A DNA stretch of 64,000 bases from Myxococcota bacterium (GTDB taxonomy: Bacteria; Myxococcota_A; Bradymonadia; UBA7976; UBA1532), in contig CAUJDF010000079.1 of assembly GCA_963169045.1 (NCBI GenBank), forward strand, positions 124,001 through 188,000. The letters are read 5' to 3'. Both the position numbers and the translations under genes were made by a program. Positions 1 through 64,000 of the stretch are shown one piece after another. Under the pieces are notes generated by a model that was not told where the DNA came from, did not search any database, and saw nothing but the letters and a program-made list of their open reading frames with translations. Position 1 is the first letter of the stretch; each line of letters begins with the position of its first letter.

Positions 1-768
1 GCCGGCCATGGCCGCCGCGCAGGCGATGATGACCCAGGTGGGGATCGACAGCTCGCGGGTGGCCTGCCAGCTCTCCATGTTCAGCCAGGGCGGCGCCTCG
101 GCGGCCCGCGAGCCGTAATAGGCGAACAGCGACATCGTGACGATGCCCATCGCCTTCTGGGCGTCGTTGGAGCCGTGGGACAGCGCCATGGCGCTCGCCG
201 AGACCAGCTGGAGCTTTCGGAAGCTGCGGTTGATCTGCGTCGGGCTGCGCCGCCGCACGATCCACGTCAGCAGCACCATGAGGATGAAGCCGATGAGGAG
301 GCCGCAGATGGGCGAGATGATCAGGCCCTCGATGACCTTGATCACGCCCTTCGACTCGAAGAGCCGCGCCAGCGTGCCGCCGAAGGGCGCGTCCTCGTCG
401 AGCACGCGATGGCAGGCCACCGCGCCGACGATGCCGCCGACGAGCGCGTGCGACGAGCTCGAGGGCAGGCCGAACCACCACGTGATGAGGTTCCAGACGA
501 TGGCGCCGACGAGCGCGCCGAGCACCACCGTCTGCGTGATGGAGCCGGGATCGGCGATGTCGCCGCCGATGGTCTTCGCCACGCCGGTGCCGAGGAACGC
601 GCCGATGAAGTTGAACGCCGCCGCGAGGAACACCGCGGTGCGCGGCGGCAGCACGTTGGTCGACACCACGGTCGCGATGGCGTTCGCGGTGTCGTGGAAG
701 CCGTTGATGTAGTCGAAGGCCAGCGCCATCACGACGACGGCCACCAGCAGGACGAAAGGATCAACCAT
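1..768 (-). CDS. pit: PiT-family low-affinity inorganic phosphate transporter (C-terminus cut by window edge)
   Basis: This inner-membrane permease moves metal-phosphate coupled to cations. The 256 residues visible begin MVDPFVLLVAVVVMALAF, followed by the PiT signature DYINGFHDTANAIAT, then alternating hydrophobic helices. A second family signature, ALSHGSNDAQKAMG, lies near residues 197-210. The coding sequence runs off the left edge of the window, so the last part is missing. The ATG overlaps the stop of the upstream DUF47 gene by 8 nt, so the two are almost certainly co-translated, which is a typical pairing for this family. The pst/pho genes close by place it in phosphate homeostasis. 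The family call is firm; the exact substrate is inferred. Confidence 0.95.
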   Translation of the reverse strand, partial: MVDPFVLLVAVVVMALAFDYINGFHDTANAIATVVSTNVLPPRTAVFLAAAFNFIGAFLGTGVAKTIGGDIADPGSITQTVVLGALVGAIVWNLITWWFGLPSSSSHALVGGIVGAVACHRVLDEDAPFGGTLARLFESKGVIKVIEGLIISPICGLLIGFILMVLLTWIVRRRSPTQINRSFRKLQLVSASAMALSHGSNDAQKAMGIVTMSLFAYYGSRAAEAPPWLNMESWQATRELSIPTWVIIACAAAMAG

Positions 769-1414
769 TCTTCACGACGACGGATCGCACCAGGTCGATC
801 ACGTCCTCGGTCGTGTCGATGGCGTCCTCGAGCACGTCGAGGATCTCCTTCTCGCGGATCAGCTCGATGGGATCGGTGACGCTCGAGAACAGGCGCTCGA
901 GCTCCTTGCGGTAGCGCAGGTCGCCCTCGTTCTCGAGCGAGTTCACTTGGATGGCGATGACGTTGATCTCGCCCGACTTGCTGAAGTCGGAGAGCAGGGT
1001 GATCGCCTTGGCCACCTGGTGCGCCGCGTCGCGCGCGATGCGCACCAGGTCCTTCATCGCCGGCGTCAGCTCGGTGAGGTGATAGACGACGATGCGGCCG
1101 GCGCAGGCCTCGAGGACGTCGAGCACGTCGTCGAGCTTCGAGGTGAGCGCGTGCAGGTCTTCGCGGTCGATGGGGGTGACGAACGTCCGGTCGAGCTCCT
1201 CGTAGAGCAGGTGGGCCATGCCGTCGCCCTCGTGCTCGATCTTGCGCAAACGTTCGGCGACGGCGAGGAAGCCCGCCTTCCCCTCGGCGTCGAGCAGCTC
1301 GGCGAAGCAGTCGGCGCCGAGGACGACGTTCTTCGCGATCGAGTCGAGGTAGACGAAGAACTGGCTCTCGCGCGGCATGAGCCAGCGGACGAACCGATCC
1401 AGCAGCACGAGCAC
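761..1414 (-). CDS. DUF47/PhoU-like phosphate transport regulator
   Basis: This is a 217-residue all-helical protein of the DUF47 (TIGR00153, PhoU-related) family. These cytosolic proteins pair with PiT permeases and are thought to modulate them through metal-binding acidic motifs. Family features visible are the E-H-E-G-D motif near residue 58 (RKIEHEGDGMAH), the DREDLHALTSKLDDVLD helix, and a second acidic motif, SLENEGD, near residue 160. Its stop codon lies inside the start of the pit gene (8-nt overlap), so the two form one translational unit. The long N-terminus starts at the first ATG; an in-frame Met 12 residues later (MPRESQFF) is also possible. Confidence 0.9.
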   Translation of the reverse strand: MLVLLDRFVRWLMPRESQFFVYLDSIAKNVVLGADCFAELLDAEGKAGFLAVAERLRKIEHEGDGMAHLLYEELDRTFVTPIDREDLHALTSKLDDVLDVLEACAGRIVVYHLTELTPAMKDLVRIARDAAHQVAKAITLLSDFSKSGEINVIAIQVNSLENEGDLRYRKELERLFSSVTDPIELIREKEILDVLEDAIDTTEDVIDLVRSVVVKNG

Positions 1415-1542
1415 CTCCGGTCACGGCGTCGCGGCGGAGTCTAATCAGGGGACCGTCCGCTGTCACGGAGGACCGACGGTGAGACGTCTACCGATGGCGC
1501 GCGTTGCGATACGCTGCGCGTCCTCCGCAGGCGGAGCGTTCG

Positions 1543-1857
1543 ATGGCCTGGGTGCTCGTCTTCATCGCCGGACTGCTCGAGATCGCCTGGGCGATCGGCC
1601 TCAAGTACACCGAAGGATTCACGAAGCCGCTGCCTTCAGTCCTGACGGTCGCCGGCATGCTCGCGAGCTTCGTCCTGCTCGCGCAGGCGATGAAGACACT
1701 CCCCGTCGGCACCGGCTACGCCGTCTGGACGGGCATCGGCGCCGCCGGCACCGCGCTCGTCGGCATGTGGCTGCTCGGCGAGCCCCGCGACGCGCTGCGC
1801 CTCGTCTTCCTCGGCCTGATCGTCGTCGGGATCGTCGGCCTGAAGGCGACCGCCTGA
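1543..1857 (+). CDS. sugE: SMR-family guanidinium exporter (SugE/Gdx)
   Basis: This small multidrug-resistance-fold protein has 104 residues and four membrane helices. Its sequence closely parallels E. coli SugE ([18 protein letters not shown] near the start; [15 protein letters not shown] in helix 3). It keeps the essential membrane glutamate at position 13. SugE-type members (Gdx) are known proton-coupled guanidinium exporters. The start was chosen at ATG 1543 because GGAG sits 6 nt upstream and the protein then matches family length; an upstream in-frame codon would add 13 residues without homology. The SD is in a small perfect inverted repeat (CTCCGC-AG-GCGGAG, 1523-1536) that could limit translation. 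I looked for a guanidine riboswitch in the leader and could not recognise one. Confidence 0.93.
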
Positions 1858-2016
1858 CAGCGGCGGGCGTTCAAGTGGACGATGGATCGCGCCGGACGGC
1901 GAGGCGAGAGCGAGGCGCGGCCCCGAAGGCAGGGCCGTAGTCCTGTCGAGGGGCCGGAACGAAGCGCTCGCCTTGCCGGACAAGCGAGGCGTCGTCCACT
2001 TGGATGGCCGCCGCTG
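1858..2016. repeat. 159-bp nested palindrome filling the sugE-phoU gap
   Basis: The intergenic DNA between the convergent genes sugE and phoU is one long imperfect palindrome. Outer arms are CAGCGGCGG (1858-1866) with CCGCCGCTG (2008-2016). Next, five symmetrical unpaired bases on each side precede CAAGTGGACGA (1872-1882) with TCGTCCACTTG (1992-2002). Further inward are imperfect arms around GGCGAGGCGAG/CTCGCCTTGCC, then CGGCCCC/GGGGCCG, and a central GGCAGG/CCTGTC hairpin. A transcript from either side could fold into one long branched hairpin. It may be a bidirectional terminator or a miniature inverted-repeat element. No T-run is present and no target duplication was identified. Confidence 0.7.
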
Positions 2017-2030
2017 TGAGGCGAGCGGCC

Positions 2031-2726
2031 TCAGCGCTTGCCCCGGTGGCGCACGTCAGTCCCGTCGACGAAGAAGATCACCTCTTCGGCGAGGTTGGTG
2101 GCGTGATCGGCGATGCGCTCGAGGAACTTGGCGGCGGCCTGCACCAGGATGCCGGCGTCGATCGTCGTGCGGTGGCCGCGCATCTCGGCGAGCAGGTCGC
2201 GGAAGAGGCCGTGGTACAGGTCGTCGACCTCGTCGTCGCGCTCGAGCACCGCGCGCGCTCGCGCGGCGTCGCGGCGCACGAACGCGTCGATCGCCTCGCG
2301 CACCATCGCGCCGGCCAGCTCGGCGATGCGCTCCATGTCGGGGTGCGGCGGGGGTGGCGCGTCCATGTCGGCGAGCGCGAGCGCCCGGTGCGCGACGCTC
2401 ACCGCCAGGTCGGCGATGCGCTCGAGGTCGGTGACCATCTTCAGCGCCAGCGTCACGAAGCGGAGGTCGCCGGCCATCGGCTGGCGCCGTGCGAGGATCT
2501 GCAGGCAGAGCGCGTCGGCCTCGACCTCGGCGCGGTTCACCTGCGGGTCGACGTCGATCGTGCGCCGGGCCAGCGCCGTGTCGCGCGTCATGTAGGCGCG
2601 CACGGCGTCGGCGATCATGGACTCGACGACGCCGGCCATGCGGAGCAGGCGCTCGCGGAGCTCACCGAGCTCCCGCTCGTAGTCGCGGTCGATGTGCCTC
2701 TTGTTCGGCCCGTGCACGCTGCTCAC
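2031..2726 (-). CDS. phoU: PhoU, phosphate signalling protein
   Basis: PhoU is a cytosolic helical protein that links Pst transporter activity to PhoR, keeping the Pho regulon off when phosphate is plentiful. The 231-residue product has the two tandem three-helix PhoU repeats (residues about 15-115 and 120-220), with family motifs near [25 protein letters not shown] and [24 protein letters not shown], each carrying the E-R-I-x-D metal-binding pattern. The GTG start overlaps the pstB stop by 4 nt (GTGA); a second GTG three codons on is an alternative. Last gene of the pst operon, facing sugE across the palindrome. Confidence 0.95.
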
Positions 2727-3496
2727 CCGAACCGGCCGGTGATGTAGTCCTCGGTGCGCGGGTCCCCGGGCGCCGTGAAGAGGTCGGAGGTCGGTCCGAA
2801 CTCGACCAGGTCGCCGGCGAGCAGGAACGCCGTCAGACTTGAGACGCGCGCGGCCTGCTGCATGTTGTGCGTCACGATCACGATCGTGTACCGCTCCCGC
2901 AGCGCGCCGAGGAGGTCTTCGATGCGGGCGGTGGCGACCGGATCGAGGGCCGAGCAGGGCTCGTCGAGCAGGAGCACCTCGGGATCGACCGCCAGCGAGC
3001 GCGCGATGCACAGTCGCTGCTGCTGACCGCCCGACAGGCTCGTGCCGGGGTCGTCCAGGCGGTCCTTCACCTCGTCCCAGAGCGCGGCCTGCTCGAGCGC
3101 CTTCTGCACGATCCGCTCGGTCTCGCCGCGCGGGACGCGGCCGGTCAGGCGCAGCCCCGACAGCACGTTGTCGCGGATCGACATCGTGGGGAAGGGGTTC
3201 GGCTTCTGGAACACCATGCCCACGCGCCGGCGGAGCATCACCGGGTCCACCTCGTCGCCGTACACGTCGCTGCCGTCGAGGCGCAGCGTCCCGCGGACCC
3301 ACGCCGAGGGGACGAGCTCGTGCATGCGGTTCAGGCACCGGATGAGCGTCGACTTGCCGCAGCCGGAGGGGCCGATCACCGCGGTCACCTTGCGCGCGGG
3401 GATGTTCAGCGAGACCCCGTGCAGGACCTCCTTGTCGCCGAAGCCGGCGACGAGGCCCTGCACGCCGAAGGCGGTGATCTCGGGGGGTGACTTCAA
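2723..3496 (-). CDS. pstB: PstB, phosphate ABC transporter ATPase
   Basis: PstB is the ATP-hydrolysing subunit of the high-affinity phosphate importer and binds the cytoplasmic face of PstCA. The 257-residue protein shows a Walker A motif GPSGCGKST near residue 42, the PstB-typical [17 protein letters not shown]-loop region, the ABC signature LSGGQQQR near residue 152, Walker B LLLDEP and the switch histidine in VTHNMQQA. Length and motifs are normal for the family. Start and stop overlap pstA and phoU by 4 nt each, implying translational coupling. Confidence 0.97.
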
Positions 3497-4337
3497 AGAC
3501 GCGTCCTCCGCTCGAGGCGATGTCGAAGCAGCACGGCCGCCGCGTTGAACACGAGCAGCGTCGCCAAGAGCACCACGATGCCCGCGGCGGCGTTCTCGGC
3601 GAAGGCGGCCTGCGGGCGGGAGATCCAGTTGAAGATCTGGATCGGCAGCGCGGTGAACGGCGACGTCGGATCCGTCGGCAGGAACGCCATGTACGTCAGC
3701 GCGCCGATGACCACGAGCGGCGCCGTCTCGCCGATGGCACGCGAGAGGGCCAGGATCGAGCCGGTGAGGATGCCGGGCAGCGCCATCGGCAGCACGACGC
3801 CGCGGATGGTCTGCCAGCGGGTGGCGCCGAGGGCCAGGCCCGCCTCGCGCATGGCGTCCGGCACGGTGCGCAGCGCCTCGCGCGCGGCGGTGATCACGAC
3901 CGGCAGGATGAGCAGGGCCAGCGTGCAGGCGCCGGCGAGCACGCTGCGCCCCATGCCGAGCGTGCGGACGAAGACGGCGAGGCCGAGCAGGCCGTAGACG
4001 ACCGAGGGCACCGCCGCGAGGTTCGAGATGTTCACCTCGATGAGCGTGGCGAGGCGGCGGCGGCCGCCGTACTCCTCGAGGTAGAGCGCGGCGCCGACGC
4101 CGATCGGCAGCGCCAGCAGCGCGGTCAGCAGCAGCAGCCAGGCGGTGCCGACGAGCGCGGGCAGGATGCCGGCGTCCGAGGCCCTGCGCGACGGGAAGCC
4201 GCCGAGGAAGTCCCAGTCGAGGCGGCGCAGGCCGTCGACGAGCACGTCCCCGAGCAGCACGACCAGCAGCGCCAGCGGCAGCAGGACGGCGGCGAGGCAG
4301 AGCCCCTCGAAGGCGCGCTCGGCGAGGCGGCGGCGCG

Positions 4338-4341
<4 letters not shown>
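3493..4341 (-). CDS. pstA: PstA, phosphate ABC transporter permease
   Basis: PstA is one of two inner-membrane permease subunits of the phosphate importer. The 282-residue protein has about six hydrophobic segments and the binding-protein-dependent transport (MetI-like) fold. The EAA-type coupling loop is visible as [21 protein letters not shown] near residues 162-182, followed by [16 protein letters not shown], which is characteristic of PstA/PstC. It overlaps pstC upstream and pstB downstream by 4 nt each. Confidence 0.96.
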
Positions 4342-5272
<931 letters not shown>

Positions 5273-5276
<4 letters not shown>

Positions 5277-6271
5277 TCGCGCTCCAGGAGCTTCTCGACG
5301 GTGACCCCCACCTGGGATCCCGCGCCGCCGAACACGGAGCCGGGCTCGCGCGCCCCGAAGCGCTGCCTCGCCAGCGCGTAGGCGCGGTCGGGGAGCGGCA
5401 CGTAGCCGACCTCGGCGGCGAGGCTCCCCGCGTGGCCCAGGTAGAAATCGACGAAGCGCGTCACCTCGTCCCGCTCCGCGGCGGCCTTGCTCACATAGAT
5501 GAAGATCGGGCGGGAGAGCGGCTGGTAGGTGCCATCGACGATGGTCTGTTCGCTCGGTGTGATCGCGACGCCGTCGCCGGGATCCACGGGGACGAGCTTC
5601 AGCTTGTCCCGGTTCTCGGCGTAGTAGGCGAACCCGAAGAAGCCCAGCGCGCCGGGGTCCGTGGAGACGCCCTGGACGAGGACGTTGTCGTCCTCGCTCG
5701 AGGTGTAGTCACCGCGGCTCGCGTGCTCCCGCCCGACGACCGCCTTGGTGAAGTAGTCGTAGGTGCCCGAGTCGACGCCGGCGCCGAACAGATGGATCTC
5801 ACGGTCGGGCCAGTCGGGGCGGACGTCGCTCCACTTGCGGACTTTGTCCTGCGCCTCGGGCGCCCAGAGGATCGCGAGCTCGGCGATCGTGATCGTGTCG
5901 ACCCAGTCGTTGTCCTTGTTCACCACGATGGCGATGCCGTCGTAGGCCACTGGCAGTTCGATGAATTCAATCGACTTTTCGCCGCAGGCCTTCACCTCCG
6001 AGGGCTTGATCGGCCGCGAGGCGCCGGCGACGGCGACCTCGCCGCGGCAGAACTTCTCGAAGCCGCCGCCGGTGCCGGAGACGCCGATCGTGACCCGGGC
6101 GCCGCCTCCCTTCTGCGACTCCTCGGCCTGGAACTCCTCGGCGACGGCCTCGCTGATGGGGAAGACCGTGCTCGAGCCGTCGATGGCGACGGGGGCGCCG
6201 TCCGGTGCCTTCCGGCCGCAGCCGGCCAGCGCGATCACGGCGGCGATGGCGAAGCGCCGTGTGTTCGTCAT
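5273..6271 (-). CDS. pstS: PstS, periplasmic phosphate-binding lipoprotein
   Basis: PstS is the solute receptor that delivers phosphate to PstCA. The 332-residue precursor starts [18 protein letters not shown], a lipoprotein signal with cleavage before Cys18, so the receptor is likely membrane-anchored rather than free. Phosphate-cradle segments are visible: [18 protein letters not shown] near residue 30, [16 protein letters not shown] near 64 and [15 protein letters not shown] near 165. The start at 6271 was chosen for its lipobox distance and the GAGGAG ribosome site about 7 nt upstream. First gene of the pst operon, preceded by a Pho-box promoter. Confidence 0.96.
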
Positions 6272-6293
6272 CTGTCGCTCCTCTCGCCGACGA

Positions 6294-6327
6294 GTTCTAC
6301 CCACGGTCGGTGACAGGGACGTGACGG
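6294..6327 (-). promoter_or_regulatory. Pho box and -10 element of pstS
   Basis: On the minus strand two 7-bp direct repeats, CCGTCAC and CTGTCAC, are separated by 4 nt (GTCC) at 6327-6310. This is the PhoB-site architecture (consensus CTGTCAT-N4-CTGTCAT). Exactly 10 nt downstream is TAGAAC (6299-6294), a plausible -10, matching the known replacement of the -35 by a Pho box. It lies 39 nt before the pstS ATG. The same arrangement precedes phoB. Confidence 0.8.
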
Positions 6328-6410
6328 GGAGGCAAATCCCTGGCGGCAGGCATCGCGATTCCCGTTGGCATGCGCACCGCGCTGGGCCAGGATGGCCGCG
6401 CGAGGTTGCC

Positions 6411-9377
6411 ATGCGTCACCTGAGCCCCCTGTTGATCGCCCTGATCTGCTGCGCCTGCGCCCCCGACGACGGCGACGGGCTGCCCCTCGGTCAGGCGCGC
6501 CGGGGCCTCGTGCTCGAGGTGCCCGGCGCCTTCGACACGCTGAGCGAGGCGGTGCGCGCGGCGCGGCCCGGCGACACCATCCGCGTCGGCCCCGGCGACT
6601 TCGGCGCCGACGTGACGATCGAGGTGGCCGATCTGACCATCGAGGGGCCGGGCCCCGACCGTGCGAGCCTGCGCCGCACGATCAACGTGCGCGCCGCCGG
6701 CTTCACCCTGCGCGATCTGGCGCTGCGGGCCGACGGCGCCCCCTTCGGGCTGCACCTGAACGGGCACGGGGCCACGCTGACCGCGCGCAACGTGGTGGTG
6801 ACCGGCTACCACATGGGCGTGCTCGCCACCGACGCCGCGATCGACGTCGAGGGCGTGGTCGCCGAGGGCAACCGCTACGGTTTCTACTTGACGAACGCCC
6901 AGGGGCGCATCGCCAACGCCACCGTGGTCAACAACACGCACGGCGGCATCGTGACGCGCTCCGGCGGCCGCATCACCGTCGAGCACGCCACCATCGTCGG
7001 CAACGGCTTCTCGGGGACGGGCGACACGGCGGGCGGCCTGGCGCTCGGGCCCGACGGCGCCGAGGTGGTGCGCAACAACATCGTCGTCGGCAACAAGGAC
7101 GGCGTGCGCTGCGCCCGCTGCGCCAGCGCGCTGCGGCGCAACGACGTGTGGGGCAACACCACCAACTACGCCGGCAACGACCGGCGCGGGCAGGACGACC
7201 TCTCGATCGATCCGCGCTTCGTCGATCCCGCGCAGCGCGACTTCCGGCTTCGCGCCGGCTCGCCTTGTCTCGACGCCGGGCTCGCCGGCGGTCCCGCCGC
7301 CGACGCCGTCGGCGCGCCGCGGCCCGCCGGCGCCGCGCCCGACCTCGGCGCCTTCGAGTACCAGCCCCCGGCGGCGCGCGTCCTCGTCAACGAGGTGATG
7401 GCCAACCCCGTCGACGAGGCCTCCGGCGAGTTCGTCGAGCTCTTCAACGCCGGCGACGCGCCGGTCGACCTCGCCGGCTACCGCCTGGACGACGGCGACG
7501 CGGTGGACGTGCTCCTGGCGTTCGGCGGCGGCCCGACGGTGCTGGCGCCGGGCGGTTACGCGGTGGTGCTCGACCGCGACGCCGGCGCGGGCGTCCCGCT
7601 GCCGCCGGGCACCGTCCGGCTCACCGTGGGCGACGCCCGCCTCGGCAACGCGCTGGCCGTCGGCGATCCCGTCTCGCTGCTCGCGCCCGCCGGCGGCGTC
7701 GTCTCCGCCTACGACGCGCCCTTCGATCCCGGCAACGGCGTGTCGGCCGAGCGCCACGGCGAGCGCTTCGTGCCCTCGCCGTGCGGCGCCTCGCCGGGCG
7801 CCCGCAACTGCGCAGAGGCGCCGCCGCCCGCGCCCGCGGCCGCGCTGCTCATCACCGAGGTGATGGCCAACCCGCTCGACGAGGGGACCGGCGAGTACGT
7901 GGAGCTCCTCAACCTCGCCGAGCGGCCCGTCGACCTGGCGGGGTTCACGCTCTCCGACGGCGACGCCGACGACGTGATCGAGGGCTTCCGCGGCGGCCCG
8001 ACGGTGGTGCCCGGCGGCGGCGGCTTCGCGCTCGTCGTCGATCGGGACTACGACGGCGCCTACGACGTCCCCGAGGGGGTGGTGCTGCTCACGACCGCCG
8101 GCGACGCGCGTCTCGGCAACAGCCTCGCCACGAGCGATCCGGTCACGATCCGCGACCGCGCCGGCGCGCTGGTCGGCTCGTTCTCCCACCCGTTCGACCC
8201 GGGCAACGGCCGCTCGGCGGAGCTCGTCGCGCTCGACGCCGGCGACCGCGACGGCAGCTGGGTCGGCTCGCCGTGCGGCGCGTCGCCGGGCGCCGACAAC
8301 TGCGCGTGGGAGGCCGGCCCCGAGCCGCCGCCGTCGCTGCGCCTCTCCGAGGTGATGGCCAACCCCGCCAACGAGGACACCGGCGAGTTCGTGGAGATCG
8401 AGAATACCGGCGCCCTCCCGGTGGACGCGGCCGGGCTGCAGCTCTCCGACGGCGACGCGGTCGACGTGCTGCGCGCCTTCGCGCCCGGGGGCCCGACGGT
8501 GATCCCGCCCGGCGGCTTCGCGGTGGTGCTCGACCCGGAGTACCGCGGCGAGTACGCGCTGCCGGCCCATGCCATCCTGCTGCGCCCCGCCGACACCACG
8601 CTGGGATCGGGCCTCGCCACGAGCGATCCGGTCGAGATCCGGGCCGCCGACGGCACCGTCGTGGATGCCTTCCCGCGGCCGTTCGACCCCGGCAGCGGCC
8701 ACTCCGCCGAGCGCGCCGCCGACGGCCGCTGGGTCACCTCGCCCTGCTTCCGCTCGCCGGGCTGGGGCAACTGCGTCGACCGGCCGCTTTCCTCCGATCC
8801 GCGCTCCTGCGAAGACGACGCCGACTGCCCGCTCGACCTGCGCTGCATCGGCGTGCCGGCCGGCGCGCGCTTCGGTCGCTGCGCCGACCTCGACGCGCGG
8901 CCCGGGGAGGGGGACGCCTGCGCGGCGTCCGGCGACTGCGGCGCCGACCTGGTCTGCGCCGGCCTCACGGTCTTCCCCGAGGACGCCTTCTGCCTCGCGG
9001 CGTACCACCACGGCACGTACTCGTCGATCCCGCACGCGGCCATCCCCGACGGCGGCATGGCCGGCGCGACCGACACGCAGCGCGTCTACGGGCTCGCCAC
9101 CGTGCCGATCGACGTGCAGGTGCGGCTCGACATCACCCACCCGGCGCCCGCGCAGCTCCTCGTCACGCTCGAGAGCCCCACCGGCGGCAGCGCCGTCGTG
9201 TTCGACGGCGCGCGCGACGCGCCCGAGCGCCTCCGCGCGCTCCTCCCCGCCGGGCCCGGCATCGCCCGCGACGAGGCGGTCAACGGCGACTGGACGCTGC
9301 GCGTCGTGGACCGCGCCGCCGGCGGCACCGGCGTCCTGCACGCCTGGGTGCTGAACCTCATCGGCAACTGGGACTGA
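6411..9377 (+). CDS. Exported right-handed beta-helix / triple lamin-tail / P-domain protein
   Basis: This 988-residue exported protein is divergent from pstS. The N-terminus [16 protein letters not shown] is a lipoprotein-type signal. Residues about 30-300 form a parallel right-handed beta-helix (pectate-lyase/NosD-like) rich in short Asn/Gly turns. Three lamin-tail domains follow, starting near residues 322, 479 and 643; each opens with EVMANP and contains a GE(F/Y)VE motif and a F(D)PG(N/S)G block. A short Cys-rich linker precedes a C-terminal proprotein-convertase P-type beta-sandwich (about 864-988, ending [13 protein letters not shown]). No catalytic domain was recognised, so an adhesive or scaffolding surface role is inferred. 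Upstream in-frame codons exist, but only ATG 6411 gives a signal peptide. Confidence 0.85.
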
Positions 9378-9381
9378 ACCC

Positions 9382-10467
9382 TCAGAACATGAAGGTCACC
9401 TGGGTGCGCACGCGGACGTCGTGGAGGTCGCCCTCGGGCGACTCCCGCTGCACGACGCCGGCGTCCGTCTGCCACTTCGCCTGGTGGTCGTGGAAGAGGA
9501 AGCCGAGGCCGCCGAGCACCTCGCGCTCGTCGTTGTCGTCGCCGGTGGGCGCCACGAGGGCGAAGCGCGCGGCGGGCATCGTGCTGCCGAACAGATAGCT
9601 CACGTCGACGCGCGCGCCGATGGCATCCCGCTCGATGTCCTCGAAGGGATGGCCCCTGGCGACCGAGCGCGTGAGGAACTCCGCGTCGATCGAGAAGTGC
9701 TGCACCTTGACGACGCCGTCGATCGCGGCGCGCAGCCCCGACTGCTCGTCGTCGTCGATGTCGAAGTCGGCGATGGCGCTCGCGCCGACGGCGAAGCGCA
9801 GGGGGCCGCCCTTGAGGTCGCCCTGCGAGTAGGCGTCGATGCCGCCGTGGTTGTAGGCGGCCCGCGCGACGACGGCGGGGCGCAGCTTGTCGGGCACGTT
9901 GCTCGTGCTGCCCGCCGGCGGCGTCTCGCCGGTGCCGTTGAAGACCGCGACCACCCACTCGAACGGCGGCGCCTTCTCGTAGCGGTTGCCGACGGCGACG
10001 CCCACGTCGCGTCCGGCCCCGAACGCCTTGTCGGTGATGGCGCGGTCGACGAGCACGAGCTCGCCGGCGGACGTCAGCTGGTGGCGCGTGAACGGGCGCT
10101 TGAACTGGCCGGCGCGCAGCCACAGCGCGTCGGGCGCCATGCCGTAGTCGACGACGAAGTCCTTGAGCGAGGCGTGGCCCCGGTCCCAGGCCAGCTGGAC
10201 CTTGTAGAGCAGGTGCTCGTCCCAGGCGCGGCCGCCGAGCTTCAGGCGCCCGCGGGCGATCTGGAACGCCGTCTTCGACGAGGCGTCGTCGCCCTCGTCG
10301 ATGCGCTCCCACCCGTACCGGAACTGGAACTGCGCGCCGATCTTCAGCTCGAACCGCCCGTCGGGGCTGCGCAGGAAGAAGCCCTTGTCGTAGCCGGCGA
10401 CCGGCCCCGGCGGCGCGCTCTGGGCGGCGGCCGGCGCGAGGGCGAGGGCGAGGACGAACGAACGCAT
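9382..10467 (-). CDS. Phosphate-selective porin O/P-type outer-membrane protein
   Basis: This 361-residue outer-membrane beta-barrel belongs to the OprO/OprP family, whose members let phosphate or polyphosphate cross the outer membrane. It has a Sec signal (MRSFVLALALAPAAAQSA), a periplasmic-side start with GKF-like barrel opening (DGRFELKIGAQFQFRYGW), the family strand pair FQIARGRLKLGG and LWLRAGQFKRPFTRHQLTS, and a C-terminal Phe (QVTFMF) typical of barrel proteins. It lies downstream of phoR on the same strand. ATG 10467 has a good AAAGG site; a GTG at 10488 overlapping the phoR stop would add seven residues ahead of the signal and is less likely. Confidence 0.88.
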   Translation of the reverse strand: MRSFVLALALAPAAAQSAPPGPVAGYDKGFFLRSPDGRFELKIGAQFQFRYGWERIDEGDDASSKTAFQIARGRLKLGGRAWDEHLLYKVQLAWDRGHASLKDFVVDYGMAPDALWLRAGQFKRPFTRHQLTSAGELVLVDRAITDKAFGAGRDVGVAVGNRYEKAPPFEWVVAVFNGTGETPPAGSTSNVPDKLRPAVVARAAYNHGGIDAYSQGDLKGGPLRFAVGASAIADFDIDDDEQSGLRAAIDGVVKVQHFSIDAEFLTRSVARGHPFEDIERDAIGARVDVSYLFGSTMPAARFALVAPTGDDNDEREVLGGLGFLFHDHQAKWQTDAGVVQRESPEGDLHDVRVRTQVTFMF

Positions 10468-10484
10468 GGAATCCCTTTCGGTGG

Positions 10485-12203
10485 TCACGGGTGGGGGAGC
10501 TCCACCCAGAAGTTCGATCCGTGCGGCCGCGCCGGCTCCATCCCGACGCGGCCGTTCTGGACGAGCGCGAGGTGCTTCACGATCGCGAGCCCGAGGCCGG
10601 TGCCGCCCATCGCGCGCGATCGGCCGGGATCGACGCGGTAGAAGCGCTCGAACAGGCGGGCGCGGTGCTGCGGCGCCACGCCGGGGCCGTCGTCGGCGAC
10701 GTCGATCCGGACGCGGCCGTCGCGCGCCGTCGCGCGGACGGTCACGTGGCCGCCGGCCGGGGTGTACTTGACCGCATTGTCGACGAGGTTCAGCAGGATC
10801 TGGTCGAGGGCGCGCGCGTCCGCCTCCACCTGCAGGCCCGCGGGCACGTCGACGCGCAAGGTCATCGCTTTCTCGCGGGCGCGATCGGCGACGGCCTCGA
10901 GCGCGCGGCGGGCGGCGTCCTCGACGTCGATCGGCTCCGGGCGCACCGGGTACTTGCCGGCCTCGAGGCGCGAGATGTCGAGCAGGTCCTCGATCAGGCG
11001 CGAGAGGCGGTCCGAGTTGCGCAGGAGCGGGTCGAGGAAGGTGCGCGCGATCTCCGGGCCCTCGTCGATGGCGCCGTCGATCAGCGTCTCGACGTTGGCG
11101 CGGATGACGCTGATCGGCGTGCGCAGCTCGTGGGAGACGTTGGCCACGAAGTCGCGGCGCAGCGTCTCGAGCTGGCGCAGGCGCGTGACGTCGTGCAGGA
11201 CGAGCACCGCGCCGCCGCCCGCGCGCGGCTGGGTGACGCGGGCGAGGACGCGGCGCGGCGGATTGCCGGGCAGATCGAGCTCCGCCTCGGCGGGCTCCCC
11301 CGGCGCGACCTGGTCGAGGAGCGCGTGCAGCCCCGGCGCCCGGAACGTCTCCGCCAGGGTGCGGCCGGTGGGCGTCGCGTCGGGGCCGAGCAGCGCCAGC
11401 GCCTCGCGGTTGGCCAGCGTGACGCGTCGCTCGGCGTCGACGGCGACCACCGCGTCGCCCATGCCTTCGAGCACGGCGTGCAGCCGGTCGCGCTCCTCGG
11501 CGAGCGCCGAGAGCACCGCCGACAGCTCGTCGCTCATGCGGTTGAGCGTGCGCGCGAGCCCGCCCAGCTCGGCCTCGGGCGGCACCGGGACGTGGCGCGT
11601 GCCGCCCTCGACGATCTCGCGCGCGCTCTGCACGATGCGCCGCAGGTTGGTCGTCAGGAGGTGCGAGGCGAGGCGGCTGGCGAACAGCGCGACGGCGAGG
11701 CCGAGGAGGGCGGCCAGCGCGAGGGAGACGCGCAGGCGCAGCACGTCCTCGCTCACGGCGGCGAGCGGCAGCGCGACGCGCACCACGCCGGCGCCGTCGC
11801 CATAGGGGACGGCGACGTAGAGCATGTCGTCGTCGAGCGTGGCGCTGTGGCGACTCGCCTGGCCCTCGCCGGCGTCGAGGGCGGCGCGCACCTCGGGCCG
11901 GCCCGAGTGGTCCTCGAGGCGCGGGAGCGCGGAGGCGGCGAGGGCGGAGTCGCCGAGCACGCGGCCGTCGGCGGCGATGAGCGTGACGCGGCCGCCGAGG
12001 GCGTCGCCGAGCCGGTCGGCGAGCGGGTCGCCGGGCGCCGAGGTCTCGACGAGGAGGCGGGCGGTGCGCGCGAAGCGCTCGAGCTCGTCCGTCGTGCGCG
12101 CCTGGTGGCGCGCGTGCAGATCGGCCTCGAGCCCGATGACCGCCACCAGCCCCAGCGTCGCCACCAGGGCGATCGCGCCGAGGCGCCCGCGCAGCGCGAT
12201 CAC
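10485..12203 (-). CDS. phoR: PhoR, phosphate-regulon sensor histidine kinase
   Basis: PhoR is the membrane sensor kinase/phosphatase partner of PhoB. The 572-residue protein has a membrane helix at about 8-25, a periplasmic segment of roughly 125 residues (longer than in E. coli PhoR), and a second helix at about 158-177. A HAMP linker (about 178-232) and a PAS domain (about 243-340) follow. The dimerisation domain carries the phospho-acceptor His358 in FVANVSHELRTPISV, and the ATPase domain has N (LVDNAVKYT), G1 (DDGPGV) and G2 (GGTGLGLAIVKH) boxes. The GTG start overlaps the phoB stop by 4 nt. A periplasmic domain of this size suggests it may sense something besides Pst status. Confidence 0.93.
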   Translation of the reverse strand: MIALRGRLGAIALVATLGLVAVIGLEADLHARHQARTTDELERFARTARLLVETSAPGDPLADRLGDALGGRVTLIAADGRVLGDSALAASALPRLEDHSGRPEVRAALDAGEGQASRHSATLDDDMLYVAVPYGDGAGVVRVALPLAAVSEDVLRLRVSLALAALLGLAVALFASRLASHLLTTNLRRIVQSAREIVEGGTRHVPVPPEAELGGLARTLNRMSDELSAVLSALAEERDRLHAVLEGMGDAVVAVDAERRVTLANREALALLGPDATPTGRTLAETFRAPGLHALLDQVAPGEPAEAELDLPGNPPRRVLARVTQPRAGGGAVLVLHDVTRLRQLETLRRDFVANVSHELRTPISVIRANVETLIDGAIDEGPEIARTFLDPLLRNSDRLSRLIEDLLDISRLEAGKYPVRPEPIDVEDAARRALEAVADRAREKAMTLRVDVPAGLQVEADARALDQILLNLVDNAVKYTPAGGHVTVRATARDGRVRIDVADDGPGVAPQHRARLFERFYRVDPGRSRAMGGTGLGLAIVKHLALVQNGRVGMEPARPHGSNFWVELPHP

Positions 12204-12910
12204 GTCTCCCCGGCCTCGTCGGGGTGGCTGCGGAAGCGGTAGCCGACGCCGCGCACCGTCTCCACGTAGGGGCCGGCGTCGCCGAGCTTCTCGCGCAGGC
12301 GCTTGACGTGCGTGTCGACCGTGCGGGTGGTGACCGAGGCGGCGTAGCCCCAGACGTCGGCCAGGAGCGCGTCGCGCGTCTGCACGCGGCCGCGACGGTC
12401 GAGGAACGTCGTCAGCAGGCGGAACTCGAGCGCCGTCAGGACGACCTCCTCGTCGTCGACGTAGGCGCGGTGGCCGGCGCGGTCCACGCGCAGGCGCCCG
12501 AAGCGCGTCTCCTCGACGGGCGGCGCCTCGTCGGGGCCGGCGCGGCGGAGCACGGCGCGGATGCGCAGGAGCAGCTCGCGCGGGCTGAACGGCTTGGTGA
12601 CGTAGTCGTCGGCGCCCACCTCGAAGCCGACCACGCGGTCGATCTCCTCGCCCTTGGCGGTGAGGATGATGATCGGGACGCGGCGCGTGGCCTCCTCGGC
12701 GCGCAGGCGCCGGCACACGTCGAAGCCGCTCGTGTCGGGCAGCATGAGGTCGAGCAGCACGAGGTCCGGCGGCGGTGGCTCGCGCGCCTGCTCGAGGCCC
12801 GCCCGGCCGGTCGCCGCGAGCCGGGTGGCGTAGCCTTCGCGGCGCAGGTTGTACGCGAGGGTGTTCGCCAGGTCGGTCTCGTCTTCGATGATCAGGATCG
12901 TGGCCGACAT
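12200..12910 (-). CDS. phoB: PhoB, phosphate-regulon response regulator
   Basis: PhoB is the OmpR-type transcription activator that binds Pho boxes when phosphorylated by PhoR. The 236-residue protein has a receiver domain (1-120) with acidic pocket E9/D10, phospho-acceptor Asp54 in LVLLDLMLP and the conserved Lys in VTKPFSP. A winged-helix trans-activation domain follows (about 135-230), with the recognition helix region VTTRTVDTHVKRLREKL. It is first of phoB-phoR-porin and has its own Pho-box promoter, so it is likely autoregulated. Confidence 0.95.
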   Translation of the reverse strand: MSATILIIEDETDLANTLAYNLRREGYATRLAATGRAGLEQAREPPPPDLVLLDLMLPDTSGFDVCRRLRAEEATRRVPIIILTAKGEEIDRVVGFEVGADDYVTKPFSPRELLLRIRAVLRRAGPDEAPPVEETRFGRLRVDRAGHRAYVDDEEVVLTALEFRLLTTFLDRRGRVQTRDALLADVWGYAASVTTRTVDTHVKRLREKLGDAGPYVETVRGVGYRFRSHPDEAGET

Positions 12911-12916
12911 GGGCGC

Positions 12917-12950
12917 TTTCTACGGGGGCTCGGTGACGATCCCGTGACGA
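12917..12950 (-). promoter_or_regulatory. Pho box and -10 element of phoB
   Basis: On the minus strand a perfect 7-bp direct repeat, TCGTCAC, occurs twice with 4 nt (GGGA) between copies (12950-12933). It is followed after exactly 10 nt by TAGAAA (12922-12917), a plausible -10, and 7 nt later by the phoB ATG. Spacing and -10 are the same as at pstS. The short distance to the ATG leaves almost no leader, so phoB mRNA from this start would be nearly leaderless. Confidence 0.78.
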
Positions 12951-12957
12951 GGCTGCG

Positions 12958-13362
12958 TCACTTCACGCCGACGTACTTCTGCTTCTCGGCGTCCCAGCGA
13001 AAGCGGAAGCGCACCGGCTCGAACGCGCGCACGACGGCGTGGTGGTAGACCGTCGGCGGCAGCGTCTCGAGCGATGGCTTCTCGCGGATGTGCATCTCGA
13101 GGTCGTCGAGGCCCGACGAAGGCGGCCCGCCGTCGGAGAGGAACGGCGGGTTGCCCGTCTCGCGCGCGAACCCGAGGCGGTCGAAGTCGGAGCTGTGGCG
13201 CACGTCGCCGCCGATGGGCGTCCGCTCGCCGAGCCTCGCGGTCGACTGGATCTCGACGCCGGTCTCGGGACACCGGAATGTCACGTAGAGCGAGGTGTAG
13301 CGGGGCTCGGCCTCGGCCACGAGGGGCTCGATGTTCTCGAAGGTCAGCGGTTCGCGCTTCAC
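12958..13362 (-). CDS. Conserved hypothetical protein upstream of phoB
   Basis: A 134-residue soluble protein of unrecognised family, without signal peptide or membrane segment. Its first half contains SLYVTFRCPETGVEIQSTARLG, reminiscent of a small beta-rich domain reading modified CPETG text but without a paired second Cys, so no zinc site is claimed. The GTG start at 13362 was chosen for the GGAGGA site 5-6 nt upstream. It ends 8 nt before the phoB Pho box, on the same strand, so read-through into phoB is possible. Confidence 0.7.
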   Translation of the reverse strand: MKREPLTFENIEPLVAEAEPRYTSLYVTFRCPETGVEIQSTARLGERTPIGGDVRHSSDFDRLGFARETGNPPFLSDGGPPSSGLDDLEMHIREKPSLETLPPTVYHHAVVRAFEPVRFRFRWDAEKQKYVGVK

Positions 13363-13437
13363 GGCATCCTCCGGCGCGCAGTGTAACCAGCGACGTCGTC
13401 TCGTGCTATGCAAGCCACGATCGTCCGAGGAGGTTCG

Positions 13438-14871
13438 ATGGAACCCGCTGGCCGCCCGCGCGACATCTTCTGCAATCGCACGCTGAACCTGGGCCGGATC
13501 GAAGCCGTCGGCTACGACATGGACTACACGTTGATCCACTACCGGGTGGAGGCGTGGGAGCGCCGCGCGTACGAATACATCCAACAGACGCTCGGCGACG
13601 GCGGCTGGCCGGTGTCCGATCTCGAGTACGACCACGATCTGGTGGTGCGCGGGCTGATCCTCGACACCGTGCTCGGCAACGTCGTGAAGGCGAACCGCTT
13701 CGGTTACGTGAAGGTCGCCTACCACGGCACCCGGCCGCTGTCGTTCGAGGCGCAGCGCGAGGCGTACGCGCGCACGATCATCGACCTGCGCGAGCCGCGC
13801 TGGGTGTTCCTGAACACGCTGTTCTCGATCAGCGAGGCGTGCATGTTCATGCAGCTCGTCGACCGGCTCGACGCCGGCCTGCTGCCGCAGCCGATGGGAT
13901 ACGCCGATCTGTACGAGCACATCCGCCGCGCGCTGGACGCGGCCCACGCCGAGGGTCGGCTGAAGGCGGAGATCCTCGCCAACCCCGACTACTTCGTGGA
14001 CCTCGACCCCGAGACGCCGCTCGCGCTCCTCGATCAGAAGCGCGCGGGCAAGACGCTGCTCATCATCACGAACAGCGAGTGGTCGTACGCGGCGCCGATG
14101 CTGTCGTTCGCGTTCGATCGGTTCCTGCCCGACGGCATGACGTGGCGCGACCTGTTCGACGTGTCGTTCTTCGGGGCGCGCAAGCCGCAGTTCTTCCAGG
14201 GCGACCAGCCGGCGTACGACATCGTCGACGACTCGGGGCTGCTGCGGGAGCACCGCGGCCCGGTGCGCAAGGGCGGGCTGTACGTCGGCGGCAGCGCGGC
14301 GCTGGTCGAGCGCAGCCTGCGCCTCGCCGGCGGCCAGATCCTGTACGTGGGCGACCACATCTTCGTCGACGTCAACGTGGCCAAGAGCGTGCTGCGCTGG
14401 CGGACGGCGCTGATCCTGCGCGAGATCGAGGACGAGGTGACGGCGCTCGACTACTTCGCGCCGAAGCAGGCCGAGCTGTCCGCGCTCATGGCCGAGAAGG
14501 CGGCGCTCGAGGCGGCGCAGTCGCAGCAGCGGCTCGACCTCTTGCGCAAGCGCGCCGGCTATGGCCCGCGCTCCGACCGGGACGAGGGCGAGCTGGCCGA
14601 GGGCATTCGCGCGCTCGAGGCGGCCATCCGCGAGATGGACGCGCGCATCGCCCCGCTGGCCATGGCCTCGGGCGCGCTCGACAGCCCGCGCTGGGGCCTG
14701 CTGATGCGCGCCGGCCCCGACAAGAGCCACATGGCGCGCCAGGTCGAGCGCTACGCCGACGTCTACACCTCGCGCGTCTCGAACTTCGCCTTCGCGACCC
14801 CCTTCGTCTACCTCCGCGCCCCCGGCGGCTCCCTCCCGCACGACCCGACCGGCCCGAGCGGCGTCGGTTGA
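13438..14871 (+). CDS. HAD-IG family purine 5'-nucleotidase
   Basis: This 477-residue protein is related to eukaryotic cytosolic IMP/GMP-specific 5'-nucleotidase II, a group found in few bacteria (Legionella, Bdellovibrio, myxobacteria). All HAD motifs are visible: motif I YDMDYTLIHY with the two catalytic Asp at 27 and 29, motif II Thr/Ser in LLIITNSEWSY, motif III Lys in ARKPQFF, and motif IV acidic VGDHIFVDV. It would dephosphorylate purine nucleoside monophosphates in the cytosol. ATG 13438 has an AGGAGG site 5 nt upstream. The C-terminal quarter contains a Glu/Ala-rich coiled-coil-like helix (about 345-410), present in the family. Confidence 0.88.
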   Translation: MEPAGRPRDIFCNRTLNLGRIEAVGYDMDYTLIHYRVEAWERRAYEYIQQTLGDGGWPVSDLEYDHDLVVRGLILDTVLGNVVKANRFGYVKVAYHGTRPLSFEAQREAYARTIIDLREPRWVFLNTLFSISEACMFMQLVDRLDAGLLPQPMGYADLYEHIRRALDAAHAEGRLKAEILANPDYFVDLDPETPLALLDQKRAGKTLLIITNSEWSYAAPMLSFAFDRFLPDGMTWRDLFDVSFFGARKPQFFQGDQPAYDIVDDSGLLREHRGPVRKGGLYVGGSAALVERSLRLAGGQILYVGDHIFVDVNVAKSVLRWRTALILREIEDEVTALDYFAPKQAELSALMAEKAALEAAQSQQRLDLLRKRAGYGPRSDRDEGELAEGIRALEAAIREMDARIAPLAMASGALDSPRWGLLMRAGPDKSHMARQVERYADVYTSRVSNFAFATPFVYLRAPGGSLPHDPTGPSGVG

Positions 14872-14934
14872 GGAGAGGCCCCGCGCGGGGCCGGTCGTGT
14901 GCGGCTCGACGCGGCGCGCGAGCCGACGGGGACG

Positions 14935-15864
14935 ATGCAGACGCTGTTCGCGCATTGGTTCCGCCTCGCGATGCTCGGCTTTCTCGCGCTCGGCGCCTTC
15001 CTTTCGGCCCGCATCGTGAACAATCTCCTCGAGGCGGCGCTCATCCGCGCCCTGGCGCCCGCGGCGATCGCCGAGGCGCCCTCGCCGCCGCCGCCGCAAG
15101 AGAACCGGGCGGCGCGCGCGGCGCGGCTGGCGGCGGCGATCACGGGGCGCCACCTCTTCGATTCCACGCCGCCGGACCCGATGGCGGACGAGATCGAGCG
15201 GGTGGCGGGCTACGAGCCGGCGCCGGCGCCGGCGCCGGGTCCCGAAGACGACTGCCGCGCGGCGGAGGGGGCCGGCGCGCTGCTGGCGACGATGCTCGCG
15301 CAGCCCGCCGACCTCTCGGTGGCGGTGGTGCGCGAGGCCGGCGACTCGCGGGTGGTGAAGGCCGGCGACCGGCTGGGCGACGCGGAGGTCGCCGCCATCT
15401 ACCGCGAGCGCGTGGTGTTGGCCCGCGACGGCGAGTTCGAGTGCCTCGACGCGGCCTTCGGCCCCCGCCCGGCCCCGCGCCGGCCGCGACCGCCGCCCGT
15501 CCCGCCGGTCGCGCGCCGGACCGACGGCATCCAACGCCTGTCCGCCCACCGCTACCGCGTCGACCGTACGCTCGTCGATGCGCACGCCGCCGACCTGCGC
15601 GCGCTCGGCAGCCAGATCCGCCTGCGGCCGCACCTCGTCGGCGGCGAGCCCGACGGCTTCGAGATCCTGTACGTCCAGGACGACGGCGTCTTCGACGCGC
15701 TCGGCGTGCACCCCGGCGACGTCATCCGCCGGGTGAACGGCGAGCAGGTCGACACCCCCAACAAGGCCCTCGAGCTGTTCGACCGCCTGCGGAGCACGCC
15801 GCGGGTGACGATCGACATCGAGCGGCGTGGCCGTCCGGTGACCCTCGACTACCGGATCCGCTGA
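14935..15864 (+). CDS. gspC: GspC-like type II secretion inner-membrane protein with PDZ domain
   Basis: This 309-residue bitopic inner-membrane protein has one N-terminal membrane helix (about residues 8-28), a Pro-rich linker, and a periplasmic homology region (about 60-175) with the typical ITGRHLFDS start and a VVKAGDRLGDAEVAAIYRERVVL segment. A second Pro/Arg-rich linker leads to a C-terminal PDZ domain (about 220-305, GVFDALGVHPGDVIRRVNGEQV). This is the GspC layout, linking the inner-membrane platform to the GspD secretin. No other gsp gene is in the window, so it is an orphan here; gsp genes elsewhere are inferred. ATG 14935 is preceded by GGGGA. Confidence 0.8.
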   Translation: MQTLFAHWFRLAMLGFLALGAFLSARIVNNLLEAALIRALAPAAIAEAPSPPPPQENRAARAARLAAAITGRHLFDSTPPDPMADEIERVAGYEPAPAPAPGPEDDCRAAEGAGALLATMLAQPADLSVAVVREAGDSRVVKAGDRLGDAEVAAIYRERVVLARDGEFECLDAAFGPRPAPRRPRPPPVPPVARRTDGIQRLSAHRYRVDRTLVDAHAADLRALGSQIRLRPHLVGGEPDGFEILYVQDDGVFDALGVHPGDVIRRVNGEQVDTPNKALELFDRLRSTPRVTIDIERRGRPVTLDYRIR

Positions 15865-15929
15865 CCGGCGCGCGGCGCGGCGATTGCAATTTCTCCGGAG
15901 CAGGCCGTTTCGCCCGGAGGGAGCGCACC

Positions 15930-16382
15930 ATGAAGATCGCCGACATCTGTAGCCGCAACGTCATCTGCGTCGACGGCGAGGCCAGCATCGTCGAAGCCGC
16001 GCGGCGCATGCGCGCGTACCACGTCGGCGCGCTGGTCGTCGTCGACGAGCGCGTCGATCCGCGGCGCCCGCTCGGCATCGTGACCGACCGCGACCTCGTC
16101 GTGAGCGTGCTCGCCGAGGATCCCGAGGACCTCGACCGCCTCTGCGTGTCGGACGTGATGACCTCCGAGCCGGTGGGCGTGCGCCTCGACGACGGCCTCG
16201 ACGTCGCGCTCGACCGCATGCGCGCCGCCGGCGCCCGCCGCCTGCCGGTCTACGACATGGAGGGCGGCCTCGCCGGCCTCGTCTCCTTCGACGACGTGAC
16301 CGACGCGTTCGCGCGCCAGATGGGCCTGCTCGCGAGCGTGCTGCGCACCGAGCAGAGCCGGGAGTGGCAGCGCCGGGCGTAG
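15930..16382 (+). CDS. CBS-domain pair protein
   Basis: This small cytosolic protein of 150 residues consists almost wholly of two CBS domains (about 8-65 and 75-130), which form a Bateman module that usually binds adenosine nucleotides. Typical landmarks are RNVICVDGEASIVEAARRM and GIVTDRDLVVSVLAE in the first repeat, and DVMTSEPVGVRLDDGLDVALDRM in the second. A short charged tail follows. GGAGGGAG precedes the ATG. It stands alone, with no fused enzyme or channel; the sensed ligand and target cannot be told from context. Confidence 0.9.
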   Translation: MKIADICSRNVICVDGEASIVEAARRMRAYHVGALVVVDERVDPRRPLGIVTDRDLVVSVLAEDPEDLDRLCVSDVMTSEPVGVRLDDGLDVALDRMRAAGARRLPVYDMEGGLAGLVSFDDVTDAFARQMGLLASVLRTEQSREWQRRA

Positions 16383-16389
16383 CGGCGTC

Positions 16390-16429
16390 GGTGCATCTCG
16401 CACGTCGGCGTGAGGGAACGAGATGCACC
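16390..16429. terminator. Hairpin between convergent genes
   Basis: A perfect 11-bp inverted repeat (GGTGCATCTCG / CGAGATGCACC) with an 18-nt loop lies in the 69-nt gap between the CBS gene and the convergent Cys-rich gene. Placement suggests a bidirectional transcription stop. There is no T-run on either side, so it would not be a classic intrinsic terminator. Confidence 0.5.
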
Positions 16430-16451
16430 CATGCGGCCCTTCGGCGGCGGG

Positions 16452-17501
16452 CTACGGGGCCGGGAGGGCCTCGACGCAGGCCGTGCCGGCGAAGCCGTCG
16501 GTGCGCGGCAGGCAGACGCGGCGGGCGCCGCGCTGCGGGCAGTCGGCGTCGACGCGGCACGGGTCGTCGGCGTAGCTGCAGGCGAAGCCGCGCGACCAGC
16601 ACGGCGTGAAGAAGGCGGTGCAGCGGCCCCCGGCGCGCTCGGCGCAGTCGGCGTCGGCGCGGCAGGCGGCGGGGACGCAGGCGCTGCGGACGTGGCCATG
16701 TTCGCCGGCGCGGACGCAGGCGCGGTCCGCGCCGCAGTCGGCGTCGCCGGCGCATGCGTCGGTGACGCACTCGTTGATGGCCGGCGGGCCGGCGCCGCCG
16801 CAGTACGCGTCCTGAGCGTCGTGGCCCTGGCGCTGGCAGATGGGGCGCCCGGGGCCGGCGGGGCAGTCGGCGGCGCCGCAGCAGCCCTCGGCGGGCGGGC
16901 AGGGGTGCGCCTCGACGGCGGGCGCCACGCACGCGCAACGGTCCTCGGCGTCGGGCGCGCCGCAGAGCAGGGGACCGCAGTCGTCGTGCGTGCGGCACGT
17001 GGAGCCGGGGTCGGCGCAGGCCGGCCCGGCGTCGGGCGCGACCGCGGCGTCCCGGGCGGCGTCGGGGAGCGCCGCGTCGGGCACGATGGCGCCGTCGGGT
17101 GCCGCGGCGGCGTCGGCGCGGGCGGCGTCGGGGGTCACGGCGGCGTCCGGGAGCGCGGCGTCGAACCGGTCGGTGCGCCGCTGGCAGACGCCGGCGAGGC
17201 ACGGGAGATCGCCGCACGCCGCCGCGTCGTCGCAGGTCGAGGTGCACACGTCGACCGGCGCCGCGCAGCCGCCGCCGACCAGCCCGCCGCACCGCGCCGC
17301 CTCGCCGAGCGCGTCGCAGCCCGCCTCGCACGGCAGCGTGCACACCCCGCACAGGCAGCGGAGCTCGCCGCACTCCGCGTCGGCCGCGCACGCCGCGAGC
17401 CAGTGGCTCTCGCTGTCGGCGCTGCCGCCGCCGCGCTTCTTGCCGTCGCCGCACCCGCCGAGCGCGGCGGCGACGAACAGCCCCGCGACGAACCCCCTCA
17501 T
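16452..17501 (-). CDS. Cys-rich exported lipoprotein
   Basis: This 349-residue exported protein has the lipoprotein signal MRGFVAGLFVAAALGGC. The mature part has two Cys-rich blocks with repeated (A/D)DxxC(G/A) and CxxGxC patterns, separated by a low-complexity linker of 'PDAA' type (about residues 110-155). Such Cys-rich, disulfide-stabilised surface lipoproteins are numerous in Myxococcota and their roles are mostly unknown. Its ATG overlaps by 4 nt the stop of the predicted winged-helix gene, so the two are co-expressed. No enzymatic motif was seen. Confidence 0.8.
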   Translation of the reverse strand: MRGFVAGLFVAAALGGCGDGKKRGGGSADSESHWLAACAADAECGELRCLCGVCTLPCEAGCDALGEAARCGGLVGGGCAAPVDVCTSTCDDAAACGDLPCLAGVCQRRTDRFDAALPDAAVTPDAARADAAAAPDGAIVPDAALPDAARDAAVAPDAGPACADPGSTCRTHDDCGPLLCGAPDAEDRCACVAPAVEAHPCPPAEGCCGAADCPAGPGRPICQRQGHDAQDAYCGGAGPPAINECVTDACAGDADCGADRACVRAGEHGHVRSACVPAACRADADCAERAGGRCTAFFTPCWSRGFACSYADDPCRVDADCPQRGARRVCLPRTDGFAGTACVEALPAP

Positions 17502-18481
17502 CGCCCGTCCCCCTCGTCCGGCGTCACCACCGCCTGCCCGCAATAGAAGACGACCTTCATCGCGTCTTCGGGCCGGCCGTGCGCCTCGTTGTAGGCCGTC
17601 ACCTCGTTGCGCAGCGCCGACACGCGCTCGCGCAGCGCCTTCAGCAGCCCGAGGACCTCGTCCGTCTTCGGGTGCCCCGGCCACACGTCGAACGACCACG
17701 TGCTGCCGCCCACCGCCTCGCCGGGCACGCTGCGCGGGCCGCCGCGCCGCAGCTTGATGCCGATGGCGTTGACCACGGCCTGGTAGTGGTCGAACACCGC
17801 CGCGCCCCACGCCACCGTCGAGCCCGTCGGCAGCACGAACTTGCTGCACCGCCAGCGCTCGTCGTGGCGCTCGATGCGCCCGTCGGCCTCGAGCGTCGTG
17901 AGCGCCGCGCGCAGCCGCGCCTCGGGCAGCCGGCTCTCGGCGGCGAGCTGCTCGAACGTCGCCGGCCCGCGCCGGTACACCAGCACCCACACGAACATGG
18001 CCTCCGACGCCGCGTCGTCGGCCCGGAACGCCGCGCCCAACTCGTCGGGCGCCGCCGCCCGGAACACGACCGCGTGGGCGCGCCCCGTGCGGTACACGAC
18101 GCCGGACTCGACGAGGTCGTGCAGCACCGCGCGCACGAGCGCCTCGTCGTCGTGCGCGAAGCGCTCCATCACCCGCAGGCGCGACACCGGGCCCTCGTCG
18201 GCGATGAAGGCGAGCACCGCCTCCCAGAGCGTGCGGTTGCGGTCGGTCGCGCTCTCCGAAAGTCGTTGCACTTTCAGCTGATAGCTGCGCAGCGCCATGC
18301 CGAACATGTCGGCGACGACCTTGCGTCCGAGGCCCTGGGCCTCGAGCTCGTTCACCAGGTTCAAGAAGACCTGGTCGGCGAGGTGCGAGAGCGGCGCGCG
18401 CACGCCGGCGGCCGTGGCGAGCTGCGCGATGAGCACCGTCGTCTGTCGCACGACGGCGTCGATGAGGGCGTGCACGTGCAT
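17498..18481 (-). CDS. Predicted winged-helix protein coupled to a Cys-rich lipoprotein
   Basis: A 327-residue soluble protein. Residues about 1-75 are helical (DAVVRQTTVLIAQLATAAGVRAPLSHLADQVFLNL then RKVVADMFGMALRSYQLKVQRL), where the second segment reads like a DNA-binding helix-turn-helix. Two further winged-helix-like segments follow (about 80-145, VSRLRVMERFAHDDEALVRAVLHDLVESGVV; and about 165-225). I recall similar proteins as conserved in Myxococcota without assigned function. Start is uncertain: ATG 18481 begins the conserved part, but the frame stays open to 18703 through a repeat-rich leader. A regulatory role is inferred only from fold. Confidence 0.65.
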   Translation of the reverse strand: MHVHALIDAVVRQTTVLIAQLATAAGVRAPLSHLADQVFLNLVNELEAQGLGRKVVADMFGMALRSYQLKVQRLSESATDRNRTLWEAVLAFIADEGPVSRLRVMERFAHDDEALVRAVLHDLVESGVVYRTGRAHAVVFRAAAPDELGAAFRADDAASEAMFVWVLVYRRGPATFEQLAAESRLPEARLRAALTTLEADGRIERHDERWRCSKFVLPTGSTVAWGAAVFDHYQAVVNAIGIKLRRGGPRSVPGEAVGGSTWSFDVWPGHPKTDEVLGLLKALRERVSALRNEVTAYNEAHGRPEDAMKVVFYCGQAVVTPDEGDGR

Positions 18482-18835
18482 CGCAGCGCAGCGAATCGCA
18501 CTTCGGGCGTCCGTTGCAATGCCGCCGTCTCGGCCGGCGTGCGCGGCGGGAGCGCCGGCTCTGCCGGACGGCGCGGCGGCTCTGCCGGACAGCGCCGCGG
18601 TCTGCCGAATGGACCGGCATGTCTGCCGGATGGATCCGAGGCTTGCCGGGTCCGCCGGCAACGGATTCCGACGCTCCGGCTGGACTTCCGGGCCGCCAGG
18701 CACGCCTCCCGAGCCGTCCGGGGCGCGTCCGACGCCGGCGGACAGGCCTCGCGGCGCGGCCGCACGGCGTCGCGCACCGCGCGGCAGGGGTTCCGGGCGG
18801 TCCGGCAGACCTCCGGGCGGTCCGGCAAGCCGCGG
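18482..18835. repeat. Repeat-rich leader with 20-21-bp units and inverted copies
   Basis: The 354 nt between the winged-helix gene and the Uma2 gene hold no convincing gene. On the + strand a degenerate tandem array of 20-21-bp units beginning TCTGCCGGA or close variants starts near 18560, 18581, 18601, 18622 and 18641. At 18796-18834 two 20-21-bp units of GGGCGGTCCGGCA lie in the opposite sense, their TCCGGCAGA being the reverse complement of the first array's core. The two arrays could pair into long hairpins or serve as multiple protein sites. The 21-bp period keeps one frame open on the minus strand, so an N-terminal repeat extension of the winged-helix protein cannot be excluded. Confidence 0.6.
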
Positions 18836-19420
18836 TCAGTCGCCCGGGCGGCGCGTCCAGAGCCGCCGCAGGTCGAGCGGCACCGCGTCGAAGGGCTCGA
18901 TGCGCAGCGGCTCGTCCTCCTTGCCGTGGCGCGCGATCTGGAGCCAGCGCCCGCCCTCGAGGCGCAGGACCTCGAGCAGCCGCAGCACCGGGTTCACGAG
19001 CCAGACGTGGCCGACGCCTTCGCGCGCGTACACGTCGAGCTTCTCGAGGCGGTCGTGGCGCTCGGTGGAAGGGGACAGCACCTCGCACACCCAGTCGGGG
19101 GCGAGCTCGAAGGCGGCGGTCTCGGGGAGCTCGGGCATGCGCTCGACGCGCCAGCCCGCGACGTCCGGGACGAGCACGTCGTCGCGGAGGTGCAGCTCGG
19201 GCTCGAACAGGATCCACCAGCCGCCCGCGCCGCCGGAGCCCTCGCCGAAGCGGTCGTCGAGCTGCCCGACGATGCGTGTGGCGGCGAGCGCGTGCGGCGA
19301 AGAGGGTCGCGGGCTCACGATCAGCTCGCCGGCGATGATCTCGCCGATGAGGTGCTCGGGCAGCGCCTCGATGTCGGCGTACGTCGCGGGACGGGACTTC
19401 TTGGAGGATGCGCCGGACAT
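18836..19420 (-). CDS. Uma2-family PD-(D/E)XK nuclease-fold protein
   Basis: A 194-residue protein of the Uma2 (DUF820) family, a restriction-endonuclease-like fold very abundant in cyanobacteria, Myxococcota and other environmental bacteria. The core motifs are complete: opening YADIEALPEHLIGEIIAGELIV, acidic VLVPDVAGW, then VCEVLSPSTERHDRLEKLDVYAREGVGHVWLVNP with the E-x-LSPS-T...K...Y...G pattern. The active-site acids and Lys are therefore present. Biological role is unknown for the family; many lie near mobile DNA, but no element is visible here. It is next to rtcR on the same strand with 25 nt between, possibly by chance. Confidence 0.88.
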   Translation of the reverse strand: MSGASSKKSRPATYADIEALPEHLIGEIIAGELIVSPRPSSPHALAATRIVGQLDDRFGEGSGGAGGWWILFEPELHLRDDVLVPDVAGWRVERMPELPETAAFELAPDWVCEVLSPSTERHDRLEKLDVYAREGVGHVWLVNPVLRLLEVLRLEGGRWLQIARHGKEDEPLRIEPFDAVPLDLRRLWTRRPGD

Positions 19421-19445
19421 GCCCGCAGCCTAACACAGGGGCATC

Positions 19446-21029
<1,584 letters not shown>

Positions 21030-21047
21030 GAATCAGCAGCTTATCCG

Positions 21048-21093
21048 GTTCGATACGAACGGGCGACCCCCGCCGGGCGCGAATGCCCGATTC
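21048..21093 (+). promoter_or_regulatory. Paired inverted repeats, candidate RtcR binding sites
   Basis: Two short palindromes lie upstream of the sigma54 promoter: GTTCG-ATA-CGAAC (21048-21060) and GAAT-GCCCG-ATTC (21081-21093). Their centres are 33 bp apart, about three helical turns, so both would face the same side of DNA. They lie roughly 20-65 bp before the -24 element, a suitable enhancer position for an AAA+ activator. The sequences differ from each other, so assignment to RtcR is inference from position. Confidence 0.45.
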
Positions 21094-21109
21094 TCCGCGT
21101 CTCACGGGG

Positions 21110-21126
21110 TTGGCACGGCGGCTGCT
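21110..21126 (+). promoter_or_regulatory. Sigma54 (-24/-12) promoter of the RNA-repair operon
   Basis: TTGGCACG-GCGG-CTGCT matches the sigma54 consensus TTGGCACG-N4-TTGCW nearly perfectly. The GG (21112-21113) and GC (21124-21125) dinucleotides are at the required 12-nt distance, and the -24 half is exact. Transcription would begin near 21137, about 33 nt before the rsr ATG. Its location between divergent rtcR and rsr fits RtcR control. Confidence 0.9.
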
Positions 21127-21169
21127 CTAGGGGCTCCGCGAAGCCGAAACGCAGCGAAGGAGAGCACAG

Positions 21170-22708
21170 ATGAACCGCCACCTGTTCCAGTGCGACACGG
21201 TCCCGCCCGCCGACGCCATCAACGCGCACGGCGCCCCGGCCTACGCGTTCTCGCGCAAGCACGCGCTGGCGCAGTACGCGGCGACCGGCTGCCTGACGGA
21301 CACGTACTACGCGACGGCCGAGATGCAGCTCGACGCGGTGCTCGCGCTCTGCGCGGGCCTGCCGGCGGAGTTCATCGCGAAGACGGCGGTCTGGTGCCGC
21401 GAGCGCGGCTTCATGAAGGACCTGCCGGCGCTGCTCGTCGCGCTGCTCACGGTCGAGGATCCGGCGCTCTGCGAGCGGGTGTTCGACCGCGTGATCGACG
21501 ACGGGAAGATGCTGCGCAACTTCGTGCAGGTGATGCGCTCGGGCCACGTCGGCCGCGGGTCGCTCGCCTCGATGCCGAAGCGCCTCGTGCGCCGGTGGCT
21601 CGAGCGCCGCACGGACGAGCAGGTCTTCCGCGCGTCGATCGGCGCCGACCCGTCGCTGGCGGACGTGGTGAAGATGGCGCACCCGCGCCCGACGACGGCC
21701 TCGCGCCGCGCGCTGTACGGCTGGCTCCTGGGCCGCCCGTACGACGTGGACGCGCTGCCGGCCATCGTGCGCGCGTACGAGGACTACAAGCGCGATCCGC
21801 GCGGGGCGGCGCCCGACGTGCCGTTCCTGATGCTCACGGCGCTGCCGCTGGGCCCCGGCGAGTGGCGGCAGATCGCGCGCCGCTCGACGTGGACGCAGCT
21901 GCGCATGAACCTGAACACGTTCGCCCGCCACGGCGTGTTCCGCGACAAGAAGCTGGTGAAGGACCTGGCGGCCCGCCTGCGCAACCCGGAGGAGATCCTG
22001 CGGGCGAAGGTGCTGCCGTATCAGCTGCTCACGGCGTACCTGGCGGCGGGCGCCGACGTGCCGACGGCGATCCGCGACGCGCTGCACGACGCGATGGAGG
22101 TCGCGACGCGCAACGTGCCGGAGATCGAGGGGAAGGTGTACGTGTGCCCGGACGTGTCCGGCTCGATGCACTCGCCCGTGACCGGGTACCGGGCGCGCGG
22201 GCAGACGTCGAAGGCGCGCTGTGTCGACGTGGCGGCCCTCGTGGCGGCCTCGGTCCTGCGGCGCAACCCGACGGCGGAGGTGATCCCGTTCGAGCACCGG
22301 GTGGTCGACGTCCCGCTGCGCGCGAAGTACCCGGTGCTGGTGAACGCGCAGAAGCTGGCGGCGATCGGCGGCGGCGGGACGTCGTGCAGCGCGCCGCTCG
22401 CGCTGCTCAACGAGCGCGGGGCGCGCGGCGACCTCGTGATCTTCGTCTCGGACAACGAGTCGTGGGTCGACTGGCGGCGTGCGCAGGGGACGGCGATGGC
22501 GCACGAGTGGCAGCGCTTCAAGGAGCGCAACCCGCGGGCGAAGCTGGTGTGCATCGACATCCAGCCGAACCGCACGTCGCAGCACCGCGAGGCCGAGGAC
22601 GTGCTGAACGTCGGCGGCTTCTCCGACGCCGTGTTCGAGGTCGTCGCCGCGTTCGCGCGTCATCGCGGCCGCTCGTGGGTCGACGTGATCGACGCCACGG
22701 TGATCTGA
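21170..22708 (+). CDS. rsr: Rsr, Ro60-like TROVE/vWA Y-RNA-binding protein
   Basis: This 512-residue orthologue of Ro60 forms a ring that binds Y RNAs and the 3' ends of misfolded RNAs, and in bacteria works with exonucleases in RNA quality control. Residues about 10-325 are the HEAT-like TROVE ring (MKDLPALLVALLTVEDPALCERVFDRVIDDGKMLRNFVQVMRSG is typical in style). Residues about 325-512 are a von Willebrand A domain with an intact metal site: CPDVSGSMHS (DxSGS), the Thr in GGGGTSCSAPL and the Asp in IFVSDNESW. GGAGAG precedes the ATG. It is first gene after the sigma54 promoter and is followed directly by two Y-RNA-like elements. Confidence 0.93.
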   Translation: MNRHLFQCDTVPPADAINAHGAPAYAFSRKHALAQYAATGCLTDTYYATAEMQLDAVLALCAGLPAEFIAKTAVWCRERGFMKDLPALLVALLTVEDPALCERVFDRVIDDGKMLRNFVQVMRSGHVGRGSLASMPKRLVRRWLERRTDEQVFRASIGADPSLADVVKMAHPRPTTASRRALYGWLLGRPYDVDALPAIVRAYEDYKRDPRGAAPDVPFLMLTALPLGPGEWRQIARRSTWTQLRMNLNTFARHGVFRDKKLVKDLAARLRNPEEILRAKVLPYQLLTAYLAAGADVPTAIRDALHDAMEVATRNVPEIEGKVYVCPDVSGSMHSPVTGYRARGQTSKARCVDVAALVAASVLRRNPTAEVIPFEHRVVDVPLRAKYPVLVNAQKLAAIGGGGTSCSAPLALLNERGARGDLVIFVSDNESWVDWRRAQGTAMAHEWQRFKERNPRAKLVCIDIQPNRTSQHREAEDVLNVGGFSDAVFEVVAAFARHRGRSWVDVIDATVI

Positions 22709-22711
22709 TCG

Positions 22712-22835
22712 GGCCCCGTGCTCGTGCTCGTGCTCCCGCTCGGCTGAATGCAGGCCGGGAGTACATCTTCAACATGTCGCCTCTCGGCCGATCGCCTCGT
22801 CGGTCGGGCGCGAGCACGAGCACGAGCACGGGGCC
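22712..22835 (+). ncRNA. Y-RNA-like non-coding RNA 1
   Basis: Starts 4 nt after the rsr stop. The ends form a perfect 24-bp helix (22712-22735 with 22812-22835) built from GGCCCC plus three GTGCTC units; the long terminal stem is the Ro-binding part of Y RNAs. Inside is a 7-bp arm CTCGGCT / GGCCGGG (22739-22745 with 22753-22759) with 7-nt loop GAATGCA. Next comes an anticodon-like arm, ACAT-CTTCAAC-ATGT, with a 7-nt loop. This internal part resembles the tRNA-like module of bacterial YrlA RNAs. It shares arm and loop sequence with the second element. No open reading frame of note is present. Confidence 0.82.
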
Positions 22836-22836
22836 G

Positions 22837-22950
22837 CGGTGTGTTTCCGAAGATGGCTGCCCGGCCGAATGCTGGCCGGGAGTACATTTGGTCTGTGTCC
22901 CTCTCGTCCGAACCCTCGTCGGCCGGGCAGGCATCGTCGCGAACACATCG
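22837..22950 (+). ncRNA. Y-RNA-like non-coding RNA 2
   Basis: Begins 2 nt after the first element and ends just before the rtcB ribosome site. The ends form a helix of 29 bp interrupted by three single mismatches: 22837-22846 with 22941-22950, CGA/TCG, GATG/CATC and finally CTGCCCGGCCGA (22857-22868) with TCGGCCGGGCAG (22919-22930). The internal arm CCCGGCC / GGCCGGG with loop GAATGCT (22860-22880) and the following ACAT-TTGGTCT-GTGT arm match element 1, with pair-preserving changes. The inner end of the terminal helix competes with the CCCGGCC arm, so only one of the two can form fully. Confidence 0.8.
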
Positions 22951-22967
22951 AAGGGTGGGAGGGTGTC

Positions 22968-24185
22968 ATGTACGAGGTCATCGATGCCGGCCAGGGCCGG
23001 TTCGTCAAGGCGTGGGTCCGCGGCGTCGCGATGGACGACGAGTCCCGCGAGCAGCTGCGGCGGGTGGCGCGCCTCCCCTTCGTCCAGGGGTGGGTGGCGG
23101 CGATGCCCGACGTGCACGCGGGGAAGGGGTCGACGATCGGGAGCGTGATCCCGACGGCCGGCGCGATCATCCCGGCGGCCGTCGGTGTGGATCTCGGCTG
23201 CGGGATGGCCGCGGTGCGCACGTCGCTGCGCGCCGACCTGCTGCCCGACGACCTCTTGCCGCTGCGGCTGGCGATCGAGGCGGCGGTGCCGCACGGCCGG
23301 TCGCACAACGGCGATCCGGCGAACGACGTCGGCGGGTGGCGCGACGCGCCCTCGGCGGGGGCGCAGTCGGCGTGGGCGGCGATCCACGAGGGGTACGCGC
23401 GCATCGTCGCGAAGCACCCGAAGATCGGCCGCGGCCCGACGCTGCAGCACCTCGGGACGCTCGGGACGGGGAACCACTTCGTCGAGGTGTGCACGGACGA
23501 GGACGACCGCGTCTGGTTCATGCTGCACTCGGGGTCGCGCGGCGTGGGGAACCGCGTCGGCACGTACTTCATCGAGCGCGCCCAGGAGGAGATGCGGCGC
23601 TGGTTCGTGAACCTGCCCGACCGCGACCTGGCGTACCTCGCCGAGGGGTCGCAGTACTTCGGCGACTATGTCGAGGCGCTGCAGTGGGCGCAGGACTTCG
23701 CGCTGTGGAACCGGCGCGTGATGATGGACGCCGTCGTCGCCGCCGCCCGGTCCGTGCTGCCGCCGTTCGAGCTGACCGACGAGGCCGTGCAGTGCCACCA
23801 CAACTACGTGGCGCGCGAGCGGCACCTCGACCGCAACGTGTTCGTGACGCGCAAGGGCGCGGTGCGCGCGCGCAAGGGCGACCTGGGGATCATCCCCGGC
23901 TCGATGGGCGCGCGCTCGTTCATCGTGCGCGGCCTGGGGAACGACGACGCCTTCCACTCGTGCAGCCACGGCGCGGGCCGGGCGATGTCGCGCACCGAGG
24001 CGAAGCGCCGCTTCACGCTCGAGGACCACGCGAAGGCGACGGCGGGCATCGAGTGTCGCAAGGACGCCGAGGTGATCGACGAGACGCCGATGGCCTACAA
24101 GCCGATCGACGCCGTGATGGAGGCGCAGCGGGACCTCGTGGAGGTCGTGCACACGCTGCGGCAGGTCGTATGCGTGAAGGGATAG
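22968..24185 (+). CDS. rtcB: RtcB, GTP-dependent RNA-splicing ligase
   Basis: RtcB joins RNA 2',3'-cyclic phosphate or 3'-phosphate ends to 5'-OH ends through a His-GMP intermediate. The 405-residue protein keeps the two-metal site: D75 and C78 in GVDLGCGM, N169/H170 in GTGNHFVE, H187 in LHSGSRG and H278 in CHHNYV. The guanylylated histidine is at about 334 in CSHGAGRAMSR. Length is typical of the short bacterial RtcB group. GGGAGGG lies 5 nt before the ATG, just outside the helix of Y-RNA-like element 2. Its end overlaps rtcA by 16 nt. Confidence 0.97.
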   Translation: MYEVIDAGQGRFVKAWVRGVAMDDESREQLRRVARLPFVQGWVAAMPDVHAGKGSTIGSVIPTAGAIIPAAVGVDLGCGMAAVRTSLRADLLPDDLLPLRLAIEAAVPHGRSHNGDPANDVGGWRDAPSAGAQSAWAAIHEGYARIVAKHPKIGRGPTLQHLGTLGTGNHFVEVCTDEDDRVWFMLHSGSRGVGNRVGTYFIERAQEEMRRWFVNLPDRDLAYLAEGSQYFGDYVEALQWAQDFALWNRRVMMDAVVAAARSVLPPFELTDEAVQCHHNYVARERHLDRNVFVTRKGAVRARKGDLGIIPGSMGARSFIVRGLGNDDAFHSCSHGAGRAMSRTEAKRRFTLEDHAKATAGIECRKDAEVIDETPMAYKPIDAVMEAQRDLVEVVHTLRQVVCVKG

Positions 24186-25198
24186 TCAGCATCGACGGCG
24201 CCGAGGGCGAGGGCGGGGGCCAGATCCTGCGCACGAGCGTCGGCCTGGCCCTCGTCACCGGCACGGCGGTGCGCGTGGACCGCATCCGCGCGCGCCGGCC
24301 GAAGCCGGGCCTCATGCGCCAGCACCTGACGGCGGTGCGCGCGGCGGCGGAGGTGTCGGGCGCGACCCTCGAGGGCGCCGAGCCCGGCTCCACGTCGCTG
24401 ACCCTGCGTCCGGGCGCGGTGCGCGGCGGCGAGTACCGCTTCTCGGTCGGCACCGCCGGCAGCGCGACGCTCGTGCTGCAGACGGTGCTGCCGGCGCTGC
24501 TCACCGCGCCGCGGCCGTCGCGCCTCGTCTTCGAGGGCGGGACGCACAACCCGTGGGCGCCGACGTTCGACCACCTCGATCGCGCCTTCCTGCCGCTGCT
24601 GCGGCGCATGGGGGCGCGCGTCGAGGCGCGGCTCGAGCGTCATGGCTTCCACCCCGCGGGCGGCGGCCGCATCGTCGTCGAGATCGAGCCGATCGAGCGC
24701 CTCGCGCCGCTCTGCCTGCTCGAGCGCGGCGACGTCCGGTCCCACGCGGCGACGGCCATCCTGTCGGCGCTGCCCTACGACATCGCGAAGCGGGAGCTCG
24801 CGGTCCTGCGCGAGCGATTCCCCTGGGATCCCGAGTGCTTCCGGCCGCTGATGGTCAAGGACGCGGCGGGGCCGGGCAACGTGGTGCAGATCACGGTGGC
24901 CTGCGAGCACGTCACCGAGGTCTTCGCGTCGTTCGGGGAGCGCGGGCTGCCGGCGGAGCGGGTCGCCGCGCAGGCGGCGGACGAGTGCGCGGCGTGGCTC
25001 GCGGCGGGGGTGCCCGTGGGCGCGCACCTGGCGGACCAGCTCCTGCTGCCGCTGGCGCTCGCCGGCGGCGGGTCGTTCCGCACCGTCGCGCCCACGGGCC
25101 ACACGCGCACCCAGGCCGCGCTCGTGCCGCGCTTCATCGATGTGCGCGTCGACCTCCGCCGCGACGACGACGGCCAGTGGACCGTGATCGTCGAATAG
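24170..25198 (+). CDS. rtcA: RtcA, RNA 3'-terminal phosphate cyclase
   Basis: RtcA uses ATP to turn RNA 3'-phosphates into 2',3'-cyclic phosphates, which feed RtcB. The 342-residue protein opens with the family's GEGGGQILRTSVGLALVTG and has the FEGGTHNPWAPTFDHL and GFHPAGGGRI signatures. The C-terminal catalytic His that becomes adenylylated is in TGHTRTQAALVPRF near residue 315. ATG 24170 lies within the rtcB end (16-nt overlap), so the two enzymes are translationally coupled. The stop is followed by 64 nt before the next gene. Confidence 0.96.
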   Translation: MREGIVSIDGAEGEGGGQILRTSVGLALVTGTAVRVDRIRARRPKPGLMRQHLTAVRAAAEVSGATLEGAEPGSTSLTLRPGAVRGGEYRFSVGTAGSATLVLQTVLPALLTAPRPSRLVFEGGTHNPWAPTFDHLDRAFLPLLRRMGARVEARLERHGFHPAGGGRIVVEIEPIERLAPLCLLERGDVRSHAATAILSALPYDIAKRELAVLRERFPWDPECFRPLMVKDAAGPGNVVQITVACEHVTEVFASFGERGLPAERVAAQAADECAAWLAAGVPVGAHLADQLLLPLALAGGGSFRTVAPTGHTRTQAALVPRFIDVRVDLRRDDDGQWTVIVE

Positions 25199-25232
25199 CT
25201 CACATCCTCCCGGGAACCCCCGGCCGGCGCGC

Positions 25233-25262
25233 CGCATCGAACCGCAACCAGGGGGTGGTTCG

Positions 25263-25267
<5 letters not shown>
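25233..25267 (+). promoter_or_regulatory. Hairpin covering the start codon of the AMP-ligase-like gene
   Basis: A perfect 11-bp inverted repeat, CGCATCGAACC (25233-25243) and GGTTCGATGCG (25257-25267), has the ATG at 25263-25265 in its right arm. The Gly-rich ribosome site AGGGGG is in the 13-nt loop. In mRNA read through from rtcA this would bury the start codon, suggesting translational control or insulation from the operon. Function is inferred from geometry only. Confidence 0.6.
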
Positions 25268-26834
<1,567 letters not shown>

Positions 26835-26881
26835 GAGGCCGCGCAGCGCGCAGACGTCGCGGTCCGAGAGTCAGACTCGAG

Positions 26882-29629
26882 TCAGAGGCGCGGCCAGTCG
26901 ATGTCGATGTACAGCGGCTCGAGGTCGGCACAGGCGTCGCCGGCGACGACGCTCAGGTCGTAGGCGACGCGGTCCGGCGTGTCGTCGGCGGGATCGACGT
27001 TGCGCGCGCCGAGCGCGAAGTGCCAGCGGGTCGCCGCCGGGCGGGGCGCGAGCACGGCGCACTGGCCGTCGAGCGGCTCCTCGAGCGTGGTGACGTAGCC
27101 GCCGTCCGCGTCGTACACGTCGATCGTGATCCAGCCGTCGTCGTCCCGCAGGAAGTCGGCGTGCACCGTGAGCGTCTGGTTCGCGCGCTGGTTCACCGAG
27201 ATCCAGTCTTCATCCCGCCCGCAGAGCCAGAGGCCCTCGCGCGCGAACGGGGCGTCGGCGCGGACGGCCTCGTCGAAGGCGCCGTTCGGCTCGAGGGCGT
27301 CGCCCTCGCAGGCCGCGTCGGCGGCGAAGGCCAGCTCGAGGTCGTAGTCGTTGTCCTCGCCGGCGAAGCTGGACACCTCGAGGAAGTAGCGGCCCGGGCT
27401 GACGGCGACGTCGAGCGCCTCGTCGTCGTCGAAGCCGTCGCCGACGGCCAGCGGGCGGGCGCCGCCCTCGCGCCAGAGCGCCACGTCCAGGTCGCCGTCG
27501 GCGCTCCGGAAGCGCAGGTCGACGGCGAGGCGGCCGGCGGCGTCGATGGCGAACGTGTACCAGTCGGCGTCGGTCCCGTTGCACAGGCCGGCGCCGAGGC
27601 GGGCGGGCACGCCGATGGGCGTCGCGTCGTCGCGCGCGTCGTTGCGGGTGATCGCGTCGTAGGCGTCGTCGCCGCACGCCGCGCCGCCGGGCGTGCGCAC
27701 GAGCTCGAGGTCGTAGGCCGGCGCGCGCGCGCCGCGAGCGCCGTCGACGCGGACGTAGTAGTCGCCGCCGGCGAGGGCGGGGGAGCGCGTGGCGAGCGCC
27801 GGGCCGACGTCGGCGGCCTCGAGGCCGACGACGACCCCGGCGGCGTCGACGATCGCCAGGTGGAGCGCGCCGCCGCCCACCTCGCGGATCGCGAGCCGCG
27901 CCGTCAGGCGGTCGCCCTCGGCCAGGCGAACGTGGAACCAGTCCGCGTCGCCGAGGCAGCGGCTCAGGCCCTCGAGCGAGACCGGCGACTCGGCGCGCAG
28001 GACGCCGTCCTCGACGAACGCCGCCCGTGACATCAGGTCGACGGCGGCCGCCTGGTCGTCGTTGGGCTCCTCGGCGTCGGGCCGGCAGGGGGCGGCGACG
28101 CGCTCGGCGAGGACGCGCAGGTCGTACGCCGCGCCGTGCAGCGGGGTCAGGCCGCGGACGCGCAGGCGCCAGACGCCCTCGGTGATCAGGTCGTTGCGGG
28201 CGGGCAGCGTGAGGCGCAGCACCTCCTCGCCCCGGACGCCGGCGAGCGTGGCGTGCGGGTGCAGCACGGCGACGTCTTCGGGATCCACCGGCAGCGCGAG
28301 GTGGGGACCGAGGAGGTCGAACGTCAGATTCTCGTTTTGTCCCGAGGGGTTGCCAGTCGAGATGACGTCGATCGTCAGGCCGTCGCCCTCGCCGAGCGCG
28401 AAGCGGAACCAGTCCTCGTCGCCGGGGCACAGCGTCCGGCCGGCGACCTCGGCGGCTTCGCCGTCGGCCAGCAACGTCGCGGCGGCGTCGGCGTCGTCGT
28501 CGTCCTCGGCGGCGTCGGCGGCGCAGGCGTCCTCGGATGGCAGCAAGAAGAGCGAGAGGTCGTAGGCGGCGCCGGCGGCGGGCGCCGCGCCGTGGACGCG
28601 CACGAAGAAGGTGCCGGCGGCGCCCGGCTCGCCGTCCGCGGGCCAGAGGAGCGACTCGACGCAGCCCTCGGCGTTGGCGCCCGCCAGGCGGCGGCCCTCC
28701 GCGTCGACGAGCTCGAGCGCGAGGTCGGCGGCGCCGTCGCAGCGGAGCTCGGCGCGCACGCGGTCCCCGGCGGCGGCGAGCGTGACGGCGAAGCGGTCGG
28801 CGTCGAGCGGGCACAGCCGGGCGGCGGCCGACGCGGCGCCCTCGTCGAACGAGACGGCGCGGCCTGCGTCGTCGTCGGGCTCGCCCTCGTCGTCGACGCA
28901 GCCGTGGCGGACGCAGCGGCCCTCCTCGCACGCGAAGCCGTTCGGGCACGCCGCGTCGTCGGCGCACGCGGCGCGGCACGCCTGCACCTCGAGCTGGCAG
29001 TAGCCGTCCGCGCAGTCGGCGTCGTCGTCGCACGCGGCGTCGACGCACGCGTGCGCGGCGTCGCACGCGCGGCGGTTGCCGCAGTCGTCGGGCACCCGCC
29101 GGCAGCCGGCGGCGCACGCCCCGTCGTCGCAGTACTCGCCCGCGGGACAGGCGGCGTCGGCGTCGCACGGCCGCGGCCCGCACGGGTTCGGATCGCAGCC
29201 CGCCGCGCCCTCGCGGACCTCGCCGTCGCACGCGCCGGCGGCCACGACCCGGCAGGTGGCGTCCGGTCGGCAGCAGACCACGTCCGGCACGACGACGTCC
29301 GCGCAGGCGTGCGACACCGCGTCGCAGATCCGGCCTGCGCCGCAGTCGTCGGGGGTCGTCCGGCACCCGGGGGCGCAGACGCCCTCGAGCGCGCCGTCGG
29401 CGACCCGGCAATAGCGCCCCGCGGGGCAGTCGGCGTCGTCGAGGCAGCCCGCGAGGCCCGCGTCGGCGTCGCAGCCGCGGCCCTCACAGGCCGCGGCGTC
29501 GGCCGCGACGTGCGCGTCGGCGGCCGCGGCGGCCTCCTCCGGGTCGCCGCCGCACCCGGTGAGGCCCGCCGGACCCAGCGCCACGACCCACGCCAGTGCG
29601 GGTCCCACGATGCCGATACGCATGCTCAT
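26882..29629 (-). CDS. Large exported Cys-rich / PPC-repeat protein
   Basis: This 915-residue exported protein has a lipoprotein-type signal (ALGPAGLTGC). Residues about 45-235 are Cys-rich with repeated ADCxxGxYC and CRxxPDDCG units that resemble modules common in myxobacterial surface proteins. The rest holds about five tandem PPC-type (bacterial pre-peptidase C-terminal-like) beta domains, each with a (D/E)xDW(F/Y) core such as GDEDWFRFALGEGDGL, LGDADWFHVRLAEGDRL and GTDADWYTFAIDAAGRL. No catalytic domain was recognised; a binding or wall-associated role is inferred. It is divergent from the next giant gene with only 55 nt between starts. Confidence 0.82.
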   Translation of the reverse strand: MSMRIGIVGPALAWVVALGPAGLTGCGGDPEEAAAAADAHVAADAAACEGRGCDADAGLAGCLDDADCPAGRYCRVADGALEGVCAPGCRTTPDDCGAGRICDAVSHACADVVVPDVVCCRPDATCRVVAAGACDGEVREGAAGCDPNPCGPRPCDADAACPAGEYCDDGACAAGCRRVPDDCGNRRACDAAHACVDAACDDDADCADGYCQLEVQACRAACADDAACPNGFACEEGRCVRHGCVDDEGEPDDDAGRAVSFDEGAASAAARLCPLDADRFAVTLAAAGDRVRAELRCDGAADLALELVDAEGRRLAGANAEGCVESLLWPADGEPGAAGTFFVRVHGAAPAAGAAYDLSLFLLPSEDACAADAAEDDDDADAAATLLADGEAAEVAGRTLCPGDEDWFRFALGEGDGLTIDVISTGNPSGQNENLTFDLLGPHLALPVDPEDVAVLHPHATLAGVRGEEVLRLTLPARNDLITEGVWRLRVRGLTPLHGAAYDLRVLAERVAAPCRPDAEEPNDDQAAAVDLMSRAAFVEDGVLRAESPVSLEGLSRCLGDADWFHVRLAEGDRLTARLAIREVGGGALHLAIVDAAGVVVGLEAADVGPALATRSPALAGGDYYVRVDGARGARAPAYDLELVRTPGGAACGDDAYDAITRNDARDDATPIGVPARLGAGLCNGTDADWYTFAIDAAGRLAVDLRFRSADGDLDVALWREGGARPLAVGDGFDDDEALDVAVSPGRYFLEVSSFAGEDNDYDLELAFAADAACEGDALEPNGAFDEAVRADAPFAREGLWLCGRDEDWISVNQRANQTLTVHADFLRDDDGWITIDVYDADGGYVTTLEEPLDGQCAVLAPRPAATRWHFALGARNVDPADDTPDRVAYDLSVVAGDACADLEPLYIDIDWPRL

Positions 29630-29684
29630 GAAAAGTCCCCCGGTCGACACGCTTCACCCGGGGATAGCGGCGCAGGGGGTGGCG

Positions 29685-32600
29685 GTGCTGAAGTCGAGGC
29701 GAGCTCTGACGACCCTGGCGACCCTGGTCGCGCTGGGCGCCCCGGGCCTCGCGGGGGCGCAGCTCTTCGAGACGGACTTCGACGACCTCGACGGCTGGGA
29801 GGCCGGCTGGCCCGGCGATCCGTGGCGGGTGTCGCGCGGGTACGCCTCGCCCGCGGTGGCCGCGACCTGCGCCGAGGCGCTCGGCGTCGCGTACGCCGCC
29901 GATCCCGGCTGCGCCTTCGGCGGCCTGCCGGAGCCGCACGACGACGTGCTCTCGGTGGGCGACAAGGCGTGGGGCGACTACCGCCTCACGGCCCGCTTCG
30001 TCACCTACGACGAGGACGCGATCGGCTTCGTCGTCCGCCATCAAGATCCACAGAACTATTATCTCTTATTGCAGAGCCGCGGCACGTTCCCCACCGCCTC
30101 GACGCCGGCGCGCGACGCGCGCGGGGTGACGACGCGCCTCTATCGCGTGCGCGACGGGCTCGCGACGCAGCTCGCCACCGCCGACGTCGCGTTCACGCCG
30201 CAGGTCCATCACCTGATCCGCGTCGACGCGGTGGGACCCCGGATCACCGTCTGGTTCGACGTCGACGGCGACGAGCGCCTGCGCGCCGACGAGCGCCTGC
30301 TCACGTTCGTCGACGCGGCGCCGCACCTGCGCGGGCGTGTCGGGCTGTGGGCATACGACAACGCCGCCTTCCTCGTCGACCGGCTCGAGGTGCAGCCGAC
30401 GACGCCGCCGCCGGCGGTGGGGCCGCTGCGCGTGACGCGCGTGGACCGCGCCGGCACGCGGCTCGAGTACGCGTTCGACGTCGAGCGCCCCGCCAGCGGG
30501 TACGTGCGGTGGGTCGAGGGCGCGTGCGCCGACGTCGGCGGGCCGGCGGCGCGCGGCGACGACGCCGGCTTCGGCGCGAAGATCACGGGCGCGCTGGCGA
30601 CGCGTCCGGACACCGACTACTGCCTGCGGCCGTGCGCCGCCGACGCCTCGGGCGAAACGTGCGGCGACGCGGTGGACGCCTCGACGCGCGGCGTGGTGAT
30701 CGACACGCGCGGGCTCAGCCCGGGCCACTGGGACCTGTTCACCGCCGACGGGCGCGAGCACCTCGACCTGCGGCGGACGGGGACGCGCGTGGCCACCGCG
30801 GCGCGCGTCGGCCGCTACGCGCTGCGCGTGAACGGCCGGGCGCTCCCGTTCGGGGTGGACGCCCGTGGGCGCGTCGTCCTCGATCAGGGCACGCTCGACG
30901 GCCGCGCCGTCTCGCTCGACGGCGCGCTGGCGATCACCGGCCTGCCGGTCGTCCTCGACATGCGGCGGCAGCCGGCCGACGCGCGCTGGGCGGTCTTCGC
31001 CGCCGATCACGTGGCCGCCTTCGGGGCATACGTCGGCGCGGGCCAGCAGGCGCTCGGCCTCTTGCCGGGCGCATACCTCTGGCGCGTGGGCGGGGTGGAC
31101 CGGCCGTTCGAGCTGCTGCCGGACGGCAGCGTCCAGGCGGCGCCCGGCGGGCTCGCGGTGACGGCGCGCAACACGCTCCGGGCGGACGCGACGCCCGCCG
31201 GCGAGCCGGTCGCCTTCCGGGTGCGCGTCGCGAACACCGGCGACCACGCCTGGCTCGGCGCCGGCCTGCTCAACGGGCGCGGCGCGCGCGCGGGCGACGA
31301 CACGGCCGCCGTCTTCACGGGGCTCGGCGACTACGCGCGCGGCGACGCGACGGCGGAGGTGTTCCGCAACCTCGCGGATTCACTCGGATATTCTGGCGAT
31401 GCCTACGCCGGCGACCGCGTCGACGACACCGCGACGGTCGACGTCCTCGTCTGGCCCGACAACCCGCGCCTGGCGTTCGTCGGCGACGTCGACGGCGCCC
31501 AGGGCGATCTCGTCGCGGGCGAGGCGGTGGTCTTCGCCGGGGCCGAGCCCGTGGAGGGCGCCACGGACCTGTGGGCGCACGACGCCGACGGCGGCGAGGG
31601 GCCCCGCCCCGGCTACGTCACGGCGGGCGCCGGGCCCGTCGGTCGGTTGGAGTGGCGCGTGCTGGCCCGCGTGTCGACGCCCGGCGCGATCGCCGTCGAG
31701 TCGATCGACCGCGCCGGCGCGCGGGCCCGCGTGCGCTTCACCACGGACCGTCCCGCGAACGCCGCCGTCCAGTACGTCGCGGCCACCTGCGCCGCCGCCG
31801 ACTGGGACGCCGCCCGCGAGGTGGCGCTCGGCCAGGGCGAGGCCTTCGCCGGCGACCTCGAGCTGCTCCCGAACCGGCGCTACTGCCTGCGCGCGCGCGC
31901 CTTCAACGAGGCGGGCTCGCGCCTCGGGCCCGAGCAGAGCCTCGCGACTTTCGACCTGTCCGTCGATGCGACCGCCCTGTCCGGTCTGTACCGCGTCCAG
32001 GTGCCCGGGACGAACGATGTGGAGGTGATCGCCGCGGGTGCGGTTCGCGCGGACCTGAGCCTCCGCATGGGCACCTATCTGTTCGACCAGGGCGGCGACG
32101 CGCTGCGGGTCGACGTCGACAAGGACGGCCTCGTCCGCTACGACGCGGCGCTCGAGGGCCTGCTCGAAGGGGCGGGGACGACGCGCCTCGGGCTGCGCGG
32201 CGCGGCGGTGCGCTTCGACGCGACGACGGTGTCCGGCCTCGTGCCGCTGGCGGGCGGGCGCGGCCTCGCGAGCGCCCTCGCCCTCGGCCGCCTCGAGGGC
32301 GGCGCCACGGCCGAGCGGCGCCTCCTGCCCGGCGACTTCTGGGTCGTGCACGGCGAGCCGCACGCCTTCCACGTGGGTCGCGACGGCGTGGTCACCACGG
32401 GGGACGCGGCGGCGCTGCGCGGCGGCCCCGAGAGCCTGACGTTGCTCGGCCGCGCGCTCTCGCTGGACCTGCTGCCGGTGCCCGGCCGCGCCGCGCTGGC
32501 CGGCGCCGCAGGCGACCCGGCGCACCTCGAGCTCGAGGGCGGCCGCAGCCACGCGGTCGGCCTGTTGCCGGGGACCTACGCGCTCGCCGTCGCGGGGACG

Positions 32601-35468
32601 CGCAGCGCCCTGACCGTGGGCGCCGCCGGGGTCCTCGAGCGCGTCCAGGACCCGCTGGCCTTCCGCGCCTGCCTCGACGCCGGCGGCTTCGCGCGCGGCA
32701 GCGGGCAGGGGACGGCGACGCTCACCGTCCGCGCCGAGGCCTGCGCGATCACCGTCGAGGTCGTGTGCACGCGCTTCTGCGGCGACGGGGCGCACCTGTT
32801 TCAAGTGAGCGAAGGCATTGGGGAATTCCGCGCGACCGTCCGCTACGCCTCCGGGCGCCCGCTCCGGCGCGACGACCTCGCGAGCGTCTCGTTCGACGTG
32901 GACGGCGGCGCGCTCGCGGCGCCGCAGGCCGACACGGTCGACGGCGTCGCGACGGTGGGCTACACGGCGCCCGCGGCGAGCGGCGGGCTCGTCGCGCGCG
33001 CCCGCCACGGCGAGCTGCTCGGCAGCCGCGCGTTCGTCGTCATCCCGATGCGCGACCTGAACGCGCCGGTCGTCCGTCCGGGCGGGCGCGTCACCGCCGA
33101 GCAGACGAGCTTCGCCGGGACGCCGCTGCGCCTCGACGCGCCCGAGGTGAGCGACGACCGCGACCCGGCGCCCACCGTGGAGTCCGACGCGCCCGCGACC
33201 TTCCCGCCGGGCCGCACCGTGGTGACGTGGCGCGCCCGCGATTTCTCCGGCAACACCGCGCTCGCCACGCAGGAGGTGGTCGTGGTCGACACGACGCCGC
33301 CGGCGCTGCGCGCGCCCGCCACGGTCGACGTCGAGGCGAACGGCGCCGCCGGCACGCTCGTCGAGCTGCCCGAGGTGCGGGCCGAGGACGTCGCCGATCC
33401 CTCCCCCGAGATCACGCGCAGCGGTCCGGCGCGCTTCTCGGTGGGCGAGACGCGCGTCACCTGGACGGCGCGCGACGACGCCGGCAACACCGCCGAGGCG
33501 CACACGCTCGTGCGCGTGCTCGACCGCACGCCGCCCCGCCTGCTCTTCGGCGCCGACGGCGAGATCGTGCTCGAGCAGACGCACACCGACGGCGCGCGCG
33601 GCGTGGACCTGCCGCGCCCGGCGGTCGTCGACGACGGCGATCCGTCGCCGACCGTGAACCACAACGCGCCCGCGACCCTGCCGCCGGGCCTCACGCCGGT
33701 GACCTTCGTCGCGCGAGACCGCTCCGGCAACGAGTCGCGGGCGCGCGTGGGCGTCCGCGTCGTCGACTCGACGGCGCCGCGGCTCGAGGTGCGCGACGTG
33801 CCCGCGGGCTGGGTGGCGCAGGCGCGGCTGCGCGTCGAGACGTTCGACGCCGCCGACCTGCGCCCGGAGGTGGTCCTCGAGCCGCAGCCGGACGCCGTGT
33901 CGCGGGACGGCGGCGCGGTCACGGCCCAGTACACGACCGAGGGCGCGCTCGACGTGGCGGTGCAGGCGCTCGACGACGCCGGCAATCGCACGTCGCGCGT
34001 GCTGCCCGCGTTCGGCGTCGACCGCACGCCGCCGCGCCTCCGCGTCGACACGCGCCTGCCCGCCGCCGACCCCGACGACGAGGGCGCCTGGCCCGTGGTG
34101 CACGTCGGCGAGCGGCTGGCGCTGCGCGTCGACGCCGCCGACGCCGGGGCGGACGCGACGAGCGGCGTCGCCCGGGTGCGCATGGTGCTCGACCCGGACG
34201 GCGCGGCGCCCACGCTCCTCGACCATGCCGAGGCGGCGCGTGGCGCCGTGCTCCCCGCCGGACCGCGCGCGGTGCGGGGCCTCGGCTGCGCGTCGGCCGC
34301 GCTCTGCGGGCCGGACGGCGCGGTGCTCGGGCGCGCGCTCGGGGCCGGACCGCACGCGATCGAGGTGTCCGCGGTGGACCACGCCGGCAACGCCGCGAAT
34401 CTACGCATCTTTTTTCGCGTGCTCGACCTGACGGCCGCGCTGAGGGCCGCCCGCGACGCCGCCCTCGACGAGGCGGCGCGACGCGGGCTGGCCAACGAGG
34501 GCGCCGCCGCGCTGCACGAGGCGGCGGACCGCCTGCGCGTCGCCGCCGACCTGGCGCTCGGTCAGCCGACGGGCGCGGCCGCGCCGCTGGACCTCACGGG
34601 CGGCGTCATCCGCCAGGCGCAGCGCGCCGTGCCGGCGCTCGACCGCGCCGCTCGGTTCGGCGCCGACGTCGCGCCCATCGCCGCGCTCGTGGCCGAGGCC
34701 CTCTACTGGGCGGTGACCGACTTCGGGCAGGTGGGCACCGCCGTCGCGCCCGCCGTACCGGCGGACTACGAGGCGGCGCGCGACGTGTACCTGGCCGCCG
34801 CGCGCGAGGGCATCGACGCCGGCGACGCGGACGGCGCGCTCGCGAACCTGGCCGACGCGTACTTCCTGTTCGGCAACGCGCTGCGCCCGTCCCGCGCCGT
34901 CCGGTTCCGCGACGCGCGCGACGCCATCGCCGACATCCATGCGCAGATGGCGCTCTACGTCGCGGTCGCCGGGCGCCCCGGCCGCGAGGTGCTGGCCCCG
35001 GCGGTCGAGGACCTGACGCTCGTGCGCGACGCGCTCGACGCGTACATGAGCGTGGTCGGCGACCTGCAGGACGAGGCGCAGGTGCTGCGGCGCCTGGACC
35101 AGATCGACTCGCGCGCGTACCTCGGGACGCTGCTTCAGCTCCGCAACGCCGCCCTGCAGATGCAGAGCGCCAGCCAACAGGACGTCTTCATCCGCGGCTG
35201 GGGCTTCGGCCTGGTGCAGGCGGTCGAGCTGCTGTCGCGCCTCGGCCTCGCGCGCTCGGTGTTCGTGGCCGGGCCGGCGGACGCGGACGACGTCCTGCTG
35301 CTGCAGGAGGCGCAGGGCCTGAGCGACGAAGCGGCCGAACTGATCGAACGTCGCCGTGTGGACCGGTTCCTCGAGCTCTTCCTGCGGCCACGGACGGATT
35401 GCGTGATCGTCCTCGTCCACAACCGGGCCTTCGACCCGGCGTGGCCGATGCCGGAGGCATGCCGGTGA
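29685..35468 (+). CDS. Giant exported HYR-repeat protein
   Basis: This 1927-residue secreted protein has a Sec signal ending GLAGAQ. The N-terminal part (about 25-230) resembles a concanavalin-like/laminin-G sandwich (ETDFDDLDGWEAG... YYLLLQSRG). Long beta-rich stretches follow, including two RVDRAGTRLEY / IDRAGARARVRFTTDRPANAAVQY repeats. Residues about 1125-1390 contain at least three HYR (hyalin) domains with TFPPGRTVVTWRARDFSGN-type cores. The last about 350 residues are Ala-rich helical and contain RVDRFLELF near the end. HYR domains mediate adhesion. Two closely spaced GTG codons are possible starts; 29685 was chosen for AGGGGG spacing. Confidence 0.78.
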   Translation: MLKSRRALTTLATLVALGAPGLAGAQLFETDFDDLDGWEAGWPGDPWRVSRGYASPAVAATCAEALGVAYAADPGCAFGGLPEPHDDVLSVGDKAWGDYRLTARFVTYDEDAIGFVVRHQDPQNYYLLLQSRGTFPTASTPARDARGVTTRLYRVRDGLATQLATADVAFTPQVHHLIRVDAVGPRITVWFDVDGDERLRADERLLTFVDAAPHLRGRVGLWAYDNAAFLVDRLEVQPTTPPPAVGPLRVTRVDRAGTRLEYAFDVERPASGYVRWVEGACADVGGPAARGDDAGFGAKITGALATRPDTDYCLRPCAADASGETCGDAVDASTRGVVIDTRGLSPGHWDLFTADGREHLDLRRTGTRVATAARVGRYALRVNGRALPFGVDARGRVVLDQGTLDGRAVSLDGALAITGLPVVLDMRRQPADARWAVFAADHVAAFGAYVGAGQQALGLLPGAYLWRVGGVDRPFELLPDGSVQAAPGGLAVTARNTLRADATPAGEPVAFRVRVANTGDHAWLGAGLLNGRGARAGDDTAAVFTGLGDYARGDATAEVFRNLADSLGYSGDAYAGDRVDDTATVDVLVWPDNPRLAFVGDVDGAQGDLVAGEAVVFAGAEPVEGATDLWAHDADGGEGPRPGYVTAGAGPVGRLEWRVLARVSTPGAIAVESIDRAGARARVRFTTDRPANAAVQYVAATCAAADWDAAREVALGQGEAFAGDLELLPNRRYCLRARAFNEAGSRLGPEQSLATFDLSVDATALSGLYRVQVPGTNDVEVIAAGAVRADLSLRMGTYLFDQGGDALRVDVDKDGLVRYDAALEGLLEGAGTTRLGLRGAAVRFDATTVSGLVPLAGGRGLASALALGRLEGGATAERRLLPGDFWVVHGEPHAFHVGRDGVVTTGDAAALRGGPESLTLLGRALSLDLLPVPGRAALAGAAGDPAHLELEGGRSHAVGLLPGTYALAVAGTRSALTVGAAGVLERVQDPLAFRACLDAGGFARGSGQGTATLTVRAEACAITVEVVCTRFCGDGAHLFQVSEGIGEFRATVRYASGRPLRRDDLASVSFDVDGGALAAPQADTVDGVATVGYTAPAASGGLVARARHGELLGSRAFVVIPMRDLNAPVVRPGGRVTAEQTSFAGTPLRLDAPEVSDDRDPAPTVESDAPATFPPGRTVVTWRARDFSGNTALATQEVVVVDTTPPALRAPATVDVEANGAAGTLVELPEVRAEDVADPSPEITRSGPARFSVGETRVTWTARDDAGNTAEAHTLVRVLDRTPPRLLFGADGEIVLEQTHTDGARGVDLPRPAVVDDGDPSPTVNHNAPATLPPGLTPVTFVARDRSGNESRARVGVRVVDSTAPRLEVRDVPAGWVAQARLRVETFDAADLRPEVVLEPQPDAVSRDGGAVTAQYTTEGALDVAVQALDDAGNRTSRVLPAFGVDRTPPRLRVDTRLPAADPDDEGAWPVVHVGERLALRVDAADAGADATSGVARVRMVLDPDGAAPTLLDHAEAARGAVLPAGPRAVRGLGCASAALCGPDGAVLGRALGAGPHAIEVSAVDHAGNAANLRIFFRVLDLTAALRAARDAALDEAARRGLANEGAAALHEAADRLRVAADLALGQPTGAAAPLDLTGGVIRQAQRAVPALDRAARFGADVAPIAALVAEALYWAVTDFGQVGTAVAPAVPADYEAARDVYLAAAREGIDAGDADGALANLADAYFLFGNALRPSRAVRFRDARDAIADIHAQMALYVAVAGRPGREVLAPAVEDLTLVRDALDAYMSVVGDLQDEAQVLRRLDQIDSRAYLGTLLQLRNAALQMQSASQQDVFIRGWGFGLVQAVELLSRLGLARSVFVAGPADADDVLLLQEAQGLSDEAAELIERRRVDRFLELFLRPRTDCVIVLVHNRAFDPAWPMPEACR

Positions 35469-38014
35469 GGCGCCGATTCCTCTGCCTGACGCTGGCGCTG
35501 CTCGCGTGCGACGACGGCGCCGCGCCCTCTGCCGCTGACGAGGCCGACTGCTGCGGAGCCGCCGACGCACTGCCCGCGGATGCGGGTGTGTCACCGGATG
35601 GTGCCATGGACGCGGCGCCCGACTTCGCCGTGGGCGTGCCGGACGCCGCGCCCTGCGGCGCCGGCGGCGGGTGCGGAGGGGCCGACGCCGCGCTCGACGA
35701 CGCCGGGCCGCCGCCGCCCCGCCTCGGCGCGACCGGCGAGCCGTGCCCGCGCGGCTATGCGCTCGACTGCGATCCGGAGACCACCGACCGTTGTGTCTTC
35801 CTCGGCGCGGACAACGCGGTCGTGCCCGGCGTCGAGGCGGTCTGCTCGCGCGCCTGCGACGACGCGAGCCCGTGCGGCGCCGGGCTGTGCTGCTTCGCCG
35901 ATCCGCAGGGGGCCCGCTGCCTGCCCGCCGGGTTCTGCGCCGGCCGGCGCCGCCTCGGCGACGCCTGCGCCGACCACGCCGAGTGCCCGCCCGAGGCGCC
36001 GCTGTGCGCGCACGACGCGGCCACGGGCGGGCGCTTCTGCACGCACGGGTGCGCGGCGGGCGGCGAGTGCGCTGCGGGCTTCTGCTGCGCCGCCAACGAC
36101 GGCGGACGCCCCGCGGGCGCCCTCTGCAAGCCCGAGGCGCTCTGCCCCGCGGCCTGCGCGAGCGACGAGGACTGCCCGGCGGTGCAGTTCTGCGACGGCG
36201 GCGCGTGCGTGCCGCGCCGTCTGGTCTGCGCCGGCGACGCCGAGTGTCCGCGCGGCGAGCGGTGTGTCGGCGGCACCTGCCAGGGATCCACCGCCCGCCT
36301 CGGCGAGGCCTGCGGCGAGCCGGGCGTGCGCTGCGATCCGGGCGCGCCCGTCTGCCACCGGAGCGACGAGGGCGGTGCCTTCTGCACCTACAGCTGCACC
36401 TTCCACCGCGACTGCCCGGCGACCTTCTGTTGCGCGGACCTCTCCGGCACCGGCGACGCGGCGGGCATGTACTGCACCGACGATCCGCTGCGCTGCCCGC
36501 CGAACCTGCCGTGCCGCGGCGACGACGACTGCGCGGCCGACCAGTTCTGCCACGGGGGCATGTGCCAGCGGCGCGGGCCGCAGGACGTGCCCCTGGGCGG
36601 CGCCTGCCGCGCCCCGGGCGACTGCGCCCCCGACGCGGCGGACTGCGTGTTCCCGTTCCGCGACGGCCAGGTCGGGCGCGGCGAGGCGCGCTTCTTCCCC
36701 GAGAGCGGCGCGGGGCTCTGCAGCCAGCCGTGCGTCGACGCCGCCGACTGCGACGGCGGCACGTGCTGCCGCCTGGCCCTGCAGATCCGCGCCGGCATCG
36801 GCGTGGGCATGTGCGTCGCGGGCGACCTGTGCGACCGGCCGACCGCGGGACTCGGCGAACGGTGCGAGCGGACCGCCGAGTGCGATCCCGCCGAAGCCGA
36901 CCGGTGCTTTCGCGACCGTCTGTTCGGGAGCGTCTGCGTGCGCCCGTGCCGGGAGGGCTGCCCCGCCGGGACGGTGTGCGACGAGCACGATGGGCTGTGT
37001 CACCCCGAGAACGTGTGTGGCCGAGACGCCGACTGCGCCGACGGCAACCGCTGCGCGCGCGGCCGGTGCCTCGAGGGCCGGCGCGAGTGTGACACCGACG
37101 CGCAGTGCGAGGATCCCGTGCGCGAGCGCTGCTTCGACGGGCGGTGCGAGCCGCGGGCGCGTCCGTGCCTCGCCGACGGCGAGTGCGACGCCCACGAGGT
37201 CTGCGCCTTGGGCCGCTGCGAGCTGCGCGAGCGGCCGTGCGCCGCCGACGGCGACTGCCGCGCCGGGGAGGCCTGCCAGGACGGCGTCTGCCGCGAGCGG
37301 CTGCTCGCGCTCGGGGAGGCCTGCCTCGACGCCGACGCGGTGTGCGATCCGCGCGAGGCGCCGATCTGTCTCGCGGACGCCGAGTTCGCGCCGGCGGGCC
37401 TCTGTACACGCGCCTGCGCCTACGAGTCGGACTGCCCCGGCGACCTGTGCTGCCTCGACGCGGGCGGCGCCGGCGATCCCGCCTTCTTCGTGTGCGGCCC
37501 GCCCGCGGCGTGTGAGGGCCGGGCGGTCGGCGGGCGGCGGCCCTGCGCCGGCGACGGCGACTGTCTCGCCGAGGATTACTGCCACCACGGCCTCTGCCAG
37601 GACCGCGGGGCGGGGGACGTCCCGCCGGGGGGCGCCTGCGCGGGTCCGGGGGACTGCGCCGCGGATCAGTGCGTCACGCAAAGGGAATTCGGCTTCGAGG
37701 CCGGCGCGGTCGACGGCGTCTGCGCCCGGGCGTGCGACGCGGACGCGGACTGCGGCGACGGCTGCTGCCGTCACGTGTGGGAGGACGGCGGCCCCGTCGC
37801 CTACTGTGTCTCGGCGTGTGGCGAGGTCGCCGGCGAGGGCGAGCTCTGCTTCCCCGGCGCCCACGAGCAGTGCGATCCGGCGACCGCCGACGCCTGTGTG
37901 TTCGGCCAGGTCAGCGAGCTGTCGTACTGCGCGCGCCGGTGTGTCACCGACGACGAGTGCGGCGACGGCTGCTGCGGCGACGGCTACTGTCTGCCAGCCC
38001 TCGACTGCCGTTGA
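35465..38014 (+). CDS. Exported Cys-rich repeat lipoprotein
   Basis: This 849-residue exported protein has the lipoprotein signal RRRFLCLTLALLAC. After a short 'PDA' linker it consists almost wholly of Cys-rich modules of two kinds: small CxxDxxCxxGxxCxxGxC units (like dickkopf/EB-type) and larger units opening LGxxC and containing a CC pair (GLCCF, GFCCA, TFCCAD, TCCRL, DLCCLD, GCCRH). More than fifty cysteines imply heavy disulfide bonding outside the cytosol. The GTG at 35465 overlaps the upstream stop by 4 nt (GTGA) and sits 7 nt after GGAGG; an ATG at 35459 is too close to that site. Likely co-translated with the HYR protein. Function unknown. Confidence 0.8.
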   Translation: MRRRFLCLTLALLACDDGAAPSAADEADCCGAADALPADAGVSPDGAMDAAPDFAVGVPDAAPCGAGGGCGGADAALDDAGPPPPRLGATGEPCPRGYALDCDPETTDRCVFLGADNAVVPGVEAVCSRACDDASPCGAGLCCFADPQGARCLPAGFCAGRRRLGDACADHAECPPEAPLCAHDAATGGRFCTHGCAAGGECAAGFCCAANDGGRPAGALCKPEALCPAACASDEDCPAVQFCDGGACVPRRLVCAGDAECPRGERCVGGTCQGSTARLGEACGEPGVRCDPGAPVCHRSDEGGAFCTYSCTFHRDCPATFCCADLSGTGDAAGMYCTDDPLRCPPNLPCRGDDDCAADQFCHGGMCQRRGPQDVPLGGACRAPGDCAPDAADCVFPFRDGQVGRGEARFFPESGAGLCSQPCVDAADCDGGTCCRLALQIRAGIGVGMCVAGDLCDRPTAGLGERCERTAECDPAEADRCFRDRLFGSVCVRPCREGCPAGTVCDEHDGLCHPENVCGRDADCADGNRCARGRCLEGRRECDTDAQCEDPVRERCFDGRCEPRARPCLADGECDAHEVCALGRCELRERPCAADGDCRAGEACQDGVCRERLLALGEACLDADAVCDPREAPICLADAEFAPAGLCTRACAYESDCPGDLCCLDAGGAGDPAFFVCGPPAACEGRAVGGRRPCAGDGDCLAEDYCHHGLCQDRGAGDVPPGGACAGPGDCAADQCVTQREFGFEAGAVDGVCARACDADADCGDGCCRHVWEDGGPVAYCVSACGEVAGEGELCFPGAHEQCDPATADACVFGQVSELSYCARRCVTDDECGDGCCGDGYCLPALDCR

Positions 38015-38018
38015 CCCA

Positions 38019-38507
38019 TCACGGGGGGCAGCGGCGCTCGAGCGTCATCGGGAGGCCGTCGCGCGGTCGCAGCGTGATGCTCGGCTCCGGCGCGATGGGG
38101 TGCCCGGCCACCGGACGGAAGCGGAAGCGGCGCGCGCGCACGGGCAGGATCAGCGACGCCTCCATCTCGGCGAAGCGGTCGCCGATGCACTTGCGCTGCC
38201 CCTGGCTGAACGGGAAGTAGACGTAGCGGTCCGGCGCCGGGCGGTCGGGGGCGAAGCGCTCGGGGCGGAAGGCGAGGCGCTCCTCCCAGTCGCGCGGATC
38301 GCGGTGGGTGACCCACGCCGACACGAAGACGAACGCGCCCGCGGGCACCTGCCAGCCCCCCATCACGTCGTCGGCCTGCGCCCGGCGCGCCACGTCGCCG
38401 CTCGTCTCGCGCGCGCGCTCGAGGAGTCCCAGCGGGTCGGCGGACGTCGCGCGGAGGTGGCCGGTGAGCAGCTCGCCGCCGGGGACGAGCGGTGCGACGC
38501 GGGACAT
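38019..38507 (-). pseudogene. Internally deleted cytochrome P450
   Basis: A 162-residue in-frame remnant of a P450, a family usually of 400-450 residues. Residues 1-39 resemble a P450 N-terminus (PGGELLTGHLRATSADPLGLLERARETSGDV). Without interruption residues about 40-162 match the P450 C-terminus: GGWQVPAGAFVFVSAWVTHRDP, PERF, and the heme-thiolate motif FSQGQRKCIG with Cys107. The B-to-K helices, including the I-helix oxygen-binding motif and the ExxR pair, are missing. A strong GGAGGAAG site precedes the ATG, so it may still be translated. It cannot be a normal monooxygenase. Located 15 nt after the secernin gene, same strand. Confidence 0.82.
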
Positions 38508-38522
38508 GGCGCCTTCCTCCCC

Positions 38523-39698
38523 TCAGCCCGGAGATGCCAGCCCGGCGCGCGCGTCGCGCAGGCGCCAGTAGCGGCGGGTCCAGGGCGGACGCGTGTCGCG
38601 GCCGGGCGGCACCGCGGCGAGCCAGCCCGAGAGGAGCCGGGCGTGCTCGGCGAAGGCCTCGGCGGGCGACGGCGGCCGGGCCAGCCAACGGGCCTCCACG
38701 GCGTCGCGCTCGCGGGTGAAGAGCGGCGCCAGGCGCTCGGGATCGCGCATCACGCGGCGGTGCAGGCGCTCGTGCCGCCACCAGAGCGAGGCCTCGTCGG
38801 CGCGGTCCGTGGCGGGGGCCAGGGCGAGCGGCTCGTCGACGCGGACCGGCTTGAACAACGAGAGGCAGGGCGCGGCGGTGGCCGTCACCCAGTGGCGCGC
38901 GTCGCCGGGCCGCAGGTGCGCCACCCACGAGGCGGTCGTCTGCGCGCTGACGAGGAGCCCGCCGGCGTGCATGCACGGCGCGCCCATGCCACCGCTGAGG
39001 AGGCCGTAGCGCGGCGCGGGGCCGTGATCGCGCAACGTCTCGAAAAGATTGCGGATGTCGCCGCGTGCCCGCGCGGTGCGGGCGCGGCGCCGGCGGGCGC
39101 AGGCGACGTGGGCGCGGAGCGGATCGCCGTGGCGCTGCGCGAAGCCGTCGATGGTCAGGGCGTTCGAGAGGCTGCGCACCCCGGCGGTGACGCGCTCGAC
39201 GGCGCGCAGGACGCCCGCCGTCTCGACCACCCACGCCTCGCGCGCGTCGGCCACCAGGAAGCTGTTGTGGTACGTGAAGCGGCGGTCCTCGTGACCGCAG
39301 CCACCGCCCTGACCGTGCGTGTCGAGCAGGTCGACGATCACCTCGACGGCACGCGCGGCCGTGTCGGCGCGCTCGAGCCCGAGGCGCACGAGGTCCATGC
39401 CCGTCAGGCCGCCCTCGCGCCGCAGCGGCTGCCGGGTGAACACCGCCTCGTTTCCGATGACGACGCCGTGGGCGTTGGCGCCCATCTCGGCGCCCCACAT
39501 CCAGAACGGGCGGCTCAACAGGACCGCCGACGTTTCGGTCGCCTGGGGTATCTCGATCCAGGTGCACCGCACGCGGCTGCCGGCGGGCCAGGTGCGGGGC
39601 GGACGCCAGTCGAGGACCTGGGCCTCGTTGGCGTCGCGGTCGGAGTTCTTGGCGAAGTGGACGCCGTCGGGGCCGACGACGACCAGGGTGTCGCACAC
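38523..39698 (-). CDS. Secernin-like C69-family peptidase
   Basis: A 391-residue protein of the secernin/peptidase C69 (Ntn-hydrolase) group, related to dipeptidase PepD. The GTG start gives Met-Cys-Asp-Thr, so removal of Met would expose Cys as N-terminal nucleophile, as in the family. Visible signatures are HFAKNSDRDANEAQVLDW near residue 15, FWMWGAEMGANAHGVVIGNEAVF near 65 and GCGHEDRRFTYHNSFLVAD near 135. Substrates of bacterial secernins are not well known; hydrolysis of a peptide or amide bond is inferred. It is divergent from cutA, 52 nt apart. Confidence 0.88.
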   Translation of the reverse strand: MCDTLVVVGPDGVHFAKNSDRDANEAQVLDWRPPRTWPAGSRVRCTWIEIPQATETSAVLLSRPFWMWGAEMGANAHGVVIGNEAVFTRQPLRREGGLTGMDLVRLGLERADTAARAVEVIVDLLDTHGQGGGCGHEDRRFTYHNSFLVADAREAWVVETAGVLRAVERVTAGVRSLSNALTIDGFAQRHGDPLRAHVACARRRRARTARARGDIRNLFETLRDHGPAPRYGLLSGGMGAPCMHAGGLLVSAQTTASWVAHLRPGDARHWVTATAAPCLSLFKPVRVDEPLALAPATDRADEASLWWRHERLHRRVMRDPERLAPLFTRERDAVEARWLARPPSPAEAFAEHARLLSGWLAAVPPGRDTRPPWTRRYWRLRDARAGLASPG

Positions 39699-39750
39699 GG
39701 CCGTCCCCGTTCGCGGTGAAGGTGCGAGTATCGAACCGAGGAGGTCACGG

Positions 39751-40077
39751 ATGCGAGTGGTACTTTGCAACGCCCCGGCCGAGAAGGCCCCCGAGATCGC
39801 GCGGACGCTCGTCGAGCGCCGCAAGGCCGCCTGCGTCAACCTGCTGCCCGGCGTGCGCAGCTTCTACCGCTGGGAGGGCAGGATCTGCGACGACGCCGAG
39901 GTCACGATGCTGATCAAGGTGGCGGCCACGGGCGTGCTCGACCTGCGCGACGTGCTGCTCGAGCTGCACCCGTACGAGGTGCCCGAGATTCTGGTGCTCG
40001 GCATCGACGCCGAGACGTCGCACCGGCCCTACATCGACTGGGTGCGGAAGGAGAGCCACCCCCTCACCGAGGAGTGA
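39751..40077 (+). CDS. cutA: CutA1 family divalent-ion tolerance protein
   Basis: A 108-residue ferredoxin-like-fold protein that forms stable trimers. CutA1 was first linked to copper tolerance in E. coli, but its real role is unclear. Landmarks: LVERRKAACVNLLPGVRSFYRWEGRI, EVTMLIKV and HPYEVPEILVLGIDAETSHRPYIDWV. AGGAGG is 7 nt before the ATG. Single gene, divergent from the secernin gene and convergent with the next giant gene. Confidence 0.95.
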   Translation: MRVVLCNAPAEKAPEIARTLVERRKAACVNLLPGVRSFYRWEGRICDDAEVTMLIKVAATGVLDLRDVLLELHPYEVPEILVLGIDAETSHRPYIDWVRKESHPLTEE

Positions 40078-40101
40078 GGGGGCGGCGGCGTCGGGGACGC
40101 C

Positions 40102-43100
40102 TCAGCGGGCGCGGCGGCGGACGAGCCGAGCCATCGCGAGCAGGCCGAAGAGGGCGAGCGTGGCGGGGAGCTGGCGCTCTCCGGTCTGGTCGCACTCGCA
40201 GCCCGTGCCGGTCACGGTGTTCAGGCCGGGCTCGCCCGCGTCCGGCTCGGCCACGGCGCCGTCGGCCTCGGGGATGAACGCGTCGGGCTCCGCCGCGTCG
40301 GGGATCGCCGCGTCGGGGATCGCCGCGTCGGGGATCGCCGCGTCGGGCTCCGGCGCCGCGTCGGGCTCGGGGCCCGCGTCGGGGATGACCACCTCGTCCT
40401 CGACCGTGAAGGGCACGAAGTCGGACCAGGCCGACGTCAGGCCCTCCTCGTCGCGCGCCCGAATGCGCCACACGTACAGCCCGCCCTCGAGCACCTCGCG
40501 GTAGTCCGCGAACGTGCCGACCGTCTCGTGGGTCCAGAGCGCGGCCTCGCGGTTCTCGTTCGTGTACAGCTCGAGGTCGTAGGTGATCGCCTGCTCCTCG
40601 GGATCGGTCGACGCCGCCCAGAGGAAGCGGGGCGAAGGCTCCGAGATGGTGTTCGCCGCCGGGTTGAGCGGCGTCGGCACCGTCGGCGGCTCGTTCTGCA
40701 GGTCGACGCGGAAACGCGCCGTCGCCGGCGGGCCCGCCACGAACGGATCGCGGGCGCGGACGCGGACGAAGTAGACCGTGTTGTCGCGCAGCATGCCCGG
40801 CACCACCCAGCCCGTCTGACCGCCGCCGCCCTCCACGAGCTCGTCGGACACGATGGTGCCCTCCTCGCGGAAGGTGGGATCGGTCGAGATCTGGAACTGG
40901 TAGGTGAGGGCGTCGCCCTCGGGATCGGTCGCGTTGCCGGCGATCACCGTCAGCTCGAGCGCGCGCACGATCGAGGCGTGCTCGGGGAAGGTGATCGTCG
41001 GGGCCGAGGGCGCCTCGTTGGCCGAGTTGACCGTGAAGCGGACCTCGTCGGACCAGGCGCTGGCGGCGCCGAGCGCGTCGAGGGCGCGGCAGCGGGCGAA
41101 GTAGGTCTGGTTCTCCTCGAGGTTCTCGTTGAGGCCCAGGGTCGTGCTGCCGCCCTCGGCCTGCGCCCCGCGGACCGAGTCGACGAGGATCTCGAAGTCG
41201 CGGTCGCGCGCCACCTGGCACTCGAGCGACACGGTGTCGTTCGGGTCCGGATCGGTGGCGTTGCCGACGACGAGGTCGGGGCGCGGCGAGTCGACGGCGT
41301 CGCCGTTCTCGGGCCGCTGGATCCGCGGCCGGGTCGGCGGCGCGTTGACGGCGCTGACCGTGAACGACTCGGGCGCGGCGTACTCGCCGAAGCCGATGCC
41401 GTTGTGGGCGCGCGCCGTCCACCAGTAGGTGCGGTCGTCGTCGAGCACGTCTTCGGGCACCGTGAACCGCGTGCGGTCCTGCGCCTCCGGGACGAGGTTC
41501 TCGGAGACGAACACTTCGTCGGTGAGCGCCTCGTCGCCGTAGATGGCGTACTCGTACGAGAGCGGCCGGCCGAGGCCGTCGCGGGCGTTCTGCAGCACGA
41601 GCTCGGGGAGAAGGGTGTCGACGAGCGCGCCGTCGATCGGCGAGACGAGCACCGGCGGCGTCGCGCCGTCGTACGTGCCGGGATCGGTGCCGACGTCGAA
41701 TTCCTGGCAGTTGGTCAGGCCGTCGCCGTCGGGATCGGCGTTGCAGTCGTCCTCCGTCGGGTCGAGGCCGTTCTCGCGCTCGAACGTGTCGGGGATGCCG
41801 TCCTGGTCCTCGTCGATGAAGGCGGGGCGGCACGTCCAGCGCGTCTCGACCGAGGCGCCGTCGTCGTCGCTGACCTGCGCGGCGAAGTCGACGCGGCCGG
41901 CGATCGCCTGCTCGTACGTCGGCGTCCAGAAGATGGCGCACAGGTTGGCGTCGAAGGCTGCGCCGGGGATGTTGCCGAGCATCGCGCAGGTCAGGGGGTC
42001 GGCGAGGCCGCCCACGTCGTCGGCGATGAGCTGGAAGATGAGCGGGGTGCCCTCGAGGGACGGCGGGCACTCGATCGGCAGCACGGTCGGCGCCACGTTC
42101 GGCACCTCGATCGGCTCGGTGCGGCTGGCGGTCGAGCCGCCGTCGTCGTCGGACACGACGACGGTCGCGGTGTAGGTGCCGTTGTCGGGGTAGTGGCACT
42201 CCACGTCGCCCGTCGCGGCGTCGATGATGTCAAGGATGCCGTCGTCGTCGCAGTCGACGCTGTAGGTCAGCACGGCGTCGTCGCCGTCGGCGGCGTCGTC
42301 GGCGGTGATGCGCAGCCGCACCGGGCTGCCCTCGTCGGCGACCTCGACCTCGACGCCCGTGACCTCGGGGGGCCGGTTGGTGACGCGGACGCTGAACTCG
42401 GCGGACGCCTCGGCGCCGAGGTCGTCGGTCACGGCGAAGATGCAGGCGTACTCGAGGCCGTCGGCGGGCGCGTCGAGCGCCGTGGCGTCGATCTCGACGC
42501 GGCCGTCCTCGGTGGGGAGGAGCGTCAGGCCCTCGTCGCAGATCCACGTGTAGGTCAGCACGCCGCCCTCGGGATCGCTCGACAGGCTGCCGTCGACGAT
42601 CATCGTGGCGCCCTCGAACAGGCCGGGCTCGGCGGGATCGAAGACCGCCACCGGCGGCTGGTTCGGCACGATCGTGAAGCGGAAGGAGCGCGTGCTGCAG
42701 AGCGAACAGTCGCCCTCCTCGCAGTCCTCGTCGTGCACGCCGATCCAGGTGCCGTCGTCGCAGACGACCAGCTGGCCGGTGCGGTTCTGGCCGATCACCC
42801 AGTCCTCGGGGATGCGGTACTCGGCGCGCTCGCCCTCGGCCTCGAAACTTCCGTCGCCGTCGAGGTCCCAGGCCCAGAAGGTCACCCGGTCGCGGTCGAA
42901 GCCGTCCTGGGGCTCGTCGTCGCTGTCGGGGTCGTAGCTGCGGCTGCCGTCGAACGTGTACAGGCGGCCCGGCACGACCTCGTAGCTCGCGTTCGGATTG
43001 CCCGACGGGTGGTGCAGCGCCACCGGCGGGTGGTTGATGATCGACACGCGGATCACCACCGACTCGTTGTCGACCGACGTGCGGCCGAGGCGGTCCTCGA

Positions 43101-44979
43101 CCTGCAGCGTCACCACGAAGCTGCGCGGCGGCTCGCCGAAGGCCATCGGCGGCTGCGGGTGGTAGGCGAAGGTCGGGTGGAGGTTCTTGTCCTCGGTCTC
43201 GACCTCCCAGTGCATCTCCTGCAGGTCGACGCGCCCGTCGCCGTTGAGGTCCTCGGGCGCGACGTCGCCCTCGTCCTCGAAGTCGCCGTCCTCGTTGGCG
43301 TCGAGGCCGAGCGGGTAGTCGATGAAGTTCCAGCGGTAGCGGACGATGGGCACCGTCGGGTCGACGTTGAACGAGTTCGCGTGGTTGAACGAGACGAGGT
43401 CGCCCGGGCCGGCGTGGCGCGGATCGGCCTCGGCCACCGCCACCGGCGGCGCCTCGAAGATCGACGGGATGAGCACCAGGAGGCCGAGGCCGTGCACGAT
43501 CGGCCGCGTGCCCATCCACCGGTCGTCGTTCTGCCAGCGGCCGTTCGCGTCCTGCGTGCGCACGAGGAAGTCGACGTAGCGGGCGTACCAGTCGAGCCCG
43601 GCGGCGCCGATCTGCACGAAGGCCGGCACGAAGGAGCGCATGCCCTTCGAGATCTGGAACATCGCGTAGAAGTTCGCCTGCGTGCCGTTCGCGTTCAGAT
43701 TGCTGCCGCCCCAGCTGTCGGGGGTGATGTTGTCGAAGTTGCGCGCGAGGTAGTCGACCGTCGCCTGCACGCGGTCGTTGTCGGGGTTGCGGCCGAGGGC
43801 GAACCCGAGCGCGTTGAGCATCGCGCCGGAGCGCGAGTGGTTGGCGCCGCTGCTGTTCCAGGCGCGGTAGCCGTAGCCGCCGAAGAGGTTCTGGTTGCCG
43901 TCGCGGCTGGCGTCGTTGTAGCGCACGCCGTTGAAGGTGCGCTGCTTGACCCAGTCGGGCACCTGTACCCCGGCGTTGATCTCGGCGGCGAAGAGGCCGA
44001 CGGCGGCCCAGCCGACCTGGGACGAGTCGATCGCGCCCGAGTTCGGGCTGTAGTCCCAACCGCCGGCGATCTCGCCGTCGAAGGGGATGTCGGTCTGGGT
44101 CGCGAAGTGGTACTCGGCGCCGTCCTGCACCACGTCGCCGAGGCGACGCCCGCGCACCTCGGCGGGGCCGATGTTGTCGGGGACGACGTACTCCATGTCG
44201 CCCCAGCTGGCGATGGCCTCCAGGCACGGCCCGGTGCCGTAGTTCTCCTCGCTATTGCAGCGCAGACCGTAGCCGTTGCCGTTGATGTCCGGGTTCACCG
44301 GTTCCGCCGCCGGCGGCTGCGGGCCGATGTTCGACCGCGCCATCGTCGACAGGGTGTAGTGCAGCATCCACTGCACGTCCTCGATGTACGGGTCGACGTC
44401 GGGGTTCACGCCGGCGCGGTGGCCGCGGTTCATGAACGCCTGGGCGAAGATCGGCGTGTCGGGCAGGCCGTTCCACTGGGCGGTGCGGTTCGCCGGGTTG
44501 CGGCTCAGACTGATGTGGACGAGCCACAGGCCGTTGTCGATGGCGCGGTTGGCCCGCTGCGTGCGGGTCGGCTCGACGCGGACGCGGACGGGGAACTCCG
44601 CCGAGTCGGTGGGCGCGGCGTCGGTGGTGCCGCACCGGCCCTGCACGCGGGCGATGAAGAGCCGGTCGACCTCCTGGGCGGGGTAGGTGTACTTCGCCCC
44701 CAGGTTCCAGTGGTTCGGGGCGTTGGTCCAGGCGGTGTCGTAGTTGGTGTCGCCGTCGAAGTCCCAGCGGAACTGGACGGTCGTGGCGCTCGGGCAGTTG
44801 CGCGCCACCGCCTGGAAGTAGTGCCACTGCTCGTTCACCGCGTCGCGGGGCACGTCCGGGCTCGTCGCCACCCACGGCACGGTCAGCACGGCGAACGCCG
44901 GCTGCTCCTGCGCGTCCGCGCCTGCTGCCGCCGCCAGCGCCGCCAGCGGCAGCGCCCATCGAAGCCACGTGCCTCGCAT
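40102..44979 (-). CDS. Giant exported toroid/PKD/FN3 protein with MYXO-CTERM-like tail
   Basis: This 1625-residue secreted protein has a Sec signal ending GADAQ. Residues about 140-500 read like an alpha/alpha-toroid (terpene-cyclase/prenyltransferase-type) repeat domain. PKD-like beta domains (about 530-1040) follow, with FDGSRSYDPDSDDEP and VDGSLSSDPEGG motifs. Next are a calcium-binding-type DEDQDGIPD...DPDGDGLTNCQE block (about 1050-1095) and four FN3-like repeats with PxxPxNG(D/A)xV openings. An acidic 'PDAAI' linker, encoded by tandem 15-bp repeats near 40300-40345, leads to a C-terminus of CECD, a membrane helix and RRRAR. That tail matches MYXO-CTERM logic: surface display after sorting. 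GGGGGAGG precedes the ATG. Confidence 0.82.
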   Translation of the reverse strand: MRGTWLRWALPLAALAAAAGADAQEQPAFAVLTVPWVATSPDVPRDAVNEQWHYFQAVARNCPSATTVQFRWDFDGDTNYDTAWTNAPNHWNLGAKYTYPAQEVDRLFIARVQGRCGTTDAAPTDSAEFPVRVRVEPTRTQRANRAIDNGLWLVHISLSRNPANRTAQWNGLPDTPIFAQAFMNRGHRAGVNPDVDPYIEDVQWMLHYTLSTMARSNIGPQPPAAEPVNPDINGNGYGLRCNSEENYGTGPCLEAIASWGDMEYVVPDNIGPAEVRGRRLGDVVQDGAEYHFATQTDIPFDGEIAGGWDYSPNSGAIDSSQVGWAAVGLFAAEINAGVQVPDWVKQRTFNGVRYNDASRDGNQNLFGGYGYRAWNSSGANHSRSGAMLNALGFALGRNPDNDRVQATVDYLARNFDNITPDSWGGSNLNANGTQANFYAMFQISKGMRSFVPAFVQIGAAGLDWYARYVDFLVRTQDANGRWQNDDRWMGTRPIVHGLGLLVLIPSIFEAPPVAVAEADPRHAGPGDLVSFNHANSFNVDPTVPIVRYRWNFIDYPLGLDANEDGDFEDEGDVAPEDLNGDGRVDLQEMHWEVETEDKNLHPTFAYHPQPPMAFGEPPRSFVVTLQVEDRLGRTSVDNESVVIRVSIINHPPVALHHPSGNPNASYEVVPGRLYTFDGSRSYDPDSDDEPQDGFDRDRVTFWAWDLDGDGSFEAEGERAEYRIPEDWVIGQNRTGQLVVCDDGTWIGVHDEDCEEGDCSLCSTRSFRFTIVPNQPPVAVFDPAEPGLFEGATMIVDGSLSSDPEGGVLTYTWICDEGLTLLPTEDGRVEIDATALDAPADGLEYACIFAVTDDLGAEASAEFSVRVTNRPPEVTGVEVEVADEGSPVRLRITADDAADGDDAVLTYSVDCDDDGILDIIDAATGDVECHYPDNGTYTATVVVSDDDGGSTASRTEPIEVPNVAPTVLPIECPPSLEGTPLIFQLIADDVGGLADPLTCAMLGNIPGAAFDANLCAIFWTPTYEQAIAGRVDFAAQVSDDDGASVETRWTCRPAFIDEDQDGIPDTFERENGLDPTEDDCNADPDGDGLTNCQEFDVGTDPGTYDGATPPVLVSPIDGALVDTLLPELVLQNARDGLGRPLSYEYAIYGDEALTDEVFVSENLVPEAQDRTRFTVPEDVLDDDRTYWWTARAHNGIGFGEYAAPESFTVSAVNAPPTRPRIQRPENGDAVDSPRPDLVVGNATDPDPNDTVSLECQVARDRDFEILVDSVRGAQAEGGSTTLGLNENLEENQTYFARCRALDALGAASAWSDEVRFTVNSANEAPSAPTITFPEHASIVRALELTVIAGNATDPEGDALTYQFQISTDPTFREEGTIVSDELVEGGGGQTGWVVPGMLRDNTVYFVRVRARDPFVAGPPATARFRVDLQNEPPTVPTPLNPAANTISEPSPRFLWAASTDPEEQAITYDLELYTNENREAALWTHETVGTFADYREVLEGGLYVWRIRARDEEGLTSAWSDFVPFTVEDEVVIPDAGPEPDAAPEPDAAIPDAAIPDAAIPDAAEPDAFIPEADGAVAEPDAGEPGLNTVTGTGCECDQTGERQLPATLALFGLLAMARLVRRRAR

Positions 44980-45121
44980 CGGGTATTCCTCCCCCGAGAA
45001 TTCCTCGCAAGAGTACAGAGGGGGCGCAAGATTACTCAAGGACTCCACCGACCCCCCTTCGCGCCCCTCGCCGAACCCGCCGGATAAGTCCCCTCGGTGT
45101 CCGCGCGGGTGTCTCGCGAAG

Positions 45122-45150
45122 TTGCCAGCCCCGTCCGACGCGCCGAGAAT
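45122..45150 (+). promoter_or_regulatory. Candidate sigma70-type promoter of the OmpA gene
   Basis: TTGCCA (45122-45127), 17 nt, then GAGAAT (45145-45150) match the -35/-10 consensus at 5/6 and 4/6 positions with ideal spacing. They are 27 nt before the ATG in the 197-nt divergent gap. The rest of that gap (44980-45121) shows only the ribosome site of the minus-strand gene and no further element that I can support. Confidence 0.4.
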
Positions 45151-45176
45151 GGCCGCGTCACGGTGTGAGGAAGATC

Positions 45177-47128
<1,952 letters not shown>

Positions 47129-47132
<4 letters not shown>

Positions 47133-47317
47133 GCGCCGACGGCCTCGAGAGCCGCATCATCGACCTCGAGATCCGGCTCACCCACCAGGACCGCCTGCTC
47201 GAAGAGCTCAACGACGTCATCATCGAGCAGCGTCGCCTCATCGACGATCTCCGAAAGCGTCTCGCGCGCCTCGAGGGTGGCGATGAGACGCCCGACGACG
47301 AGGCGGCCGACAGCTGA
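47129..47317 (+). CDS. slyX: SlyX-family small coiled-coil protein
   Basis: A 62-residue protein, easily missed. The frame ESRIIDLEIRLTHQDRLLEELNDVI and VIIEQRRLIDDLRKRLARLE matches SlyX (PF04102), a short two-helix coiled coil of unknown function. The TTG start at 47129 overlaps the OmpA stop by 4 nt (TTGA), so its translation would depend on ribosomes ending the OmpA message. No ribosome site of its own is seen. No in-frame ATG exists before the conserved part. An acidic tail (GGDETPDDEAADS) ends the protein. Confidence 0.82.
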
Positions 47318-47364
47318 GACGCGCGTCTCTTGCGACACTTCGGCCACCGTTGTTATGCATACGT

Positions 47365-47396
47365 CGCGCAGCGGAGGGGGAGGTCCCCCGTGCGCG
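47365..47396 (+). terminator. Hairpin between slyX and the heme lipoprotein gene
   Basis: CGCGCA (47365-47370) pairs with TGCGCG (47391-47396), and inside GGGGG pairs with CCCCC around loop AGGT. It could end the ompA-slyX transcript, although no T-run follows. Just upstream is an unusually A/T-rich patch (TTGTTATGCATA, 47350-47361) and TTGCGA at 47330, a weak -35/-10 candidate with 18-nt spacing. The hairpin may instead form the 5' end of the next transcript. Confidence 0.4.
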
Positions 47397-47419
47397 TTCC
47401 ATCCGGGGAGGCAACTGAA

Positions 47420-48292
47420 GTGATTCGTCACATCTTGTGGGCGGCAGTGGTGTCGCTGTGTGTCGTCGCGTGCGATGACGGCGGCGGAGACGACGACGGC
47501 GCCGGTGGCGCCGGTGGCGCTGGTGGCGCCGGTGGCGCCGGTGGAGAAGGCGGCGCCGGTGGAGAAGGCGGCGCCGGTGGAGCGGGCGGCGCCGGTGGAG
47601 CGGGCGGCGCCGGCGGGGCCGGAGGCCAGGGGGGTGCCGGTGGCGAAGGCGGCGCCGGTGGCGAAGGCGGTGCTGGCGGCGCCGGTGGTCAGGGCGGCAT
47701 GGGCGGCATGATGGGCACCCCCTGCGAGAACGCCTGCACCAAGCTGTTCAACTGCGCGGTCATCGACCAGCCGATGGACCTCTGCCCGGGCCTCGACGAG
47801 GACAGCCGCATGGCGTTCATCGAAGGCTGCATCCCGACGTGCGCGGACAACCCCGCGCTGCGCCCCATCGTCGAGCAGCAGGATGACTGCACGCAGCTCG
47901 TCAACACGCTCAAGGGGCTGTCGCCGGCGTTCGCCGACAGCTGCACCGACGAGGGCGGCATGGGGGGCGCGGGCGGCGGCCCCGGCGCGCCGACCGAAGA
48001 GGAGATCCAGGCGATCTTCAACGCGAACTGCAACGGCTGCCACATCGGCGGCGAGTCCGGCGAGCTGAGCCTCGCGGCGCCGTTCACCGCCGACACGGTG
48101 GGCGTGCCCTCCTCCCAGGCCAACCTCAACCGCATCGAGCCGGGCGACCGCGACGCCAGCTATCTGTTCCTGAAGATCACGGGGCGGCACCTCGAGGCCG
48201 GTGGCTCCGGCGGCCGCATGCCGCTCGGCGGCGCGCCGCTCGCGGAAGAAGAGATCGAGGCCATCGGTCAGTACATCGACAGCCTCGAGTGA
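47420..48292 (+). CDS. Gly-rich lipoprotein with a c-type heme motif
   Basis: A 290-residue lipoprotein; signal RHILWAAVVSLCVVAC. A stretch of about 75 residues made of GGA and GGE triplets (about 22-98) forms a flexible spacer. A Cys-containing helical domain follows (CENACTKLFNCAVIDQ...CIPTCAD...DDCTQ, six Cys, about 100-175). A C-terminal domain (about 190-290) has CNGCH, the covalent heme c site, and RMPLGG, whose Met is placed as sixth heme ligand. A surface-tethered monoheme electron carrier is inferred. The GTG start was chosen for GGGGAGG 9 nt upstream. The end abuts the convergent tldE stop with no gap. Confidence 0.78.
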   Translation: MIRHILWAAVVSLCVVACDDGGGDDDGAGGAGGAGGAGGAGGEGGAGGEGGAGGAGGAGGAGGAGGAGGQGGAGGEGGAGGEGGAGGAGGQGGMGGMMGTPCENACTKLFNCAVIDQPMDLCPGLDEDSRMAFIEGCIPTCADNPALRPIVEQQDDCTQLVNTLKGLSPAFADSCTDEGGMGGAGGGPGAPTEEEIQAIFNANCNGCHIGGESGELSLAAPFTADTVGVPSSQANLNRIEPGDRDASYLFLKITGRHLEAGGSGGRMPLGGAPLAEEEIEAIGQYIDSLE

Positions 48293-49621
48293 TCACACGC
48301 CGCTGATCTGTATCCCCTCGAAGACACAGGTGGGCGCGCGGGCCGAGCCGTTGGGCTCGGGGTCGCCGCCCACCGCCGCGAGCTGGCGCCAGATCTCGCC
48401 GAAGTTGCCCGCGACGTTGGCCTCGGCGAAGGGCTCGGCCAACAGACCGTTGCGGATCACCCGCCCGGCGCAGCCCATGCTGATCTCGCCCGTCGTCTCA
48501 TTGCTGTTGCCGCCGAGGAAGCGGTCGAGATAGACGCCCTCGCCGACCTCGCCCACGAGCGCCGTCAGATCGCGGTCGCCGTACGCCCACGAGAAGTTGT
48601 GGGTCGCCGCCGACGTGGGCTCCACGGCCATCTTGCGCGCGTAGTAGTCGTCGATCAGGTAGGTGCGCAGCACGCCCTCCTCGAGCAGCGGCCGGCGGCG
48701 CGTGGCGAAGCCGTCGCCGTCCCACAGCGCGCTGCCGAGGCCGCGCGGCACGTGGGGCTCGTCGATGAGGGTGAGCAGGGGGCTCGCGATGCGCTCGCCG
48801 AGCTTGCCGTCCCACAGGCTGCGTTTCTGCTGGAGCGACGAGCCGGCCAGCGGCGCCAGGAAGGCCCCGAGCAGGCGCCCGACCGCGCGCCGGTCGACCA
48901 CGATGGTGTAGCGACCGGTGGGCAGCTTGCCGGCGCCGAGCTGCGCGGCGGTCCGGGCGATGGCTTCGCGCGCCAGCTTCTCGGCCGGGTCGAGGTCCGC
49001 CGCGTGCCGGCGCACGGTGTAGCTGTAGCCCATCGGACGGCGCCCGTCGGGCTCCTTCACCGTGATCTGCACCGAGCGCGAGAAGCTGGTGCCGCTGGCG
49101 ACACCCTCGAAGCCGTTGGTGTGCACGCGCGCGCTCTGGCCGGCGTCGTCGGAGACGCCGCTCGTCACCGACACGATCGGCAGATCGCCGGCGTTCGCGC
49201 GCACGAGCTCCTCGAGGTGGCGCGACATCTCGAGGCGGCTCGGGGTGTCGACCTTCGCCTGCGTGGGATCGAACAGATCGAGGTCGACCTGCGCACGGCC
49301 CTCGTAGCGCTTCGGATCGGGCAGGCCGCGGTAGGGGTCGGGCTCGAGCAGGCGCGTCATCGCCACGGCCTCGGCGAAGAAGCGGTCGAGCGCCTCGGGC
49401 CGCAGGTCATTGGTGCTGCTGGCGCTGTAGCGGCCGTCGACGAAGAGCTCTGCGCTCAGCGAGCGGCGGGTGCGCTCCTGGACGCGCTCGAGGCGGCCGT
49501 CGCGCCACTCCACCTCGACGCCGCGGCTGCGCCCGACGACGATCTTGGCGTCGTCGGCGCCGTGGCGTTTCGAGAGCGCGGCGGCCTGGCGGGCGAGATC
49601 GAGAAGGTCTTGTTCGGTCAC
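48293..49621 (-). CDS. pmbA: TldE/PmbA-like protease subunit
   Basis: A 442-residue protein of the TldD/PmbA family. TldE (PmbA) is the non-metal partner that builds the peptide channel of the TldD/E heterodimer, which trims unfolded leader peptides such as microcin B17 precursor and CcdA. It lacks the HExxxH zinc site, as expected. Family segments are SLSAELFVDGRYSASSTNDLRPEAL and, near the C-terminus, RTYLIDDYYARKM and GNSNETTGEISMGCAGRVIRNG. It lies 4 nt after tldD on the same strand, an operon. No precursor-peptide gene is recognised nearby. Confidence 0.92.
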   Translation of the reverse strand: MTEQDLLDLARQAAALSKRHGADDAKIVVGRSRGVEVEWRDGRLERVQERTRRSLSAELFVDGRYSASSTNDLRPEALDRFFAEAVAMTRLLEPDPYRGLPDPKRYEGRAQVDLDLFDPTQAKVDTPSRLEMSRHLEELVRANAGDLPIVSVTSGVSDDAGQSARVHTNGFEGVASGTSFSRSVQITVKEPDGRRPMGYSYTVRRHAADLDPAEKLAREAIARTAAQLGAGKLPTGRYTIVVDRRAVGRLLGAFLAPLAGSSLQQKRSLWDGKLGERIASPLLTLIDEPHVPRGLGSALWDGDGFATRRRPLLEEGVLRTYLIDDYYARKMAVEPTSAATHNFSWAYGDRDLTALVGEVGEGVYLDRFLGGNSNETTGEISMGCAGRVIRNGLLAEPFAEANVAGNFGEIWRQLAAVGGDPEPNGSARAPTCVFEGIQISGV

Positions 49622-49625
49622 GGGA

Positions 49626-51152
49626 TCAGCCTTTGTTCACGCCGCCGACGGTGATCGCGCTGACGCGCACCGTGGGCATGCCCAGCGACACCGGCACGCT
49701 CTGGCCGTCCTTGCCGCACGTCCAGCCGCCATCGTCGAAGGCGAAGTCGTTGCCCACCATGTCGGTGCGCTCGAGGCACTGCGGCCCGTTCCCGATGATG
49801 TTGGTGTCCTTGATCGGGCGGGTCAGCTTGCCGTCTTCGATGAGCCGGCCGGTCTTGATGTAGAAGGTGAAGTCGCCGGCGCCGATCATCACCTGGCCGT
49901 TGGTGAAGGTCTCGGCGTACACGCCGCGCTTGACCGAGGCGATGATCTCCTGCGGGTCGCGGGGGCCGGGCAGCATGTAGGTGTTGCGCATGCGCGGCAC
50001 CGGCGGGTGCCGGAACGACTCGCGCCGGCCGTTGCCGGTGGGCGCCACGCCGTAGTGCAGCGCGCTGATCCGGTCGTGCATGTAGGTGCGCAGGACGCCG
50101 TCCTCGACCAGCGTGGTGCGCTGGCCGACGTTGCCCTCGTCGTCGACGTTGACCGCGCCGCGGTCGAACGGCCGCGTGCCGTCGTCGACGATGGTGACGT
50201 CCTTCGGCGCGATGACCTGGTTGAGCTTGTCGCTGTAGACCGACACGCCCTTGCGGTTGAAGTCGGCCTCCATGCCGTGGCCGATGGCCTCGTGCAGCAG
50301 GATGCCGGCCGAGCCGGCCGCGAGCACCACCGGCATCTCGCCGGCGGGCGCCGTCTCGGCGTCGAAGAGGAAGAGCGTGCGCTCGACCGCGTCCTTCGCG
50401 ATGCGCTCGACGCGGGCGTCGGTGAAGAACTCGAAGCCCTCGCGGCCGGCGAGATTGCAGCCGTTGGACTCGCGCTGGCCGTTCTGCTCCGCGGTGCAGT
50501 GGACCGTCAGCCGCGACATGGGCTGGCGGTCGAAGCTGAGATGGCCGTCGGAGTCGACCACCAGGATGGCCCCGTAGCTGTCGGCGTACCCCACGCGGAC
50601 CTTCGTCACGCGCGGGTCGGCGGCGCCCGCCAGCGCGTCGATGCGGCTGAGGATGGGCATCTTCTGCGCCACGCCGACCGTGCTCAGCGGCACCTTCACC
50701 TGGTACAGGTCGAGGTGCTTCTGGACCTGGAAGGCCGTCGGACCGGACCGCGAGGGCCCGTTCGCCACGGCGGCGGCGGTCGCGGCGGCCTCGCAGACGC
50801 GCTCCTTCGAGAGCTCCTCGGTATAGGCGTAGCCGGTCTGGTCGCCCTTGACCACGCGCACGCCCACGCCGAGCGAGACCGAGGTGTAGGCCCGGTTCAC
50901 CGCGCCGTCTTCCAGGCCGAGGCTGTTGCTGACCCGGTGCTCGAAGAAGAGCTCCGCCCAGTCGGCGCCGTGCATCAGCGCGCGGTCGAAGGCGGCGCGG
51001 AGGAGCGCCTCGTTCACGCCGAAGCGTTCGAAGTAGGCCAGCCCCCAGAGGCCGGCGTCGGGGTCGAGGGCGGCCTGGGACGCGGTGGCGCCGGCAAAGC
51101 CGCTCATCGTCAGGGTGGCGCCGTCCGGGCGCTGGCGGGGGTCGGAGGACAT
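49626..51152 (-). CDS. tldD: TldD metalloprotease
   Basis: A 508-residue cytosolic metalloprotease, active subunit of TldD/E. The zinc motif HEAIGHG (HExxxH) is intact near residue 275, and the third-ligand region with NTYMLPG and GVYAETFTNGQVMIGAGDFTFYIKTGRLIEDGKLTRPIKDTNIIGNG is typical. The start is somewhat uncertain: ATG 51152 gives 508 residues, whereas a Met 15 residues later (MSGFAG) gives a length nearer the family norm. Followed immediately by tldE. The pair probably degrades small exposed peptides, but its substrates here are unknown. Confidence 0.93.
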   Translation of the reverse strand: MSSDPRQRPDGATLTMSGFAGATASQAALDPDAGLWGLAYFERFGVNEALLRAAFDRALMHGADWAELFFEHRVSNSLGLEDGAVNRAYTSVSLGVGVRVVKGDQTGYAYTEELSKERVCEAAATAAAVANGPSRSGPTAFQVQKHLDLYQVKVPLSTVGVAQKMPILSRIDALAGAADPRVTKVRVGYADSYGAILVVDSDGHLSFDRQPMSRLTVHCTAEQNGQRESNGCNLAGREGFEFFTDARVERIAKDAVERTLFLFDAETAPAGEMPVVLAAGSAGILLHEAIGHGMEADFNRKGVSVYSDKLNQVIAPKDVTIVDDGTRPFDRGAVNVDDEGNVGQRTTLVEDGVLRTYMHDRISALHYGVAPTGNGRRESFRHPPVPRMRNTYMLPGPRDPQEIIASVKRGVYAETFTNGQVMIGAGDFTFYIKTGRLIEDGKLTRPIKDTNIIGNGPQCLERTDMVGNDFAFDDGGWTCGKDGQSVPVSLGMPTVRVSAITVGGVNKG

Positions 51153-51203
51153 GTGGGGGCACTCCGGGGCTCGGGCGGGCAAGGGACCGCCCGGGTCGGG
51201 GGT

Positions 51204-51653
51204 TCAGGCTCCGTGGCGGACGAGCATTTTGCCGACGCGGGGCATGGCCCCCTCGACCTGCTTCTTGCCCATCGGGCGGAGCTTCTCGTATGCGGCCTTC
51301 AGCGTCTTGTTCGTCGAGCGGCGCGCGCGGTCGTCGGTCACGCCGAGCAGGGCATCGGCGATCTCCCCGCCGCGGGCGCTCGCGTAGGATTCGATGCTCG
51401 GCGCGCCGTTCGGATTCTTCTGGAAGTCGGCATAGTACGGCTCCATGCGGCCGACGAAGTCGTCGAGCAGGCCGTCGACGGCCTCGCGAATGATGCCCGG
51501 CTTCACCTTCTTGACCGTGGCGAACGCGAGCTTGATCGCCGCGCCGGAGATGCCGCTCTTCGCGGCGACCTCTTCCTCGACGATGTTCACGCAGTCGGCG
51601 ACCACGGCGGGCCGCTTCTCGGGTGTGAGCAACTGGTCCTTCAACGTCTTCAT
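51204..51653 (-). CDS. DUF6918-type conserved protein
   Basis: A 149-residue soluble, mostly helical protein. The opening LKDQLLTPEKRPAVVADCVNIVEEEVAAKSGISGAAIKLAF and KKVKPGIIREAVDGLLDDFV resemble the family I recall as DUF6918, of unknown function. No catalytic motif is visible. AGGGGA precedes the ATG. It lies 51 nt upstream of tldD on the same strand, so it may lead the tldD-tldE operon. Confidence 0.72.
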   Translation of the reverse strand: MKTLKDQLLTPEKRPAVVADCVNIVEEEVAAKSGISGAAIKLAFATVKKVKPGIIREAVDGLLDDFVGRMEPYYADFQKNPNGAPSIESYASARGGEIADALLGVTDDRARRSTNKTLKAAYEKLRPMGKKQVEGAMPRVGKMLVRHGA

Positions 51654-51731
51654 GGTGTTCCCCTCTTCCACGTCGGCGTCATACCAGAACGGCGCGACGC
51701 CGGACTTCGCTTTCGTGCGCGTCCCCGCGTT

Positions 51732-52199
51732 ATGTTGCGAGCCGTGAGACGCTTTCTGCTCGCCATCGTTCTGTTTTCGTGCATCGCGCCCGCGTGCGTC
51801 GTGGACGACGAGATCCCCGAGGACCTGCGCGAGTTGCGCCCCGAGATCGGCAGCGCGCGCCTCGTGCGTCAGCCGAGCGGCAGCGGCCACCTCGACTTCA
51901 CGTTCCGGTACGTGATGGCGATCACCGACGACGCCGGCATCGCCGAGGTCCGCTGGATCTACAGCCTCGTCGACCGCCAGCAGCAGGTCCTCGCCCAGGT
52001 CGAGCAGCGCATGCGCGAGCCCGAGCCGGGCAAGACGCAGATCCTCGTGCAGGGGGAGCGCAGCCGCACGCTGGCCATCGATCCGGGCAAGCTCAAGGCG
52101 GACGGCCGCTACGTGCTCTGGATCACCGTCACCTATCCGGGTGAGGACGGCCGGCAGAGCATCGTCGGCGAGCTCCTGCACCCGGTCGACGTCGAGTAG
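51732..52199 (+). CDS. Small lipoprotein of unknown function
   Basis: A 155-residue lipoprotein: signal RRFLLAIVLFSCIAPAC with cleavage before the last Cys. The mature part looks like a single beta-sandwich (LDFTFRYVMAITDDAGIAEVRWIYSLVD... YVLWITVTYPGEDG), similar in feel to an Ig/FN3-like domain. No family was recognised. Neither ATG 51732 nor GTG 51744 has a clear ribosome site. The gene is divergent from the DUF6918 gene, 78 nt apart, and convergent with the next. Confidence 0.65.
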   Translation: MLRAVRRFLLAIVLFSCIAPACVVDDEIPEDLRELRPEIGSARLVRQPSGSGHLDFTFRYVMAITDDAGIAEVRWIYSLVDRQQQVLAQVEQRMREPEPGKTQILVQGERSRTLAIDPGKLKADGRYVLWITVTYPGEDGRQSIVGELLHPVDVE

Positions 52200-52253
52200 C
52201 TCGCCGCGCGTGCCGGGCGCGCCGCCGGCGGTCCCGGCCGCGGCTCGACGTCG

Positions 52254-53687
52254 TCATCGGCCCCCCGCGCGCGGCGGCGGTGCGGCCTCGGCGCCGCCGG
52301 CCAGCGGCTCCACGGGCTCGCGGCGGCGCTCCACGTCGTCGGCCGTGTCGCGCGACGCGTCGAGGAGGTCGTCGACCAGGCGCGCGAGGCGCTGCACCTG
52401 CCCCTCGATCGTCGCTGGCTCGTCGCCGACCTCGCCGCGACGCTTCAGGCGCGCAAGCGCGCTCACCATCGGCGCGAGCGGGGCCCGCAGCTCGCGGACG
52501 AGCACCGCGAGGCGCTCGTCCCAGCGGCGGTCCGCGGCCTCGCGCCGCTCGACCTCCCGCCGCAACGCCCGGTGGAGGCGGGCGTTCTCGACGGCGCGGG
52601 CCGCCCGCGACGCGAGCTCCTCGACGAGCGCCACGTCGTCGCGGGTGTGTTGCCGACCGGAGTCGCCGTGGAAGAGCGTCAGCGCGCCGATCAGCCGCCC
52701 GTCGGCGCGCATCGGCACCGTGATCATCGAGCGGAACGCCAGCGCGCGCAGCACGGCGAGGTGCTCCGGCCCGGCGGCGACCCGCTGGTACCAGGCGTCG
52801 TCGATGGGCGCGTGCAGAGCCGTCTCACCGCTCGAGAGGGCGCACAGATTCAGGTCGGCGCGATGGGCGCGCTGCCACCGCGAGGCGGCGAGGATCGCCG
52901 CCCGGCGCGGGTCGCGCCACGCGTCCGAGATCCGGCGCACCGCGTCGTCGTCATCGATCACATCGAAGAAGCCGAAGTCGGCGAATGCCGGCCGCGTCAG
53001 CGCCACCACGTTGCGCAGGACGGTCTCGAAGTCGAGGCTCGAGGCGAGGGCATCGCTCGCCGCCGTCAGCACCTCGAGGCGCAGCTCGGCGCGTCGCGCG
53101 CGGGTCTCGAGCCGGTCGCGCGCCTCCGCGAGCACGGCGGCGGCGGCGCGGTAGACGGTCGCCGCATAGGGCCCCGGCTCGCTCTCGGTCGCGTCGTGGG
53201 CGGCGCACACGATGCGCAGCCTGTCCGTCGTCGGCAGCGCGGCGGCGTGGTACGCGCACAGCACGCGGGTGCCGGGGGCCGCGGTGAGCGATGGCGCGAG
53301 CGCCTCGAGCTGCATCGCGAGGTCGAAACGCCCGTCGCACGCCAGCAGCTGGACCATCTCGCCGTAGACGCGCAGCGGCACGCCCGCCGGGACGAGCCCC
53401 GCGACCAGCGTCGCGAAGCGCTCGGCGTCGATGCGGTCGCCGGCCACGATGGCCTCGAGGGTGGCCGCGGCGTCGGCGAAGACGAGCCGGCGCGCGGCGA
53501 CAGCGTCGACCACCGCGGCGCCGAGGGCCCAGGCGCGGTCCTCGAAGGCGGCGCGGTGGTCGGGCGTCGCGAACACGAGGACGTGCTCGCCGTTCGCCAG
53601 GCCCTCGGCGATGAAACGACCGACCGCATCGACGAGGTGCGCGTCGGTCTCGTACACGGTCAGGGCGTGGCGGGCGGAAGTTTCCAT
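52254..53687 (-). CDS. MEDS-GAF sensor with a degenerate histidine-kinase core
   Basis: A 477-residue cytosolic protein. Residues about 8-165 form a MEDS (DcmR-type sensory) domain (GEHVLVFATPDHRAAFEDRA, VYGEMVQLLACDGR). Residues about 205-370 form a GAF domain (FETVLRNVVALTRPAFADFGFF...MITVPMRADGRLIGALTLF). A dimerisation-like helix pair follows, whose H-box reads LVRELRAPLAPMV: Arg398 replaces the phospho-acceptor His and Ala replaces the usual Asn. The chain stops about 75 residues later with no ATPase domain. It cannot autophosphorylate; a ligand-sensing partner of other kinases is likely. Lies downstream of the Ser/Thr kinase gene, 55 nt apart, same strand. Confidence 0.82.
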   Translation of the reverse strand: METSARHALTVYETDAHLVDAVGRFIAEGLANGEHVLVFATPDHRAAFEDRAWALGAAVVDAVAARRLVFADAAATLEAIVAGDRIDAERFATLVAGLVPAGVPLRVYGEMVQLLACDGRFDLAMQLEALAPSLTAAPGTRVLCAYHAAALPTTDRLRIVCAAHDATESEPGPYAATVYRAAAAVLAEARDRLETRARRAELRLEVLTAASDALASSLDFETVLRNVVALTRPAFADFGFFDVIDDDDAVRRISDAWRDPRRAAILAASRWQRAHRADLNLCALSSGETALHAPIDDAWYQRVAAGPEHLAVLRALAFRSMITVPMRADGRLIGALTLFHGDSGRQHTRDDVALVEELASRAARAVENARLHRALRREVERREAADRRWDERLAVLVRELRAPLAPMVSALARLKRRGEVGDEPATIEGQVQRLARLVDDLLDASRDTADDVERRREPVEPLAGGAEAAPPPRAGGR

Positions 53688-53742
53688 GGCGCAGGAGTTT
53701 CGAGCGCCGTCGGGCGAAGGGGGTTTCACCGGACCGGCGCTG

Positions 53743-56700
53743 TCAGTTCGCGGCGGACGTGCCGAGCGCGGTCGCCTCGGGGCCGGGCGCCGCCTGCGCC
53801 TCGCGGCGGGTGGAGGCGGCGCGGCGGCGGTCGGTCTCGCCGCTGCCCGGCCGCACGAGGTCGCGGGCGACGGCGAGCACGTCGCTGGCGCACGCCAGGA
53901 TGAGCACGTCGTCGGACCACTCGGCGGGGCGATCGAGCAGCCGGCCGAGGCGCGACGCGGCGCGCTCCGGCTGGTCGGTGACCACGTCGGCGAGGGCGCC
54001 GAGCACGGCCATCCAGGCTTCGGGCGGGGGCAACGCTTTTTTCAAAGCGCGCAGGAGCTCCTGCAGCGCCTCGGCGGCCGCGGCGGCTCGGTCGCGCTCG
54101 CCGGCCCTCCAGTCGCGCACCGCGAGGACGGCCTCCGCGCGCGCCGCGAGCAGCAACCGGTCGCGGTGCACGTCCCGCAGCGTGAGGAAGGGCCGTTGCG
54201 ACGGGTCGGCGGCGATCGCGCGCAGGGCCGCCGCCCCGCCGGCCGCGTCGCCGCCGTAGAGCTGCCGGCGCGCCCGCGTGATCGCCAGCGTCGCCGAAGG
54301 GAGCGCCGCCGGGTGCTGCGGCCACCGCTCCTCGGCCTCGTCGAGCAGCTGATCGGCCAGCGCCAGCTCGCCTGCCTCGAGGTGCACGCGCGCCCGCACC
54401 TCGCAGACCCGCGCCAGGAAGCCCGAGAGGCGCCGCTCGCGCCCCGTCATCAGCAGCTGGCGCGTCGCGGCGCGGGCGAGGCCGAGCTGCCCCCGCTCGA
54501 GGGCGAGCTCGGCCCGCACAAGCTCGAGGCGCAGCCCGAGCAGGTCGGCGTGACGCAGGTGCGGGCGGTCGTGGTCCATCGCCTCCGCCAGCGCGGCGGC
54601 GGCGCCGTTCAGGTCGCCGGCGGCCCGACGGATCGCCGTGTCGGCCATGCGCCACGCGGCGCGCAGGCGCGGCTCGTCCGAGGTGCGGGCGTCCACCGTC
54701 CGTTCGAGCAGCTTCGCCGCCTTGCGCACCGCGCGCTCGTCGTTCTGCTGCACGAGGAGCTGTACCCGCACGAGGCGCGCGCGCGGCGAGTCGTCGTCCC
54801 CCAGCAGCCGCTCGGCCAGGACGGGATCGACGGGCGTCAGCAGATCGGCCAGCGAGGTGCGCGGCGTGCCGGGCGCGAGCTGCCCGACGCGCTCGAGGAA
54901 GGCCTCGAGATCGCCGGCCATCAGGTACAGCTCGCACTGGCGCGAGAGCCACCGGTCGCGGTCCGTCCGGCCGCCGTGGACCATCGGGTCGAGCGCGTCG
55001 GCGGAGTCCTGGTAGCGGCCGAGGCGCGCGAGGCTGTCGGCGAGCCGCACGCGCAGCGTGTCGGCCTCGGCGGCCTCACGGCCGGCCTCGAGCGCCAGGC
55101 GCAGGAACTCGACGGCGCGGGCGTGGTCGCCCGCGTCGCGGCGGATGGCGGCCAGCTCGACGGCGATGGCGTAGGCGCGCTCCGGCTCGTCGGCCTCGCG
55201 CCAGTGGAAGGCGAGCGCGGCCGCCGTCCCGCCCGTGCGCTGGAGCGCCTGGGCGAAGGCGCGGTGCAGCGCGCGGCGGGCCTCGTCGGGGAGCGCGCGA
55301 CGCAGCGCGTCGCCGAGGCGCGCGTGCACGATGGCCACGCTCACGTCGCCGGACGGCGTGACCTCGGCCCGCACGAGCCCCTCGCCGTCGAGCACGTCCA
55401 GCGCCTCGTCGAGCGCGTCGCTCCGCAGCGCGGCCACCACCTCGAGCGTGAACGCCGCCACCGGGAACGGCGACAGGCTCAGCGCGGCCAGCACGCGCCG
55501 GGCGTCCGTCGGCAGCGCGTCCAGCTTCGCCGTCATCAGCACGTCGAGCGGGGGCGGCGGTTCGCCGGGGTGGGCGCCGAGGTGCCGGGCCATCTCGGTC
55601 ACGAACAGCGGCAGCCCGCCCGTCTCGCGGTGGACGCGCTCGATCACCTCGGCGGGCGCGTCGGGCGCGTGCTGCGCCACGAGCGCCGCCGTCTCGTCCG
55701 CGTCGAACGGACCGAGGGCGAGGCGGCGCACGCGCGGGTGGCCGCTCAGGACCTCCATGAGCGCCGAGACGCGGCTGCCCACGGGGACCGCGTCGGGGCG
55801 GACCGTGAGCACCAGCAGCACCGGCGGCAGGTCGCCGCCCATCTGCAGGGCCTCGATGACGTCGAGCGTGACCTCGTCGGCGAGGTGGACGTGCTCGAGC
55901 ACCAGCACCAGCAGCCGCTTCTCGGCCAGCGTCTCGAGCAGCGTGCGCAGGCCGAGGCCCGCGGCGAGCGCGCCGTCGGCGCGCGTGTCCGGGTGTCCCT
56001 GCAGGTGCGCCGGCAGCAGCTCGCCGAGGAAGGGGAACGCCTGCACGAGCGCCCCGCGCCGCGCCGGCGGCAGGTTGCGCAGCGCCTCGGCGGTCTGGCG
56101 GCGCCACGCCTCGGCCAGCCGGTCGACGACGGTGTCGAGGCCGCGCCCCGGCACGTGGTCCCGCTGGATGCACGCGCCGGTGAACACGCTGGCGCCGTAG
56201 ACCGCGCACTCGGCGGTGAACGCCTCGATCAGCGCGCTCTTGCCGACGCCGCTCGGCCCCTCGACGACCACGAGGCGGCCCTCTCCGGTCTGCACCGACG
56301 CCAGCGCGCCGTGGAGCGTCTTGCGCGCGGCGCGCCGGCCGACGAACTCCGGCGCCACGAGCGGATCGGCGATCGGCGCGCCGATCATCTCGAGCCCCTC
56401 GCGGGCAGCGGGGCGGTCCGAGGGGTCCTTCGCCAGCAGCGCCATGCACAGCAGCGCCAGGTCGGGCGGCACGCCGGGGACGCGCTGCACGAGGGACGGC
56501 GGCGGCGTGCGCCGGTGCTGGTTGACGACGTCGGCGCTGTCCCCCTCGAACGGCGGCCGGCCGGCCAGCAGCTCGTAGAGCACGATGCCCACCGAGTACA
56601 GGTCGCTGGCGGCGTTGACGCGCGAGCCGAGCGACTGCTCGGGGCTCATGTAGGTGGCGGTGCCGAAGACCTGGGAGAGGCTCTCGCCGGCGCTGCCGGG

Positions 56701-57213
56701 CAGCAGCTCCTTGACGATGCCGAAGTCGACGAGGTGCACCTCGCCCGTCGGGCTCACCAGGATGTTCGAGGGCTTGATGTCCCGGTGCACGCGGCCGCGG
56801 TCGTGCAGGTAGGCCAGCGCGCCGAGCAGCTGCACCATCGACGCGCGGACCTTCGCCGTCCGCAGCGGATCGGCCAGGCGGTGCGGGTCTTCGACGATGA
56901 GCTGGCTGCCGTTGACGTAGACGTAGATGTCGACGCCGTCCAGCAGCTCCATCGTGTAGAAGTAGCGCCCGTCCTCGCAGTGCAGGTCGTACAGGGAGAC
57001 CAGGTTCGGGTGCGAGAGGCGCGCGATCGCCCGGAACTCGCGCTTGAAGTAGTGCAGCGCCCGCGGGTAGCTGAACTTCAGGACCTTGAGGGCCACCTCG
57101 CGGCGGCGCACCGGATCCCAGACACGAAAGACGTCGCCCATGCCCCCGCCGCCGATGGCGGCGCGGACTTCGTAGCGCCCGATGCGCTCCGGGATCTGCG
57201 CGTTCCGGTGCAT
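53743..57213 (-). CDS. Ser/Thr protein kinase fused to AAA ATPase and TPR-like region
   Basis: A 1156-residue cytosolic signalling protein. The N-terminal kinase domain (about 14-280) is complete: glycine loop GGGGMGDV, Lys43, catalytic HRDIKPSN with Asp145, DFG 163-165 and SPE at 190-192. A STAND/AAA-type ATPase follows, with Walker A GPSGVGKS (319-326) and Walker B LLVLVLEHVHLAD near 450. The C-terminal 500 residues are Ala/Leu/Arg-rich helices of TPR type (about 660-1120). The layout recalls PknK-type kinases of myxobacteria and actinobacteria, where the ATPase part resembles transcription activators. No membrane helix. GGAGGGG precedes the ATG. Targets are unknown. Confidence 0.9.
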   Translation of the reverse strand: MHRNAQIPERIGRYEVRAAIGGGGMGDVFRVWDPVRRREVALKVLKFSYPRALHYFKREFRAIARLSHPNLVSLYDLHCEDGRYFYTMELLDGVDIYVYVNGSQLIVEDPHRLADPLRTAKVRASMVQLLGALAYLHDRGRVHRDIKPSNILVSPTGEVHLVDFGIVKELLPGSAGESLSQVFGTATYMSPEQSLGSRVNAASDLYSVGIVLYELLAGRPPFEGDSADVVNQHRRTPPPSLVQRVPGVPPDLALLCMALLAKDPSDRPAAREGLEMIGAPIADPLVAPEFVGRRAARKTLHGALASVQTGEGRLVVVEGPSGVGKSALIEAFTAECAVYGASVFTGACIQRDHVPGRGLDTVVDRLAEAWRRQTAEALRNLPPARRGALVQAFPFLGELLPAHLQGHPDTRADGALAAGLGLRTLLETLAEKRLLVLVLEHVHLADEVTLDVIEALQMGGDLPPVLLVLTVRPDAVPVGSRVSALMEVLSGHPRVRRLALGPFDADETAALVAQHAPDAPAEVIERVHRETGGLPLFVTEMARHLGAHPGEPPPPLDVLMTAKLDALPTDARRVLAALSLSPFPVAAFTLEVVAALRSDALDEALDVLDGEGLVRAEVTPSGDVSVAIVHARLGDALRRALPDEARRALHRAFAQALQRTGGTAAALAFHWREADEPERAYAIAVELAAIRRDAGDHARAVEFLRLALEAGREAAEADTLRVRLADSLARLGRYQDSADALDPMVHGGRTDRDRWLSRQCELYLMAGDLEAFLERVGQLAPGTPRTSLADLLTPVDPVLAERLLGDDDSPRARLVRVQLLVQQNDERAVRKAAKLLERTVDARTSDEPRLRAAWRMADTAIRRAAGDLNGAAAALAEAMDHDRPHLRHADLLGLRLELVRAELALERGQLGLARAATRQLLMTGRERRLSGFLARVCEVRARVHLEAGELALADQLLDEAEERWPQHPAALPSATLAITRARRQLYGGDAAGGAAALRAIAADPSQRPFLTLRDVHRDRLLLAARAEAVLAVRDWRAGERDRAAAAAEALQELLRALKKALPPPEAWMAVLGALADVVTDQPERAASRLGRLLDRPAEWSDDVLILACASDVLAVARDLVRPGSGETDRRRAASTRREAQAAPGPEATALGTSAAN

Positions 57214-57268
57214 GACCCCTCCACGGTGGCCCCAACAATGCCCGAAGGACGGCCCCGGCGGAAATCCG

Positions 57269-58318
57269 TCAGGCGCCCGCCGCCTCGACCGCCGCACCCT
57301 CGGCGGCGGCGATCTGACGCCGGAACCAGGGGGGGCCGTCGCCGGCGGTGAGCAGCTCCGGCCCCTGCGGCGTGATCAGGAGGGTGTGCTCGAACTGCGC
57401 GCTGAGCTTGCGGTCGAGCGTCACCGCCGTCCAACCGTCCTCCCAGATCTCCGAGCGCCAGGTGCCCTGGTTGATCATCGGCTCGACGGTGAACGTCATG
57501 CCGGGGTCGATGCGGGTGCGCGCCGCGCGGTCGAAGTAGTGCAGGACGTGAGGTTCCATGTGGAAGTCGGCGCCGATGCCGTGTCCGCTGAACTCACGGA
57601 CGACGCTGTAGCCCGCCTTCTTCGCGTGGGCCTCGATGGCGCGGCCGATCTCGTTGATGGGCCGGCCGGGCAGGGCCGCCTTGATGCCGAGCATCATGCA
57701 CTCGTAGGCGCACTCGACGAGCCGGCGCGCCTCGGGGTCGATGCGGCCGACGAACACGGTCTCCGAGCAGTCGCCGTGCATGCCCTGGTAGTAGACGGTG
57801 ATGTCGCAGTTGACGATCTCTCCGTCGTTCAGGGCGCGGCTGTCGGGGATGCCGTGGCAGATGACCTCGTTGACCGAGGTGCAGATCGACTTGGGGAAGC
57901 CGTGGTAGTTGAGCGGGCTCGGGTACGCGCCGAGCTCGATCGTCTTCGCGTGGGCGATGGCGTCGAGCTCGTCGGTGGTGATGCCGGGCCGCACGTGCCG
58001 CACCACGTGGTCGAGCACGACGCGCGCCAGCTTGTTGGCCGCGCGCATGGCCTCGATCTCGTCGGGTGTCTTGACGCACGAGCGCTTCGTGCGCGGTCCC
58101 GGATCGCCGGTCTCGGCGTAGGGCGGCCGCCAGATCTCGACGGGGACCGGCCGGCCCGCGCCCACGAAGCCGGGCCGCACCGTACCCTTCGCCGGCGCCG
58201 CCCGCGGCGCGGCGGTCGTCGGCGTCGACTCCCCGCGGGCGTCGGTGTCGAGGTGGCACTTCTTGTACTTCTTGCCGCTCCCGCACCAGCACGGGTCATT
58301 GCGGCCCGGTAGACTCAT
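57269..58318 (-). CDS. map: Methionine aminopeptidase type I with N-terminal SEC-C zinc motif
   Basis: A 349-residue enzyme that removes the initiator Met from new proteins. An SEC-C motif opens the chain (PGRNDPCWCGSGKKYKKCH, residues 4-22), a zinc knuckle also found in SecA, which may bind ribosomes. A disordered Pro/Ala linker follows. The pita-bread catalytic domain (about 85-335) has all metal ligands: Asp in NCDITVYY, Asp in HGDCSETV, His in SGHGIGADFHMEPHVL, Glu in FTVEPMI and Glu in QFEHTLLIT. SEC-C-linked MetAPs occur in several bacteria and organelles. Lies 55 nt upstream of the kinase gene, same strand. Confidence 0.95.
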   Translation of the reverse strand: MSLPGRNDPCWCGSGKKYKKCHLDTDARGESTPTTAAPRAAPAKGTVRPGFVGAGRPVPVEIWRPPYAETGDPGPRTKRSCVKTPDEIEAMRAANKLARVVLDHVVRHVRPGITTDELDAIAHAKTIELGAYPSPLNYHGFPKSICTSVNEVICHGIPDSRALNDGEIVNCDITVYYQGMHGDCSETVFVGRIDPEARRLVECAYECMMLGIKAALPGRPINEIGRAIEAHAKKAGYSVVREFSGHGIGADFHMEPHVLHYFDRAARTRIDPGMTFTVEPMINQGTWRSEIWEDGWTAVTLDRKLSAQFEHTLLITPQGPELLTAGDGPPWFRRQIAAAEGAAVEAAGA

Positions 58319-58766
58319 CTCGGCCTCACCAACGAACAGTGGACGGGTGAAGATCGCGATCGGCGCGCCGGAGCGCAAGGGGCGCGCGAAGGCGCGGACT
58401 TCGCTGGAGATGCGCGAGCGGGCGATGTCGCCGCGGGGCGAGCCGGAATGGGCGGGCGGCGACGTGATGCGCCGGGAGGTCCGCCGGGCGGCGGCGCTGC
58501 GCGGCTCGTTCGCGGTGGAGGTCTGAACCATCCCCACCGGGCCGACGGCCTGCTGGCGCTGGCGGGGCCATCGTCGGCCCTCGCGTTCGTGACGCGAGTC
58601 GATGTGCGGCGCGCCTGCACCCTCGCCATCAGGGACCCGCCGGGTGTGGCCCCTAGGGGCCACGAAGGGGGGCCGCCCGCCCCGCCCGAACGACGCGGCC
58701 GCAGTGTCTCTGGATGGCATGGGCCGTGCTCGCTCATGCGGACCGGCACGGACAACGGAGGAAGAG
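58319..58766. other. 448-nt intergenic region with palindromes
   Basis: No gene was accepted here. The 3' half holds two clear symmetric elements. One is a hairpin CTCGCGT-TCGTG-ACGCGAG (58580-58598). The other is a perfect 18-bp palindrome, GTGGCCCCTAGGGGCCAC (58646-58663), centred on CTAG, a tetranucleotide usually rare in bacteria. Map (leftward) and the small lipoprotein (rightward) both begin at its edges, so promoters for both should be inside; none is convincing by eye. Confidence 0.5.
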
Positions 58767-59096
58767 ATGGATCAGCGTTACGCGTTCCCGGTGTGTCTGC
58801 TGCTGGCTCTGGCGGGTACCTTCGGCTGCTCGGACGACGACGAGGATCCCATCGAAGAGACCCAGAACGGCGAGGAGTGCCGGGAAGCGTGCACGGGGTG
58901 GGAGCGCTGCTCCGGCGAGGCCTTCGACGTCCTCGAGTGCCGTCAGCGCTGCGTCGAAGCCATCGATGACGACCGCATCGGTCGGGGCGCCGTCGACGAC
59001 TGCGACGACTGCGTTGACGACGCCGACGCGGCGCAGTGCGTCGCCGAGTGCGCCGACGTCTGCGCCGTCGTGACCGAGACCTTCGACGTCGAGTGA
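58767..59096 (+). CDS. Small Cys-rich lipoprotein
   Basis: A 109-residue lipoprotein; signal YAFPVCLLLALAGTFGC. The mature part is very acidic and has ten Cys after the lipid anchor, arranged as CREACTGWERC, CRQRC, CDDC and CVAEC...C, likely a small disulfide-bonded domain. A GGAGGAAG site lies 4 nt before the ATG. No family was recognised. A frameshifted, shortened copy of it follows at 59165-59358. Confidence 0.75.
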   Translation: MDQRYAFPVCLLLALAGTFGCSDDDEDPIEETQNGEECREACTGWERCSGEAFDVLECRQRCVEAIDDDRIGRGAVDDCDDCVDDADAAQCVAECADVCAVVTETFDVE

Positions 59097-59164
59097 GGCG
59101 CGCGAGGCGCCCTGTGCCGGTCCGCTCGGGGCGCGTCGCGCCCCGCCGCGGCGCGAGGAAGTCC

Positions 59165-59358
59165 GTGAGACGGAAACGGTTCGGTGTCCTCGTCGTGGCG
59201 GCGCCGGCGACGGCGCCCGGCTGCGTGGACGAGGAGCCATCGACGACGATCGCACCAGCGAGGGCGTCGTCGACGATTGTGACGATTGCCTCGAGCGCGC
59301 CGACGGGCAGTGCGCCGACGGGCAGTGCGCCGACGTGTTCGTCCGCGGTCCGGAGTGA
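59165..59358 (+). pseudogene. Decayed tandem copy of the small Cys-rich lipoprotein
   Basis: Starting at GTG 59165, one frame gives a lipoprotein-signal-like MRRKRFGVLVVAAPATAPGC followed by VDEE. Then a different frame continues AIDDDRTSEGVVDDCDDC and ends with repeated ADGQC and a TGA at 59356-59358. This second part aligns with AIDDDRIGRGAVDDCDDC of the neighbouring lipoprotein. The central Cys-rich section is missing and the two parts are out of frame, so this is a degenerated duplicate. DNA similarity over the aligned C-terminal part is also visible. Confidence 0.7.
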
Positions 59359-59368
59359 TCCGACGTCC

Positions 59369-59725
59369 TCAGCGCGGGACGTAGACCACCTGGCCCTCGA
59401 TCATCTGTGGCTCGTACTCGACGCCTTCGACGATGTAGATGGGCGTGGCGCCGGCATAGGTCGTCTGATAGCCCGGCGGCAGGTTGTACAGATAGCCGGT
59501 GCCGGTGCGACGGCGCGTCACACGACGGCTCGTCCGTCGGGACGTGCGCCGCGACATGCCCCAGGTGGTCTGCGCGTCCGCCTCGCCGATGCCGACGGCT
59601 CGGACGACCCACGCGGCGGGCGTGCCTTCGGCCACGCGCTCGAGCGCGGGCGTCACCTCGAACAGCAACAGGGTGGCGGCGCTCGCGACGAGCCAGCGCC
59701 GGATGCGCCTCGGTCGGAATGACAT
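59369..59725 (-). CDS. Small exported protein, possibly DUF6515-like
   Basis: A 118-residue protein with an N-terminal hydrophobic segment (WLVASAATLLLFEV) and a longer Ala-rich exported part ending ADAQ. It has an Arg/Thr-Ser cluster (SRRTSRRTSRRVTRRR) and a C-terminal Tyr/Pro/Gly-rich stretch, YNLPPGYQTTYAGATPIYIVEGVEYEP, ending VVYVPR. The tail resembles DUF6515-type periplasmic proteins, but I am not sure. It lies 10 nt after the DUF2092 gene on the same strand and is probably co-transcribed with it. Confidence 0.65.
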   Translation of the reverse strand: MSFRPRRIRRWLVASAATLLLFEVTPALERVAEGTPAAWVVRAVGIGEADAQTTWGMSRRTSRRTSRRVTRRRTGTGYLYNLPPGYQTTYAGATPIYIVEGVEYEPQMIEGQVVYVPR

Positions 59726-59735
59726 GTCCGCCTCC

Positions 59736-60506
59736 TCAGGTCCCGCCGGCCTTCTCGACGGGGACCATGGTGATTTCGTGGGCGCCCTTCGGGGGCGTGA
59801 AGACGAAGGCGCTGTCGGGGATGTCCGCGTTCAGGTCCCACCTCTCGAACTCGACGCGCAGCTCGGGGTTGCCGTCGATTCGGGTGAAGGTCGCTTCGAG
59901 GCGGCAGGGGAGGCGGCTCTCCTGGCCGACCCAGAGCTTCGCGCGGGCGTCGTCGCCGGTCAGGTCGAGCTGCCGGCACTGCTGACCGCCGATGCGCTCG
60001 GTCGGGCCGAGGCGTGCGGCGTTCACCTGGCCGCGGATGAACGCGTGCGGGTCGTTGGCGACGAACTCCGCCAGGGGCGGCGTGAAGCCGAAGCGCTCGT
60101 CGAGCCGGCGGACGACGTCGTCGATCGTCCCGCTCATCGGCGTCCGGGCGTACAGGTTCTTCGTCTCGTCGAAGACGGTGAACGTCTGGCCGTCGTACCA
60201 GACATGGCGGACGTCCTCGCCGGCGCGGATCGTCGCGTGCAGCTTGTCGGGCCGCCGCACCTGGACGGTGATGCGGGCGTCCTCGGGGGCGTCGAGGCCC
60301 GGCGCGAGTGCCCGATCCATCCGGCGGCGCACCTCGATCGTGAGCTCGCGCTCTTCGGCGAGGTGACGCGACATCTCGACGAGGAGGCGGCGCGCTTCCG
60401 CTTCAGGCGGTGGGGCCGAGGGGGCCGCCGCCTGCGCCGCCGACAGGGTCGAGAGGGCGACCAGGACCGCGCCTGCGCGCCGCGCGGCGAGTCTTGCAGT
60501 GTTCAT
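59736..60506 (-). CDS. DUF2092-type periplasmic protein
   Basis: A 256-residue protein with a Sec signal (ARRAGAVLVALSTLSAAQAA). The mature part fits DUF2092, a LolA/LolB-like beta-fold family: RRLLVEMSRHLAEERELTIEVRRRMD, then RRPDKLHATIRAGEDVRHVWYDGQTFTVFDETKNLYA, RIGGQQCRQLDL and DSAFVFTPPKGA. These resemble lipoprotein-carrier folds, so hydrophobic ligand binding is possible, but the role is unknown. AGGAG precedes ATG 60506. First of a two-gene unit with the next small exported protein. The 154 nt to the upstream gene show nothing I can name. Confidence 0.8.
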   Translation of the reverse strand: MNTARLAARRAGAVLVALSTLSAAQAAAPSAPPPEAEARRLLVEMSRHLAEERELTIEVRRRMDRALAPGLDAPEDARITVQVRRPDKLHATIRAGEDVRHVWYDGQTFTVFDETKNLYARTPMSGTIDDVVRRLDERFGFTPPLAEFVANDPHAFIRGQVNAARLGPTERIGGQQCRQLDLTGDDARAKLWVGQESRLPCRLEATFTRIDGNPELRVEFERWDLNADIPDSAFVFTPPKGAHEITMVPVEKAGGT

Positions 60507-60660
60507 GATCACTCCTGCCCGAAGTGTTCCCGCCCACCACGGAGCCATCGCAACGGACATGCCATCGACGGGAGGGAACGCGCGACGCCGCGATGGCACC
60601 GGCGGCGGCCGGGGCGTGGCGATCTGCCCCGGCGCGCTGCGGTGGGGAGGCGCTGCCTGC

Positions 60661-61326
60661 TCAGGGGATCTGCGAGACGCGGCGGGTCTCCTCGAGCTCG
60701 ACGTCGCGCGTCGTCTTCAGCGTGACCCGGGTGCCCGCGGGAATCGAGGCCTCGACGTCGCCCTTGCCGAGGGAGATCGCCGTGCCCGTGGCCGCGCCGA
60801 GCGCGCCGCCCAGCAGCGCGCCGCCCCAGCTGCGGCCGAGGATGGCGCCGAGCGCCGCGCCGCCCGCCGCGCCGATGCCGATGTCGCGGCCGAGGTGCTT
60901 GCGCTCGCTCGCTGTCTCGAGGTCCGCCTTCACCACCTCGGCCTCGAACGGGTAGGTGCGCCCGTTGAGCCGGATCTCGTCGAAGTCGACCTTGATGGCT
61001 GCCTGGTCGCCCACGTGCTCGGAGCTCTTGAGCGCCGTCACGTGGCCCGTGATCTTCGTGCCCGTGGGGACGACGGTCTCGCCGCCGTCGGTGGTGATCG
61101 GCCGGCTGACGGTGACGGTGAACTTGTCGCCCACCTCGCTGTCCTTCGTGCCGATGCGTTCGTCGAGCGTGCCGACGACCGCGGTGCCCGAAGGCAGCTC
61201 GTCGGTGCTCGGGACGGTCGCCGCGCCCGTCGCCGGCTCCGTGTCATCGGAGAAGACTTCGGCCCCGCGGCAGCCCGCCACCGCCAGCACCGGTCCGAAG
61301 AGGATCGCCAGATATCGGGTACGCAT
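60661..61326 (-). CDS. Glycine-zipper lipoprotein
   Basis: A 221-residue lipoprotein; signal RTRYLAILFGPVLAVAGC. Residues about 40-145 are beta-rich (LPSGTAVVGTLDERIGTKDSEVGDKFTVTVSRPI... VVPTGTKITGHVTAL), resembling domains in cell-envelope proteins that scaffold other factors. A glycine-zipper segment follows (about 148-190, IGIGAAGGAALGAILGRSWGGALLGGALGAATGTA), which could insert in a membrane. It ends with another beta stretch IPAGTRVTLKTTRDVELEE. No family is assigned. Its start faces the next gene, with 179 nt between. Confidence 0.75.
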   Translation of the reverse strand: MRTRYLAILFGPVLAVAGCRGAEVFSDDTEPATGAATVPSTDELPSGTAVVGTLDERIGTKDSEVGDKFTVTVSRPITTDGGETVVPTGTKITGHVTALKSSEHVGDQAAIKVDFDEIRLNGRTYPFEAEVVKADLETASERKHLGRDIGIGAAGGAALGAILGRSWGGALLGGALGAATGTAISLGKGDVEASIPAGTRVTLKTTRDVELEETRRVSQIP

Positions 61327-61505
61327 GCCCCTGCTCCTCTCCGTGCCGCCGAATCGAGAGAGAAATCGAAGGGTTGTGATGCGAGGAACGTGCCGGGCGC
61401 GGCGCCGCCGTCGCGCGTTGGGCCCGTTCCGGGCGGGAAGGCATTGCCTCGGTGCGTCGCATGGCCCAAGCTCCGCCCCGATCCGACCTCCACGGAGAGT
61501 CCGCC

Positions 61506-62900
61506 GTGTCGATCACGCCCCGTCCCCGACTCGGGACGTCGCTGATGGCCCTGGTCCTGGTCGGGGGCGTCGCGGTGGCGTACGCCGGCATGGCTCCGGA
61601 TCTCATCCGCGGCTCGGAGGCGTGGCACAAGATCGCCGCGGCGACATTCGTCGGCCTCGGGGTCGTCGCCCTGCCGCTCGCCGTCTTCGCGCTGCGCCGG
61701 CGCCAGTGGCTCGCCGGCCTGCTCGCCGGGGCGGTCGGCCTCCACGCGCCCGGCTTCTTCGTCCTGCAACGCACGCTGTTCACGCCCGAGCACCGCTTCG
61801 CCCTGACGCGCGCTCGCTGGGAGGCCCGGGGGGAGGTCTATCCGCACGAGCTCGCGGACACCTTCCTCCACTCCCCGGCCACGGTCCGGCAGCTCGCGCA
61901 GCCGGACGTGCGCGAGTTCCTGCTCGGTCGCCTCGATTTCACCAGGGCCCGCTCGGCCTTCGACCTCGACGACATGCGGCTCGTGGCGCTCCTGGCCTGG
62001 GAGGGCTACCGGCAGACGGGCGTGGCGCGTCCGGTGGCGCTCCTCGCCTCACCGGAGGGCCACCGCCTGGTCACGGCGTTGTTGCTCAATGAGATCCGGC
62101 CGGTGGAGCCCGTCGCCGAGCCCGAGTGGGTCGGCCTCGAGGTGGCGTGGGGCCTGCGCCCGACGGAAGGCCTGGCATTCGGGCTGTTGTCGCTCGAGGA
62201 CGTCCGTGCGTACTCGGCGCAGGCGATGTCGAGGCTGGCCGGGCTGTCGGTGCAGGAGGTCGAGCTGCTCGCCCTGCTCCACACCCGCCTGCCCCTGCGC
62301 GTCGCCGACGAGGACTTCGGCCGCCTGGTGGAGCGCCTGGCCGAGCTGAAGCCGCACCACGCCGCATCCCTGAGAGAGCTGCGGACGTTCCGCGACGCGC
62401 TGTGCCGGGCGGTGGCCGGACGGCCCGAAGGCGACGCGGTGGCGGTGCGCGCCGAGCCGGCCGGTCAGGGATCGATCGTCCCGCTGCTCCACACGTGCGG
62501 CCACCTGTGGCAACCGGGCGACGACGCGACCGCGCTGGCCCTCTCGGTGCAGGAGAAGCACACCCAGCTGTACTCACACGAGCGCCGCGAGCCGGTGTAC
62601 AAGACCGAGACGTCCCAGAGCTGGTCGTCGGCCCAGCGCCGCACCGTCACGTCGTCGCGGCGGGTGGTGAGCCACTATGTCTCGCGCGGGACGGACTCGC
62701 GCTCCCGCGTGGACTTCACCCTGACCCTGAACGAGGGCGGCGCGCCGATCGCGGCGCTCTCCGGCATCCGCGTGCTCGGCGACCGCTGGTACCACGACCC
62801 GACCGGCCCGGAGGCGGTCGAGCCGGCGCTGGTCGTCCGCAAGGACACCTGGTTGCTGACCGTGCCCGAGGCCCTCACGTACCCCCCGCAGGAGCGATGA
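61506..62900 (+). CDS. Membrane-anchored protein of unknown function
   Basis: A 464-residue protein with two to three N-terminal membrane helices (about 12-30, 42-60 and 66-85: MALVLVGGVAVAYAGM, AAATFVGLGVVALPLAVFAL, WLAGLLAGAVGLHAPGFFVL). A soluble helical domain follows, then a C-terminal beta-rich part containing HERREPVYKTETSQSW and RVVSHYVSRGTDSRSRVDF. No family was recognised. The start is uncertain: GTG 61506 has GGAGAG 8 nt upstream, while an ATG at 61461 would add 15 residues. No clear promoter is seen in the divergent 61327-61505 gap. Confidence 0.65.
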   Translation: MSITPRPRLGTSLMALVLVGGVAVAYAGMAPDLIRGSEAWHKIAAATFVGLGVVALPLAVFALRRRQWLAGLLAGAVGLHAPGFFVLQRTLFTPEHRFALTRARWEARGEVYPHELADTFLHSPATVRQLAQPDVREFLLGRLDFTRARSAFDLDDMRLVALLAWEGYRQTGVARPVALLASPEGHRLVTALLLNEIRPVEPVAEPEWVGLEVAWGLRPTEGLAFGLLSLEDVRAYSAQAMSRLAGLSVQEVELLALLHTRLPLRVADEDFGRLVERLAELKPHHAASLRELRTFRDALCRAVAGRPEGDAVAVRAEPAGQGSIVPLLHTCGHLWQPGDDATALALSVQEKHTQLYSHERREPVYKTETSQSWSSAQRRTVTSSRRVVSHYVSRGTDSRSRVDFTLTLNEGGAPIAALSGIRVLGDRWYHDPTGPEAVEPALVVRKDTWLLTVPEALTYPPQER

Positions 62901-62901
62901 G

Positions 62902-63966
62902 TCACCGCGGCGGGTGGGCGCGGTCGGCGCGGCGGCGGCGGCGCAGGGCGAGCAACGCGGCGGCGAGCCAGGGGGCGCCGAGCGGCGCGGCCTGGCAGCC
63001 GTCGCTGCCCGAGGCGTCCGACTCGCGGTCGCCGGCGTCGGGCTCGGCGCCGGCGTCAGCGGCGACGCCCCCGTCGGCGGCGACGCCCCCGTCGGCCGCG
63101 GCGCCGGCGTCGTCGGCGACGCCCCCGTCCGGTCGTCCGCCGTCGGGCGGCAGGTCGACGCCCGGCCCGCACGCGGCGGCGTCGACGAGGTCTTCGTCGG
63201 TCCAGGCCGGCGCTCCGGGGGGCGCCCAGTCGGGGACGGTCCCGTCGACGCGCGCGCGGCACATGCCGCAGCGCTGGACGGCGTCCGATGCGTGGCCGGC
63301 GTTGTCGGTCACGCGCACGGCGAAGCAGCGGCCGTCAGGGTCGTCGCCCTCGTAGCGGCGGAAGGCGAACGGCACGACGACGTCGCCCGCCTCGGCGCGT
63401 CGCCAGCGCGAGGCGGCGCGCTGCGTGCCCGGATCGACGGTGATCTCGATCCAGTCGCCCGCGACGCCCTGCGGCAACCGGACGTTGACGAAGATGGCGT
63501 AGTCGCCGCCGGGCGAGCAGGTGCCCAGCTGGTCCTCCATGTCACCGTGATCGTACAGGTCGAGGAAGACGCTCGACGGCGCGGGCGGCGCCGTCTCGTC
63601 GGGCGGTCCCGCCGTCCAGCTGAGGTCGACCGGCTCGCACTGATCGCCGGCCATGGCGCACGGACTGCCCGCCAGCCGAACCGTCGCGCCCGGTGCCGGC
63701 GCCGGCTCGACGCCGAGCGCCAGGTAGTCCCATCCGGGGCCGGGCCGCGGCACGAGCGACGCCGGCGCACCGTCGACCGTGACCGCGAGGCCCTCGGGCC
63801 CGATCTCGTAGCCCTGCAGGAGCACGGCGGCGTTCGCCGGCCAGGTCCCGCCCTCGGGGGGCTCGTGGGCGTAGACGCCCGGCAGCGGCGGGGAACAGGC
63901 GACGGCGGGGGCGGCGGCGCCGAGCAGGACGGCGAGCGCGGCGATGGCATGGCGACTTTCGATCAC
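62902..63966 (-). CDS. Exported protein with MYXO-CTERM-like tail
   Basis: A 354-residue secreted protein. Signal HAIAALAVLLGAAAPAVACS could be either Sec or lipoprotein type. The mature part is a beta-rich region of Ig-like type (about 25-245), with GGTWPANAAVLLQGYEIGP and FAVRVTDNAGHASDAVQRCGMC. An Asp/Gly/Ala linker with repeated GGVAADGG follows. The C-terminus has a single Cys (SDGCQ), a short hydrophobic helix and RRRRR, similar to MYXO-CTERM tails. GTG 63966 was chosen because GGAGG is 5 nt upstream. It is convergent with the preceding gene, 1 nt apart. Confidence 0.75.
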   Translation of the reverse strand: MIESRHAIAALAVLLGAAAPAVACSPPLPGVYAHEPPEGGTWPANAAVLLQGYEIGPEGLAVTVDGAPASLVPRPGPGWDYLALGVEPAPAPGATVRLAGSPCAMAGDQCEPVDLSWTAGPPDETAPPAPSSVFLDLYDHGDMEDQLGTCSPGGDYAIFVNVRLPQGVAGDWIEITVDPGTQRAASRWRRAEAGDVVVPFAFRRYEGDDPDGRCFAVRVTDNAGHASDAVQRCGMCRARVDGTVPDWAPPGAPAWTDEDLVDAAACGPGVDLPPDGGRPDGGVADDAGAAADGGVAADGGVAADAGAEPDAGDRESDASGSDGCQAAPLGAPWLAAALLALRRRRRADRAHPPR

Positions 63967-64000
63967 GGGCACCTCCGGAGTTTCCGCGCACCCGACGCGG

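Follow-up and report, generated by a model that had tools for sequence, protein, structure and literature searches.

Two hairpins between the Ro60 and rtcB genes of a myxobacterial RNA-repair operon as likely tandem short Y RNAs

In the bacteria characterised so far, Rsr holds Y RNAs by their lower stem, and the Y RNAs serve both as gates to Rsr and as recruiters of PNPase (PMC4726728). The PNPase-binding part of YrlA is its tRNA-like domain (PMC8394870). A described parallel for the locus considered here is the Salmonella rsr–yrlBA–rtcBA operon, which lies next to a divergent rtcR gene and has a sigma-54 promoter (PMC7790460; PMC9879122). The Y RNA of D. radiodurans has a lower stem bound by Rsr and tethers PNPase (Ro60–Y RNA–PNPase, RYPER). 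Vertebrate Y RNAs are likewise hairpins with paired ends and bind Ro60, but bacterial Y RNAs have been described as highly divergent and as not homologous to them (PMC4726728).

The 64-kb stretch of Myxococcota DNA analysed here (the window) has the same gene order as the Salmonella operon, with rtcR divergent from rsr–Y RNA–Y RNA–rtcB–rtcA. The best overall explanation of the two hairpins between rsr and rtcB, held with high confidence, is that they are tandem short (YrlB-like) bacterial Y RNAs in an RNA-repair operon, each forming one long hairpin and likely acting as a gate of Ro60. The kind of RNA is already known, and the two elements are new members of it. The genes and the promoter-like site of the locus are the following.

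19446–21029, reverse strand: divergent rtcR gene for a sigma-54 activator (NCBIfam RNA_repair_RtcR, 805 bits; cut-off 650)
21111–21125, forward strand: sigma-54 promoter-like site TGGCACGGCGGCTGC, between rtcR and rsr, upstream of rsr
21170–22708, forward strand: Ro60/Rsr protein gene, the presumed binding partner (Pfam vWA_Ro60, 4.3e-15)
22968–24185, forward strand: rtcB RNA ligase gene (Pfam RtcB, 3.3e-126; start codon picked from the sequence)
24182–25198, forward strand: rtcA RNA 3'-phosphate cyclase gene (NCBIfam, 3.5e-131, above cut-off)

The Ro60 gene product matches D. radiodurans Rsr (2NVO) at 8.7e-13 over residues 18–497, most of its length. TGGCACGGCGGCTGC is the sole match to TGGCAC-N5-YTGC within the window. 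The divergent rtcR gene, the sigma-54 site and the downstream rtcB and rtcA genes together point to an RtcR-regulated RNA-repair operon, whose putative promoter is a consensus match only. Immediately 5' of the sigma-54-like site, at 21076–21110 between rtcR and rsr, GGGCGCGAATGCCCG...GTCTCACGGGG recalls the Y RNA letters GAATGC and GTCTC without GANTACA, and is possibly the RtcR enhancer region or a chance resemblance. The 260-nt same-strand gap between the Ro60/Rsr gene and rtcB is filled by the two hairpins, which, as expected of bacterial Y RNAs, directly follow the Ro60 gene.

A Ro60 protein search yielded 76 loci from several phyla. GAATGC...GANTACA is found directly downstream of Ro60 in most of them, often repeated and usually followed by CTTGTC or CTCGTC, and a short Y RNA adjoins Ro60 in Myxococcota, Verrucomicrobia, Planctomycetota, Ignavibacteria and Alphaproteobacteria. 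Fifty-eight short forms beside Ro60 in other genomes, with the window left out, were aligned by sequence alone (alignment A1), and a covariance model, R1, was built from A1 only. R1 matches elements 2 and 1 at full length and gives no further match in the window or, at E values up to 10, in the 9.0-Mb genome to which the window belongs; at other loci it also picks up many longer tRNA-like Y RNAs. The parts of the two elements are given below.

22712–22835, forward strand: Y RNA element 1, whole hairpin (36-nt inverted repeat, 89% complementary)
22737–22810, forward strand: element 1 conserved Y RNA core (held-out model R1, 50.4 bits, E 1.1e-10, full length)
22737–22746, forward strand: element 1 lower (outer) helix, 5' strand CGCUCGGCUG (partner 22801–22810; 10 of 10 pairs; covaries in the 58 relatives)
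22746–22751, forward strand: element 1 GAAUGC, invariant in 58 of 58 relatives
22753–22761, forward strand: element 1 inner helix, 5' strand GGCCGGGAG (partner CUCUCGGCC; 9 of 9 pairs)
22763–22777, forward strand: element 1 apical stem-loop ACAU-CUUCAAC-AUGU (in the MFE structure; U-A to G-C variation in relatives)
22781–22789, forward strand: element 1 inner helix, 3' strand CUCUCGGCC (partner GGCCGGGAG)
22796–22800, forward strand: element 1 CUCGU, 3' side of the internal loop, directly 5' of the lower helix 3' strand
22801–22810, forward strand: element 1 lower helix, 3' strand CGGUCGGGCG (partner 22737–22746; covaries in relatives)
22837–22950, forward strand: Y RNA element 2, whole hairpin (32-nt inverted repeat, 84% complementary; z -5.0)
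22858–22929, forward strand: element 2 conserved Y RNA core (held-out model R1, 54.6 bits, E 8.5e-12, full length)
22867–22872, forward strand: element 2 GAAUGC, invariant (family conservation and R1 match)
22884–22898, forward strand: element 2 apical stem-loop ACAU-UUGGUCU-GUGU (in the MFE structure)

The common fold is a two-part hairpin consisting of a lower helix, an internal loop of AAUGC and CUCGU, an inner helix, UACAU and a small apical stem, and unguided RNAalifold on A1 gives essentially the same fold as that used for the model. Element 1 folds with an MFE of -98.6 (z -10.9 against shuffled sequence). The G of its GAAUGC is paired, with C in all relatives, and AAUGC forms the 5' side of the internal loop; GAAUGC is the presumed Ro60 contact. 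CUUGU or CUCGU is kept on the other side across the family. A conserved Ro60-side stem, built of 5' and 3' parts around a GAAUGC internal loop, is present as in other bacterial Y RNAs. The inner helix, paired at 98% in relatives, ends at GGGAC/GUCUC in the family; in the window GGGAC has become GGGAG opposite CUCUC, so that the pairing is preserved. The ACAT stem that the first-pass annotation had picked out is real in a subset of the family: 15 distinct apical loops are closed by ACAU/AUGU pairing and seven by ACAG/CUGU pairing. The apical loop of other members is different. In the lower helix of element 1, an extension at 22712–22735 and 22811–22835 forms a perfect duplex of hexamer repeats (CGTGCT and CGAGCA, about three copies per arm); the doubled hexamer GTGCTCGTGCTC has no further copy in the window. 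Elements 1 and 2 are repeats of each other, sharing 29 nt at 90% and 15 nt at 93% identity at distances of 121 and 119 nt, and this repetition is not due to chance.

The lower and inner helices covary strongly across phyla. Changes on both sides occur in 14 of the 17 pairs among the 58 relatives, and the covariation score is 0.545, compared with 0.149 ± 0.012 for shuffled alignments and no more than 0.115 for slid partners. When the inferred number of changes was placed randomly on a FastTree tree, the score of 6.46 faced a null of 0.67 ± 0.19, and none of 200 randomizations was as high. The A1 relatives were selected for a paired lower helix, which biases these figures for that helix, whereas the inner helix was never selected on; in a recount of 72 RNAs chosen with motif anchors only, the five innermost lower-helix pairs are 97–100% paired. 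The earlier proposal that the two elements are functional structured RNAs is therefore borne out by strong covariation of both helices in their relatives.

At the gathering threshold, Rfam gives no match. At a loose threshold, Rfam YrlB matches both elements weakly over the full length of the model, with 24.0 bits for the core of element 2 and 19.4 bits for that of element 1, so the elements are YrlB-like and are not filed under RF02565, whose gathering cut-off of 97 bits they do not reach. Short Y RNAs at other Myxococcota loci likewise score just 28–31 bits with Rfam YrlB. Weak matches to Rfam miRNA families, far under their cut-offs, are artefacts of long hairpins. With Salmonella YrlB (RF02565) the elements have in common the operon context, GAAUGC, GGGANUACAU, the inner helix, a short apical loop and GUC ahead of the lower helix 3' strand; they differ in that the window has two copies of the short type, whose lengthened lower helices reach 36 and 32 nt. 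With YrlA (RF02553) they share the Ro60-side stem, and YrlA-type RNAs occupy the same operon position in relatives, but YrlA has a tRNA-like module that the window elements lack and that was not found in the genome. An Rsr homologue is encoded beside the two RNAs, but the module by which the D. radiodurans Y RNA tethers PNPase is missing here. The suggestion to compare the elements with YrlA led to the right RNA family, although neither element is tRNA-like.

The first-pass annotation had described a shared internal module at 22739–22898, composed of a 7-bp arm and the ACAT stem. All its letters are present: element 1 has CTCGGCT (22739–22745), the loop GAATGCA (22746–22752) and GGCCGGG (22753–22759), followed by ACAT (22763–22766), CTTCAAC and ATGT (22774–22777), and element 2 has CCCGGCC (22860–22866), the loop GAATGCT (22867–22873) and GGCCGGG (22874–22880), followed by ACAT (22884–22887), TTGGTCT and GTGT (22895–22898). 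The true unit is nevertheless larger than this range. Seven arm pairs are possible in both elements, two of them U-G in element 1, and the differences between the elements preserve pairing, but the arm is not adopted in the full-length fold, in which its strands pair elsewhere. Since the arm would join the 5' strand of the lower helix to the 5' strand of the inner helix, it excludes both helices. In the aligned homologues, covariation is far above background for the lower and inner helices and not for the arm. Across the 58 relatives the arm is not conserved above chance, with pairing in 56.4% of cells compared with 54.1% after shuffling and three pairs changed on both sides compared with 4.6. 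In 34 clusters, own arms are no more stable than cross-species chimeras (p = 0.23; 108 of 500 permutations as good); because they do not beat the chimeras, their advantage over mono-shuffled inner strands (p = 0.007) is read as a shared-motif effect. In a tree-based test, mutual information in the arm slightly exceeds the null (0.47 against 0.18, 2 of 200), whereas pairing does not. Imposing the arm on the window elements loses 11.5 and 12.4 kcal/mol relative to the Y fold, and its probability is about zero; it is best interpreted as a side effect of two neighbouring G+C-rich helices.

These results bear directly on the idea of a two-state RNA switch, in which the arm with its GAATGCA/T loop would compete with the inner helix and control the downstream rtcB gene. 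Both elements can form the arm, which gives a short 46-nt piece of element 2 its best local fold and could arise transiently during transcription; however, only the Y fold is conserved, and the switch is unsupported because the arm is unconserved, apart from the weak mutual-information excess without extra pairing, and 11–12 kcal/mol worse. A terminator-like site was looked for and none was found, and the likely rtcB ribosome-binding site (~22954–22965) lies outside the element 2 helix, leaving the switch highly improbable. Another alternative is that the elements are plain intercistronic hairpins which serve to stabilise or process the rsr–rtcB messenger and give no separate RNA product. This would fit the very long outer duplexes within the operon, which RNase III could cut, but would leave unexplained why the unpaired AAUGC and UACA are invariant in different phyla and why the same RNA is present at a locus (L080) where rtcB was not found nearby; we regard this alternative as improbable. 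The tRNA-like reading, namely a YrlA-type module with mimicry of the D-arm and T-arm, draws on the 7-nt loops and on the position beside Ro60, the usual site of tRNA-like Y RNAs. In many relatives such RNAs have a T-arm GGTTCGAATCC, an acceptor-like stem and a D-arm GGTAGCTCAG, in the part order of a circularly permuted tRNA (alignment A2), but the T-arm and D-arm consensus is absent from both elements. A model of 22 tRNA-like Y RNAs (R2) gives 83–113 bits for held-out members and only 32.3 and 25.0 bits for the window elements, Rfam YrlA (RF02553) has no match in the locus, and ARAGORN finds neither tRNA nor tmRNA in the window. The earlier tRNA-like reading of the 7-nt loops is accordingly abandoned, its probability being close to nil. 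Tandem short Y RNAs thus remain the preferred reading.

The unusual feature of the window genome is that it seems to have the short Y RNA form only and none of the tRNA-mimicking form. No tRNA-like Y RNA was found in this 95% complete draft of 109 contigs with R1, R2, Rfam YrlA or a direct pattern search, while about 70 of the 76 Ro60 loci, counted by eye, have a match of at least 55 bits to the tRNA-like model. Rfam YrlA matches in the own genome were rejected as sub-threshold: all scanned loci were at tRNA genes, and 13 of 14 control genomes also match. The best non-Y matches of R2 in the own genome and in that of the closest Ro60-bearing relative (G009) are tRNA gene arrays, and an extra GAATGC-N4-12-GANTACA match from the own-genome pattern search (C44 of G000) is unsupported by R1. 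The closest Ro60-bearing relative (G009, L080) likewise carries just one Y RNA, of the short form, and none of the tRNA-like type was found there. At L080:4583–4680, the long lower helix of this sole Y RNA is followed by a T run (GGCGGAACTTTTTT), resembling an intrinsic terminator; rtcB and rtcR were not found within the fetched stretch. At L005:4542–4649, in another myxobacterial draft, the Y RNAs next to Ro60 are likewise all non-tRNA-like, and one has an insert that is longer and different. In Nannocystis genomes (L017, L018, L019, L020 and L075; ~4530–5730), tandem runs of at least six Y RNAs, the majority tRNA-like, are found downstream of Ro60. At L003 and L004, the family members G002 and G009 have a distant Ro60-like protein (24–30% identity) with one TGA inside the matched frame; in G009 this protein is a second copy. 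A tRNA-like Y RNA elsewhere in the 95% complete genome could have been overlooked.

Ro60 binding, gating, co-induction and release from the transcript are functions that we infer for the two elements. In the most likely arrangement, the outer surface of the Ro60 ring would receive the lower helix and internal loop, while the remaining Y RNA would cover the ring entrance, so that the RNA may stabilise Ro60 and, by analogy with other Y RNAs, gate the entry of damaged or misfolded RNAs. Transcription of the operon would presumably be switched on by RtcR and sigma-54 upon build-up of broken tRNAs, as in Salmonella, and the long outer duplexes may aid the release of the Y RNAs from the operon transcript. 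Because the stem is kept and the tRNA-like part is absent, the elements are more likely to be gates or stabilisers of the Ro60 ring than PNPase tethers.

These results place two RNAs in a known family and give the short Y RNA class a structure that has been tested by covariation across phyla. A tentative extension, to which we give somewhat less than an even chance, is that Ro60 in this myxobacterial lineage works only with short Y RNAs, the tRNA-mimicking Y RNA having been lost, and with no tRNA-like PNPase tether. Chen et al. are said to have found in 2014 at least one tRNA-like Y RNA in each species; if the extension is true, the lineage would be an exception to that rule. The apparent lack of a tRNA-like Y RNA would offer a natural setting for roles of Y RNAs besides PNPase tethering.
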